Of a stretch of DNA of 64,000 nucleotides, positions 1 to 64,000 are shown in pieces. The notes under the pieces were generated by a model. It worked only from the letters and a program-made list of their open reading frames with translations, was not told the DNA's origin and ran no database searches. The translations under genes were made by a program, and so were the position numbers. The stretch is from an uncultured Hyphomicrobiales bacterium (GTDB lineage: Bacteria; Pseudomonadota; Alphaproteobacteria; Rhizobiales; Beijerinckiaceae). The stretch covers positions 1 through 64,000 of the forward strand of contig CAINNX010000029.1 in assembly GCA_903851305.1 (NCBI GenBank). Reading direction: 5' to 3'. How positions within the stretch are numbered: position 1 is the first letter of the stretch; each line of letters opens with the position of its first letter.

Positions 1-937
1 TCACATGCTTATGGGCAATGCCCTGCTGATAGGTGTAGAGCAGCATCTGTTCCCAGGTGGCGCGGTTTTCATCAATGCCGAAGGGGAATGTATCGCCCAT
101 CATGTCGCGCATGCGGCGCGCATAAGTCGGCAACCACGGCAGCGGATAGCGCGAGACAGCCGGATCAAACAGACGCTCGATCGAGCGGTTCTTGGATTCC
201 ACAAAGGCATTGTAGAGGTTGCGCGGCACCCACGGGTTCTCGTCAACAATGCTCTTCTTCATCGCGATGATGTGCATGATCGGCCAGACCTTGGTCTTGG
301 CGTAATAATCTTCTTCCATCTCGAGATATTCAGGGAAGAGGCGCACGACATTCGGGTCGCCTTCGAGGAAGCAGGTCGGCGGACGCGCGATGATCGCGCA
401 ATCGATTTCGCCAGAGGCCAGCATTTCGGAGAGCGACTTGTCGGCCACGCGGGTGAGCTTCAGGCCTTCCGGCAGGTTCAGCTCGACCTTTTCAATACGG
501 CCCGGCGCATTGGCGCCCGCCTGATACCAATGCACGTCCGTCAGCTTCACGCCGCAATCATTGTGCATCCAGCCGCGCATATAGACGGCTGCCGAATGTG
601 CCCATTCGGGCGAGCCGACGCGCTTGCCCTTCAGGTCACCAATCGTCTTGATGCCGGAATTCTTGTTCACATAGAAAGACGAGAAGCGGAACAGACGCGA
701 GCAAACCACCGGCAGGCCGACAATGTCGCAATCGTCGCGCGTGATCTGGGTCGAGAATTTCGCAAACGACAATTCGCTCACGTCGAATTCGCGGTTGAAA
801 GTCTGGCGCGCGAAGATTTCATGGTGACCTAGCGTCAGCCAATTGTGGTCAATGCCCTCGGCCTTGACGAGGCCCATGCGGAAATCGCGGAAATGATCGT
901 AATCGGTCGTCGCGATGCTGAGTTTCAACTGGCTCAT
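1..937 (-). CDS. 4,5-dihydroxyphthalate decarboxylase-like / periplasmic-binding-protein-fold protein (3' end runs off the window)
   Basis: Reverse-strand translation from ATG at 937: MSQLKLSIATTDYDHFRDFRMGLVKAEGIDHNWL...GVKLTDVHWYQAGANAPGRIEKVELNLPEGLKLTRV; open to the window edge, so absent from the ORF track. Resembles the DHP decarboxylase family (YDHxRDL, EW-VQAG-N-PGR-EKV). Confidence 0.8.
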   Translation of the reverse strand, partial: MSQLKLSIATTDYDHFRDFRMGLVKAEGIDHNWLTLGHHEIFARQTFNREFDVSELSFAKFSTQITRDDCDIVGLPVVCSRLFRFSSFYVNKNSGIKTIGDLKGKRVGSPEWAHSAAVYMRGWMHNDCGVKLTDVHWYQAGANAPGRIEKVELNLPEGLKLTRVADKSLSEMLASGEIDCAIIARPPTCFLEGDPNVVRLFPEYLEMEEDYYAKTKVWPIMHIIAMKKSIVDENPWVPRNLYNAFVESKNRSIERLFDPAVSRYPLPWLPTYARRMRDMMGDTFPFGIDENRATWEQMLLYTYQQGIAHKHV

Positions 938-1120
938 CTATCCACCCCTCCAAAGCTTGTTGTCTGCGGGTCTCTGACCCCGAGGGGCGGACCATCCCGG
1001 TTCTGATACATGAAAGGGCGGCCATGGGGAATATGGGCTGGCCGTCATTGCGGGGACATGCGGACCCCTTTATGCTTTGAAATCAGAAGAATCTGGCGCC
1101 ATGCCCTGAAGGAACCCTGC

Positions 1121-3013
1121 ATGCTTCGTTGGTCCATCGCTACCGTCTCCATGGGGGGCACGCTGGAAGCGAAACTGGCTGCTGTAGCCAGAGCCGGGTT
1201 CCGCGCTGTCGAGATTTTCGAAAACGACCTGACCTTCTTCTCGGGCAAGCCCAAGGACGTGCGTGCCCGCTGTCAGGATCTGGGCCTTGAGATTATCGGC
1301 CTGCAGCCTCTGCGCGATTTCGAATCCATGCCCGAGCCGATGCGCGCGCGCAATTTTGACCGCGCCGAGCGCAAATTCGACCTGATGGAAGAATTGGGCA
1401 CGCGCTTTTTAGGGATGTGCTCGTCCGTCTCCGAAGACAGTGCCGATGACAAACATCGCTCGGCCGCTGATCTGGCCGAGCTTGCCGATCGCGCCGCCCA
1501 GCGCGGCTTTCGCTTGGGCTATGAGGCGCTCGCCTGGGGCCGCTATGTAAAAGACTGGATGCAGGCCTATGAGCTGGTCTGCCTCGCTGACCGTCCCAAT
1601 CTCGGCATCGTGCTCGATTCATTTCATATCTGTGCCAACAAGAACCCGCTGGCGCCCTTGGCGGATATTCCAGCGAGCCGCATCGGTCTTGTCCAGCTCT
1701 CCGACGCGCCCGGCATTTTGATGGATCCGATGTCGCTGTCGCGCCATCACCGCTGCTTCCCTGGCCAAGGCGATCACCCGGTCGCTGAGTTTCTGGATTA
1801 CGTGATGAAGACGGGCTATCGCGGCCCTGTCTCGCTGGAAGCTTTCAATGACCATTTCCGTGGCGCACCGGCCGCCATGATTGCGCATGATGGCATGCGC
1901 TCGTTGCAGATTGCGGGCGAGACGCTCGACAAGGGTCGCGGCGCGCAGGGTCTCGCGCCTTTGCGCATCGGTGGTGAATTGCCAGAGGCCTCGCCGATTG
2001 GCGGCATTGAATTTGTCGAATTCACCACAGGCTCATCGGGCCCGGGGTCTTTCGTTGGCCTGCTGGAGGGGCTTGGCTTTACGCGCGTGGCGCGCCATCG
2101 CTCGAAAGAGGTTGATCTCTATCGCCAGAATGATCTCAACATTGTGGTCAACAGCGAGCAGGATGGCTTTGCCCATGCCTTTGGCTTGCTGCATGGCACA
2201 TCCATGTGCGCGCTGGGTCTGCGCTTTGATAATCCCGAGCGCGCGCTGGAGCGTGCCAATGCGCTTGGCGCGCCGACCTATTTCGGCCGCATCGGGCCCG
2301 GTGAAGATCTCATTCCGGCAGTGGCGGGCGTTGAAAATTCCCTGATCTATTTCATGGGTGCGCGCCAAGAGGGTGCGCAGACCAATTGGGATCGCGACTT
2401 TGTTTTCGACAAGGCTGAAGCGCCGGGTTCGCTGAAATGTTTCGACCATTTCTCCAACGTCCTGCGCCGCTCGGAATTCCTGTCTTGGATGACCTTCTAC
2501 AAAAGCGTGTTGGGTCTGGTGAATGATCCGCAGGTGGAAGTGGCCGATCCTTATGGGGCTTTCTACAGCCGCGTCATTCGCTCGCCGTCGAGCACGTTGC
2601 GGATCCCACTCAACATTGCCGATGGCGGCTCAACAGCTGTCTCGCGTTTTATCGACGCGTTTGGCGGATCAGGCGTGCAGCACATCGCGCTTGAAACCGG
2701 CGATATCTTTGCCTTTGTCGAAACAGCCGTTGCGCGCGGTGTGAAGTTTCTCACCATTCCGAACAATTATTACGACGATCTGTCGGCGCGCTTTGTTGAT
2801 CTCGATAATGATCTCATCGAGCAGATGCGCAAATATGGCATTCTCTATGATCGCAATCGGTCAGGTGATTTCTTTCAGATCTATACGGCGACGTTCGAGA
2901 AGACGTTCTTCTTCGAGATCGTGGAGCGCAGGAATTATGAGCTGTTTGGTGCTGCCAACACGCCCGTGCGCCTTGCCTCGCAAGTTGCCGAACAAGAACG
3001 CATGGGGTGGTAA
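1121..3013 (+). CDS. 3-dehydroshikimate dehydratase with C-terminal HPPD-like (VOC) domain (QuiC-type, bifunctional TIM-barrel/HPPD fusion)
   Basis: N-terminal sugar-isomerase TIM barrel (MLRWSIATVSMGGTLEAKLAAVARAGFRAVEIFENDL) followed by an HPPD-like domain (VQHIALETGDIFAFVETAVARGVKFLTIPNNYYDDL...DRNRSGDFFQIYT). Start set at the internal ATG 1121. Confidence 0.85.
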   Translation: MLRWSIATVSMGGTLEAKLAAVARAGFRAVEIFENDLTFFSGKPKDVRARCQDLGLEIIGLQPLRDFESMPEPMRARNFDRAERKFDLMEELGTRFLGMCSSVSEDSADDKHRSAADLAELADRAAQRGFRLGYEALAWGRYVKDWMQAYELVCLADRPNLGIVLDSFHICANKNPLAPLADIPASRIGLVQLSDAPGILMDPMSLSRHHRCFPGQGDHPVAEFLDYVMKTGYRGPVSLEAFNDHFRGAPAAMIAHDGMRSLQIAGETLDKGRGAQGLAPLRIGGELPEASPIGGIEFVEFTTGSSGPGSFVGLLEGLGFTRVARHRSKEVDLYRQNDLNIVVNSEQDGFAHAFGLLHGTSMCALGLRFDNPERALERANALGAPTYFGRIGPGEDLIPAVAGVENSLIYFMGARQEGAQTNWDRDFVFDKAEAPGSLKCFDHFSNVLRRSEFLSWMTFYKSVLGLVNDPQVEVADPYGAFYSRVIRSPSSTLRIPLNIADGGSTAVSRFIDAFGGSGVQHIALETGDIFAFVETAVARGVKFLTIPNNYYDDLSARFVDLDNDLIEQMRKYGILYDRNRSGDFFQIYTATFEKTFFFEIVERRNYELFGAANTPVRLASQVAEQERMGW

Positions 3014-3025
3014 CGCCCCGTGGCC

Positions 3026-3102
3026 GTCATTGCGAGCGAAGCGAAGCAATCTAGGGGCCTCACGTCTGGCTTTCTGGATTGCTTCGCTTCGCTCGCAATG
3101 AC
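3026..3102. repeat. Palindromic repeat family A, copy 1
   Basis: gtcattgcgagcgaagcgaagcaatct...tggattgcttcgcttcgctcgcaatgac inverted repeat. Confidence 0.9.
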
Positions 3103-3135
3103 GGCGAAAATGAAACATAAATTAGAGGAAACGAC

Positions 3136-3933
3136 ATGACACTGTTCCGCTGCGCCTGTCATTCAGGCCTTTCTTATCTGCGCTCGCCTGCCGACTTGGC
3201 CTCAGGCGCGCCAGCGCCCAAGTCTGGTGGCAAGGTTGATGCGTCGGTGTTCAAAGACATTGCCGCCGCTAGCCGTATTCTTGCGGACCAAGGCGTGGTC
3301 GATGGTTTCGGGCATGTCTCGATGCGCCACCCGCATGATCCAAATCGATTCCTGATGTCGCGCTCAATTGCGCCTGCGCTTGTGACACCCGATGATATTC
3401 TCGAATACGATCTGGAATGCGAATGTGTCGAAGCGCGTGGCTTTGGTTCATTCTTGGAGCGTTTCATCCACGGCTCGATCTATCGCGCCCGCCCAGATAT
3501 CAATGCAGTCGCCCATTCCCATTCGCCCAATGTCATTCCTTTCGGTCTGACGGGTCGCCCGATGCAGGCCATGTTCCACAATGCCGCTTTCATTGCACGC
3601 GGCGTGCCGCTTTTCGATATTTCGGAAAAGTTCGGCGCCACCGACATGCTGGTCGGCAATAACGCTAAGGGCGATGCGCTCTCAGCTGTGCTGGCGGACA
3701 AGGACATTGTGCTGATGCGCGCGCATGGGTCTGTGGCCACGGGCCCTGATTTGCAGACGGCGGTTTTTCGCGCGGTCTATACGGAATTGAACGCGCGCAT
3801 GCAGGTCACGGCGACCATGCTGGGCGGCCATATTGCAGCACTCTCGCCTGAAGAAGGTCGACTGGCTGATGAAGTGAACATGAAGGCTGGCTTCCGCGCC
3901 TGGGATTTGTGGAAGACACGCGTCGGTTTCTAA
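3136..3933 (+). CDS. Class II aldolase/adducin family protein
   Basis: GFGHVSMR..., VAHSHSPNVIPFG, MRAHGSVATG metal-site motifs of the class II aldolase fold. Confidence 0.85.
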   Translation: MTLFRCACHSGLSYLRSPADLASGAPAPKSGGKVDASVFKDIAAASRILADQGVVDGFGHVSMRHPHDPNRFLMSRSIAPALVTPDDILEYDLECECVEARGFGSFLERFIHGSIYRARPDINAVAHSHSPNVIPFGLTGRPMQAMFHNAAFIARGVPLFDISEKFGATDMLVGNNAKGDALSAVLADKDIVLMRAHGSVATGPDLQTAVFRAVYTELNARMQVTATMLGGHIAALSPEEGRLADEVNMKAGFRAWDLWKTRVGF

Positions 3934-3945
3934 AAGAGGTTTGAT

Positions 3946-4620
3946 ATGTCGCAGAAGAATGATCCGCGCCAAGAGCTCGTCGATTGCATCCGCATGCTGG
4001 AAAAGGCGGATATCATCGACCACAACGGCCATGTCTCCATCCGCTATGGCGACAATCTCCTGATCAACAACGGCTCGGCAGTGAAGGGCCTGATGACACA
4101 GGATGATCTTGTCGAGATCGATATGGATGGCAATGTTGTGTCGGGCAAAGGTAAGCCGCCGCTCGAGTTCCACATTCACACCGAAATCTATCGCGCGCGC
4201 CCCGATGTGCAGGCGGTGGCGCATACGCATCCCAAATGGTCGACCTTTCTGACCATGGTCGGCAAGCCCTACAAGCATGTCTATGCGCAGGGCGTTTTGC
4301 TGGGCGATATGCCAGTGATGAACACGCCGATGTCGGTCAACACCAAGCCGATGGGCGAGCGTCTCGCGCAGACATTGGGCAAGCGTCCGGCGGTTTTGCT
4401 GAAATCACATGGCGTGACGATTGTCGGCACCAATATGATCGAGTGCTTCGCGCTCGCAGCTTACGTCGAAGAAAATTGCTATCGCCAATATATGGCCGAG
4501 CAGCTGGGCGAGCCTTACGAATTTTCGGAAGAAGAAAAGAAGGCTTGCTACGAAAAGCTCTGGTCAACGAGCTTATTCCAGAAGACCTGGGATCATTACC
4601 GCTCGAAGGTGACGGGCTAA
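3946..4620 (+). CDS. Class II aldolase/adducin family protein
   Basis: DHNGHVSIRYGDNLLINNG, VAHTHPKWSTFL, LLKSHGVTIVG motifs. Confidence 0.85.
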   Translation: MSQKNDPRQELVDCIRMLEKADIIDHNGHVSIRYGDNLLINNGSAVKGLMTQDDLVEIDMDGNVVSGKGKPPLEFHIHTEIYRARPDVQAVAHTHPKWSTFLTMVGKPYKHVYAQGVLLGDMPVMNTPMSVNTKPMGERLAQTLGKRPAVLLKSHGVTIVGTNMIECFALAAYVEENCYRQYMAEQLGEPYEFSEEEKKACYEKLWSTSLFQKTWDHYRSKVTG

Positions 4621-4626
4621 CAGCCC

Positions 4627-4709
4627 GTCATTGCGAGCAAAGCGAAGCAATCCAGAGGCCTCTTGTGTTGCTCTGGATCGCCGCGTCGCCTGCGGCTCCT
4701 CGCAGTGAC
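4627..4709. repeat. Palindromic repeat family A, copy 2 (degenerate right arm)
   Basis: gtcattgcgagcaaagcgaagcaatccagaggcc...cgcagtgac. Confidence 0.8.
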
Positions 4710-4725
4710 GACGCCTTTGGCTTCG

Positions 4726-5568
4726 TCAAATCGTCGCTTCCATCATGGCGCGCAGTTCTGGCGTCACTTTTGGCTCAATGCCAAACCAGTCGCGAAACGC
4801 CGGGCGGCCTTGATGCAGCAGCATGCCAAGGCCGTTGACGGTCTTGTTGCCGCGCTCGCGCGCTTCTTTCAACAGTGGCGTCTCTTTCGGGATGTAGACA
4901 ATATCCGAGACCAAAGCGTGCTTGGGTAATTTGGCGAGCGATAGATCGAGTGCGCTTTGTCCGACCATGCCTTGGCTTGTGGTGTTCACCACCATGGCTG
5001 CGTCTTCGAGCGCAGCGTGACGATCTTCCCACGCCACAGCTGTGATCGGTGCCCCAAACTCGCGCACCAGACCTTGTGCGCGTTCCGGTGAGCGATTGAT
5101 AATGCGAATATCCTTCGCGCCGCGATCAGCAAGCGACAGCGAGACGGCACGCGCGCCACCACCCGCACCCATGATCACGACAGGGCCATGTTCGGCTTTC
5201 CACTCCGGCACTTCTTCGAGAATGCCGTTGATATAGCCATAGCCGTCGTTGTTGGAACCTTTGAGCGAGCCATCCTTGCGCACCACCACGCAGGAGATCG
5301 CGCCGATGCGCTTGGCCATCTCATCGATCTCATCCATGAATGCCATGGCGGTTTCTTTATGCGGAATGGTGAGATTGCAGCCTGCAAAGCCAAGCGCATG
5401 CAGCGCCTTCAGCGCAGGGCCGATGCCATCCGGTTCAACCGCCAGCGGCAGATAGGTGCCAGCCAGATTGTGCGTTTTGAACCAGTAATTGTGCATCATC
5501 GGCGAGCGCGAATGCATCACGGGCCAGCCCATGACGCCGGCAAGAAGGTAACGGTCAGGATGCGCCAT
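4726..5568 (-). CDS. aroE: Shikimate dehydrogenase
   Basis: GWPVMHSRSPMMHNYW, CNLTIPHKETAM, VIMGAGGGARAV, NTTSQGM; Rossmann NADP-binding loop. Confidence 0.88.
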   Translation of the reverse strand: MAHPDRYLLAGVMGWPVMHSRSPMMHNYWFKTHNLAGTYLPLAVEPDGIGPALKALHALGFAGCNLTIPHKETAMAFMDEIDEMAKRIGAISCVVVRKDGSLKGSNNDGYGYINGILEEVPEWKAEHGPVVIMGAGGGARAVSLSLADRGAKDIRIINRSPERAQGLVREFGAPITAVAWEDRHAALEDAAMVVNTTSQGMVGQSALDLSLAKLPKHALVSDIVYIPKETPLLKEARERGNKTVNGLGMLLHQGRPAFRDWFGIEPKVTPELRAMMEATI

Positions 5569-5674
5569 GAAGAATCTCGAAGTGGAAACGGCTCTGCCCC
5601 CGGTTCGGGGTTAGCGGGGTTCTAGCGGCTCAAGGCGCGCCCGTCGAGTTTGACCTTTGGCCTGTCGCTCTGGC

Positions 5675-6748
5675 TCAGACCTGCCGCAGCACCTGCGCCA
5701 TATAGGCTTCAATGGAGGCCCAGTTGCGCCCCGCACCAATGGCGGCGCGATAGGAGCCAACAATGCGCGCCGCAAATGCGCTCTCGGATGCTTTGCGATC
5801 CAGCACCACTTGCGTCTTGGCGCGCATGGCGGCGATGACATCTGGCGGAAAGGCAGTCACCTTCGCGCCTGCGGCGACGAGTTCGACAATCGCCTGCGCA
5901 TTGCTGGCCTGCGCTTCCACGAGCCCCGCATTATGTTCGGCCGCGCAGGCGGTCTCGACAATGGCGCGCAGATCGTCTGGCAATTTCTCGAAAGCGGGGA
6001 TGGAGAGCAAAGCCTCAGCCGCGCCATTGGGCTTGTTGAAGCCCGGCATGTGATAGATGGGCGCATATTTCTGAAAGCCGAGTGGCTGGTCATTGACGGG
6101 TGCGAGCAATTCCACCGCATCAATCGTGCCGCGCTCAAGCGCTGGCACAATATCGCCCGGAGGAATGGATTGCGGTGTTGCGCCCAGTTCCTTGTAAACC
6201 TCGCCACCCAGACCTTGCACGCGTATGCGCAGGCCTTTCAGATCATCGACCGATGTGATGGCTTTGCGAAACCAGCCGCCCATTGAGGGGCCGGTGTTGC
6301 CAGCGAGCAAGCCACGCACGCCAGCGGGGCGGTAAAAATCGTCCCACAATTGCTGGCCACCGCGCTGTTCAATCCATGTCTGATGTTCAACAGGCGGCAG
6401 TCCAAAGGGCGCCGTGGTGAAGAGGGCCGCGCCCGGCATTTTGCCATCCCAGAAGAACGAGGCCGTGTGGCCCATTTCCGCGACGCCGGTCGAGACAGCT
6501 TCAAACACGCCAAAGGCTGGCACGATGGAGCCGGCCGGAAACACCTCCACCAGCATGCGCCCGCCGCTCATCTTGTTGATGCGCGCGGCGAGGCGTTCGG
6601 CAGACACGCCGGGGCCGGGAAGATTCTTCGTCCATGAGGTGATCATGCGCCAGCGGATCACGCTTTGTGCGCGCACTATGTGTGGGCTTGCGAGGGTCGC
6701 GGCTGCTGTTGCGGCCAGAAGTGTGCGGCGGGAGGAGATGTGGGTCAT
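5675..6748 (-). CDS. TRAP transporter solute-binding protein (DctP family), Tat/Sec signal
   Basis: MTHISSRRTLLAATAAATLASPHIVRAQSVIRWRMITSW...FWDGKMPGAALFTTAPFGL...LKGLRIRVQGLGGEVYKELGATPQSIPPGDIVPALERGTIDAVE. Confidence 0.88.
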   Translation of the reverse strand: MTHISSRRTLLAATAAATLASPHIVRAQSVIRWRMITSWTKNLPGPGVSAERLAARINKMSGGRMLVEVFPAGSIVPAFGVFEAVSTGVAEMGHTASFFWDGKMPGAALFTTAPFGLPPVEHQTWIEQRGGQQLWDDFYRPAGVRGLLAGNTGPSMGGWFRKAITSVDDLKGLRIRVQGLGGEVYKELGATPQSIPPGDIVPALERGTIDAVELLAPVNDQPLGFQKYAPIYHMPGFNKPNGAAEALLSIPAFEKLPDDLRAIVETACAAEHNAGLVEAQASNAQAIVELVAAGAKVTAFPPDVIAAMRAKTQVVLDRKASESAFAARIVGSYRAAIGAGRNWASIEAYMAQVLRQV

Positions 6749-6768
6749 CGGTCCAATTCATTGGGGTC

Positions 6769-6840
6769 GCCATTGCGAGCGAAGCGAAGCAATCCAGTGT
6801 GTTTCTGGATTGCTTCGTCGCTTGCGCTCTTCGCAATGAC
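6769..6840. repeat. Palindromic repeat family A, copy 3
   Basis: gccattgcgagcgaagcgaagcaatccag...tggattgcttcgtcgcttgcgctcttcgcaatgac. Confidence 0.85.
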
Positions 6841-6861
6841 GGCGAGGAGAGAGGGTTGCAA

Positions 6862-9900
<3,039 letters not shown>

Positions 9901-9901
<1 letters not shown>

Positions 9902-11382
9902 CAGATCAGCCCTCCCGTGGATTCATCATCAACGACCCACGTGTCTTTCGTGCCGCCGCCTTGACTTGAATTGACGACGAGTGAGCCTTCTTTCAAAGCC
10001 ACGCGCGTCAGCCCGCCGGGGATGACACGCACGCCATCGGCACCAGAGAGCACAAAGGGGCGCAAGTCTACGTGGCGCGGGCCAATGCCCGATTCAAAAG
10101 ACGCCGGGCAGGTCGAGAGATTGAGTGTCGGCTGCGCGATAAAGCCGTCGGGATCGTTTTGCAGCTTCACTGCAAATTCCGCTATCTGCGCTTGCGTCGC
10201 ATGCGGGCCGACGAGCATGCCATAGCCGCCTGATCCGTTGACTTCTTTGACCACCAGCTCGGGCAAATGCGCGAGCACATATTTCAGCGTGTCAGGCTCG
10301 CGGCAGCGCCAAGTCGGCACGTTTTTCAAAAGCGGTTCTTCGCCAAGATAGAATTTGATGATCTCGGGCATGTAAGTATAGACGGCTTTGTCATCGGCAA
10401 CACCTGTGCCCACCGCATTGGCGAGCGTGACATTGCCCGCCAGATAGGCGCTCATCAGGCCCGCCACGCCAAGCGCGCTGTCGGGACGAAAGGCGAGCGG
10501 ATCAAGAAAGTCATCGTCAAGGCGGCGGTAAATAACATCAACGCGCTGCGGGCCTTGTGTGGTGCGCATATAGACGATCTTGTCGCGCACCAAGAGGTCG
10601 CGGCCTTCGACCAATTCCACACCGAGTTTGTCGGCCAGAAATGAATGTTCGTAATAGGCCGAGTTATAAATGCCGGGAGTCAGCAGCACGCAAACAGGAT
10701 CAGAGCCCGATGCTTTGGGGGCAACCGAGCGAAGGCTGGTCAGCAAAGCGTCGGGATAATTTTCAACGGGTGCGACACGGTGGCGCGAAAACAATTCCGG
10801 CACGAGGCGCATCATCACTTCGCGGTTTTCCAGCATATAGGACACGCCAGAGGGCGTGCGCGCATTGTCTTCCAGCACATAGAAATCGTGATCATCCACG
10901 CGCACAATGTCGATTCCGGAAATGTGAACGTAGACATCGTGAGGCACTTTCACGCCGCGCATTTCGGGGCGGAAGTGCTCGTTCTGGAACACAATATCTT
11001 CCGGAATGATACCGGCCTTGATGACCTCGCCCTTGCCGTAAATATCGGCCAGAAACATATTCAGCACTTTGACGCGCTGTTTGAGGCCTGCTTCCAGTCG
11101 GGTCCATTCGGAGCGGCCGAGCACGCGCGGGATGATGTCGAATGGGATCAGGCGTTCAGTCGAATCCTTGTCGCCATAGACAGCGAAAGTAATGCCAATG
11201 CGCCGGAACATGAGTTCGGCTTGGCTGCGGCGCGAGGCCAAGAGCTCAGGCGGGGCGGAGGCAAGCCAGTCATTGACCCGTTCATAAACCGCACGCGGCA
11301 ACCCGTCGGGCTTGGTCATTTCATCAAAAAAGCGCCCATTGGCCACTGACTGCACTCCAGACCCACTGAAACGTTTCACCAA
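9901..11382 (-). CDS. Circularly permuted type 2 ATP-grasp protein (DUF404/DUF407)
   Basis: FRRIGITFAVYGDKDSTERLIPFDIIPRVL...VLEDNARTPSGVSYMLENR...VLLTPGIYNSAYYEHSFLADKLGVELVEGRDL...VKEVNGSGGYGMLVGP; directly abuts the DUF403 gene. Confidence 0.93.
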
Positions 11383-11889
11383 AAGCTAAGCAAGCCAAGT
11401 GCCATTCGAAATGGTGTGTGCGCCTGTTCTCTGGGCGGTGTTTTTCTACGACTAAGGGCGAAGGCTGGCGCAATAACAGGCTGGCGCGATGTTCGACTGC
11501 TCGCAAAGGGCTATTGTGTGCCTCTTTCTTGTGCAGCTTTTCCTAGGCCTTGAGAGCCCATTTGAAGGGGGCGAGGGCGTAGGAGGTCGGGCTTGCTTTG
11601 GGGTATGGCCAAAAGCAAAGAGGGCACAAGGCGATGGTTCAAGCAGAAACGATAATGAGTTTAGCCCCGCTTCATGACGTTTATGTGCAGCTGCGGTCTT
11701 TGGGCGCGAACCAATGGCAAATGGGCACAAAAGCTTGCCTCTGCCTTGGAATTGGTTCACTGTTGATCCATCCATTCTGCAGGGCGTAAGCCTTACCAAT
11801 GGAACAGCCGTTCGACAGAGCCCTAAGGCCGTGGCGGCGCCCCCTCGATTTGCAAATCTTGCAGGCTCCCCCCTGCTTTTCGGTGATTC

Positions 11890-13038
11890 ATGAAACGCAA
11901 AACTGCTCTTGTCACAGTGTCCGCTGGTTTGGCCTTTGTGATTGTCGGCCTCTCCATTTTCCAGTTTGTTGCCAAGCCTCAAATTGTGAAGGGCATCATC
12001 GCAGGCATGCCGCGCCCGGTGCCAGCTGTGGCAGTGGCAGAAGCCAAGACCGAGACGTGGCAGACACGCATTGCAGCCATAGGCACATTCCGCGCGGTGC
12101 AGGGCATTGATGTTTCTCCGCAGGTTGGTGGCGTTGTGCGCAGCATCAATTTCGAATCCGGACAAGATGCGCAGAAGGGCCAGCTGCTTGTGCAGATCGA
12201 CGATTCGGTTGAGCAAGCAGATCTGAAATCAAATCTCGCGACATTGCGAAATGCTGAATTGGCTCTGGAGCGTCAGCGCCAGTTGATCACCGGAGGTTCT
12301 ACCGCAACTGCGCAGGTTGATTCTGCTTTGGCCGCGCGTGACTCGGCTGCCGCGGCTGCAGATCGCACGCGCGCGCTCATTGCGCAAAAAGCTTTGGCTG
12401 CCCCTTTCGCGGGTCGTCTGGGTCTGCGCAAGATTGATGCGGGTCAATATATTCAGCCTGGCACTTCAATTGTGACGCTGCAGCAGCTCGATCCGATCGA
12501 TGTGGATTTCCCTGTGCCTGAGCAAGACATCGCGCGCGTCGCCGTTGGCCAGCCGATTGAAATTCTTGTCGATGCATTTGAAAGCAAAACTTTTGCCGGC
12601 AAAGTCACATCGATTGATGCGCGCGTCAGCATTGAGGCCCGCACCATTCTTGTGCGCGCGCAGGTGAGCAATCCGCAGGCCGAATTGCGCCCCGGCATGT
12701 TTGCCAATGTAGCCCTTCTGGTCGGCAAGGGTGTCGATGTGGTTACGCTGCCACGCACCTCTGTCACTTATTCGCTTTACGGCGACACCGTGTATGTCGT
12801 GAAGCCGCAGCCAGTGCCAGATGGTAGTGCCCCCGCGCAAGGCGACCAGCCAATGATTGCCGAGCGCCATGTGGTGAAAACCGGCGATACACGCGGTGAT
12901 CGTGTATCCATTCTCACCGGCGTCACTGCTGGCGAGCGCGTCATTACCGAAGGTCAACTCAAGCTGCAGCCCAATGCGCGTGTGCGCATTGATGAGGCGG
13001 GTGGCCTGAAAGCCCCCGCCACATTGCAGCGCCAGTAA
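11890..13038 (+). CDS. Efflux RND transporter periplasmic adaptor (MFP) subunit
   Basis: Single N-terminal TM; GIDVSPQVGGVVRSINFESGQDAQKGQLLVQIDDS; APFAGRLGLRKIDAGQYIQPGTSIVTLQQLDPIDVDFPVPEQD. Confidence 0.93.
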   Translation: MKRKTALVTVSAGLAFVIVGLSIFQFVAKPQIVKGIIAGMPRPVPAVAVAEAKTETWQTRIAAIGTFRAVQGIDVSPQVGGVVRSINFESGQDAQKGQLLVQIDDSVEQADLKSNLATLRNAELALERQRQLITGGSTATAQVDSALAARDSAAAAADRTRALIAQKALAAPFAGRLGLRKIDAGQYIQPGTSIVTLQQLDPIDVDFPVPEQDIARVAVGQPIEILVDAFESKTFAGKVTSIDARVSIEARTILVRAQVSNPQAELRPGMFANVALLVGKGVDVVTLPRTSVTYSLYGDTVYVVKPQPVPDGSAPAQGDQPMIAERHVVKTGDTRGDRVSILTGVTAGERVITEGQLKLQPNARVRIDEAGGLKAPATLQRQ

Positions 13039-13050
13039 GGAGCGCCGCGC

Positions 13051-16000
13051 ATGACGTCGTTCACCGATCTTTTCATCCGGCGCCCGGTTCTCTCCACCGT
13101 CGTCAGTCTGCTCATTCTGCTGGTTGGTCTGCAAGCCGCGTTCAAGCTGCAAATCCGGCAATATCCGGAATTGTCACAAACGACGATCACCATCACCACG
13201 GTCTATCCCGGCGCCAATGCGGATTTGATCAAGGGGTTCATCACGGTTCCCATCGAGCAGGCGGTGGCCAGCACCGAAGGCATCGACACGCTTATTTCGA
13301 ATTCGCAGCAGAACACATCGCTGATCACACTCAATCTGCGCCTGAACGCCAACCCGGATCGCGCGGTCTCGGATGTGCTCACCAAGCTGCAGCAGGTGCG
13401 CTCCGTCCTGCCGCGCGAAGCCAATGACCCGATTGTCGTCAAGCAGACGGGCCAGGGTTATGCGCTCATGTATATGAGCTTCAATTCCAAGGTTCTCTCA
13501 GCCTCGCAGATTACCGATTACATCACCCGCGTCGTGCAGCCGCGTTTGCAAACGATTGATGGTGTCGGCAATGCGCAGATTCTGGGTGGCCAGACCTTTG
13601 CAATGCGCATCTGGCTTGATCCGGATCGTATGGCTGCGCGCGGTGTCACGCCGGTCAATGTGCGCGATGCTCTGGCCAGCAATAACTTCGTCTCCGCGGC
13701 AGGACAGATCAAAAGCGAATTCACACAGACCAGCATTAATGCGCTGACATCTCTGTCGAGCCCTCAAGCTTTTGGCGATCTTGTCGTCATTGCGCGCGGC
13801 GACAGTTTGATCCGTCTGTCCTCGATTGCTGACATTGAGCTTGGTCCACAAGCTGTTGATGCCTCGTCTGTGTTTGACGGGCTTAAAGCGGTGTTTGTAG
13901 GCGTTTATGCGACGCCCTCGGCCAATCCGCTGACCATGATTGACAAGGTGCGTGCGGCCTTCCCGGATATTCAGGCGCAATTGCCCGCCGGTATTGAGGC
14001 GGCGATTGCTTATGACGCGACAGAGTTCATCCGCTCGTCGATCTATGAAGTGGCGAAAACCCTGCTTGAAGCGGCGGTGATCGTCGTCATCGTGATCTTC
14101 CTGTTCCTTGGTAACTTCCGTTCCACGATGGTGCCGGTTGTCACGATTCCCTTGTCGCTGGTGGGTGTGATGATTGCACTCATGCTGATGGGCTATTCGA
14201 TCAATTTGCTGACGCTGTTGGCGCTGGTGCTGGCCATCGGGCTTGTGGTTGATGACGCGATTGTCGTAGTTGAAAATATCTACCGCCACATCGAAGAGGG
14301 CATGACGCCGTTTGATGCCTCTATCAAGGGCGCGCGTGAAATTGCGCTGCCTGTTATCTCCATGACGATCACACTGGCGGCTGTTTATGCGCCGATTGGT
14401 TTTGTCACGGGTATTACTGGTGCCTTGTTTCGTGAATTTGCTTTCACATTGGCGGGCGCGGTCATCGTGTCGGGCTTTGTTGCGCTGACGCTGTCACCGA
14501 TGATGTGCTCAAAGCTGCTGCGCCCACCGGCAGAAGACCACAATGAATTCGTTGCATTCCTGGACCGGCTTTTTGAAAATCTTCGTATGCGCTATGAAAG
14601 CCGTCTTAGAAAGTCGCTCGATTTCCGTGCCATGACCATGCTGGTTCTGGTGGGTGTGCTGGCACTCACCGCTGTCATGTATGCCTCGACGCCCAAAGAG
14701 CTGGCGCCGGAAGAAGATCAGGGCATTCTCTTCCTGCTGGTCAAGACGCCGCAATATGGCAATCTCGATTATCTCGAACAGTCGACGGATGCGCTCTACA
14801 AGATCCTCGATTCAATCCCTGAGAAGAGCCATGTCTTCACCATCAACGGGTCTGGTGGTGTGCGTCAGGCCTTTGTTGGTCTGTTGCTGAAGCCCTGGGA
14901 TCAGCGCAAGCGCTCGCAGAAGCAGGTTTTGCAGGAATTGCAGGGCCGCATTTCCTCCATCACCAGCGCGCAGGTTCTGGCTTTCGCACCGCCAGCGCTG
15001 CCGGGCTCGACAGGCGGGCCGCCGCTGCAATTCATCATCCGCTCGACGGGTGATTATCAATCACTCGCCACTGTGCTCGACCAGATGCAGGCTGCAGCAC
15101 GCGAAAGCGGCATGTTCATTTTCATCGATGGTGACTTGAAGTTTGACACGCCGCAGATTGAATTTTCGATTGATGCCGACAAGGCCAACCGCCTTGGTAT
15201 TAGCATGCAGGATGTCGGCAATTCGCTGTCCACGCTGCTGGGCGGCAATTACGTCAACCGCTTCAATCTTTACGGGCGCTCCTATCAGGTCATCCCGCAA
15301 GTGCCGCGCCAATATCGCGCCACAGCGGATTGGCTGACGCGCTATCAAATCCGCACAGGTACGGGTGAGCTCGTGCCGCTGGCAACGATTGCGACGGTCA
15401 ATTCAACCGTGCAGCCCAATGCTCTGACGTCGTTCCAGCAGCTCAATTCGGCAACATTGTCGGGCGTGCCCTTTCCGGGGCGCACATTGGGTGAGGCCAT
15501 CGATTTCCTGACCGAGAAATCAAAAGAGGTCTTCCCAGAAGGCTATACTTACGATTTCAACGGTGATGCCCGCCAATATGTGCAAGAAGGCTCGGCACTC
15601 ACGGTGACCTTCATCTTCGCGCTGATCGTCATCTTCTTGGTGCTGGCCGCGCAGTTTGAAAGCTTCCGCGATCCGCTGATCATTCTGATTGCGCTGCCGA
15701 CCTCGATTTTCGGCGCGCTGCTGCCACTCAATCTGATGGGCATTGTCGGCGCGGCGTCTATCAACATCTACACGCAGATCGGATTGGTGACGCTGATCGG
15801 TCTCATCACCAAGCACGGCATTCTGATGGTGGAATTTGCCAACAAGCTGCAAGTCGAACAGGGCTATGGGCGCCGTGAGGCGATTGAACATGCCGCTGGC
15901 GTGCGTCTGCGCCCGATCCTGATGACCACCGCCGCCATGGTGGTGGGCATGGTCCCGCTGATCCTGGCGTCCGGTGCGGGCGCGCGCAGCCGCTTCGACA

Positions 16001-16170
16001 TCGGCCTCGTCATTGCCATGGGCATGGCGGTTGGAACGCTGTTCACACTGTTTATCACGCCGGCTGTCTATACGTTCATTGCCCGAGACCACGGCCATGA
16101 TCGGGAGAAAGAGGCGGGCAAGGCCCCCTCGGCTGCCCCCGATCTGGCAGCGCCCAAGGCGGTCGACTAG
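13051..16170 (+). CDS. Efflux RND transporter permease (HAE1/AcrB-like)
   Basis: 1039 aa; MTSFTDLFIRRPVLSTVVSLLILLVGLQA, YPELSQTTITITTVYPGA, AIGLVVDDAIVVVENIYRHIEEG, GLITKHGILMVEFAN. Confidence 0.95.
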   Translation: MTSFTDLFIRRPVLSTVVSLLILLVGLQAAFKLQIRQYPELSQTTITITTVYPGANADLIKGFITVPIEQAVASTEGIDTLISNSQQNTSLITLNLRLNANPDRAVSDVLTKLQQVRSVLPREANDPIVVKQTGQGYALMYMSFNSKVLSASQITDYITRVVQPRLQTIDGVGNAQILGGQTFAMRIWLDPDRMAARGVTPVNVRDALASNNFVSAAGQIKSEFTQTSINALTSLSSPQAFGDLVVIARGDSLIRLSSIADIELGPQAVDASSVFDGLKAVFVGVYATPSANPLTMIDKVRAAFPDIQAQLPAGIEAAIAYDATEFIRSSIYEVAKTLLEAAVIVVIVIFLFLGNFRSTMVPVVTIPLSLVGVMIALMLMGYSINLLTLLALVLAIGLVVDDAIVVVENIYRHIEEGMTPFDASIKGAREIALPVISMTITLAAVYAPIGFVTGITGALFREFAFTLAGAVIVSGFVALTLSPMMCSKLLRPPAEDHNEFVAFLDRLFENLRMRYESRLRKSLDFRAMTMLVLVGVLALTAVMYASTPKELAPEEDQGILFLLVKTPQYGNLDYLEQSTDALYKILDSIPEKSHVFTINGSGGVRQAFVGLLLKPWDQRKRSQKQVLQELQGRISSITSAQVLAFAPPALPGSTGGPPLQFIIRSTGDYQSLATVLDQMQAAARESGMFIFIDGDLKFDTPQIEFSIDADKANRLGISMQDVGNSLSTLLGGNYVNRFNLYGRSYQVIPQVPRQYRATADWLTRYQIRTGTGELVPLATIATVNSTVQPNALTSFQQLNSATLSGVPFPGRTLGEAIDFLTEKSKEVFPEGYTYDFNGDARQYVQEGSALTVTFIFALIVIFLVLAAQFESFRDPLIILIALPTSIFGALLPLNLMGIVGAASINIYTQIGLVTLIGLITKHGILMVEFANKLQVEQGYGRREAIEHAAGVRLRPILMTTAAMVVGMVPLILASGAGARSRFDIGLVIAMGMAVGTLFTLFITPAVYTFIARDHGHDREKEAGKAPSAAPDLAAPKAVD

Positions 16171-16193
16171 GCCGGAAGGATTGGATTTTTGAG

Positions 16194-16227
16194 CTGGGCC
16201 GGGTTAAACCCCGGCCCGGTTTCGTTT
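16194..16227 (+). terminator. Rho-independent terminator-like hairpin after RND permease
   Basis: GGGCCGGG-ttaaac-CCCGGCCC followed by ggtttcgttt. Confidence 0.6.
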
Positions 16228-16263
16228 GTGGCGCCCGCGCGCCGATAGACCTTGAAAGCACCC

Positions 16264-17844
16264 ATGGCCCAGCCTGATCCCGTCAGTCGGCGGCGCACCT
16301 TCGCGATCATCTCGCATCCGGACGCCGGTAAGACCACGCTCACCGAAAAACTCCTGCTGTTTGGCGGCGCCATTCAGCTGGCGGGCGAAGTGCGCGCCAA
16401 GGCCAATCGGCGCCAGACGCGTTCCGACTGGATGGGCATTGAGCGCGAGCGCGGCATTTCTGTTGTTACTTCGGTGATGACGTTTGAATATGCGGGCAAT
16501 GTCTTCAACCTGCTCGACACGCCGGGGCATGAAGACTTCTCTGAAGATACCTATCGCACACTGACCGCGGTCGATTCCGCCATCATGGTGATTGATGCGG
16601 CCAAAGGCATTGAAGCGCGCACGCGCAAATTGTTTGAAGTCTGCCGCTTGCGTGACATTCCGATTGTGACCTTCATCAACAAGATGGATCGTGAAACGCG
16701 CGACCCCTATGATCTGCTGGATGAGATCGAAAAGACACTGGCGCTTGATTGTGCACCCGTCACCTGGCCGATTGGTCGTGGCCGCGATTTCAAAGGCACG
16801 TATGACTTGCGCAAATCGCAGATTCGCGTCCTTGACAGCGAAGATGGCCCGCGTGCTGTCAATGGTCCAAGCGATCCCTCGATTGCCGCGCTCTTGCCCG
16901 AGCATGAGCGGGCAGCCTTTGTCGAAGAATTATCGCTCGCCACGGAAGCGCTGAAACCCTTTGATAAGAAGGCTTTTCTGGAAGGCCATCTGACGCCCGT
17001 TTATTGGGGCTCGGCCTTGCGCACCTTTGGCGTGCAAGATCTGATTGATGGTCTGGGTGAATTTGCGCCACCTCCCCGCGCACTGGATGCAGCCACCCGC
17101 AAGGTCGAACCGCGCGAGGCCAAGATGAGCGGCTTCGTGTTCAAGATCCAGGCGAATATGGATCCCAATCACCGTGACCGTATCGCTTTCATGCGCGTGT
17201 GTTCGGGCAAGCTGACGCGTGGCATGAAGGCCAAGCTTGTGCGCACCGGCAAGCCGATGGCGCTCAATGCGCCGCAGTTCTTTTTCGCTCAAGAGCGCGC
17301 GATTGCTGATGAGGCCTATGCGGGCGATGTGGTGGGTATTCCCAATCACGGCACTCTGCGCATTGGCGACACGCTGACCGAGGGCGAGGATATTGTGTTT
17401 CGCGGCGTGCCCAGTTTCGCGCCCGAAATTCTGCGCCGCGTGAAGCTCGGCGATGCCATGAAAGCCAAAAAGCTGCGCGAGGCCTTGCAGCAAATGGCCG
17501 AAGAGGGCGTCGTGCAGGTATTCGTGCCAACCGATGGCTCGGGCGCCATTGTGGGCGTCGTGGGGGCCTTGCAGCTTGATGTGCTGTCGGAGCGCCTGCA
17601 GGCTGAATACGGCCTGCCCGTGTCGTTCGAGCCCTCCCGCTTCGAGCTGTGCCGCTGGGTGACAGCTGAAGATAGCGGTGAGCTGGACAAATTCCGCCGG
17701 GCGTTCTCGTCTTCCATTGCCGAGGATCTTGACGGCGCGCCGGTCTTTCTGGCGCCCTCCGCGTGGTCCTTGCGCTATGAAGAGGAAAAGTGGCCGACGA
17801 TCACTTTTTCCGACATTAAGGATTACCAGAAACAGGCTGCCTGA
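16264..17844 (+). CDS. prfC: Peptide chain release factor 3
   Basis: FAIISHPDAGKTTLTEKLLLFGGAIQLAGEVRA, SDWMGIERERGISVVTSVMTFEY, DTPGHEDFSEDTYRTLTAVDSAIMVID; internal ATG preferred over TTG at 16252. Confidence 0.95.
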   Translation: MAQPDPVSRRRTFAIISHPDAGKTTLTEKLLLFGGAIQLAGEVRAKANRRQTRSDWMGIERERGISVVTSVMTFEYAGNVFNLLDTPGHEDFSEDTYRTLTAVDSAIMVIDAAKGIEARTRKLFEVCRLRDIPIVTFINKMDRETRDPYDLLDEIEKTLALDCAPVTWPIGRGRDFKGTYDLRKSQIRVLDSEDGPRAVNGPSDPSIAALLPEHERAAFVEELSLATEALKPFDKKAFLEGHLTPVYWGSALRTFGVQDLIDGLGEFAPPPRALDAATRKVEPREAKMSGFVFKIQANMDPNHRDRIAFMRVCSGKLTRGMKAKLVRTGKPMALNAPQFFFAQERAIADEAYAGDVVGIPNHGTLRIGDTLTEGEDIVFRGVPSFAPEILRRVKLGDAMKAKKLREALQQMAEEGVVQVFVPTDGSGAIVGVVGALQLDVLSERLQAEYGLPVSFEPSRFELCRWVTAEDSGELDKFRRAFSSSIAEDLDGAPVFLAPSAWSLRYEEEKWPTITFSDIKDYQKQAA

Positions 17845-17900
17845 GGCGGCGGGATCTATGCTATAGACGCTTCGCATTTGAAAGATGAGGCGACGGACCT

Positions 17901-19310
17901 ATGGCGACCATTTTGCCGATCATTATGTGCGGGGGCTCCGGCACCCGCATGTGGCCGGAATCACGCGAGAGCTTTCCCAAGCAATTCCTGCAGCTGACTG
18001 GGCCCCTGTCGACCTTCCAGACGACCGCCGCCATGCTGGCGGGAGCCCCGCAATTTGCCCGCCCCATCGTCATCACCAATACGGATTACCGCTTTCTCGT
18101 CGCTGAACAGCTGGCGCAGGTGAAGGTCGATGCCGAGATCGTGCTGGAGCCTGTGCGCCGCGATTCAGGGCCGGCTGTCGCCGCCGCCGCCGAGATCGCC
18201 TTTCAGCGTGATCCTGAAGCCATCGTCATCATCATGGCGGCTGACCATGTCGTGCGTGATCGCGATGGGCTTGTGGCATTATGCGTCAAGGCCGCCGAAG
18301 TGGCAGGCCAAGGGCGCATTGTGACGCTCGGCATCAAGCCGACGCATCCTGAAACCGGTTATGGCTATATCCAGCCCGGTGACCTGATTGCTGGCGATGT
18401 GCGCAAGCTCGCAGCTTTCGTGGAAAAGCCTGATGCCAAGACGGCGCAGAGCTATCTCGACAAGGGGTATTTGTGGAACTCCGGCAATTTCATTTTCTCT
18501 GCTGCGACCATGCGCGAGGAAGTTGCCCGTTTTGAGCCGGCCATGGGCGAGGCTTGCGCGGCGGCGGTTGAAAAAGCCAAGCGCGATTTGCAATTTCTCG
18601 TCCTTGATCGAGCGTCCTTTGAAACAGCGACCAAGAAGTCGATCGATTACGCCGTGATGGAGCGCACCGACAAAGCCGCTGTCATCCCAGCTGATATTGG
18701 TTGGTCGGACATAGGCACATGGTCGGCAGTGCGCGATCTCAGCGTGCAGGATGCAGATGGCAATGCGCTGACAGGCGAATCCTTTGTACTGGATGGCAAA
18801 AACAATCTCGTGCGCTCGGATGGGTTGCTGACCACGGTTGTGGGACTCGACAACATCATTGTTGTAGCCACGCAAGATGCTGTGCTGGTGGCCCACGCAG
18901 ATGCAGCTGCACGGGTGAAAGATCTCGTTGAGCAGCTGAAACAGCAAAAGCGCCCCGAGGCGCAAGAGCACAAGCGCGTCTATCGTCCTTGGGGCTATTA
19001 TCAGTCTGTTGATAGTGGCGCGCGGTATCAGGTGAAGCGCATCGTCGTGAAGCCGGATGGTCGCTTGTCGCTGCAAAAGCATCACCACCGCGCCGAACAT
19101 TGGATTGTGGTCAAGGGCACTGCCGAAGTGACAGTCGATGATGCTGTGCGTCAGGTGCATGAGAACGAGTCGATCTATCTGCCTATCGGCTGCACGCACC
19201 GTCTCGTCAATCCGGGTAAGATCAATCTTGAATTGATTGAAGTGCAGACCGGTTCTTATCTGGGTGAAGATGACATCATTCGTATGGAAGATGTTTACAA
19301 TCGCAGCTGA
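17901..19310 (+). CDS. Mannose-1-phosphate guanylyltransferase/mannose-6-phosphate isomerase
   Basis: ILPIIMCGGSGTRMWPESRESFPKQFLQL; C-terminal cupin RPWGYYQSVDSGARYQVKRIVVKPDGRLSLQKHHHRAEHWIVVKGTA. Confidence 0.95.
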   Translation: MATILPIIMCGGSGTRMWPESRESFPKQFLQLTGPLSTFQTTAAMLAGAPQFARPIVITNTDYRFLVAEQLAQVKVDAEIVLEPVRRDSGPAVAAAAEIAFQRDPEAIVIIMAADHVVRDRDGLVALCVKAAEVAGQGRIVTLGIKPTHPETGYGYIQPGDLIAGDVRKLAAFVEKPDAKTAQSYLDKGYLWNSGNFIFSAATMREEVARFEPAMGEACAAAVEKAKRDLQFLVLDRASFETATKKSIDYAVMERTDKAAVIPADIGWSDIGTWSAVRDLSVQDADGNALTGESFVLDGKNNLVRSDGLLTTVVGLDNIIVVATQDAVLVAHADAAARVKDLVEQLKQQKRPEAQEHKRVYRPWGYYQSVDSGARYQVKRIVVKPDGRLSLQKHHHRAEHWIVVKGTAEVTVDDAVRQVHENESIYLPIGCTHRLVNPGKINLELIEVQTGSYLGEDDIIRMEDVYNRS

Positions 19311-19350
19311 GCAAAATCTTTCTGTGCGAGGCACCTTCATCAGGGGGTCC

Positions 19351-20004
19351 ATGCCAAGGCGCATGGCGTATTTTGTGCTGATAGGCCTTGGCGTGTTGTC
19401 ATGGGCATTGCCCACAAGAACATGGGCACAATCGCAGGCCTTTGACTTTTACGTCTTCGCCTTGTCGTGGTCGCCGGGTTTTTGTGCGCTCGAAGGCGAG
19501 GCAAAGGGGCGCACGCAATGCGCGCCCGGCGCGCGCGCCAGCTTTGTCGTGCATGGCCTTTGGCCGCAGGCTGGCTCTGACGCCGCCATTGATTGTCCAG
19601 CTGGCCAGCGCCCGATCCCGCGAGCGGTGCTCGATGCAGCGCGTGATCTGTTTCCTGAAGAAGGTCTGGCGCGTTATCAATGGCGCAAACATGGCGGGTG
19701 CAGCGGGCTTGCCCCATCGGCTTGGTTTGAAGATGTCCGGCGTGCGCGGGCCGTGGTTTCGTCCCCGCCGGATTTGACGGCGCTGCGTCAGGACATGCGT
19801 CTCGAGCCGGACGATATTTTACGAAAGTTTCGTGATATCAATCTGCGCCTGCGCGCAGGCATGGCGGCTGTATCTTGTCCGCGCGACGTGTTTCAGGAAA
19901 TACGCATCTGCATGAGCGCTGACCTGCGTGATTTTGTGCCCTGTCCGCAAGTCGTTCGACAATCCTGTCGTGCGAAATCTGTTCTTGTGAAAGCCCCGAG
20001 ATGA
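19351..20004 (+). CDS. Ribonuclease T2 family protein, secreted
   Basis: Signal peptide; FALSWSPGFC, FVVHGLWPQ (CAS I-like), QWRKHGGCSG (CAS II-like). Confidence 0.88.
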   Translation: MPRRMAYFVLIGLGVLSWALPTRTWAQSQAFDFYVFALSWSPGFCALEGEAKGRTQCAPGARASFVVHGLWPQAGSDAAIDCPAGQRPIPRAVLDAARDLFPEEGLARYQWRKHGGCSGLAPSAWFEDVRRARAVVSSPPDLTALRQDMRLEPDDILRKFRDINLRLRAGMAAVSCPRDVFQEIRICMSADLRDFVPCPQVVRQSCRAKSVLVKAPR

Positions 20005-20846
20005 ATTACCGCCACGCCTATCATGCGGGCAATTTTGCCGATGTGTTCAAACATGCGCTGCTGGCGTTGATGATTGATTATCTGAAGCGCAAAGAAACAG
20101 GCTTTCGCTATATCGACACCCATGCCGGTCCCGGCTTTTATGATTTGGCAGGTAGCGAGGCGGCGCGCGCCGGCGAATGGGTTGACGGCATCGGGCGCAT
20201 CGCGAAAGAAAATTTCACCCCGCAGATTGCCGAGATTCTGGCGCCATATCTGGGTGCGCTCGGCCCCAACGCCACACGTTACTATATGGGTTCGCCCGCT
20301 CTCGCACAGTCGCTTTTGCGCAAGCAGGACCGTCTCACTTGCTGCGAATTGCACCCCGATGATTTCCGCGCATTGGAGCGCAATATGGGGCGCGACAATC
20401 GCATGCGCCTGCTCAATGAAGATGGCTATCGGGCGCTCAAAGGTCTGGTGCCGCCCACCGAGCGGCGCGGGCTTGTGCTGATTGATCCGCCCTTTGAAGA
20501 GCGCGATGAATTTGAAGTCATGGAAGAGGCGCTGGCCAAGGCTTGGCGCAAATGGCCGACCGGTATTTTTGCGCTCTGGTATCCGGTGAAAGATTTGCGG
20601 GCCGTATCGCAATTTGTGGCGCGGCTGAAAGCGCGTGACATCCCGCGCATTCTGCGGCTTGAATTGATGGTTGAGCCGATCCGCACACAAGGGCCGCTCT
20701 CGGCCACGGGGCTAGTTGTGGTCAATCCGCCCTACATGCTGGAACAGCAGGCGCGCCAGCTTTTGCCCGTTTTGGCCAAAGTGCTGGCGCGTGGACCCGG
20801 TGCGACATCCTGGGTGGAGCAGGTGACTGGCGAAGCGCTTGCCTGA
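20001..20846 (+). CDS. rlmJ: 23S rRNA (adenine(2030)-N(6))-methyltransferase
   Basis: MNYRHAYHAGNFADVFKHALLALMIDYLKRKE, YIDTHAGPGFYDL, GLVLIDPPFE. Confidence 0.95.
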   Translation: MNYRHAYHAGNFADVFKHALLALMIDYLKRKETGFRYIDTHAGPGFYDLAGSEAARAGEWVDGIGRIAKENFTPQIAEILAPYLGALGPNATRYYMGSPALAQSLLRKQDRLTCCELHPDDFRALERNMGRDNRMRLLNEDGYRALKGLVPPTERRGLVLIDPPFEERDEFEVMEEALAKAWRKWPTGIFALWYPVKDLRAVSQFVARLKARDIPRILRLELMVEPIRTQGPLSATGLVVVNPPYMLEQQARQLLPVLAKVLARGPGATSWVEQVTGEALA

Positions 20847-20895
20847 GCGACGGCTGGTTGCGATAAGAACAACAAAGATTTTGGGAGGAATGACA

Positions 20896-21492
20896 ATGAA
20901 ACTACGTTATGGCGCTGCATCACCCTTCGCGCGCAAATGCGCATTGGCCGCTCATGTCTTGGGGCTGGCTGATCGCGTGATGTTGGTCGACAACACCAAT
21001 GATCCGGGCGATGCCATTCGCTCGCGCAATCCGTTGAACAAGATTCCCATGTTGCTGACAGATGACGGCATGGCGGTATTCGATAGCCCGGTCATTCTGG
21101 AATATCTCGATCATGTGGCGGGTGGCGGCAAAATTTTGCCCAAGGATGCTGCGCCCCGTTTCCGCGCACTGATACAGCAAGCGTTGGCTGATGGTCTGAT
21201 GGATGCAGCTGTTCTGGTCATGTATGAAGGCCGCTTCCGTGAGCCCGAGCAACATTCCGATAAGTGGGTCGCGATGCAGCAGGGCAAAGTCGATAAGGCT
21301 TTGGCCGCACTTGAGGCTGATGTGCCCGGTGACGAGGTCAGCGTCGGCACCATCACAATCGCTTGCGCCCTTGGCTATCTCGACTTCCGCTTCAAGGGCG
21401 AATGGCGTGTCAAGCATCCCAAACTTGCCGCCTGGATGGATGGCTTCCGCGCTCGCGTGCCGGGTTTTGACAAGACGCAGCCCTCCGGCTGA
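20896..21492 (+). CDS. Glutathione S-transferase family protein
   Basis: MKLRYGAASPFARKCALAAHVLGL, NPLNKIPMLLTDDGMAVFDSPVILEYLD; RBS-like ggagg before ATG 20896. Confidence 0.88.
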   Translation: MKLRYGAASPFARKCALAAHVLGLADRVMLVDNTNDPGDAIRSRNPLNKIPMLLTDDGMAVFDSPVILEYLDHVAGGGKILPKDAAPRFRALIQQALADGLMDAAVLVMYEGRFREPEQHSDKWVAMQQGKVDKALAALEADVPGDEVSVGTITIACALGYLDFRFKGEWRVKHPKLAAWMDGFRARVPGFDKTQPSG

Positions 21493-21511
21493 GTTTTGAT
21501 CGGTATCAAAC

Positions 21512-21544
21512 AAAAAGCCCGGCGGGATGACCGCCGGGCTTTCT
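21512..21544. terminator. Bidirectional intrinsic terminator between convergent gst and omp genes
   Basis: aaaaagcccggcgg-gatga-ccgccgggctttctt. Confidence 0.9.
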
Positions 21545-21566
21545 TGATGTGGTCGTCTGGTGACGA

Positions 21567-22199
21567 TTAGAACTTGTAGTTCACGCCCGAACGGATGGCG
21601 CTGGTGTTGGAACCAGCGGTCGTTACAGCCGTCAGATTGTAGTTCTTGTCGCTGAGGTGGCTGTAGAGATATTCAGCCTTGGCCGACACGTTGTTGGTGA
21701 AGGCATATTCAATGCCAGCGCCTGCAGCATAGCCATTTTCCCACTCGGAGCCCGAGCCCGCAGCAGTCGTGACCTTGTTGTTGCCACCGGCGTAACCGGC
21801 TGTGCCGTACACGAGGGCGCGGTCAACTGCGACACCGGCGCGTGCACGCACTGTGCCGAACGAAGTGATCTTGGCTGAATTGGTGCCAGTGGAGCCGTCG
21901 ATGTTGGTCTTGGCGAAGTCGCCTTCAACGCCGACGACGAAATTGTCGATCTGCTGGTTGTAACCAGCCGTGCCGCCGACTGAATAGCCTTTGATGTCGC
22001 CAACAGCTGACTTGGCCGAAGCTGATTCCTTGCCGAAACCATAGCCGGCGTTCAGGCCAGCGTAAGCGCCGGTCCAGTTAAAAGACTTATAGGCGGGCGC
22101 CGGGGCGGCAGCAGCGGTGCGGCGTGGCAGGTCAGCAGCCATGGCGGTGCCAGCGAGAGCGGTGGCGACAACAGCGCCTGCGAAAATCGACTTGAACAT
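21567..22199 (-). CDS. Outer-membrane beta-barrel protein (Omp25/Omp31-like)
   Basis: MFKSIFAGAVVATALAGTAMAADLPRRT...FNWTGAYAGLNAGYGFG...GVEGDF...AKAEYLYSHLSDKNY...VRSGVNYKF-type C-terminus (SAIRSGVNYKF). Confidence 0.93.
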   Translation of the reverse strand: MFKSIFAGAVVATALAGTAMAADLPRRTAAAAPAPAYKSFNWTGAYAGLNAGYGFGKESASAKSAVGDIKGYSVGGTAGYNQQIDNFVVGVEGDFAKTNIDGSTGTNSAKITSFGTVRARAGVAVDRALVYGTAGYAGGNNKVTTAAGSGSEWENGYAAGAGIEYAFTNNVSAKAEYLYSHLSDKNYNLTAVTTAGSNTSAIRSGVNYKF

Positions 22200-22588
22200 A
22201 TGCTTACTCCTCTTCACGCTAGCAGAACCCGCGCCAGCGATACGACCTTCATGTAAGATTTCAGGGGTTACTAAATCCTAACCACCGAGCATTGCTTTGT
22301 CGTTTGTGAATAAGGCGAGACTTTGTTCAAAGAAGAGTGAATAAGTAAAACATGATTCATTTCGATGTCTTCGTGTTAACCATGACGAATTCTATTGATT
22401 AGATGCGCGAAACCTTTCGATTACCTCAAGAAGACTTCGAAATAGTGTGCTTAATGAAGTGTTAAACGTGATTGTTGCCAAGTTGAAACTGTGCTTTTTC
22501 GTGGCAGGGCTGATGTTTTTATTGAATAAGCCTTGTCGTCACGCTGCGTTGCAACAGTTAGACTGTGAATGAAAAACAAGGGAAAAGC

Positions 22589-23359
22589 ATGAGCCAAGAT
22601 CTTCAGGGCATTCGGAACGCGCTTGTGACGGGCGCTGCACGGCGTATCGGCCGTGCCATTGCTCTGCGTCTGGCGGGTGAGGGCTATGGTCTGGCGCTTC
22701 ATTCGAGCTTGCGCTCTGCTTCGGATGCGGAGGTCTTGGCGCAAGACATTCGCCGTTCAGGTGGCCGCGCACAGGTTGTCACGGGTGATCTGGGCCGAGC
22801 CGAGGATGTTGCAGGCTTGCTCAGCAAAGCCGCGGTCGCCATCGGGCCGCTCAGCCTGCTTGTCAACAATGCCTCGCTTTATGAGCCTGATGTGCCGGGT
22901 GCTTTTGATGGCACCTTCTTTGATCAAATGATGGCGGTCAATCTGCGTGCGCCATTGCAACTCGCTTCAGATTTTGCTGCGGCTTTGCCCACGCAGGCGC
23001 GTGGTGCTGTTATCAATATTATCGATCAAAAAGTCTGGCGTCTGAACCCGCGCTATTTCTCTTACACGTTGAGCAAAAGCGCTTTCTGGACGGCGACGCA
23101 AACCATGGCGCAAGCTTATGCGCCCCGCATTCGGGTCAATGCTGTGGGGCCAGGGCCGGTCTTGCCAAATCATCTGGAAGGTGAGGCAGGTTTTTTGCGC
23201 GAGGCGGCAGCTGTGCCTTTAGGTGCAAGTGTGAGCCCGGATGAAATTGCTGATGCGGTGATTTATCTCGTTCATGCGCGTAGTGTGACAGGGCAGATGA
23301 TCGCGGTCGATGGCGGTCAGCATTTGGCGTGGAAGACGCCAGACGTGCCCGAGCATTAA
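22589..23359 (+). CDS. SDR family oxidoreductase (pteridine reductase/FolM-like)
   Basis: ALVTGAARRIGRAIALRLAGEGYGLALH, LVNNASLYEPD, YTLSKSAFWTATQTMA, RVNAVGPGPVLP. Confidence 0.85.
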   Translation: MSQDLQGIRNALVTGAARRIGRAIALRLAGEGYGLALHSSLRSASDAEVLAQDIRRSGGRAQVVTGDLGRAEDVAGLLSKAAVAIGPLSLLVNNASLYEPDVPGAFDGTFFDQMMAVNLRAPLQLASDFAAALPTQARGAVINIIDQKVWRLNPRYFSYTLSKSAFWTATQTMAQAYAPRIRVNAVGPGPVLPNHLEGEAGFLREAAAVPLGASVSPDEIADAVIYLVHARSVTGQMIAVDGGQHLAWKTPDVPEH

Positions 23360-23619
23360 TCAGCGGTTGGCAGACGGCGGATGGTGAATTCAATCTGTCC
23401 GTCCGCCAGTTCGCGCCAGCTTTCAATTTCCGTCATATAGGCTTGTTTGGGAAACGAGCTGAACCATTCGCGAGCTTTTTCGCGCGCTGCATCGCGTGGC
23501 AAGGTAAAGGTCTCGCGCCGAAATGCACTTGCAACCTGATCACGCGCACGCCGTGTGGTGCGCGCACGCTGTGATAGCGAGCGGGCCAGATCGGCGGGCA
23601 TTTTGCGGTCGTAGGCCAT
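23356..23619 (-). CDS. Small basic hypothetical protein (87 aa)
   Basis: MAYDRKMPADLARSLSQRARTTRRARDQVASAFRRETFTLPRDAAREKAREWFSSFPKQAYMTEIESWRELADGQIEFTIRRLPTAD; shares stop-codon bases with the convergent SDR gene. Confidence 0.65.
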   Translation of the reverse strand: MAYDRKMPADLARSLSQRARTTRRARDQVASAFRRETFTLPRDAAREKAREWFSSFPKQAYMTEIESWRELADGQIEFTIRRLPTAD

Positions 23620-23676
23620 CGCGGGTCTCAGCGTCGAATAAGCCCGAGCTTAGCTCTTTGCCCCCGCGCTGGGGAG

Positions 23677-24864
23677 TCATTTTGCGCGGGCGGCCAGTGC
23701 CTCTGTCACAATCTGCTCAAAGGCCTCGGGGTTTTCGGGGAAGCCTTTCTGAATCCATCGCTTTTGGATCTCGTTGAGCATTTCGCCAATGGCTCTGCCC
23801 GGGCTCATGCCGCGTGCAAGGAGGTCGGCACCGTTCAGGGGCAATTTGGGTTCGTTCAAGCTTTGTGCTTGTGCGCATGCCTCTTCAAAGCCCGCTAACA
23901 TCAGTGCGTCGCAGGTTGCTTGCCGTCCAAAAAGCATCAGGCAGATGCGGATGTGATGTGTGTCAGGTTCTGTTGCGCGGGAGATTTTTTCTGATGCTTG
24001 GGCGGCGCGAGACAATCTTTGCGTTTCAGCATTTGATAGGCGCAAACAGTCTTGCAAGCGCGCCGCGTCTTCGCGCTTCAGCATGGCCAGACTCGCGAGT
24101 TTTAAAATGGCATCGCACTCGTGGGGTATGCGCGCCAGACGTGTTGTGCAATAGACGCCACCCAAGAGCGGCATAACAAGCCCAAATCCACTCATAAGAG
24201 CAAGGGTGTCGGCAGCGCCTTCTGTCTCAAACAGTTTTATCAGCTCTGCGCGCACACGCTCGCGCGATAAACCGTTCAAGCCCTCGCGCTGGTGCAAAAT
24301 GGCTTGAAGCGCTGCAGGGTCAGCGGTGTTTTCTGAAAAAGCTGCATGAAACCGGAAATAGCGTAGAATACGCAAATAATCTTCGCGGATGCGGGTTGCC
24401 GGATCGCCAATAAAGCGCACATGGCGCATTTCAATATCGCGCATACCATCGGCATAATCATGCACAATTCCGTTAGCGCCTACAGATAGTGCATTGAACG
24501 TGAAATCACGGCGCAGAGCATCTTTTTTAAAATCACGTCCAAAAAGAACCGTGGCACGACGTCCGTCTGTGTCAACATCTTCGCGCAAGGTGGTGATCTC
24601 GAACGGAACATGATCGACAATCAACGTGACGGTGCCATGATCAATGCCGGTCGGCACGCTTTTGAGGCCAGCTTTTGCTGCGCGTGCAATCACCACATCG
24701 GGCGTCGCGGTGGTGGCCAGATCAATGTCGTGAACTGGTTTGCCCATGAAATGATTGCGTACCGCGCCGCCCACCACGCGCAGCTCCTCGCCATGGCCAT
24801 CGAGTGCGGCAAACACGCGCTGCACATGGGGATCATCGAAGAAAGAGGGTGAGCCGATCTTCAC
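23677..24864 (-). CDS. cca: CCA tRNA nucleotidyltransferase
   Basis: VVGGAVRNHFMGKPVHDIDLATTATPD, RRDFTFNALSVGANGIVHDYADGMRDIEMRHVRFIGDPATRIREDYLRILRYFRFHA. Confidence 0.95.
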   Translation of the reverse strand: MKIGSPSFFDDPHVQRVFAALDGHGEELRVVGGAVRNHFMGKPVHDIDLATTATPDVVIARAAKAGLKSVPTGIDHGTVTLIVDHVPFEITTLREDVDTDGRRATVLFGRDFKKDALRRDFTFNALSVGANGIVHDYADGMRDIEMRHVRFIGDPATRIREDYLRILRYFRFHAAFSENTADPAALQAILHQREGLNGLSRERVRAELIKLFETEGAADTLALMSGFGLVMPLLGGVYCTTRLARIPHECDAILKLASLAMLKREDAARLQDCLRLSNAETQRLSRAAQASEKISRATEPDTHHIRICLMLFGRQATCDALMLAGFEEACAQAQSLNEPKLPLNGADLLARGMSPGRAIGEMLNEIQKRWIQKGFPENPEAFEQIVTEALAARAK

Positions 24865-25532
24865 GCATATAGCCTTTCGTGAAGATTGCGGATGATTCCA
24901 GCTGTCACGCCCCAGATGTTTTTTCCGCCATAAGGCATGACATGGAAATGACGTGTCACACCCTCACGCGTGCGTGATTCCCGGGCATGGTTGGTGGTAT
25001 CCATCAAAAAGCGCAGCGGCACTTCAAAGGCTTCTTCGACTTCCGTGTGGTTGATGGTGAGTGCAAAAGGTGTACGCACTTCAGCCACAAGCGGCAAAAT
25101 GCGAAAGCCCGAATGGGTGAGATAGGTGTCAAGAAAACCCAAGGGCGTCACAAGCTCGGGTGACAGCCCGATCTCTTCTTGTGCTTCGCGCAGGGCGGCT
25201 GCCGCCGCGCTCTCATCTTCCGGATCGATGCGCCCGCCTGGAAAAGCGACTTGTCCCGCATGGCGGCGCAAAGCGAGTGAGCGGCGCGTCAAAAGCACAT
25301 GTGTTTCATCGCCACGTGCAATCAGGGGAATGAGCACGGCGGCGGGCGTCGCCGCTGCGGCTAACCCGTTTTTGTAAAGATCGGGATTGAGCACATGGTC
25401 GCCACGATGCGGGATGTTTAGCGGGTCTGTCGCGCTCAAGGGCAGGTCAAGCGAGAGGCGTGCGAGGGCGCGCATGCGTACATCGCTGGCGGAGAAAGGC
25501 ACATGGTCCTTGATCTCGCTGGGGCCTGTCAT
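24861..25532 (-). CDS. CoA pyrophosphatase-like NUDIX hydrolase
   Basis: RRHAGQVAFPGGRIDPEDESAAAAALREAQEEIGL Nudix box. Confidence 0.9.
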   Translation of the reverse strand: MTGPSEIKDHVPFSASDVRMRALARLSLDLPLSATDPLNIPHRGDHVLNPDLYKNGLAAAATPAAVLIPLIARGDETHVLLTRRSLALRRHAGQVAFPGGRIDPEDESAAAAALREAQEEIGLSPELVTPLGFLDTYLTHSGFRILPLVAEVRTPFALTINHTEVEEAFEVPLRFLMDTTNHARESRTREGVTRHFHVMPYGGKNIWGVTAGIIRNLHERLYA

Positions 25533-26134
25533 TTTGATATGCCTGTTCCGATTATGAAAAACGTCTCTCCTGATGCCACGCCGGTCTCTTCGCGTCCATT
25601 CACCAGACGGGTGTCTGCCTGCGCGACCAGATCAAAGGTCACAGCGCGGGTGACGAGCGCCCATAAGTCGCCGCGCACCAAGAGATAGGGTTTGAGCCCG
25701 TCTGCTGCGCCCCGCTCAAAGCGCAAGGGATGGTCGAGGCCAGCCGTCACCTTCTCGCCGAGATTGGTGCGAAAGATGAGTCTTTCATCCTCCATCCACA
25801 GGTCGACGGCCAGAAAAGGCGCGTCCTCAACCTCGACGGGCACTTTTTCAACCGGCGTCACAAGAAAATGACCATCGGCCTCGCGCCGCAGAACAGAGGC
25901 AAAGAGCTTGACGAGGGCGGGGCGGGAAATGGGCGAGTTTTGATAGTGCCAGGCACCGTCGCGGGTGATTTTCAGACCAATATCAGCGCAAAGGGGTGGA
26001 TTCCACGCAGGGGCGGACGGCAGGTTGGTCAATTGCGCAGCGGCAGCCGCAACGGCGTCCAGCCTCCCTTTCTCTGCCTCCGCCATGATGCGACCATCCT
26101 CTCGTGTGGAACTGTGGGGCTTGTGCATCGACAT
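25529..26134 (-). CDS. DUF1285 domain-containing protein
   Basis: GLKITRDGAWHYQNSPISRPALVKLFASVLRREADGHFLVTPVEKVPVEVEDAPFLA. Confidence 0.88.
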   Translation of the reverse strand: MSMHKPHSSTREDGRIMAEAEKGRLDAVAAAAAQLTNLPSAPAWNPPLCADIGLKITRDGAWHYQNSPISRPALVKLFASVLRREADGHFLVTPVEKVPVEVEDAPFLAVDLWMEDERLIFRTNLGEKVTAGLDHPLRFERGAADGLKPYLLVRGDLWALVTRAVTFDLVAQADTRLVNGREETGVASGETFFIIGTGISK

Positions 26135-26215
26135 TGCCGCCCCGCGACCTAAACTAACAAGATCAGGTTGAAACGGGAACCGTCAGGACCGGTCTGGCCG
26201 GGGGGATCAGGGATC

Positions 26216-27217
26216 ATGCAGGACAATAGCGCCACCTCACTCGATGCCGCCGTCACCCGCTCGGCAGAAGCCGCCCTTGAGCGCGTCGGCGCGGCGCGCG
26301 CCGCCATCGGCACGGTGATCTTTGGCCAGGAGCGGGTGGTTGAAGAAACGCTCGTTACATTGATCGCCGGCGGCCACGGCTTGTTGGTCGGTGTGCCGGG
26401 CCTCGCCAAGACCAAGCTTGTGGAGACGCTGGGCACGGTGCTGGGGCTTGATGCGCGTCGCGTGCAATTCACGCCTGATCTGATGCCCTCCGACATTTTG
26501 GGTTCTGAAATTCTCGAAGAAGGCTCTGATCGTGCGCGGGCCTTCCGCTTTGTCAAAGGCCCGATCTTTGCGCAGCTGTTGATGGCCGATGAAATCAACC
26601 GCGCCAGCCCGCGCACGCAATCGGCTTTGCTGCAGGCGATGCAGGAATATCATGTCACGGTGGCAGGCGAGCGGCATGATCTGCCAAAGCCTTTCCATGT
26701 GCTGGCCACACAAAATCCACTGGAGCAGGAAGGCACTTATCCATTGCCCGAGGCCCAGCTTGATCGCTTTCTGATGCAGATTGATGTGACTTATCCCGAC
26801 CGCGAGGCCGAGCGGCGCATCCTGATCGAGACGACAGGCGAAAGTGACGTGCGTCTGCGCGCTGCCATGAGCGCGGATGATCTCATGGCAACGCAGCGCC
26901 TCGTGCGCCGCCTGCCCGTGGGCGAGCGTGTCGTTGATGCCATTTTGGATCTCGTGCGCTCGGCGCGCCCGGGCGAAGGCGGCCATGAGGTGACGCAATA
27001 TATCGCTTGGGGGCCGGGGCCGCGCGCGGCGCAAGCACTCATGCTCGCATCTCGTGCGCGTGCCTTGGTAGATGGCCGCTTGGCACCCTCGCTTGATGAT
27101 CTTATCGCTCTGGCTGAGCCTGTCTTGAAGCACCGTATGGCGCTGACCTTTGCGGCGCGTGCGGAAGGCTGGACCATTTCATCGGTCATCGCCAAGCTCG
27201 CTGAAAAGCTCGGCTGA
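26216..27217 (+). CDS. MoxR family AAA ATPase
   Basis: GLLVGVPGLAKTKLVETLG (Walker A), LLMADEINRASPRTQSALLQAMQE (Walker B), QNPLEQEGTYPLPEAQLDRF. Confidence 0.95.
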   Translation: MQDNSATSLDAAVTRSAEAALERVGAARAAIGTVIFGQERVVEETLVTLIAGGHGLLVGVPGLAKTKLVETLGTVLGLDARRVQFTPDLMPSDILGSEILEEGSDRARAFRFVKGPIFAQLLMADEINRASPRTQSALLQAMQEYHVTVAGERHDLPKPFHVLATQNPLEQEGTYPLPEAQLDRFLMQIDVTYPDREAERRILIETTGESDVRLRAAMSADDLMATQRLVRRLPVGERVVDAILDLVRSARPGEGGHEVTQYIAWGPGPRAAQALMLASRARALVDGRLAPSLDDLIALAEPVLKHRMALTFAARAEGWTISSVIAKLAEKLG

Positions 27218-27219
27218 TC

Positions 27220-28140
27220 ATGGCGCAGGTCGAGCTCCTCATTCGGGACGACGCAGAGCGCCAAGCTTTGCACCCTTTGGGGCCGCTTGATCTTGCACGC
27301 CGCCTGCCGGGCCTGATTGTCTCCGCCAAAGAAGTTGCAGCGACCGTGATGCACGGCGTGCATGGGCGCAAGCGTGCGGGTGCTGGTGAGACCTTCTGGC
27401 AGTTTCGTCCCTTCACCTATGGCGAAGCGAGTGCGCGCATTGATTGGCGCCGCTCTGCACGTGACGACAGGCTCTATGTGCGCGAGCGCGAATGGGAGGC
27501 GGCGCATACAGTCTGGATCTGGTGTGATCGCTCCCCCTCCATGGCTTATGTGTCGGGCCTTGCCTTGCAGCCCAAGATCGATCGCGCTCTGGTTTTAGGC
27601 CTGGCGCTGGCCGATTGCTTGGTGCGTGGTGGCGAGCGTGTTGGCATTCCCGGCCTCACGCGCGCTTTTGCGGCCCGCGACATTGTCGAGCGTCTGGCCG
27701 AGCGCATGGCAGAAGAATCGGCGCGCCCCGGCCATGTGGCAGGTGAATTGCCGCCAGCCGAAGCGCTGGCGCCGCGCACGCAAGCCGTCATTCTGTCAGA
27801 TTTTCTCTCCGACCCGCATGAGATCGCCGCCACCATTCGCGCCATGTCTGCGCGTGGGGCGCGTGGTCATCTTGTGATGATTATGGATCCCGTCGAAGAG
27901 ACGTTTCCCTTCTCCGGTCACACCGAATTTCGCGATGTCGATTCCTCTGCGCGCTTGCGCGTGGGTGAAGCGCAATCGTTCCGCGCGGATTACATCCGCC
28001 GTCTGGCTGAGCATCGCGACAGCTTGCGCGCGGCCGCGCGTGCGCGTGGCTGGAGTTTCGCGCTCCATCATACTGACAGGCCCGCCTCTGAAGCTTTGCT
28101 CAATCTGCGCATGCAGCTTGAAGTTGGGCAGGGGGGCTGA
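27220..28140 (+). CDS. DUF58 domain-containing protein
   Basis: RRAGAGETFWQFRPFTYGEASARIDWRRSARDDRLYVREREWEAAHTVWIWCDRSPSM-type DUF58 core (translated KRAGAGETFWQFRPFTYGEASARIDWRRSAR). Confidence 0.93.
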   Translation: MAQVELLIRDDAERQALHPLGPLDLARRLPGLIVSAKEVAATVMHGVHGRKRAGAGETFWQFRPFTYGEASARIDWRRSARDDRLYVREREWEAAHTVWIWCDRSPSMAYVSGLALQPKIDRALVLGLALADCLVRGGERVGIPGLTRAFAARDIVERLAERMAEESARPGHVAGELPPAEALAPRTQAVILSDFLSDPHEIAATIRAMSARGARGHLVMIMDPVEETFPFSGHTEFRDVDSSARLRVGEAQSFRADYIRRLAEHRDSLRAAARARGWSFALHHTDRPASEALLNLRMQLEVGQGG

Positions 28141-28143
28141 TCG

Positions 28144-30921
28144 ATGCTGGGCCTGCCACTCGCCTTTGCTGCGCCTTTCGTGCTCTCTGCACTGCTTGTG
28201 CTGCCAGCGTTTTGGTATCTGCTGCGCCTCACGCCGCCGCGCCCGCGCGAGATTGCTTTCCCGCCCTTGCGGCTGATCCTGGATTTGCAGGCGCGCGAAG
28301 AAACACCCGCGCACACGCCGTGGTGGCTGCTCGCTTTGCGCCTGTTGCTGGCAGCTTTCATCATTATCGCCATGGCTGGACCTGTCTGGAATCCGCCGCC
28401 CGCATCGCTTGTCGCGCGCGGGCCTGTGCTGGTGCTGATGGATGATGGCTGGACAGCGGCCCCTGATTGGGCCGAGCGCGTCAATGCAGCCGCCGAGCGC
28501 ATGGCGTCTGCCAACCGTGAGGGTCGCCCGGCTGCGCTCGTCGCTCTGTCGGAGGGTGCGCGCGAAATCATCGCGCAGGATTCAGCGCGCGTCACAGAGC
28601 GTCTGCGGGCTTTGAAGCCTGTGCCCTATGTGGCAGACCGGCGTCTGGCTTTGCCTGCCATTGAGAAATTTTTAAGCCGCGAGAAGCAGGCCGAGATTGT
28701 CTGGATTGCCGATGGCTTGATCAGTGGCTTTGCCGACGAATTTTCGCGCGATCTTGGCACGCTCGCAGGCGCCAATCCTGTTCATTTGGTGCGCGCCAGC
28801 CGTCCGCTGTTGGCCATTTCATCCACCGAGAATGCAGCTGGCGCGTTGGAAGTGACACTGACACGCGCGCAAACACAAACTCCGGCGGCGGGCCAATTGC
28901 GTGCCTTTGACAAAAAAGGCCTGGCCATGGGGCAGGGCTCTTTTGATTTCGGTGCGTCTCTGGAAGCCAAAGCCACATTCGATCTGCCGATTGAATTGCG
29001 AAATGACATTGCCCGCGTTGAGATTGAAGGCGAGCATTCAGCCGGTGCTGTGAGCCTGCTTGATGAGCGTTGGAAGCGCCGCCGAGTCGGGCTGGCGGCG
29101 GGCTCAACGGCTGACGTCGCGCAGCCTTTGCTCTCACCGCTCTATTATCTGCGCCGCGCCTTGCAGCCCTTCGCCGAAGTGCGCGAGGCACAAGCGGGCC
29201 GTGGGGATCCGATCCTCTCGCTGCTTGAAGATCGTCTGTCAGTGCTTGTGCTGGCTGATATCGGCGTCATCACCGGCAAGACGCGCGACGAAGTTTTGCG
29301 CTTCGTCACTGAAGGCGGCGTGCTCTTGCGCTTTGCGGGCACGCGACTGGCGGGTGCAAGTGACGATCTCGTGCCGGTGCGCCTGCGCCGTGGTGGGCGC
29401 GTGCTGGGTGGCGCAATGTCGTGGGATCAGCCCAAGCAGCTAGCAAGCTTTCCAGCAGAAAGCCCCTTTGCGGGTCTTTCCATTCCGCAAGAAGTCACTG
29501 TCACGCGGCAAGTCCTGGCAGAGCCTGATGCCAATCTGCCCGCGCGCACTTGGGCGCAGCTGGCAGATGGCACGCCGCTGGTGACAGCTGAGAAGCGCGG
29601 CAAAGGTGTCATTGTTCTGGTGCATGTGACGGCTGACACGACATGGTCGAACCTGCCGCTGTCAGGTCTCTTCGTTGACATGCTTCGCCGCACAGTCGCG
29701 CTATCGGGCGAGACGCTGGCCACGGGGCAGGATGCGCAAGGCCAGCGCGTTGAGACATTGGCGCCGCAGCGTAGCCTCAATGGTTTTGGTGCGCTCGGCG
29801 CGCCGCCGCTCAATGCGCGCCCCATTCCAGCGAATTTTACGGGCGCGCCCGATGCTGAACATCCACCCGGTTTTTACGGTCCGCCCGAAGCGCAAGTCGC
29901 GATCAATACATTGCAGCCTGGTGAAAAGCTCGAAATGGCAAAATATGAAACGACCTTTGTGAGCGAGCCTTTGCTGCGTGCAGCGCCTGTTGATCTGCGT
30001 GCCAGCCTGATAGCGCTGGCGCTCGCACTGTTGCTCGTCGATGCCTTTGCTTCGCTCTGGCTCGCAGGCGGTTTTGATCGCCTGCCATGGCGCAAGGTTG
30101 CGCGCCGTGGCGCAGCCGCCTTGTTGCTCTCGCTGGCGACCTTGATTGTGTCTCCCGATCATGCGCGCGCACAAACCAAGCCGGGGGATGCGGCACTGAC
30201 CACGCGTCTGGCCTATGTCGTGACCGGCGATGCGCAGGCGGATGAAGCCAGCCGCTTGGGTCTGGCATCCTTGTCGCGCGCTTTGGCAGCGCGCACAGCC
30301 TTGTCGCCGGGCGAGCCGCAAGGCATTGATCCCGCGCGTGACGAACTTGCATTTTTCCCGCTGATCTATTGGCCCGTCGTCGCCACGCGCCCGCAGCCCT
30401 CGCCCGAGGCTGTCACGCGCATTGCCAATTTCATGAAACAGGGCGGCACAGTGATCTTTGACACGCGCGATGCGCTCACCGCGCGCCCCAGTGGTCCGCC
30501 CTCTCCCGAGCAGCAATGGTTGCGCACCATGCTGACGGGCGTGGACGTGCCGGAGCTGGAGCCAATCCCGCGCAGTCATGTCGTGACGAAAACATTTTAT
30601 CTGCTCGAAAATTTTGTCGGCCGCACGACAGTCGGGCAGACATGGATCGAAGCACTGCCGCCTGAAAATGCCGATCAATCCAATCGCCCTGTGCGTGCGG
30701 GCGATGGCGTCTCGCCCGTCATCATCACGTCGAATGATTTTGCGGGCGCATGGGCCGCGGACCAAAATGGCAGCCCGCTTTATCCGCTGGTGCCCGGCGG
30801 CAATCGCCAACGCGAATTGGCGCTGCGGGCTGGCGTCAATCTCGTCATGTATACGCTGACTGGCAATTACAAAGCCGATCAGGTGCATGTGCGTGACCTT
30901 CTGGAGAGGCTCGGCCATTGA
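28144..30921 (+). CDS. DUF4159 domain-containing membrane protein with N-terminal BatA-like region
   Basis: MLGLPLAFAAPFVLSALLVLPAFWYLLRLTPPRPREIAFPPLRLI; C-terminal RLAYVVTGDAQADEASRLGLASLSRAL...LAFFPLIYWPV. Confidence 0.9.
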   Translation: MLGLPLAFAAPFVLSALLVLPAFWYLLRLTPPRPREIAFPPLRLILDLQAREETPAHTPWWLLALRLLLAAFIIIAMAGPVWNPPPASLVARGPVLVLMDDGWTAAPDWAERVNAAAERMASANREGRPAALVALSEGAREIIAQDSARVTERLRALKPVPYVADRRLALPAIEKFLSREKQAEIVWIADGLISGFADEFSRDLGTLAGANPVHLVRASRPLLAISSTENAAGALEVTLTRAQTQTPAAGQLRAFDKKGLAMGQGSFDFGASLEAKATFDLPIELRNDIARVEIEGEHSAGAVSLLDERWKRRRVGLAAGSTADVAQPLLSPLYYLRRALQPFAEVREAQAGRGDPILSLLEDRLSVLVLADIGVITGKTRDEVLRFVTEGGVLLRFAGTRLAGASDDLVPVRLRRGGRVLGGAMSWDQPKQLASFPAESPFAGLSIPQEVTVTRQVLAEPDANLPARTWAQLADGTPLVTAEKRGKGVIVLVHVTADTTWSNLPLSGLFVDMLRRTVALSGETLATGQDAQGQRVETLAPQRSLNGFGALGAPPLNARPIPANFTGAPDAEHPPGFYGPPEAQVAINTLQPGEKLEMAKYETTFVSEPLLRAAPVDLRASLIALALALLLVDAFASLWLAGGFDRLPWRKVARRGAAALLLSLATLIVSPDHARAQTKPGDAALTTRLAYVVTGDAQADEASRLGLASLSRALAARTALSPGEPQGIDPARDELAFFPLIYWPVVATRPQPSPEAVTRIANFMKQGGTVIFDTRDALTARPSGPPSPEQQWLRTMLTGVDVPELEPIPRSHVVTKTFYLLENFVGRTTVGQTWIEALPPENADQSNRPVRAGDGVSPVIITSNDFAGAWAADQNGSPLYPLVPGGNRQRELALRAGVNLVMYTLTGNYKADQVHVRDLLERLGH

Positions 30922-33002
30922 GCGACCTGTCTCTCCATTTCACGCCTCTCCTGCCGCTCTGGCTGATCATCGCTTTTGCAGTGGTCTCTGCGCTTATCGT
31001 TGCGCTGGGTGTTGTCACAAGACGGCGTGGTGCTTGGATGCGCGGGCTCGGTCTTGCGCTCATTCTTGCGACACTTGGTGATCCATCCTTGGTGCGCGAA
31101 GATCGCGAGCCTTTGAAAGATGTGGTGGCTGTCGTGCTGGATCGCTCGGCCAGCCAGAGCATTGATGTGCGCAAAGGCCAGACGGATAAAGCCCGCGCAG
31201 GATTAGAAAAGACGCTGGGCGATCTGGGCCATGTCGATGTGCGCTTTGTCGATGGCGGCGGCGTGGATTCCGGCAATGACGGCACGCGGCTCTTCTCATT
31301 CCTCAATGCAGCGCTTGTCGATGTCCCGCCCGAGCGCATGGGTGGCGTTATTCTTGTCACCGATGGCGTGGTGCATGACATTCCAGCCAATGTCGGCGCA
31401 CTTGGCTTTCATGCGCCTTTGCATGTGCTCGTCACAGGGCGTGAGGGCGAGCGTGATCGGCGCATTGAGCTGGTAGAAGCGCCGCGCTTTGGCATTGTTG
31501 GCAAAGATCTGACGGTGGGTATTCGCGTGCAGGAAAGCGGCGGCTCGTCCGAGCCTGTGCCTGTGCGTATTCGGCGCGATGGCGCAGATGTGGCCACTGC
31601 GCGTCTGCGCCCTGGGCTACTGGTGCGCGTGCCTGTGCTGATCGAGCATGGCGGGCCCAATGTGCTCGAATTTGAAGTGGCCGGTGCGCCCGATGAATTG
31701 ACGCTCATCAATAATAAGGCCGTGCTCACAGTTGAGGGTGTGCGCGACAAGTTGAAAGTGCTGCTCGTCTCGGGCGAGCCGCATGCGGGTGAGCGCACAT
31801 GGCGCAATCTGTTGAAGGCTGATGCCAATGTCGATCTGGTCCATTTCACCATTTTACGCCCGCCGGAAAAGCAGGATGGCACGCCGATTTCAGAATTGTC
31901 GTTGATCGCTTTCCCGACAGCTGATCTGTTTGGACGGCGCATCAAGGATTTCGATCTTATCATCTTTGATCGTTATTCGAGTCAGGCAGTGCTGCCCGCT
32001 GTCTATTTCGAAAATATCGTGCGCTATGTGCGCGAGGGTGGTGCATTGCTGATGGCGGTCGGGCCTGATTTTTCTGGTCCCGAAGGCCTCTATTATTCGC
32101 CTTTGGGGAAAATATCGCCAGCCCGCCCGCTCAATATGATTGAGCGTGCCTTTCGTGCGCAGGTGTCGGATGAGGGTCGCAAACATCCGGTGACGCGCGA
32201 TCTGCCGGGCTCGGATGTCTCGCCACCCAAGTGGAGCGAGTTTTATCGACAGGTGGGTGCCGAGCGTTTGCGTGGCACAGCGGTGCTGAACGGCGTCGAC
32301 AATCAGCCACTCTTGCTTTTGTCGCGCGAAGGCAAGGGCCGTGTTGGTTTGATGCTGTCGGATCAGATCTGGCTTTGGGCGCGCGGCTATCAGGGCGGCG
32401 GGCCGCATCTCGATTTGCTGCGGCGTATGTCGCATTGGCTGATGAAAGAGCCCGAGTTGGAAGAGGAAGCCTTGCGTGCCAGCGCGCGCGGGCGCGAGAT
32501 CACGATTGAGCGGCAATCGCTCACGTCGCAAGCGCCTTCGGTGTTGATCACTGGCCCGCGCGGACAAGAAAAACAGATTGTCTTGCAGGCCGCGGAGCCG
32601 GGCTTGTCGCGTGCGACAATCAGCGTGGAGGATTTCGGTCTCTATCGCGTCAATGATGGCGACTTGTCGGCGCTCGTCAATGTCGGCCCAGAAAATCCGC
32701 GCGAGTTTCAGGATGTCGTCTCGACCACAGAAAAGCTGCGCGCTTTGGCAGAAGCCAGTGGCGGCACGGTGCGGCGTATTTCATCTGGCAAGGGTGACGA
32801 GATTGAATTGCCTCGTCTTGTGTCGATGCGCGAGGCCAATGTTTATGGCGGTTCGGATTATATTGGGGTGAAGCGCACGGGCGCGAGCATTGTCACCGGC
32901 ATCGGTGTGGCGCCGCTGGCGCTCGGATTTTTCGGGCTGTTGTTGTTGCTAGGCAGTGTGATCGCAGGCTGGCTCGCAGAAAGCCGCCGGCGCTCGGCTT
33001 AA
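30918..33002 (+). CDS. Membrane protein with glutamine-amidotransferase-like/VWA-like region, last gene of MoxR operon
   Basis: N- and C-terminal TM segments; FDLIIFDRYSSQAVLPAVYFENIVRYVREGGALLMAVGPDFSG; 4-nt overlap with upstream gene. Confidence 0.82.
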   Translation: MSDLSLHFTPLLPLWLIIAFAVVSALIVALGVVTRRRGAWMRGLGLALILATLGDPSLVREDREPLKDVVAVVLDRSASQSIDVRKGQTDKARAGLEKTLGDLGHVDVRFVDGGGVDSGNDGTRLFSFLNAALVDVPPERMGGVILVTDGVVHDIPANVGALGFHAPLHVLVTGREGERDRRIELVEAPRFGIVGKDLTVGIRVQESGGSSEPVPVRIRRDGADVATARLRPGLLVRVPVLIEHGGPNVLEFEVAGAPDELTLINNKAVLTVEGVRDKLKVLLVSGEPHAGERTWRNLLKADANVDLVHFTILRPPEKQDGTPISELSLIAFPTADLFGRRIKDFDLIIFDRYSSQAVLPAVYFENIVRYVREGGALLMAVGPDFSGPEGLYYSPLGKISPARPLNMIERAFRAQVSDEGRKHPVTRDLPGSDVSPPKWSEFYRQVGAERLRGTAVLNGVDNQPLLLLSREGKGRVGLMLSDQIWLWARGYQGGGPHLDLLRRMSHWLMKEPELEEEALRASARGREITIERQSLTSQAPSVLITGPRGQEKQIVLQAAEPGLSRATISVEDFGLYRVNDGDLSALVNVGPENPREFQDVVSTTEKLRALAEASGGTVRRISSGKGDEIELPRLVSMREANVYGGSDYIGVKRTGASIVTGIGVAPLALGFFGLLLLLGSVIAGWLAESRRRSA

Positions 33003-33499
33003 GCTGCGCGCGTGACGTTGCCGTGCACGCCCTCAAAAGCACCCTCTTGCAATTCGCAGATGAGGAGACGTGCGGGATCAACGGGGCCTGGCATCAGAAG
33101 GCGGCCCATCGGCACGCGCTTGAAGCCGACGCGCTTGTAATAGGGTTCATCACCGACCAGCAGCACAAGCTTGTGGCCTTGCGCGCGCGCCGCATCCAGC
33201 GAGGCCTGCAACAGGCGCTCGCCAATGCCGCGTGAGCGGAAGGCGGGCTCGACGGTCAGCGGGCCCAGCAAGAGAGCGGGTGCGCTACCTGCACGGACCG
33301 CAGTCATGATGTTGGAGCCGACGAGAAATGTGCCGACGCGTGCAATAAAGGAAAGGCTCATGACAGGCGTCATGCCCTCACGCAGCCGATAGGCTGTGCG
33401 GGTAAAGCGGCCGGGGCCAAAGGCGCGTTCATCGAGCTTTTCGATGTTCGGCAGATCGGCGGCCGTGATTGGTGCGACATCCAACGTGAGTTCAGTCAT
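32999..33499 (-). CDS. GNAT family N-acetyltransferase (YhbS-like)
   Basis: LLGPLTVEPAFRSRGIGERLLQASLDAARAQGHKLVLLVGDEPYYKRVGF. Confidence 0.9.
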   Translation of the reverse strand: MTELTLDVAPITAADLPNIEKLDERAFGPGRFTRTAYRLREGMTPVMSLSFIARVGTFLVGSNIMTAVRAGSAPALLLGPLTVEPAFRSRGIGERLLQASLDAARAQGHKLVLLVGDEPYYKRVGFKRVPMGRLLMPGPVDPARLLICELQEGAFEGVHGNVTRAA

Positions 33500-33537
33500 G
33501 AAACGCCCTTTAGCATGGCGGGGCGGCAGCGCAAATC

Positions 33538-34017
33538 TCACCAGTGTGGAGTGGGCTCATGCCGTTCGAGCACTTCGGCCAACCTCCGCCGGGTCGGGCC
33601 TGTTGTCCCTTCTGGCAGGGCATCCAGAGGAAAAAAGCCGACGTCGATGATTTCTCGGGGGTCGGGCCGGTGGTTCGTTCGCTCAAAAGCCCGGATGATA
33701 TAGACCGCCACATGGTCGCGGGCCGACCAGCGGCGGTTGAGGTAGAGCCCGAATAGCTCTGGCGTGCCCTGTATGGCCAGCCCCGTCTCCTCCCAGAGTT
33801 CACGTGCCAGAGCCTCTGATGCCGTTTCTCCAGGCTCGATGGCCCCACCGGGCATGTGCCAGCCCGCTACATAAGAGTGGCGGATCAGGCAGACATGGCC
33901 TTCGCCGTCCAGTACCATGGCGCGCACGCCCATGGTCAGTGGGCGGGTGAGCCGTGCGACATAGGGCATGGCCCGGCTGACGGTTGCCCGGAGGGTCGCG
34001 ACAAAAAACCGCTTCAT
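33538..34017 (-). CDS. NUDIX hydrolase
   Basis: VAGWHMPGGAIEPGETASEALARELWEETGL. Confidence 0.88.
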   Translation of the reverse strand: MKRFFVATLRATVSRAMPYVARLTRPLTMGVRAMVLDGEGHVCLIRHSYVAGWHMPGGAIEPGETASEALARELWEETGLAIQGTPELFGLYLNRRWSARDHVAVYIIRAFERTNHRPDPREIIDVGFFPLDALPEGTTGPTRRRLAEVLERHEPTPHW

Positions 34018-34065
34018 TTTGTCCAATCCAGCTGGGGGCTGAGCCAAATAGTTCTTCCGCTCGTA

Positions 34066-34080
34066 TTAGAAGGATTCTAA
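34066..34080. promoter_or_regulatory. Putative ICE box (Irr-binding palindrome) upstream of mbfA
   Basis: TTAGAA-GGA-TTCTAA, perfect 6+6 palindrome about 30 bp before the mbfA start. Confidence 0.6.
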
Positions 34081-34111
34081 ACAACTGGCGACCACTTGGA
34101 GGTGTCTTCCC

Positions 34112-35083
34112 GTGAAAAGCTTCGCCGATCTCAGCGCCCGTGAAATTCTCGCCGTCGCGATTGCGTCCGAGGAGGAGGACAGCCGCATCTACGCGACCTT
34201 CGCCGAAGACCTCGCCGAGCGCTACCCAGCCTCCGCCCAGGTGTTTGAGCAGATGGCCGATGAAGAGCGCGGGCATCGCCACGCCTTGCTCACCATGTAT
34301 GAGCAGCGCTTCGGCACCAACCTGCCGCCCATCCGCCGTGAAGACGTCAAAGGCTTTTTGAAGCGCCGCCCGATCTGGCTGACCAAAAACCTGTCGCTCG
34401 AGACGATCCGCAAGGAAGCGGAGAATATGGAATATCAGGCGGCCCGCTTTTACGAAAAAGCCGCCGCGCAGACGACGGATGTCGAGATCCGCAAATTGCT
34501 GGGTGATCTGGCTGAAGTCGAAAAGAGTCATGGCCGCCATGCAGGTGAGCTTGAAAAGCATTTGCTGACGGAAGAAGCGCGCGAAGAAGAGGCCTCGACC
34601 TCACATCGCATGTTCGTTTTGCAATATGTGCAGCCCGGTCTTGCGGGCCTCATGGATGGCTCTGTCTCCACACTCGCGCCTTTGTTTGCGGCTGCCTTTG
34701 CAACGCATAGCAATTGGGAAACATTTCTTGTTGGTCTTGCCGCGTCCATTGGTGCTGGTATTTCGATGGGCTTTGCCGAAGCTTTGTCAGACGATGGTGC
34801 GCTCACCGGGCGCGGGACGCCTTGGCTACGTGGAACGATTTGCGGCTTGATGACCACTTTGGGTGGTCTGGGTCATACCTTGCCCTATCTCGTGCCTGAC
34901 CGTTGGGATAATGCCTTCTGGATCGCGACAGCTCTTGCGGGTGTTGTGGTCTTTATCGAGCTCTGGATTATCGCCTGGGTGCGCGCGAAATATATGGATA
35001 CGCCTTTCTTGCAGGCGGTTTTCCAGATTGTGCTGGGCGGTGTGATCGTTCTTGCGGCCGGCATTCTGATCGGCGGCGCGTGA
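34112..35083 (+). CDS. mbfA: Membrane-bound ferritin-like/VIT1 fusion protein (MbfA type)
   Basis: N-terminal ferritin-like [14 protein letters not shown]...[23 protein letters not shown]-terminal VIT1-like [51 protein letters not shown]. Confidence 0.9.
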
Positions 35084-35958
35084 GCTTCCGTCTCGCCCAT
35101 CTGTCGGATGCGCATATCGGGCCTTTGCCCGAGCCGCGCTGGCGTGAGCTGATGAGCAAGCGTCTGACGGGTTATCTCAATTGGAAACGGCGCGGGCGCA
35201 TTCACAATATGGATGTGCTGCGCGCCATTGTGGAAGATATCCGCGCGCAAGGCCCCGACCATGTCGCGATGACGGGCGACATTCTCAACATCGGCCTGCC
35301 CGCAGAATTTCCGCTGGCTGAAGCATGGTTGAAAACTTTGGGCGAAGCGCAGGGTGTGAGCTTTGTGCCCGGCAATCACGATGCCTATGTGCCCTCGGCC
35401 ATGCCGTTGGTTGCGAAAACGTTCGCGCCGTGGATGGCGGGTGATGCGCATGTGGCGCATGCATTCCCCTATCTGCGCCAGCGCGGCGATCTTGCGATCA
35501 TTGGTCTGACATCGGGCGTGCCTACCGCGCCGCTGCTTGCCAATGGCCGCTTGGGTGCAGAACAGCGCGCGCGCTTTGCGCAAATGCTCAGCGATACACG
35601 CGGGCAAATGCGCGTGGTGATGATCCATCATCCGCCATATAATACCGGCTCGACGCCGGGGCGTGGCCTCACCGACTCGCGCCGTTTTGAAAAGATCATT
35701 CGCGAGCATGGGGCCGAACTCATCATTCACGGCCACAATCACCGCCATTCGGTCGCTCATCTCGATGGCCCCAATGGCCCTGTGCCGGTTGTTGGCGTGG
35801 CGTCGGCCTCTGCCGTGCCTGGCACAGATCGTCACCGCGCGGCATGGCATCTCTATGAGATCACCCGGGCCGGTGCGCGCTGGCAGATTGAAGGCAAGAT
35901 TCGCGGCATGACGCGTGATAGTCACGACGTGATTGAGATTGGTCGCTTCTCCCTCTAG
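35080..35958 (+). CDS. Metallophosphoesterase
   Basis: [45 protein letters not shown]. Confidence 0.92.
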
Positions 35959-35967
35959 GTTTGGCTG

Positions 35968-38900
35968 ATGACAGGCCAATGGCAATTCTGGATCGACCGC
36001 GGCGGCACATTCACCGATGTGATTGGCCGTGATTCGTCAGGTCATCTGCATGTCCATAAATTGCTGTCAGAAAATCCCGAAGCTTATGAAGATGCCGCCA
36101 TTGCTGGCATTCGTCGCTGTCTCAATCTATCCATTCTCGCGCGCATTCCTGACGGGTTGATCGAGTCTGTCAAAATGGGCACGACAGTGGCCACCAATGC
36201 GCTGCTGGAGCGCAAGGGCGAGCGTGTTTTGCTTGTCACCACGCGCGGTTTTCGCGACGCGCTGGAGATCGGTAATCAGGCGCGGCGAGATATTTTTGCG
36301 CTGAAAATCGAAAAACCTGAGCAGCTCTATGCAGGCGTGCTGGAAGCCGATGAGCGTGTGCTGGCCGATGGCGCGGTGGAGCGCGCACTTGATGCCAAGG
36401 CCCTACGGCGCGATCTGCACGCCGCCTACCGCCAAGGCTTTTGCGTGGCGGCGATTGTCTTCATGCATGGCTGGCGCTTTAGCACACATGAAGAGATGGC
36501 TGCGCGCATCGCTCGCGAGATCGGCTTCACGCAGGTCTCCGTGAGCCATGAGATTTCGCCACTGGTGAAATTCATCGGGCGCGGTGACACCAGTGTGGCA
36601 GATGCCTATCTGACGCCCATTCTGGCGCGCTATGTCAAGAAAGTGGCGCGTGAGCTGGGTGCCTCGACGCGGCTCTATTTCATGACGTCGGCGGGTGGTC
36701 TTGCGGCGGCTGATCGCTTCACGGGCAAGGATGCCATTCTGTCAGGGCCAGCAGGCGGCGTTGTCGCCATGGCTGAGACCGCGCGTGCAGCGGGCTTCAA
36801 GCGCGTCATTGGTTTTGACATGGGCGGCACCTCCACCGATGTCGCGCATTTTGCTGGAGAGTTCGAGCGTTCTTTCGAAACAGAAGTTGCAGGCGTGCGT
36901 CTGCGCGCACCCATGATGCAGATTCACACAGTCGCGGCGGGTGGTGGGTCTGTTCTGGCCTGCGAGAGCGGGCGCTTTCGTGTCGGGCCAGATTCGGCAG
37001 GTGCCAATCCCGGTCCTGCTTGCTATCGCCGCGGCGGGCCGCTGGCGGTGACCGATGCCAATGTCATGCTCGGCAAATTACTGCCCGATTTTTTCCCCGC
37101 CATTTTCGGACCTCAGCAAAACGAAAAGCTCGATGCGCAGATTGTGCGCGAGCAATTTATGCGCCTTGCTGAAAGCAATGGCCTGTCGCGCAGCGCCGAA
37201 GAGATCGCCGATGGCTTTGTCGCCATTGCTGTAGCGCATATGGCTGAGGCCATCAAAAGCATTTCGGTGGCACGCGGCTATGATGTTACCACCTATGCAT
37301 TGAATTGCTTTGGCGGTGCGGGCGGGCAGCATGCTTGCCTTGTCGCCGATGCTTTGGGCATGCGCCGCGTGCTCATTCATCCGCTGTCCTCAGTTTTGTC
37401 GGCCTATGGCATGGGGCTGGCTGAGCAGCGTGTCTTCGTGCAGGAAAGTCTGGAGCGCCGTCTCGACAAGGTGGGTTTGAAACTGTTGCGTTCGCGCGCG
37501 CGGGCATTGAATGCGCGGGCGCAAGCTGACTTGATTGCGCAAGGAGTGCCGCAGAAAAAAGTCACAACGCGACTAGCCGTGCGGCTCAAAGTTGCGGGCA
37601 CCGATATGGCGCTCGAATTGTCTGAAAAAATCGCGGGGCCGGATGCGCGCGTGCTGGCGCGCCTCACCAAAGCATTCACCAAGCTGCATGCCACGCGCTT
37701 TGGTTTTGCCGATCCGAAAGCAGCGCTCGTCATCGATGCGCTGTCGGTTGAGGCTATGGCTAAGACCAAGCGCCTGCGTGAAAGCAAGGCGCGCCTTGTC
37801 AAAGGACAAAAGCCCAAGCCTGCGGCCAAGACGCGTTTCTTCTCGCAAGGCCAATGGCACAAAGCGCCTGTTTTGCTGCGCGAGTCTTTGCGCCCCGGTG
37901 CACAGGTGAAAGGCCCGGCGCTGATCATTGAGCCGCATCAGACAATCGTCATTGAGAAAGATTGGCGCGCTGAGATCACCGCGCTCAACCATGTTGTGTT
38001 GACCCGCGCCAAGGCGCAGCTAAAGAAGCAGGCCGTTGGCACGCAGGCTGATCCGGTGCTGCTTGAAATTTTCAACAAGCGCTTCATGTCGATTGCCGAG
38101 CACATGGGGCTTGTGCTGCAAAACACCGCTTCTTCGGTGAATATCAAAGAGCGGCTGGATTTCTCTTGCGCCATCTTTGATGAGCGCGGACATCTGGTCG
38201 CCAATGCGCCGCATATGCCGGTGCATCTGGGCTCTATGGATCGCTCGGTTGAGACCATCATTCGCGCGAACAAAGGAAAGATTCGCCCCGGCGACGTCTT
38301 CGCGCTGAACGCGCCGTACAATGGCGGCACACATCTGCCTGATATTACCGTCTGCACGCCGGTCTTCGACAGGCTGCGCAAAAAGATTCTCTTCTGGGTC
38401 GCCTCGCGTGGGCATCATGCCGATATTGGCGGCATTGCGCCGGGCTCCATGTCGCCGCTGGCCACGCATATTGAAGAAGAGGGCGTCTATCTTGATAATC
38501 TAAAGATTGTTGAGCGCGGCGCCTTCCGGGAACATGCTATTTTGGCTGCTCTGCTGACAGCGCGTTATCCGGCGCGCAATCCGGCGCAGAATCTGGCGGA
38601 TCTGAAAGCGCAGATTGCAGCCAATGCCAAAGGTGTGCGCGAACTCGACGCGCTCATTGATGATTATTCATGGGATGTCGTGCGCGCCTATATGGGCCAT
38701 GTGCAAGACCATGCTGAGGCACGCGTGCGTGACCTCATCAGCACGTTGCGCGATGCAAAAGCGCAAACTGAGACAGATGATGGCGCCATTATCCGCGTGC
38801 GCATCACGCTCGACAAAAAGACGCGGCGCGCCAAAGTTGATTTCTCAGGCACGTCTGCGCAGCGCGCCAATAATTTCAATGCGCCGGAACCAGTGACACG

Positions 38901-39576
38901 CGCAGCGGTGCTTTATGTGTTCCGTGTGTTGGCTGGCGGCGATATGCCGATGAATGCCGGCTGTCTGCGCCCGCTCGAGATCATCATTCCGCAAGGCTCG
39001 ATGCTGTCACCGCAATATCCGGCCGCTGTTGTGGCGGGCAATGTTGAAACCAGTCAGGCGGTGACTGATGTGCTCTTTGCAGCACTCGGGCGTTTGGGCT
39101 CCGCGCAGGGCACAATGAACAATCTCACCTTCGGTAATGTCAGGCATCAATATTACGAGACGCTGTGTTCAGGCGCGCCGGCAGGTGAGGGGTTTGATGG
39201 TGCTGCGGCTGTGCATACGCATATGACCAATTCGCGCCTGACCGATCCCGAGATTCTTGAAATGCGTTTCCCCATCGTGCTGGACGATTTCCACATCCGG
39301 CGCGGATCTGGTGGCAAGGGCAAGTGGAAGGCGGGTGACGGCACAAGCCGCACGATCCGCTTCCGCCAAGAGATGCAGCTTTCCATTCTCTCCGATCATC
39401 GCCGCATCGCGCCCAAAGGCATGCAAGGCGGCGTTGATGGCGAAGTGGGGCGTAATCTCTTGCGTCATGCGGATGGCGTTATCGAGACGCTGAAAGCCTG
39501 TGACACGCGCGCGGTGCAAGCTGGTGATACCGTAATCATCGAGACGCCGACAGGCGGCGGTTTTGGTCGTGCCTAG
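35968..39576 (+). CDS. Fused hydantoinase A/B (5-oxoprolinase family), 1202 aa
   Basis: [33 protein letters not shown] (HyuA); [41 protein letters not shown] (HyuB). Confidence 0.93.
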
Positions 39577-40610
39577 CGGCGCTTGGGCACGAATTCGCCG
39601 TTGAGCAGCAAACGATCCAGTGGCGACAGGGGCGTCATTTTGGCTGGCGGATTGATCACCGGTTGCGGTGACAAAGGCGCCGTTTCGACAGGCGCCACAT
39701 TTTGCGCCACGCGCACGCGTGGTGCTTCTGGTGGCGCGGGCGGCAGACCGAGTGAGATCTTCGAGCCGTTCGACAGGCTCGAAGAGGTATTGCTCGCCAC
39801 AGCTGTGCGTGGAACAGTCTTTTCAATCAGTCCTGCAATATCGAGATCTTCTTCCAGCTCCGGCGGATCTGGCAGATCATCATGTTTGAAGGGCTTGGGC
39901 ATCAGGCCGGGCGCCGGAATCGGTTTGCAATAGCGGCGTGGGCCTTCTGATGTATTGCCGTGCATGGCCAGATCCACATGCATGTGGTTGTAGTGGAACA
40001 TATCCGAGCCCGGCGCGAGCACGGTTGTGAAGATCTGGCAGGCGCCTGCCTGTATCTCACGCAAAAAGGCTTTGTCGACATCCTTGCCGCGCGTCCAGTC
40101 GCGCACGAAGGTGATTTCGCGACCATCCATCAGCACAAAGCCCGCAATGTCGATGGCATTGCCAAAGCCATGTTCTGACAGGCGCACGCCCTGATTGTTC
40201 ATCGAGCGGCAGGCGTAAGAGCCCATGCTCTTCACTTCGGTGATCGGCTGTCCATAACGCTGCAAGGCAATCGGCTGCACAAAGTCGCTGACCCATTGAT
40301 CAAGCGCGGCCGTCATCGGGCAGCCAATCGTCTGGGTGGAAGTAAGAGCGACCGTGCCACCCGCCAGTGCGGTGACTTTCAACGGCATGGTCAGTCCGCA
40401 AATGCCGGGCCCGTCGATTTCTTTTGCCAGTTCGACAAAGGCCGTCATCTGGATTTTCTTTTCGGCAAAGCAGGCTTTTTCCGCTTGGGCGCGCCAAGCC
40501 GGCCTCTGCGGGCGCTGGAACAGCGAACATCCGGACAGAGCAAGAGCGGCAACCGACAGGGCTGCTATAGGCCATACGCAACGCGCCATGCCTCTCTTGT
40601 CGCCTGCCAT
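39573..40610 (-). CDS. Extensin family protein, putative lipoprotein
   Basis: Lipobox [48 protein letters not shown]...[14 protein letters not shown]. Confidence 0.9.
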
Positions 40611-40796
40611 CGGTTAAGGTCCGCTAAACCAAATGTGGCGAGACGCAAAAATCTGCTGATCAACGAGGGGTGCTTCTTGCTGCGTTGCAGCGTCGATCAC
40701 GGAAAATTTGACGCTGGGGCGGCTTATAAAGCCTGCGGCGGCCTCTTATATTCATGGGGCGGGCGTCTTGCCCGCCTTACCTATGAGGTAACACCA

Positions 40797-41807
40797 ATGA
40801 CCATCCGTCGCTCGACCAAAATGGCCGCGATGGCGGTTGCCATCTCGCTGGCCCTCGCGCCGGCCCTTGCCATGGCCAAGCCAGGCTCGGGTAGCAGCAT
40901 GGGCAGCCGGGGCACCAAAACCTTTTCCGCTCCGCCTGCCACCCAGACGGCGCCCGGTGCTGCACAGCCCATGCAGCGCACGATGACCCCTAACACGCCT
41001 AGCCCGGCACAAGCCGCGCCTGCGGCCACGGCGGCTGCCCCGCAATCAGGCGGCTTCTTCAGTTCGGGCCTTGGCCGCGGTCTGATGGCTGGCCTCGTGG
41101 GGGCTGGTATTTTCGGCCTGCTCTCAGGCTCCGGCCTGTTCAGCGGGCTTGGCTCGATGACTTCCATTCTGGGGCTCATCTTGCAGCTGGGGCTGGTCTT
41201 CCTGGTGGTGCGTTTTGCCATCGGCTGGTTTACCCGCAAGCGCGAAGGTGAATTGGCAACAGCCACACCCATGGGCCAGGCTCCTCAGCAAGCTCCTCAG
41301 CAACCCATGCAGCGCGACGGCTTTGGCGGCATGTTCGGTGGCGGTGGTACGGCTGGCGGCGCCATGCCGGCCAGCGGGCCACAGGTTGTGGATCTGCAAA
41401 TCTCGCCCGATGACTTCAACGCGTTCGAGCGCAAACTGGCAGACATCCAGAGTGCCTATGGTGAAGAAAACATGGACCATCTGCGTCGTCACGTGACGCC
41501 GGAAATGGCCTCTTATTTCTCCGAAGAACTGGCTGATAATGCCCGCAGGGGTGTGGTCAACAAAGTCTCGGGCGCGAAGCTTCTGCAGGGTGATCTGTCG
41601 GAAGCCTGGCGCGAAGGGGCTGAAGATTACGCAACCGTCGCCATGCGATTCTCGGTCATGGATACGGTGGTTGACCGCGCAACGGGCGCCTACATTTCGG
41701 GTGACCGCACCGCGCCGACGGAGACAACAGAAATCTGGACCTTCACCCGCCGCTCAGGGGGCGGGACGGAAGACTGGAAATTGTCTGCGATCCAGCAGGT
41801 CGCTTAA
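40797..41807 (+). CDS. Tim44 domain-containing protein
   Basis: Signal/TM N-terminus, Gly-rich linker, MASYFSEELADNARRGVVNKVSGAKLLQGDLSEAWREGAEDYATVAMRFSVMDTVVDRATG. Confidence 0.88.
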   Translation: MTIRRSTKMAAMAVAISLALAPALAMAKPGSGSSMGSRGTKTFSAPPATQTAPGAAQPMQRTMTPNTPSPAQAAPAATAAAPQSGGFFSSGLGRGLMAGLVGAGIFGLLSGSGLFSGLGSMTSILGLILQLGLVFLVVRFAIGWFTRKREGELATATPMGQAPQQAPQQPMQRDGFGGMFGGGGTAGGAMPASGPQVVDLQISPDDFNAFERKLADIQSAYGEENMDHLRRHVTPEMASYFSEELADNARRGVVNKVSGAKLLQGDLSEAWREGAEDYATVAMRFSVMDTVVDRATGAYISGDRTAPTETTEIWTFTRRSGGGTEDWKLSAIQQVA

Positions 41808-41816
41808 ACAAAAACA

Positions 41817-41840
41817 AACGGGCGCCGAAAGGCGCCCGTT
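41817..41840 (+). terminator. Terminator-like hairpin after Tim44 gene
   Basis: aacgggcgcc-gaaa-ggcgcccgtt; U-tract is short. Confidence 0.7.
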
Positions 41841-41854
41841 CTGCATTGAGCATC

Positions 41855-41936
41855 GTCATTGCGAGCGAAGCGAAGCAATCCAGAAGGTTCACGCGTTGCC
41901 TCTGGATTGCTTCGTCGCTGCGCTCCTCGCAATGAC
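41855..41936. repeat. Palindromic repeat family A, copy 4
   Basis: gtcattgcgagcgaagcgaagcaatccagaagg...cctctggattgcttcgtcgctgcgctcctcgcaatgac. Confidence 0.9.
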
Positions 41937-41942
41937 GGCTGG

Positions 41943-44450
<2,508 letters not shown>

Positions 44451-44510
44451 GAGCGCAATATGGGGCGGGAATCATCCGGATGCCAGTGTCCGCCGTTGAA
44501 CAATGCAGTC

Positions 44511-46005
<1,495 letters not shown>

Positions 46006-46026
46006 GCGGCGGCTCACGCAAGAAAC

Positions 46027-46058
46027 AAAGGCCCTGTCGAAAGACAGGGCCTTTTTTG
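46027..46058 (+). terminator. Intrinsic terminator after aminotransferase gene
   Basis: aaaggccctgtc-gaaa-gacagggcctttttt. Confidence 0.92.
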
Positions 46059-46074
46059 TGCGCTCACCTGCGCC

Positions 46075-46154
46075 GTCGTTGCGAGGAGCAAAGCGATGAA
46101 GCAATCCAGAGGCCTCACGTGCTGCCTCTGGATTGCTTTGCTCCTCGCAATGAC
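46075..46154. repeat. Palindromic repeat family A, copy 5
   Basis: gtcgttgcgaggagcaaagcgatgaagcaatccagaggc...gcctctggattgctttgctcctcgcaatgac. Confidence 0.88.
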
Positions 46155-46167
46155 GGTGGGCGTGAAA

Positions 46168-46201
46168 CAAAAAAAGGCCCCGGAAAACCGGGGCCTTTTG
46201 T
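46168..46201 (-). terminator. Intrinsic terminator for petABC operon (minus strand; also works on plus)
   Basis: aaaaaaaggccccgg-aaaa-ccggggccttttg. Confidence 0.88.
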
Positions 46202-46221
46202 TTCTTGGAAGAAGACAGAGA

Positions 46222-47058
46222 TCAGTGGGCGACGTCGGCCCAGACCTTCTTCTTCGTGTAGTAGAGCAGGCCGGCGAAGACGAGCAGGAAGGCCATGGCG
46301 CGGAAGCCGGTCTTCTTGCGTTCTTCGAGTTTCGGCTCGGCAGCCCACATCATGAACGCCGCAACGTCGCGCGAATATTGCAGCAGCGTCTTGGGCGAAC
46401 CGTCTGTGTATTCCACTGCGCCGTCAGCGAGCGGGGCAGCCATGGCGATCTTGTTGCCGGGCATGTAGTCGTTCCAGTTCGGATCATCCGCCTTGGAATA
46501 ACCGTTCAGCAGAGCCACGATATAATCGGGGCCATGTTCCTGATAGGCGCCGCCGGGGATCGGCAGAGCGTCAATCAGGAAGAGCGGGAAACCACGCGAA
46601 TAGCCGCGCGCCTTGGCGAGCAGCGAGAAATCCGGCGGTGCCGCGCCGAGTGCAGCGCGAGCTGCTTCCGGATTAGCGAAAGGTGCCGGGAACTTGTCCG
46701 AAGGGCGGCCGGGACGTTCAAACATATCGCCGGATTCGTTCGGGCCGTCCTTGACCTTATATTCCGCGGCAAGTGCCTTGACCTGCGCTTCCGAGAATTG
46801 CGGGCCGCCTTCTTCCGAGAGGTTGCGGAACGCCACGCGCTTCATCGAATGGCAGTTCGAGCAAACTTCGCGATAGACCTGAAAACCGCGCTGCAATTGC
46901 GCACGATCGAACTTGCCGAAAGCTCCGGCGAAGCTCCAGGGCTGACGCTCTGGCAGCTTGCTGTCATGGCCGCCAGCGGCGAGCACCGGACCCGCGACAA
47001 GTGCTGTCGCGAGGCCGAGGATGGTGAGGCTGAGTTTGGTCTTGATCATTGTCGTCAT
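46222..47058 (-). CDS. petC: Cytochrome c1
   Basis: FQVYREVCSNCHSMKRVAFRNL (CxxCH); C-terminal TM anchor. Confidence 0.95.
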   Translation of the reverse strand: MTTMIKTKLSLTILGLATALVAGPVLAAGGHDSKLPERQPWSFAGAFGKFDRAQLQRGFQVYREVCSNCHSMKRVAFRNLSEEGGPQFSEAQVKALAAEYKVKDGPNESGDMFERPGRPSDKFPAPFANPEAARAALGAAPPDFSLLAKARGYSRGFPLFLIDALPIPGGAYQEHGPDYIVALLNGYSKADDPNWNDYMPGNKIAMAAPLADGAVEYTDGSPKTLLQYSRDVAAFMMWAAEPKLEERKKTGFRAMAFLLVFAGLLYYTKKKVWADVAH

Positions 47059-47073
47059 GTCCCTCGATCAGCC

Positions 47074-48360
47074 TTACTTGTTTTCGGGTGCATGTGCGGC
47101 ACCAGCCGCAGCAGCACTCGCTGAACCACCACGTGCCAGCACCGAATCCGCAATGGAAGCGGGTAGCGGCTTGGGTGTCTCAAAGAGGCCCAAGAGCGGC
47201 ATGATGATGAGGAAGAAGGCAAAGTAATAGACGGTCAGGATACGTGAAGCGATCACGTAGCCGCCTTCTGCCGGCATCGCGCCGAGATAGCCAAGGCCAA
47301 TCCCGCAAAGCACGAAGACGACGAAGAAGACGCGATAGACCGGACGGAAGTTTGCCGATTTCACGCGTGACGTATCCAGCCAAGGCAGGAAGGCCAACAC
47401 GGCAATCGAGCCGAACATGGCAATGACACCACCGAGCTTGTCGGGAATGGCGCGCAGGATCGCGTAGAACGGCAGGAAGTACCATTCCGGCACGATGTGG
47501 GCTGGTGTCACCATCGGGTTGGCGTCGATGTAATTGTCGGGGTGACCGAGATAGTTCGGCACATAGAAGATGAACCAGCTGAAGAAAGCCAGGAACACCA
47601 CCATGGCAAAACCGTCCTTGATGGTCGCGTAAGGTGTGAAGGGCAACGTGTCGCGCTTCACGTCTTTAACTTCCACGCCGGTCGGATTGTTCTGCCCCGA
47701 CACATGCAGTGCCCACACATGCAAGGCGACAACAGCCGCAATCATGAAGGGGAGCAGGTAATGCAGCGAGAAGAAGCGGTTCAGTGTCGGATTGTCGACC
47801 GAATAACCGCCCCACAGCCAGGTCGTGATGGACGTTCCCACCAGCGGAATGGCCGAGAAGAGGTTGGTAATGACGGTGGCGCCCCAGAAGGACATCTGGC
47901 CCCAAGGCAAAACGTACCCCATGAAAGCGGTGGCCATCATCAACAGGAAGATGACAACGCCCAGGATCCAGAGCACTTCACGCGGCGCCTTGTAGGAGCC
48001 GTAGTAAAGGCCGCGCAGCATGTGAATATAGACGGCGATGAAGAACATCGAGGCGCCATTCGCATGGGTGTAGCGCATGAACCAGCCCCAGTTCACGTCG
48101 CGCATGATGTGCTCGACCGACTGGAAGGCATAATCGACATGCGGGGTGTAATGCATGACCAGCACAATGCCGGTGATGATCTGCACGCCCAGCATCAGCG
48201 ACAGGATGCCGCCGAAAGTCCAGAAATAATTGAGGTTCTTCGGGGTCGGATAGACCACGAAAGAAGAGTGCATCAGGCCCATGATCGGGAGCCGGCTTTC
48301 AAACCAGCGGCCGATGGCGCTCTTGGGGACGTAAGTTGAAGGTCCGCTCATGTCGTTCAC
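47074..48360 (-). CDS. petB: Cytochrome b (bc1 complex)
   Basis: [87 protein letters not shown]. Confidence 0.97.
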
Positions 48361-48399
48361 TCGTTTCGATGTTTTGTCTTGTCAGCACAGCGATGCGCG

Positions 48400-48423
48400 A
48401 AACCCGGGCGTGAACCCGGGTTT
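48400..48423 (-). other. Intercistronic perfect stem-loop between petA and petB
   Basis: aaacccggg-cgtgaa-cccgggttt. Confidence 0.8.
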
Positions 48424-48430
48424 GGAATTC

Positions 48431-48949
48431 TCAGCCGATACGAACTTTCGTGTCAGTCACGAACTGATACGGAGGCACGTCCAGATTGCGCGGAGCCGGC
48501 CCCTTACGGATGCGGCCTGACGTATCATAGTGCGAGCCATGGCACGGGCAGAACCAGCCATCATAATCGCCAGAATGGCCAAGTGGCACGCAACCCAAAT
48601 GGGTGCAAACGCCCGTCACGATCAACCATTCCGGCTTTTTGACGCGTTCCGCGTCAGCCTGCGGATCTGGGAGCTGAGCGAGCGGTGTCGCTTGGGCTTC
48701 CTGAATTTCCTTGGCTGTGCGGTGGCGCACGAACACCGGCTTGCCGCGCCATTTCACGGTCATGATGCCGCCGGCAGGCAAAGCCGCCAGATCGACTTCG
48801 GTCGACGCCAAAGCGAGCGTCGAAGCGTCGGGGTTCATTTGGCTGATCAATGGCCATGCCACTGAACCAACGCCAACCGCCGCAACTGCGCCGGTCGCAA
48901 TATAAAGAAAGTCCCTGCGGGTCGGCTCGACCGTCGTTGCTTCTGCCAC
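48431..48949 (-). CDS. petA: Ubiquinol-cytochrome c reductase iron-sulfur (Rieske) subunit
   Basis: TRRDFLYIATGAVAAVGVGSVAWPLI; CTHLGCVPLG and CPCHGSHYDTSGRIRKGPAP. Confidence 0.97.
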   Translation of the reverse strand: MAEATTVEPTRRDFLYIATGAVAAVGVGSVAWPLISQMNPDASTLALASTEVDLAALPAGGIMTVKWRGKPVFVRHRTAKEIQEAQATPLAQLPDPQADAERVKKPEWLIVTGVCTHLGCVPLGHSGDYDGWFCPCHGSHYDTSGRIRKGPAPRNLDVPPYQFVTDTKVRIG

Positions 48950-49335
48950 GATTAACCCCCAAATTCATGCCATCATCTGCTCCATCGCGCAGGTGCCGCC
49001 TGTTGGCGGGAAAGGCCTGCGGAGGGCATTTTCGAGCGGCGGTCAGATATGTCCGCCCCCCGTCGGTCGTTGGATACGTCCGACACCCGGTTGCGGCAAT
49101 GCGACCCATCGCCACCGCAGCCGTATAAAAACGGCCTCAGGCGCGGGAATCCGCTCTCGAGCGCGGGTTGTTTCGCACCCTTCGCCGCACTTGTCTATAG
49201 TCACGTCCTCGTGACATCGTTTAGTCTTGGTTTAGTCCTGCATCTAGTTTCATCTCCCCGTTTGCCCCCTTATGGGAGGCCTTTTTCGAAACCCTGTCCG
49301 GGGCCTCAATTCCGGGCCCTAGAGCGTCCGTCCTG

Positions 49336-49839
49336 ATGACCGATCCCGATCGCCTCTCCTCTGCGCTCCCCCAAGGACGCCTGACGCTTGCTCTCTACCA
49401 GCCCGACATTCCCCAAAACGCTGGCACGATGATGCGTGCCTGTGCTTGTCTGGGGGTGGATGCGGCCATTATCGAGCCGGCTGGGTTTCCGGTCTCGGAT
49501 CGCCACTTTCGCCGCTCGGGCATGGACTATCTCGACCATGTTCCCATTGACCGGCACGCTTCCTTTGCGGCTTTTGAGGGCTGGCGGTCCAAGGCGGGTC
49601 GCAGGCTCGTCCTGCTGACCACCAAGGGCGCGGTCGATTATCTGGATTTTGTCTTCCAGCCGGGGGACGTCATTCTGGTTGGCAGGGAATCAGCTGGGGT
49701 GCCCGATCAAGTTCATGAGGCTGCCGATGCGCGGATCGTGATCCCGGTCAGGCCGGGGCTTCGCTCGCTCAATGTGGCCGTGGCTGCGGCCATGGTGATG
49801 GGGGAGGCCTTGCGCCAATTGGGGAAGGAAGAAAAATGA
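49336..49839 (+). CDS. trmL: tRNA (cytidine(34)-2'-O)-methyltransferase
   Basis: [63 protein letters not shown]. Confidence 0.92.
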
Positions 49840-50747
49840 CCGACACTATTTTGGCGCAGCGTCAAGCCGAGGCGCGGGCCTGGTTTGAAAGCCTGCAAGA
49901 CAAGATCATTGCTGCTTTTGAAGCGCTGGAAGATGCAGCCGACATGCATCTTCATCCTGATGCGCCCAAGATGCCTGGCCGTTTCGAGCGAAAGCCATGG
50001 ACGCGCGACAATCATGATGGTGCACCGGGTGGTGGTGGTCGCATGGGCATGCTGCACGGGCGTTTCTTTGAAAAAGCGGGTGTGCACACCTCCACTGTTT
50101 TCGGAACCTTTGCGCCTGAATTTGCCAAACTGATTCCGGGTGCAGCTGAAGACCCGCGTTTCTGGGCGTCGGGCATTTCGCTGATTGCCCATCCCTGGAA
50201 CCCCAATGCGCCCACCGTGCATATGAACACGCGCTTTGTTGTGACATCAAAAGCATGGTTTGGCGGGGGTGCGGATCTGACGCCCGTGATGATGTCGCGC
50301 CGCACGCAGGAAGACCCAGATTCAATAGCTTTTCATGCGGCGCTTGAAACCTGCTGTGGTCGTCATGAGATTGCGGATTACCCGAAATATAAAGCCTGGT
50401 GCGAAGAATATTTTTGGTTGCCGCATCGCAGCGAGCCGCGTGGCATTGGCGGTATTTTCTATGACTATCTCAATTCTGCGGGTGATGCCGAAAACAGCGC
50501 ATGGGACAAGGATTTCGCACTGACACGGGATGTCGGAGAGACATTTGTGTCCGTCTATCCCCAGATTGCACGCGCGAATATGACCAAGCCCTGGACGGAA
50601 CAGATGCGCGAAGAGCAGCAAGTGCGTCGCGGACGGTATGTCGAGTTCAATCTGCTTTATGACCGCGGCACGATTTTCGGCCTCAAAACAGGCGGAAATG
50701 TCGACTCGATTCTCTCATCCATGCCGCCCAGTGTGAAATGGCCTTGA
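49836..50747 (+). CDS. hemF: Oxygen-dependent coproporphyrinogen III oxidase
   Basis: [94 protein letters not shown]. Confidence 0.97.
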
Positions 50748-51013
50748 GAGCGCGGTGAATCCGGCACGCTGATGCGCGCCGGGCAGTCTTGGCCAAAAAA
50801 GATATCGGTCTTGAACAAGCGAAAAGGCGTGTAATACAGGCACTCAATATGCCAACCATCGCTTGATGGTCGTGACCAGATATTGAAGCCCTCGTTCCAC
50901 ACAAATAGTGTGGCATGACTGAGACCCAGGCCAATGAAGGCCATTGTAAAAAACATAAAACGAATGATTTCCATAATCGGCCGACAAATCATGATGCGCA
51001 ATGCGCCAATCAT
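50657..51013 (-). CDS. Small single-TM protein of unknown function (118 aa), coupled to GtrA gene; 3' end antisense to hemF
   Basis: [77 protein letters not shown]...; start lies 4 nt after the gtrA stop (TGA-tcac-ATG). Confidence 0.5.
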
Positions 51014-51017
51014 GTGA

Positions 51018-51398
51018 TCAGGCTTTGCGGAAAGTCCACAGCTTGTTGCCCAGAAAACTCCAGAGCATCACGATGCCAGTCGTTACAACTTGGGCAAGTA
51101 GATATGGAGCCTCTGCTTTTTCGACAAAAATTATCATCATGCCCCAAGTGGCAAAAAATCCGGTCGTTGCGACCGCTATAAATCGCCAGATGGCTTCACT
51201 ATGGGTTCTGTCGCTCACAAACGTGTGTCGGCGGTTGAGCACATAGGACGTGATGCCGCCACATAAATAGCCGATGAGTGTCGCGGGCACCGGCGACCAG
51301 CCAAACAGCTCCACAAGCGCAATCAGTGCCCCGTAATGGGCTGTCGCGGCAATAACGCCAACAATCACAAAGGCTGAGATCTGTTTTCTGAGTGGCAT
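51018..51398 (-). CDS. GtrA family membrane protein
   Basis: MPLRKQISAFVIVGVIAATAHYGALIALVELFGWSPVPATLIGYLCGGITSYVLNRRHTF...FLGNKLWTFRK. Confidence 0.92.
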   Translation of the reverse strand: MPLRKQISAFVIVGVIAATAHYGALIALVELFGWSPVPATLIGYLCGGITSYVLNRRHTFVSDRTHSEAIWRFIAVATTGFFATWGMMIIFVEKAEAPYLLAQVVTTGIVMLWSFLGNKLWTFRKA

Positions 51399-51608
51399 GA
51401 TTATCTGGTAGCGGGCGTGAGATGATTTGTCACCTCTCCCGCAACGCCATTTTACGAATTAACGAATCGTAACAGATCGTTGGATATTTCGTAGGGATGT
51501 TTCTGGTTTGGTGTCGGCCTCCCCTTGCGGAACCTCGACCGTTCTTATGCGTTCCTTTAATGTTTCCTGCGATTGTAGTTTGTTTTTTAATTGATTGACG
51601 GAATTTGA

Positions 51609-52126
51609 TGGTGTTTCGACAAGCCGCATTGGGGCAAAGGTTAGGTGCGTTCTGTCGCGCCGGATCTGGCGCTGTTTTTGTCGAATTTTCACTCGCGCTT
51701 TGGCCTTTATTGGCGACGCTTCTGTTTGTCTATGACACGGGCGCGAATTTCCTGACATTTCGTCAGGTTGACCTGGCGGGTGCAGCTCTCATCGAAAAAA
51801 TGCGCAGCGGACAAATTGATCCACGCAATTACACCCAAGCCTCGTTTCGCCAGTCCTTATTGTGTCCGGCCGTCACCATTGTTGCTTGCGATCAGTTCGT
51901 GGTCCATTTGTCGGATGCGCAGACCGGCCCCAAGTTGACGCCCACGCAGGTCTCTGGTGCGCAATGGTGTCCAGGTGGACCATCGGATGCGCGCATCCTG
52001 CAGATTGCATTCCCTGTGCCGTTTTTGTCGCGCATTTGGGCCGGCGCGCTTGTTGATGCGCATGTGTATTACGTGTCGGCTTTTGGATTGCGTAATCGTC
52101 CCGATGTTGCTGTGGGGGCGTGCTGA
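51609..52126 (+). CDS. TadE-like pseudopilin
   Basis: Short leader then G^AVFVEFSLALWPLLATLLFVYDTGANFLTFRQVDLAG, TadE-type hydrophobic segment with Glu at +5. Confidence 0.78.
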
Positions 52127-52127
52127 C

Positions 52128-52802
52128 ATGCGTGCCTTATTCGCCAGATTTCGTGCAGACATGTCAGGCCTGACGTTGATTGAATCGACCTTCTTCATGT
52201 TGCTTCTCATCGCCTTGATGGTAACGGGCACGGAGGTGCAGCGTTATTTTCGTCTGGCGCGTCATATGTCTGCGGGTGGTGAGAGTCTGGCTGATCTGAT
52301 GGGCCAGCGCCGCGCACCAATGCGTGATTTTAACTGGAGCGAAGATACATCCTCTCTGGTTTGGCTTGTGCCTGAAGTGCAATCGAGCGCGGGCACAGAT
52401 TGGCGCCAGTCTGTTGGTGTGCAAACCACCTATGTGCGTTTTGTGCCAATTGATCCAAATTGCACCAGCAATTGTTTGGCAGATCGGGCGCGTATTTTGT
52501 GGACATGGGACGGCGGTGTTGCAGGGTCGCGGCGTTTGCTCACCGCAGCATCATTCTTGCGCGAATGTGGCGTGGTGCTTTTGCCGGGTGGTGATGGAGC
52601 TGCGCGCGACACTTTGCCCGTAGCGCTGTTTACGGGTCAAGATTTGCTCATCGTAACATTGGTGTATCGCTTCCAGCCGCGCGTATTGAATTCTTTATTT
52701 ACGGCAAAAACCCTTCTGACGCAGGCCTATCTTGCCGTGCCGACCGACAGGCTCACAATTGATCCGTTGGGGATCGCCAATGAGGTCGCGCCATGTCCTT
52801 GA
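52128..52802 (+). CDS. TadE/TadF-like pseudopilin
   Basis: MRALFARFRADMSG^LTLIESTFFMLLLIALMVTGTEVQRYFRLARHMSAGGESLADL; prepilin-like site with Glu at +5; starts 2 nt after the upstream stop. Confidence 0.75.
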   Translation: MRALFARFRADMSGLTLIESTFFMLLLIALMVTGTEVQRYFRLARHMSAGGESLADLMGQRRAPMRDFNWSEDTSSLVWLVPEVQSSAGTDWRQSVGVQTTYVRFVPIDPNCTSNCLADRARILWTWDGGVAGSRRLLTAASFLRECGVVLLPGGDGAARDTLPVALFTGQDLLIVTLVYRFQPRVLNSLFTAKTLLTQAYLAVPTDRLTIDPLGIANEVAPCP

Positions 52803-54760
52803 AAGTGCTGGCGCACGCAGTTCAGGATTTTCGGGCGCGGCCTTATGGCAATGCGATTTTGATCGCGCTCGCTATCTTGCTGCCGATCATGTTGCTGACA
52901 GGCGCGGCCCTTGATTACGGCATGGCCTGGCAGGCACGCCGCAAGCTGGATGTGGCTGCGCAATCAGCAGCGGCGGCTGCAGTCGCGCAAAGCCGCGCCT
53001 TGCGGGCTATTTTTCCTGATGTGCCGCTGGAAGACATGATGGAAAAAGGCCGCGGATGCGCCGATATGGTGTTCAATGCGCAAAAGCCCAATGTGCAAAA
53101 TGTGCGCACGAATTTCCGGCTTGAGCGGACCAGTGAGCGCAGCACATATTTGGCCAGTGTTGAATATGACGCCTTGTTGCCGAGCGTCTTTATGCGTCTC
53201 GTTGGCCTTCGCGAACTCAGTTTGCGGGGGCGCGCCACGGCGCTCTGGGTTGCGCGTGATGCGCTACTTGATGATGATTTCAGCGATTATGAAGCCGAGG
53301 TGCGCGCAGGTGGCACCAAAGCTTTTGCGCCCCTGAATGGTTGGGTATCAGGATTGCGACTGCGTCCGGGCGGGTCACCCGTCATGCCATTATCGGCGGC
53401 TGATCGTTATCCGGGCGCGCCGCCGCCAACTGGCGTTGTCGTGGCCCTTGAGCTCGACACAGGCATCGATAGCGGATTTATCGCCAAAAAGTTTTCGGCT
53501 GATCCCGGTTTGCATCAGGTGCGCTACTGGTATCGCGATCAGGCACGCAATGAAACGCTGGCGCCAGCATGGCTGTGTGGCGCGCGCGAAGAGGACGTGA
53601 TGTGGATGACCACACGCGACCGGAGTCTGGCAGGAAACACCAATCGCATGTCGGTGCATTTGGTACTCGATGAAGGTGGCAGGCCACCTTCGAATGATCT
53701 TGGCTTTCATGCCGGCAATCGCATTGATGCTTGTTATAGCTCGGGCGGGCGCTGGATAGAGCGCGTCATCAAAGTCGATATTGCCACGCGTGGCGATTAT
53801 TGGATCGCCTTCAGGCCCGAGGGGAAAGTTGATTCCCTTGGGCCCTTGATCGCCAATATTTTGGTGTGCCGCGAGCCTTGTGCACGCGACAATGGTGAGC
53901 CACGCCCAGCCCCGTCCAGCAATTTTCCGTGGCGCACGGATGAGGTTTTGTTCGAGGATCGTTTCACATCAGTGAGCGAGAATCCGATCGCCAATTCCCC
54001 GCCCGCTGGCGCGAGTGGCTGGGATTATCTGCCACCCGGTTGGACGGTTTGGCCTCAAAATCAGGTTGGTTATGTCGCGGGGAAAAGTGGCGCCTCCGGC
54101 TATGCCGAGCTTGATGTGCGCACGCCAAGTGGCAGTTATGAAAATCGCGCCATGGCGCGTTCCTTCATGCTCGTGCCAGGCTTCTATCAATTGCGCTATC
54201 AATACAGCACAGGCGCTAATCAGGTAGCGGCCGCCGCTTGCAATTATTTCAGCGTGGAGGGCGCTTTGCAGCGCGTGCCACGCCAGCGTGGCGCTGATTC
54301 ACGACGCGTGTCCGTCCATGTCGATGCTGATTTAGCCTCATTGCATCCCGAGCTGTCCGGGCGTTCGGCCGAAGAGAGGGCCAGCTGGTACACGCCTGAT
54401 CGCATGCCGGAGCGCGACGCCAGGCTGGAGCGACTGGTGCGTCTGCCCAGTCTCGCCAATGCGGTGGATTTCTGCATCGATGCCCCGGCGGGGGCGCCGA
54501 TCTCGCGTGAAGTCATGTTCAAGGTGGAGCGCCCCGGCTTGTATTGGATCACCTTTGTCGGGGGTGGAGCGGCGGATGGGGATGGTGGCCGGGTTTCCGC
54601 GGTTCAGCTGATTGCCAAAGGGGTGGTTCCGGGTGGGGCTGCCTTGCCGCGTGTGGTGCGTGGTTTTGATCGCAATGACCCCATAAATCCCCCAATGGGC
54701 TCTTGGGTGGCGGTGCCGGCCGCAGCTGGTAGCAGGGCGCCCTATAAGGTTCAGCTCTAA
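52793..54760 (+). CDS. TadG-like protein with large C-terminal duplicated module (655 aa)
   Basis: YGNAILIALAILLPIMLLTGAALDYGMAWQARRKLDVAAQSAAAAAVAQSRAL (TadG N-terminus); long extracytoplasmic C-terminus; 10-nt overlap with upstream gene. Confidence 0.8.
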   Translation: MSLKVLAHAVQDFRARPYGNAILIALAILLPIMLLTGAALDYGMAWQARRKLDVAAQSAAAAAVAQSRALRAIFPDVPLEDMMEKGRGCADMVFNAQKPNVQNVRTNFRLERTSERSTYLASVEYDALLPSVFMRLVGLRELSLRGRATALWVARDALLDDDFSDYEAEVRAGGTKAFAPLNGWVSGLRLRPGGSPVMPLSAADRYPGAPPPTGVVVALELDTGIDSGFIAKKFSADPGLHQVRYWYRDQARNETLAPAWLCGAREEDVMWMTTRDRSLAGNTNRMSVHLVLDEGGRPPSNDLGFHAGNRIDACYSSGGRWIERVIKVDIATRGDYWIAFRPEGKVDSLGPLIANILVCREPCARDNGEPRPAPSSNFPWRTDEVLFEDRFTSVSENPIANSPPAGASGWDYLPPGWTVWPQNQVGYVAGKSGASGYAELDVRTPSGSYENRAMARSFMLVPGFYQLRYQYSTGANQVAAAACNYFSVEGALQRVPRQRGADSRRVSVHVDADLASLHPELSGRSAEERASWYTPDRMPERDARLERLVRLPSLANAVDFCIDAPAGAPISREVMFKVERPGLYWITFVGGGAADGDGGRVSAVQLIAKGVVPGGAALPRVVRGFDRNDPINPPMGSWVAVPAAAGSRAPYKVQL

Positions 54761-54894
54761 GAGATAAAATTTTGAGAGTTTCGTCTGGGGATCGCGGCCT
54801 TTCCGGGGTTCCCAGCCTCGGCCTTTTGGGCTACATCAGCGACGACTTTCGGGCCGGGGCTCCCGCCTGATACCCCAAGGGGTTTTCGGAGGAC

Positions 54895-54935
54895 GCGCTC
54901 CGGCCAAATCGAGGCCGATAGCGCGGCCTTTTTTT
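54895..54935 (+). promoter_or_regulatory. Putative terminator/antiterminator (attenuator-like) in carB leader
   Basis: GCGCT-cc-GGCC-aaatcga-GGCC-gat-AGCGC competes with AGGCC-gatagcgc-GGCCT followed by 7 T. Confidence 0.4.
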
Positions 54936-54980
54936 GTGCGCCGAGATAGCCTCGGGCGTGCCAGCGAGACAAGACGAACC

Positions 54981-57900
54981 ATGCCGAAGCGGACAGACAT
55001 CAAGACCATCCTCATCGTCGGCGCGGGCCCGATCGTCATCGGACAGGCTTGCGAATTCGACTATTCGGGCACACAGGCCTGCAAGGCCCTTCGCGAGGAG
55101 GGCTATCGCATTGTGCTGGTCAATTCGAACCCGGCCACGATCATGACCGATCCTGACATGGCCGACCGCACTTATGTCGAGCCGATCACGCCCGAGATTG
55201 TTGCCAAGATCATCGAGAAGGAACGCTATGCGGTCCCCGGTGGCTTTGCACTGCTGCCCACCATGGGCGGCCAGACGGCGCTCAATTGCGCGCTCTCGCT
55301 CAAGAAAATGGGCGTGCTGGAAAAATTCGACGTCGAGATGATTGGCGCAACGGCTGAGGCCATCGACAAGGCGGAAGACCGCGAATTGTTCCGCGATGCC
55401 ATGACCAAGATTGGTCTCGACACGCCGCGCTCGCATCAGATCAAGACGCTCGCGCAAGCGCTCGATATCCTTGATGACATTGGTCTGCCCGCGATCATTC
55501 GCCCGTCCTTCACCATGGGCGGCACGGGCGGCGGCATAGCCTATAACAAGGCTGAATATATCGAGATCATCGAGCGTGGCATTGATGCCTCGCCGACGAA
55601 TGAAGTTCTGGTTGAGGAAAGCGTCCTTGGCTGGAAGGAATATGAAATGGAAGTTGTCCGCGACAAGGCGGACAATTGCATCATCGTCTGCTCGATTGAA
55701 AACATCGATCCGATGGGCGTTCACACGGGCGACTCGATCACGGTCGCACCAGCCCTGACGCTGACGGACAAAGAATATCAGATCATGCGCGATGCCTCGC
55801 TCGCCGTGCTGCGCGAAATTGGCGTGGAAACGGGCGGCTCGAATGTGCAGTTCGCGGTCAATCCCGAAAACGGCCGCATGATCGTCATTGAAATGAATCC
55901 GCGCGTGTCGCGCTCATCGGCCCTCGCCTCGAAGGCAACCGGTTTCCCGATTGCCAAAGTCGCCGCGAAACTGGCTGTTGGCTATACGCTCGATGAAATC
56001 GCCAATGACATTACGGGTGGCGCAACGCCGGCTTCGTTTGAGCCGACAATCGATTACGTCGTCACCAAAATCCCGCGCTTTGCTTTTGAAAAATTCCCCG
56101 GTGCTGAGCCCACGCTGACAACGGCCATGAAGTCGGTTGGCGAATCCATGGCGATTGGCCGCACGTTTGCGGAATCCCTGCAGAAGGCGCTGCGCTCGCT
56201 TGAGACGGGTCTGTCGGGTGTTGATGAAGCCGAGATTGAAGGTCTGGGTCTGGGCGATGATCGTGCAGCCATCCGCTCCGCACTTGGCAAGCCGACGCCA
56301 GATCGTTTGCTCGTTGTCGCGCAGGCACTTCGCTACGGCATGGCTCACGACGAGATCTATGAAGCCTGCAAGATTGATCATTGGTTTATTGATCGCCTGC
56401 AGGAAATTGTGGACCTTGAAAACAAGGTGAAGGCGTTTGGTCTGCCCGATGATGCGGTTAATTTCCGCATGTTGAAGGCTGCTGGTTTCTCGGATGTGCG
56501 CCTCAGTTCGCTGGCGGGCCTGACGGAAGCACAAGTGAGTGCGAAGCGCACGGGCCTGAATGTGCATCCGGTCTACAAGCGCATCGACACATGCGCGGCG
56601 GAATTCGCCTCGCCCACAGCTTATATGTATTCCACTTATGAAACAACGTTTGCTGGCGCGGAGCCCGTGTGCGAGGCCCAGCCGACCAATCGCGAAAAGA
56701 TTGTCATTCTGGGTGGCGGGCCAAATCGCATCGGGCAGGGCATTGAGTTTGACTATTGCTGCTGCCACGCCTGCTTTGCTCTGTCGGACGCGGGCTATGA
56801 AACCATCATGGTCAATTGCAATCCCGAAACCGTCTCGACCGATTACGACACATCGGATCGCCTTTATTTCGAGCCGTTGACGCAGGAGGATGTGCTCGAA
56901 ATTCTGCGCAAAGAAAAGATGAATGGCACGCTGAAGGGTGTGATCGTTCAGTTTGGTGGGCAAACGCCGCTGAAGCTGGCCCATAGCCTCGAACAGGCTG
57001 GCATTCCGATACTGGGCACCAGCGTCGACTCGATTGATCTGGCCGAAGATCGTGATCGCTTCAAGCGCCTGCTCGACAAGGTTGGTCTGAAGCAGCCCAA
57101 GAATGGCATTGCCTATTCCGTTGAGCAGTCGCGTTTGATTGCGGCTGAGCTTGGTCTGCCGCTCGTCGTGCGCCCCTCTTATGTGCTGGGTGGTCGCGCG
57201 ATGGCGATCATTCGTGACGAGGCTGCGTTTGATGATTATCTCTTGGGCACGCTGCCGGGCCTCGTGCCGGCAGAAGTGAAATCGCGCTATCCCAACGACA
57301 AGACGGGGCAGATCAACACGGTGCTGGGCAAAAACCCGCTGCTGTTTGATCGCTATTTGTCGGATGCGGTGGAAGTCGACGTCGACTGCCTGTGCGATGG
57401 CAAGGATGTCTTCGTTGCGGGCATTATGGAGCATATCGAAGAAGCGGGCATTCACTCCGGTGACTCGGCCTGCTCGCTGCCGCCGCGCTCTTTGTCGCCC
57501 GAAGTCATCAAGACACTCGAAGAGCAGACTGCGAAACTCGCGCTAGCGCTCAATGTTGGTGGCCTGATGAACGTCCAATATGCGCTGAAGGACGGCGAGA
57601 TCTATGTGCTCGAAGTCAATCCGCGCGCCTCGCGCACGGTGCCGTTCGTCGCCAAGGTGATTGGTGAGCCGATTGCCAAGATTGCCTCGCGCATCATGGC
57701 AGGCGAGTCGCTGGCGAGCTTTGGCCTGAAGAAGACCGAGCTGCAGCATGTTGGCGTCAAGGAAGCCGTCTTCCCCTTCGCCCGCTTCCCCGGTGTCGAC
57801 ACGGTGCTGGGCCCAGAAATGCGCTCGACGGGCGAAGTCATCGGCCTTGATCGCTCGTTCGAAGTGGCCTTTGCCAAGAGCCAGCTCGGCGGCGGCACGA

Positions 57901-58307
57901 AAGTGCCGACCTCTGGCACGGTCTTCGTGTCGGTTCGCGATGCGGACAAGCCGCGTGTTCTCTCGACCATGAAAATGCTGGCCCAGGAGGGCTTCAAGAT
58001 CGTGGCGACCGGGGGCACCCAACGCTTCCTGGAGGCCGAGGGCGTCGCGTCCGAGAAGATCAACAAAGTGTCAGAAGGCCGCCCGCATGTGGTCGATGCC
58101 ATCAAAAATGGCTCAATCCAGTTGGTTTTCAATACGACAGAGGGGGCGCAGGCGTTGGCTGACAGCCGGTCACTCCGCCGTTCGGCCCTCTTGCATAAGG
58201 TGCCTTACTACACCACTCTAGCAGGGTCGATTGCGGCGGCGCAGGGGATCAAAGCCTATAAGGGCGGTGATCTTGAGGTTCGCGCCCTGCAAGATTATTT
58301 CAACTGA
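54981..58307 (+). CDS. carB: Carbamoyl-phosphate synthase large subunit
   Basis: [55 protein letters not shown]; start at the internal [11 protein letters not shown]. Confidence 0.97.
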
Positions 58308-58360
58308 CGAGAGGCGGGCAGCTCCGCTCCCCCTCGTTTTCCTGAATTCCCGCAGTTCGG

Positions 58361-58377
58361 GAGGCCTTTTGGGCCTC
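58361..58377 (+). other. Hairpin downstream of carB / upstream of greA
   Basis: GAGGCC-ttttg-GGCCTC perfect stem, no U-tract. Confidence 0.55.
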
Positions 58378-58454
58378 ACGGGCGGTGATTCTTTGTGTCA
58401 GGGACAGGTCTTGCCTGTTTCGGACCAGCTATTAGAATTCGGAAAGATACGGAT

Positions 58455-58928
58455 ATGGAAAAGATTCCCATGACCGCCCCGGGCTATGTCGCTCTCGAAG
58501 AAGAGCTGCGGCGTCGCCAGCAGGAAGAACGCCCGCGCATCATCGCGGCGATCTCCGAAGCGCGCTCGCATGGCGACCTGTCCGAAAATGCGGAATATCA
58601 CGCCGCCAAAGAATCGCAGTCTTTGAATGAAGGCCGCATTGCAGAGCTTGAAGACAAGCTCGCGCGTGCCGAAGTCATCGACGTGTCGAAACTGTCTGGC
58701 AATACGATCAAATTCGGCGCCACCGTCACCCTCATTGATGAGGATACGGAGGAGGAGAAGACCTATCAGATCGTTGGCGAGAGCGAAGCCGATGTGAAAG
58801 ATGGCAAGGTCTCCATTACGTCGCCAATTGCGCGTGCGCTGATCAGCAAAAAGGTCGGTGACACGGTAGAGGTGAATACGCCCGGTGGTGGCAAGAGTTA
58901 CGAAATCACCGCCATCGCCTATAAGTGA
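58455..58928 (+). CDS. greA: Transcription elongation factor GreA
   Basis: [55 protein letters not shown]. Confidence 0.97.
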
Positions 58929-59932
58929 GCGCGCAGCTTCCCGCAGGCACGCGTGCCTGGATCTTGCAATCAGGCAAGATCGGGCATGAGGTCAATTGCA
59001 TGGGTGTGGCCCATGAGCTTGGTCTCGAGCCGCAGATGCGGCCTGTGCGCCCGCGCGCATTGTTTGAATTCTTCGCGCCCTGGGGGCCGATTGATCCACG
59101 CGATAATCCGGCGCGGCCTGACAGCCCTTTGCATGGGCCTTGGCCCGATCTTGTTTTCGCATCGGGTCGTGTGACGGTGCCTTATCTGCGCGCCATCAAG
59201 CGACTGTCGGGCGGCAAGACCTTCACGGTATTTCTGCAAGATCCGCACATTGGCCCCAAGGCCGCTGATCTGATCTGGGTGCCTGAGCATGATCGCCTGC
59301 GTGGCGAGAATGTGCTCGTCACGCTGACATCCCCCCATCATATGCGCCCGTCAGTCTTGGCTGAGGCGCGACAAAGCCCGGATCCGCGCTTTGCGCATCT
59401 GCCGCAGCCGCGTGTCGGCATGGTTCTGGGTGGCCCCAGTGGCGCGCATCGCTTTGAAGCGCGCGACATTGCTGCGCTATGCGATATGGCGCGTGAAATT
59501 TTGGCCAGTGGCCAAGGTCTGATGGTGACGCCGTCGCGTCGCACGCCGTCTGAGTTGATGGATGCTTTGCGCGGAGCTATTGCCGAAAGTGGCTCTGCAG
59601 CAAGGGCTTTTATCTGGGATGGGACAGGCGGCAATCCTTATGCGCAAATTCTGGCGCAGGCCTCAGCCTTGGTCGTCACAGCGGACAGTGTGAATATGGT
59701 GGGCGAGGCAGTGTCCACGGGTGTGCCTGTCTTCATTTATGAGCCGACAGGTGGCGCAGCCAAAATGTCGGGCTTTCTCGAAAAACTTGTCGGCGCGGGC
59801 GCGTTGCGTCGTCTGCCAGACCAGCGCGCGCAAGGTTGGTCCTTGGAGCGGTGGGATTATCCCCCCGTTGATGCCACGGTGATCATCGCTGCTGAAGTGG
59901 TGAAAAGATATCGCGCGTTTCGGGGGATGTAG
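58925..59932 (+). CDS. ELM1/GtrOC1-like family protein (mitochondrial fission ELM1 family, DUF1022)
   Basis: [73 protein letters not shown] start overlaps the greA stop. Confidence 0.85.
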
Positions 59933-59951
59933 GCTCAATGCGCGGTGCGCG

Positions 59952-60074
59952 CCGCTTCTCCCAGAGGGAGAAGCGGTCAGCGAAGCTGACTGATGAGGGG
60001 TTACAATCTAACGACTAAGAATAAAGCCCCTCACCCCGCCCCTTTGGGGCCACCCCCTCCCTCTGGGAGAGGGT
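59952..60074. repeat. Compound hairpin repeat (family B-like) between convergent genes
   Basis: ccgcttctccc-agag-ggagaagcgg; gtcagc-gaa-gctgac; gaggggt...agcccctc; ccctccctctgggagaggg. Confidence 0.7.
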
Positions 60075-60078
60075 AAAC

Positions 60079-60753
60079 TTACACTCGCACAGTTTCATTC
60101 GGATAAGACAGCTGATCGCGGGCCAGCCAGGCCTGAGTCACGTAATTCAGAATGAGCGATTTGCGCTCGCCCTGGATGGTGCGCTTTTCGAAACCGTGCC
60201 AGGTGTTGTCGCTGGGCACGAAAATCATGGCGCTGTTGCGCTTGAAGGGCGAGCGGCCAAAGTGCTTGTCTTCGCGCTCGTAAATATCAGTGCCCAATTC
60301 CTCATGGCCTGCGCCCGATGACAAATAGATCAGGCAGGTGAATTTCTTCACGCCGAGATCTGTGTGGGGTTGAAGCCAGAAGCCGTCTGTATCCACCGCA
60401 TATTCGAGACGCAGATAAGTGTCATCAATCGGTGCGCCAAAGCCGGTTTGGATGGCCTGCGCGACCTCTTTCGACTGCAACGCTTCTGCAACTTTGCGCA
60501 TGACGGGAAAGCGCGCCATCGATGGGACGTCGAAATAGGAGCGCTGGTCATTGTGCAATTCGCGCTTGCCCGACACGCCGGCGAGTGCGGGCGCTGAGAC
60601 CGGCAGCTCGTTCAGTTCATCGGCGACAGCAGCCGGGAACACATTGTCGATCAGCCAATGGCGATAGGGCGCTTCAAAGGTCTGGCGCGCATTGATGCTG
60701 GCAGTGACGCTGGCAATGATGTCGGCGGTGGTGATCGCGCTCGTATTTGGCAT
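60079..60753 (-). CDS. 2OG-Fe(II) oxygenase family protein
   Basis: YRHWLIDNVFPAAVADELNELP, LQPHTDLGVKKFTCLIYLSS, FVPSDNTWHGFEKR (HxD...H). Confidence 0.82.
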   Translation of the reverse strand: MPNTSAITTADIIASVTASINARQTFEAPYRHWLIDNVFPAAVADELNELPVSAPALAGVSGKRELHNDQRSYFDVPSMARFPVMRKVAEALQSKEVAQAIQTGFGAPIDDTYLRLEYAVDTDGFWLQPHTDLGVKKFTCLIYLSSGAGHEELGTDIYEREDKHFGRSPFKRNSAMIFVPSDNTWHGFEKRTIQGERKSLILNYVTQAWLARDQLSYPNETVRV

Positions 60754-61030
60754 GGGAGGGTCTGCCTTTATGAAAGCTATGGGGCCGTCTGGGCCCACGA
60801 ATTGGGCCGCACACTAGAGCCGCCCCCATCGACGGGCAAGCTTTTGCTGCCGGAGCGCCAGTGACACAATGCCCCCAGCGCGCAGAGGCTCTGGCCTGTG
60901 ATCAACCGGGCGGCCAGCCTTGCAGCCAGCGCATGTCGTTCTTATACCTAAGAGCATGTCCTAGGGCGCTTGTGGCCCTGACGCTGCCCGCTGCGGGCTT
61001 CACGAAACCGCCTTTTTCAGAGATTTGCCG

Positions 61031-61999
61031 ATGACGTCCACCGTCCCACAGCATGCGCGCATGATTATCGTCGGCTCCGGCCCGGCGGGCTATACAACAG
61101 CGATCTATGCAGCCCGCGCGATGCTTAAACCCATGATGATCTCCGGCTTTGAGCCTGGTGGCCAGTTGATGATCACGACCGATGTCGAGAATTATCCGGG
61201 TTTTGCCGATGCGATCCAGGGCCCCTGGCTGATGGAGCAGATGCGCAAACAGGCTGACCATGTCAGCACGGACATGGTCTCTGACCACATTACCAAGGTT
61301 GATCTTGCCAAGCGCCCCTTCACGCTGTGGGGGGATAGTGGCGCTATTTACACCTGTGACACGCTCGTCATTGCCACAGGTGCCAAGGCGAAATGGCTGG
61401 GCTTGCCCTCAGAGGAAAAGTTCAAGGGCTTTGGTGTCTCGGCTTGTGCGACCTGCGATGGGTTCTTCTATCGCGGCAAGGAAGTCATGGTGGTCGGCGG
61501 CGGCAATTCCGCTGTCGAAGAAGCGCTGTATCTGTCGCATCTCGCCTCGAAAGTGACGGTCATTCATCGCCGTGACTCGTTCAAGGCTGAGCGCATCTTG
61601 CAGGATCGCCTGTTCAAGACGCCGAATGTCGAAATCATCTGGGACAGCGCGATTGAAGAAATCTGCGGCGATACCTCGCCGCTGGGCGTCACCCATGTGA
61701 AGCTGAAGAATGTGAAGAGCGGCGCGATCACCGAGCGCCCCGTGCATGGCGTGTTTGTGGCCATCGGTCATGAGCCCGCCTCGCAGCTCTTTGCTGGCCA
61801 GCTCGAGATCAAGCCCAACGGCTATATCAAGACGGCGCCCGATTCCACGCAGACCAGCGTGCCGGGCGTTTATGCCGCTGGTGACGTCACGGATGACATT
61901 TATCGCCAAGCCGTGACCGCGGCGGGTCTGGGCTGCATGGCCGCGCTTGAAGCCGAGCGTTGGTTGGCGGCGCAACCCAAAGCGCAGGCAGCCGAATAA
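61031..61999 (+). CDS. trxB: Thioredoxin-disulfide reductase
   Basis: [77 protein letters not shown]. Confidence 0.97.
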
Positions 62000-62030
62000 T
62001 CGCATCGCACTTCGTTGAAGGAGGAGCCTC

Positions 62031-62921
62031 GTGGATTGGGACAAGCTGCGCATCTTTCATGCGGCTGCCGAGGCGGGCTCCTTCACCCATGCGGGTGACA
62101 CGCTGGGACTAAGCCAGTCTGCAGTCAGCCGACAGGTCAGTGCTCTGGAGCACGATCTCAAGGTTCCGCTGTTTCATCGCCATGCACGCGGGCTGATTTT
62201 GACCGAGCAGGGAGAGCTGCTGTTTCGCACGGTGAAAGATGTCTGGCAGAAGCTGGATGCCACACGCATGCGCCTGTCTGATAATCGCGAGCGCCCGCAC
62301 GGCTTGTTGCGTGTAACCACCACGGTGGGTGTGGGCACGGAATGGCTGACGCCGCGCATCGCCGAATTTCTGGAGCTTTATCCTGATATCGAACTCAATC
62401 TGATTTTGTCGGATGACGAGCTGGATATCAGTATGCGCGAAGCTGATGTGGCGCTGCGTGTGCGCGAGCCTGTGCAGCCCGATCTCATTCGCCGCCGCCT
62501 CTTCACCATGCATTTTCATGCCTATGCGGCGGCAAGCTATCTCAAGCGCTATGGTCAACCTAAAACGCTGGATGACCTCGATAAGCATCGCATCCTGACT
62601 TACGGTGCTTCATCTGCGCATTACCTGACCAATATCAATTCGCTGCAATATGCAGGGCGGGCATCGCGTGCGTCGCGTCCGTCTGCAATGACCTGCAATA
62701 ATATTCCAGCGCTTCGCCGTGCGGTGGAAGCGGGCGCGGGGATTTCTGTGCTGCCGGATTATCTGGTCGGGCCAGATTCATCGCTCGTGCGCATTCTGCC
62801 AGAAGCCGATATGCCGGAGCTAGATTGCTATCTGGTCTATCCGGAAGAGTTAAAAAATGTCGCTCGTATTCAGGTGTTTCGTGACTTTCTGGTGACCAGC
62901 GCGCAGCGTTGGGATTTTTAG
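62031..62921 (+). CDS. LysR family transcriptional regulator
   Basis: GTG start; MDWDKLRIFHAAAEAGSFTHAGDTLGLSQSAVSRQVSALEHDLKVPLFHRHARGLILTEQGE. Confidence 0.95.
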   Translation: MDWDKLRIFHAAAEAGSFTHAGDTLGLSQSAVSRQVSALEHDLKVPLFHRHARGLILTEQGELLFRTVKDVWQKLDATRMRLSDNRERPHGLLRVTTTVGVGTEWLTPRIAEFLELYPDIELNLILSDDELDISMREADVALRVREPVQPDLIRRRLFTMHFHAYAAASYLKRYGQPKTLDDLDKHRILTYGASSAHYLTNINSLQYAGRASRASRPSAMTCNNIPALRRAVEAGAGISVLPDYLVGPDSSLVRILPEADMPELDCYLVYPEELKNVARIQVFRDFLVTSAQRWDF

Positions 62922-62924
62922 TCC

Positions 62925-63003
62925 GTCATTGCGAGCGTGAGCTAAGAAATCCAGAGAAGCACGTGTAGCTTTCTGGATTGCTTCGCCTTCGGCTCGCAAT
63001 GAC
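62925..63003. repeat. Palindromic repeat family A, copy 6
   Basis: gtcattgcgagcgtgagctaagaaatccagag...tctggattgcttcgccttcggctcgcaatgac. Confidence 0.87.
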
Positions 63004-63006
63004 GCT

Positions 63007-63963
63007 TTAAAACCAGATCTTCTCGCCTTCCATCCCCTTGTAGAGATGGGCGACCTCTTCGCCGTAGCCGTTGAACAAAGTGGTCGGTACGCGATTGCCT
63101 TTGCCCAGCACTTCTTCAGTTGCTTGCGACCAGCGCGGATGCGCGATGTCCGGATTTACATTGGCCCAGAAGCCATATTCGGAAGATTGCAGTGACTGCC
63201 AGAAATTCTTGGGCTGCTCTGTGACAAACGAAATACGCGTCACGGACTTCACCGATTTGAAGCCATATTTCCACGGCGTGTGTAGGCGGATCGGTGCGCC
63301 AAATTGTTTGGCGAGCGGCTTGCCATAAGCGCCTGTCACCATCAGCGTCAGATCATTGGTGGCTTCCGCCATGGTCAGCCCCTCGACATAGGGCCACGGA
63401 TACCAGCTCTGCTTTTGTCCGGGGCCCATTTTGGGGTCGAGGAATGTTTCAAAGCGCACATATTTTGCGCCTGATGTTGGCTTGGCGAGATCTACCAATT
63501 GCTTCAGCGGAAAGCCTGTCCACGGCACGGTCATCGACCAGGCCTCGACACAGCGGTGGCGGTAGAGGCGCTCTTCGAGCTGCACTTTCTTGAGCAAATC
63601 ATCGATGGCGATCTTGAAGGGCTTTTCGACCAGTCCGTCGATGCTGATGTCCCATGGCCGCGTTTTCAGCGAGTCAACACGCGTGAAGATGCGCTTGTCC
63701 ATGCCGAATTCATAAAAATTATTATATTGGCCGTTGAGCTTTTCCGGCGTGATGTCGCGATCAAGCTTGAACGCTTCATTGCGGCGCGCGGGATAGAGGC
63801 TGGCTGATGGGTCAGCGTCCTCGGCGGCGGCGAGTGCGGGCAGGGCGCTTGTGGCAATGGCGCCCGCACCGGCGCCCAGCAGCGCACGACGATTGAGGAA
63901 GAGCGCTTCGGGCGTAGCCTCGCGCTCGGCAATTTCCCAACCCTTGCGGCGAAAATAATGCAT
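63007..63963 (-). CDS. msrP: Protein-methionine-sulfoxide reductase catalytic subunit (YedY-like molybdoprotein, Tat substrate)
   Basis: NRRALLGAGAGAIATSALPALA Tat signal; YRHRCVEAWSMTVPWTGFPLKQLVDLAKP; YNNFYEFG. Confidence 0.93.
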   Translation of the reverse strand: MHYFRRKGWEIAEREATPEALFLNRRALLGAGAGAIATSALPALAAAEDADPSASLYPARRNEAFKLDRDITPEKLNGQYNNFYEFGMDKRIFTRVDSLKTRPWDISIDGLVEKPFKIAIDDLLKKVQLEERLYRHRCVEAWSMTVPWTGFPLKQLVDLAKPTSGAKYVRFETFLDPKMGPGQKQSWYPWPYVEGLTMAEATNDLTLMVTGAYGKPLAKQFGAPIRLHTPWKYGFKSVKSVTRISFVTEQPKNFWQSLQSSEYGFWANVNPDIAHPRWSQATEEVLGKGNRVPTTLFNGYGEEVAHLYKGMEGEKIWF

Positions 63964-64000
63964 GGCGTTCTCCTTTGCCTCGATCATGGGCTGATTGGCC

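Follow-up and report, generated by a model that had tools for sequence, protein, structure and literature searches.

A TadEFG-like minor-pilin trio whose TadG-like protein carries predicted tandem jelly-roll domains, encoded apart from the Tad machine in a Beijerinckiaceae genome

Three adjoining genes in the window, by which we mean the whole 64,000-nucleotide stretch of DNA that was analysed, are likely to encode a TadEFG minor-pilin tip complex of an ordinary Tad (tight-adherence, type IVc) pilus, which is exported by a Tad machine located elsewhere in the genome and presents a tandem jelly-roll adhesin. Such a complex would represent a new type of Tad pilus tip, in which one or two jelly-roll domains of adhesin/CBM-like fold stand where TadG usually has its VWA domain, and it lends support to the recent proposal that exchangeable tip domains adapt Tad pili to different uses.

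The gene trio and its surroundings

The earlier note on this DNA had described three overlapping or abutting pseudopilin-like genes, and the coordinates bear this out: ORF1 and ORF2 abut, and ORF3 overlaps ORF2 by 10 nt. The start of ORF1 is the ATG at 51608 (placed at 51609 in the earlier note). The features are as follows.

51608..52126, + strand: TadE-like minor pilin (ORF1, P0001), 172 aa
52128..52802, + strand: TadF-like minor pilin (ORF2, P0002), 224 aa, TadE superfamily
52793..54760, + strand: TadG-like putative tip minor pilin (ORF3, P0003), 655 aa, pilin module plus two jelly-roll domains
54911..54930, + strand: intrinsic-terminator-like hairpin and T-run in the gap between tadG and carB, suggestive only (8 sites in the region against 5.7 expected)

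The trio is preceded on its 5' side by trmL-like, hemF and gtrA-like genes, the last of these on the - strand, and is followed on its 3' side by the terminator-like hairpin, carB and then greA. A scan for a sigma-70-like promoter upstream of the trio found none. In nearer relatives the location with gtrA on one side and carB on the other is conserved; in more distant genomes (G028, G027 and Bosea) TadG lies in other neighbourhoods. Measured against a sister genome whose TadG is 95% identical to that of the window, dN/dS is 0.12 for TadE, 0.08 for TadF and 0.06 for TadG, with a value of 0.035 for carB. Since dN/dS lies between 0.06 and 0.12 across the trio and the synteny is conserved, the arrangement is not due to chance, and this analysis establishes that the three genes are real and under purifying selection.

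The identity of the two smaller proteins was established through their sequence features together with their orthologues. As had been proposed, both have short leaders with Glu at +5 of a putative prepilin peptidase site, which falls after residue 21 in ORF1 (AGSG^AVFVEF) and after residue 14 in ORF2 (MSG^LTLIES), so that the hallmarks of TadE and TadF (a short hydrophilic leader, a G^X4E site and a hydrophobic helix) are present in P0001 and P0002 alike. Neither protein gave a significant match to Pfam, both remaining under threshold, and a comparison with NCBIfam yielded no match for ORF1 or ORF2 and a sub-threshold match only for ORF3. Orthologues from the same genus that occupy the corresponding gtrA-carB interval are nonetheless recognised as members of the TadE family (PF07811): for ORF1 those at L077 and L082 score above the cutoff and that at L079 just under it, and for ORF2 all three score above it. 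The window proteins share 45-47% identity with close orthologues, and profile-profile comparison with the recognised ones gave E values of 4e-29 for ORF1 and 4e-33 for ORF2. Because the Pfam TadE model found no match when used to scan the genome of the trio, not even the trio's own proteins, this model alone misses such divergent members; the window copies fall below the Pfam thresholds, and automatic annotation could therefore miss TadE-like and TadF-like genes of this kind.

Elsewhere in the window no tRNA genes were found, and the sole Rfam match is a TPP riboswitch (RF00059, 60.8 bits) at 8748-8849 on the - strand.

The TadG-like protein and its predicted jelly-roll domains

The TadG-type N-terminus ascribed to the third protein by the earlier note is confirmed by a match of ORF3 to the Pfam Tad family (PF13400), with 32.9 bits against a cutoff of 22.3. 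Its candidate cleavage site, G^NAILIALAILLP, is one from which Glu5 is absent, and we regard processing of the protein as uncertain without this residue. An AlphaFold2 model of the full-length protein (17 sequences in the alignment, pLDDT 79) predicts a pilin-like module at residues ~17-153, in which a long helix (17-73) is followed by another helix and by three strands (102-153), and after residue 153 two beta-sandwich domains:

53255..53890, + strand: predicted jelly-roll domain 1, residues 155-366 (AlphaFold2, pLDDT 88.5, pTM 0.88; Foldseek)
53939..54628, + strand: predicted jelly-roll domain 2, residues 383-612 (AlphaFold2 model), homologous to domain 1

The relationship between the two domains was recovered by hhalign with a probability of 99.8 and an E value of 1.3e-30, and four Cys are among the invariant residues of domain 1 (alignment A8). 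Foldseek returned gingipain K3 cleaved-adhesin, Eph ligand-binding, MAM and CBM61 domains as the nearest to domain 1 (E ~1e-7 to 1e-5) and tandem CBM22 as the best match of the whole protein, with modest TM-scores of about 0.4-0.6 that speak to fold class and not to function. While a predicted jelly-roll beta-sandwich is thus shared with gingipain Kgp K3, MAM and CBM61 (PDB 3m1h, 5l73 and 2xom), the architectural context differs and there is no significant sequence similarity, a search of PDB sequences with profiles A3 and A8 having found none to any chain. It is purely by virtue of this predicted fold class that we call the jelly-rolls adhesin-like, and the jelly-roll TadG constitutes a concrete adhesin candidate.

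The earlier note was also right that the C-terminus of the TadG-like protein is not of the standard kind, tandem jelly-rolls taking the place of a VWA domain. A standard VWA C-terminus, which it had named as one of the observations that would speak against its reading, was looked for and not found: ORF3 has no Pfam VWA match, no VWA among its top fold matches, no MIDAS (DxSxS) motif and no conserved catalytic motif. A VWA-type TadG of the CpaL subtype is ruled out by the missing VWA and MIDAS.

The jelly-roll TadG occurs in freshwater Beijerinckiaceae, and a one-domain version is found in Bosea and Brevundimonas. Because the Bosea and Brevundimonas proteins stop directly after their single jelly-roll, the domain behaves as a module. 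A search for P0003 in plasmids gave no match.

The fold matches bear on what the C-terminal domains might do. They could be mainly structural or mechanosensory parts of a TadG tip, binding no ligand, much as CpaL, another TadG, has been proposed to act as a mechanosensor in surface sensing (PMC12607857); jelly-rolls can be structural, and the lack of a conserved catalytic or MIDAS motif would suit such a role. The nearest folds, however, are mostly ligand- or glycan-binding, and the strong constraint on domain 1 (dN/dS 0.03) fits a binding surface, though it fits a structural role too. We consider a tip of this mainly structural or mechanosensory kind unlikely, and favour an adhesin that would contact a surface or ligand.

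The Tad core and the Flp pilins

The genome that contains the window (G000) is a 2.76 Mb draft in 186 contigs with a completeness estimate of 100%. The absence of Tad machinery from the window, as reported in the earlier note, holds, and extends to the whole of the trio contig (C29): this contig has no CpaF, prepilin peptidase, CpaB, secretin or Flp match, and a genome-wide HMM search places all of them on contigs C171 and C109. For the CpaF-type ATPase, the A24 prepilin peptidase, CpaB and the secretin the search identified exactly one copy each, in every case on C171, and it is here that the tad/cpa locus and CpaA, which the earlier note had suggested looking for elsewhere, were found. The genes form a run in the order cpaA-cpaB-cpaC-[cpaD]-cpaE-cpaF-tadB-tadC, and at its tadC end the run meets a convergent TPR (tadD-like) gene; cpaD is a putative assignment made by eye, and cpaE was identified via its position and a GAKGG motif that is intact in relatives. 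Two tandem Flp pilins are encoded on C109 (L131, 9317-9950), unlinked from the Tad core. A second TadEFG set was not found in this genome, in which PF13400 has a single match.

The Tad system of this bacterium is dispersed over three loci, with the core on C171, the Flp pilins on C109 and the trio on C29, the link between trio and core being one of presence in one genome and homology only. The description of the trio as an orphan with no secretion machinery is therefore correct for the window and incorrect for the genome, where the core and the pilins on other contigs rule out an orphan system. Of the two readings offered earlier, the one that invokes a remote Tad machine has good support from the C171 core, the C109 pilins and the precedent of unlinked TadEFG genes (PMC12918737), and nothing in this genome supports a pilus-independent envelope system. 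The lack of a tad locus close to such a trio should not be taken to mean an orphan system.

The Flp genes on C109 have as neighbours an operon for an ABC transporter and a long ORF (1231 aa), probably a ribonucleotide reductase, and in two other genomes (G074 and G086) Flp pilins lie in the same neighbourhood.

Within the C171 run, cpaE (L057, ~6400-6420) is split into two frames by a 1-nt contraction of a poly-G tract in the region of its GAKGG motif. This frameshift in the G000 assembly, together with the core genes missing in some members of the genus, could be taken to mean that the Tad system is decaying and that the trio is a remnant. The gene is intact, however, in a 95%-identical sister (G079, L176:371-1633), for which reason the split is probably an assembly error and only possibly a real lesion; the rest of the Tad core is intact, as are the three trio genes, which are under strong purifying selection. 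We regard decay as extremely improbable.

Proposed working of the trio and its distribution in relatives

One known counterpart with which the trio can be compared is that of Caulobacter crescentus, where deletion of either cpaJ or cpaK leads to loss of the pili and where CpaL has been modelled together with both at the pilus tip (PMC12607857, PMC13170226); the pilin module of CpaL consists of a helix and three strands (PMC12607857). The window trio resembles CpaJ/CpaK/CpaL in pairing two small TadE-type pilins with a large TadG-type protein whose predicted N-terminal pilin module agrees with that of CpaL. It departs from CpaL, which combines a VWA domain with a MIDAS and inserted beta-barrels, in that its TadG has two jelly-rolls and no VWA or MIDAS was found. 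In Myxococcus xanthus, KilL/KilM/KilN form TadEFG-like trios that serve as exchangeable tips with variable ends (PMC12075869), and the likeness extends to the TadE/F/G-like composition, the unlinking of some KilLMN from their machine and the variable C-terminal domain of the large subunit. Unlike in Myxococcus, with its several alternative tips per genome, one trio was found here, and its C-terminal domain is a different one. Another parallel is the TadGEF cluster 4 of Bradyrhizobium diazoefficiens, also a Hyphomicrobiales genome, in which TadEFG is likewise unlinked from the Tad core clusters (PMC12918737); mutants of this cluster are described there, citing Mongiardini 2016, as impaired in root adhesion.

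On the strength of the predicted fold and of what is known for the homologues in Caulobacter and Myxococcus, we infer processing, co-assembly, a tip location and ligand binding for the trio, as follows. The CpaA prepilin peptidase encoded on C171 would trim TadE and TadF, and possibly TadG, after which the three N-terminal helices would come together as a bundle at the CpaF/TadB/TadC platform within the inner membrane. This TadE-TadF-TadG bundle would prime polymerisation of the Flp pilins from C109, and the growing filament would drive the tip complex out via the CpaC secretin with TadG outermost. There the TadG jelly-rolls, replacing the usual VWA, may touch a surface or ligand (glycan or protein) and so set the adhesion target of the pilus.

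Of the 51 genomes of the genus, 24 have a match that covers the larger part of the two-domain TadG; other members have N-terminal TadG matches only, and their C-termini differ. A CpaB match accompanies the two-domain TadG in 19 of these 24 genomes, the remaining five being drafts that are 76-93% complete, and this co-occurrence is uninformative within the genus, as CpaB is matched at a similar frequency with and without the two-domain form (19/24 and 20/27, respectively). A family member with 100% completeness (G030) has no P0003 match, and it also lacks an A24 peptidase, Flp, a Tad-domain protein and CpaF above cutoff, which speaks for the tip-complex reading. The named relatives that were matched are metagenome-assembled genomes of Beijerinckiaceae/Hyphomicrobiales, some of them from repeatedly sampled sites.

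Four genomes depart from the pattern. G068 (76% complete) and G069 (92% complete) each carry a pair of TadE/F/G sets, and neither CpaF nor CpaB nor a secretin was detected in these two genomes. In G064 (L105, L142) and G043 (L106, L146) tadG persists between gtrA and carB with tadE and tadF missing there, and G064 gave no CpaF or secretin match. All four are drafts, and they suggest a loss of Tad genes. They are also what speaks for a pilus-independent trio, in which TadG would sit in the periplasm or at the surface, anchored to a membrane and partnered by TadE and TadF, and no filament would be assembled. Several observations stand against this: the window genome possesses a Tad core, prepilin-type leaders with Glu5 are present, G069 retains an Flp pilin, and a locus can be missed in a draft assembly. 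G043, moreover, still has a cpaA followed directly by cpaE, cpaF, tadB and tadC (L171, C136, 4072-9404), with no cpaBCD between, and a secretin on a separate contig (C144). We judge a pilus-independent trio very unlikely. That the trio or TadG alone outlived the Tad machine in part of the genus, with the tandem jelly-roll TadG acting as a surface protein that needs no pilus or is exported in another way, seems to us quite unlikely as well, and the remotely exported tip complex remains our preferred reading.

The trio sets of G069 lie on contigs C10, C18 and C23 (including Flp) and those of G068 on C40 and C49, with two tandem two-domain tadG genes on C40. Another member of the genus, G058 (100% complete), has no CpaF or CpaB match and shows seven TadG-like N-terminal matches.
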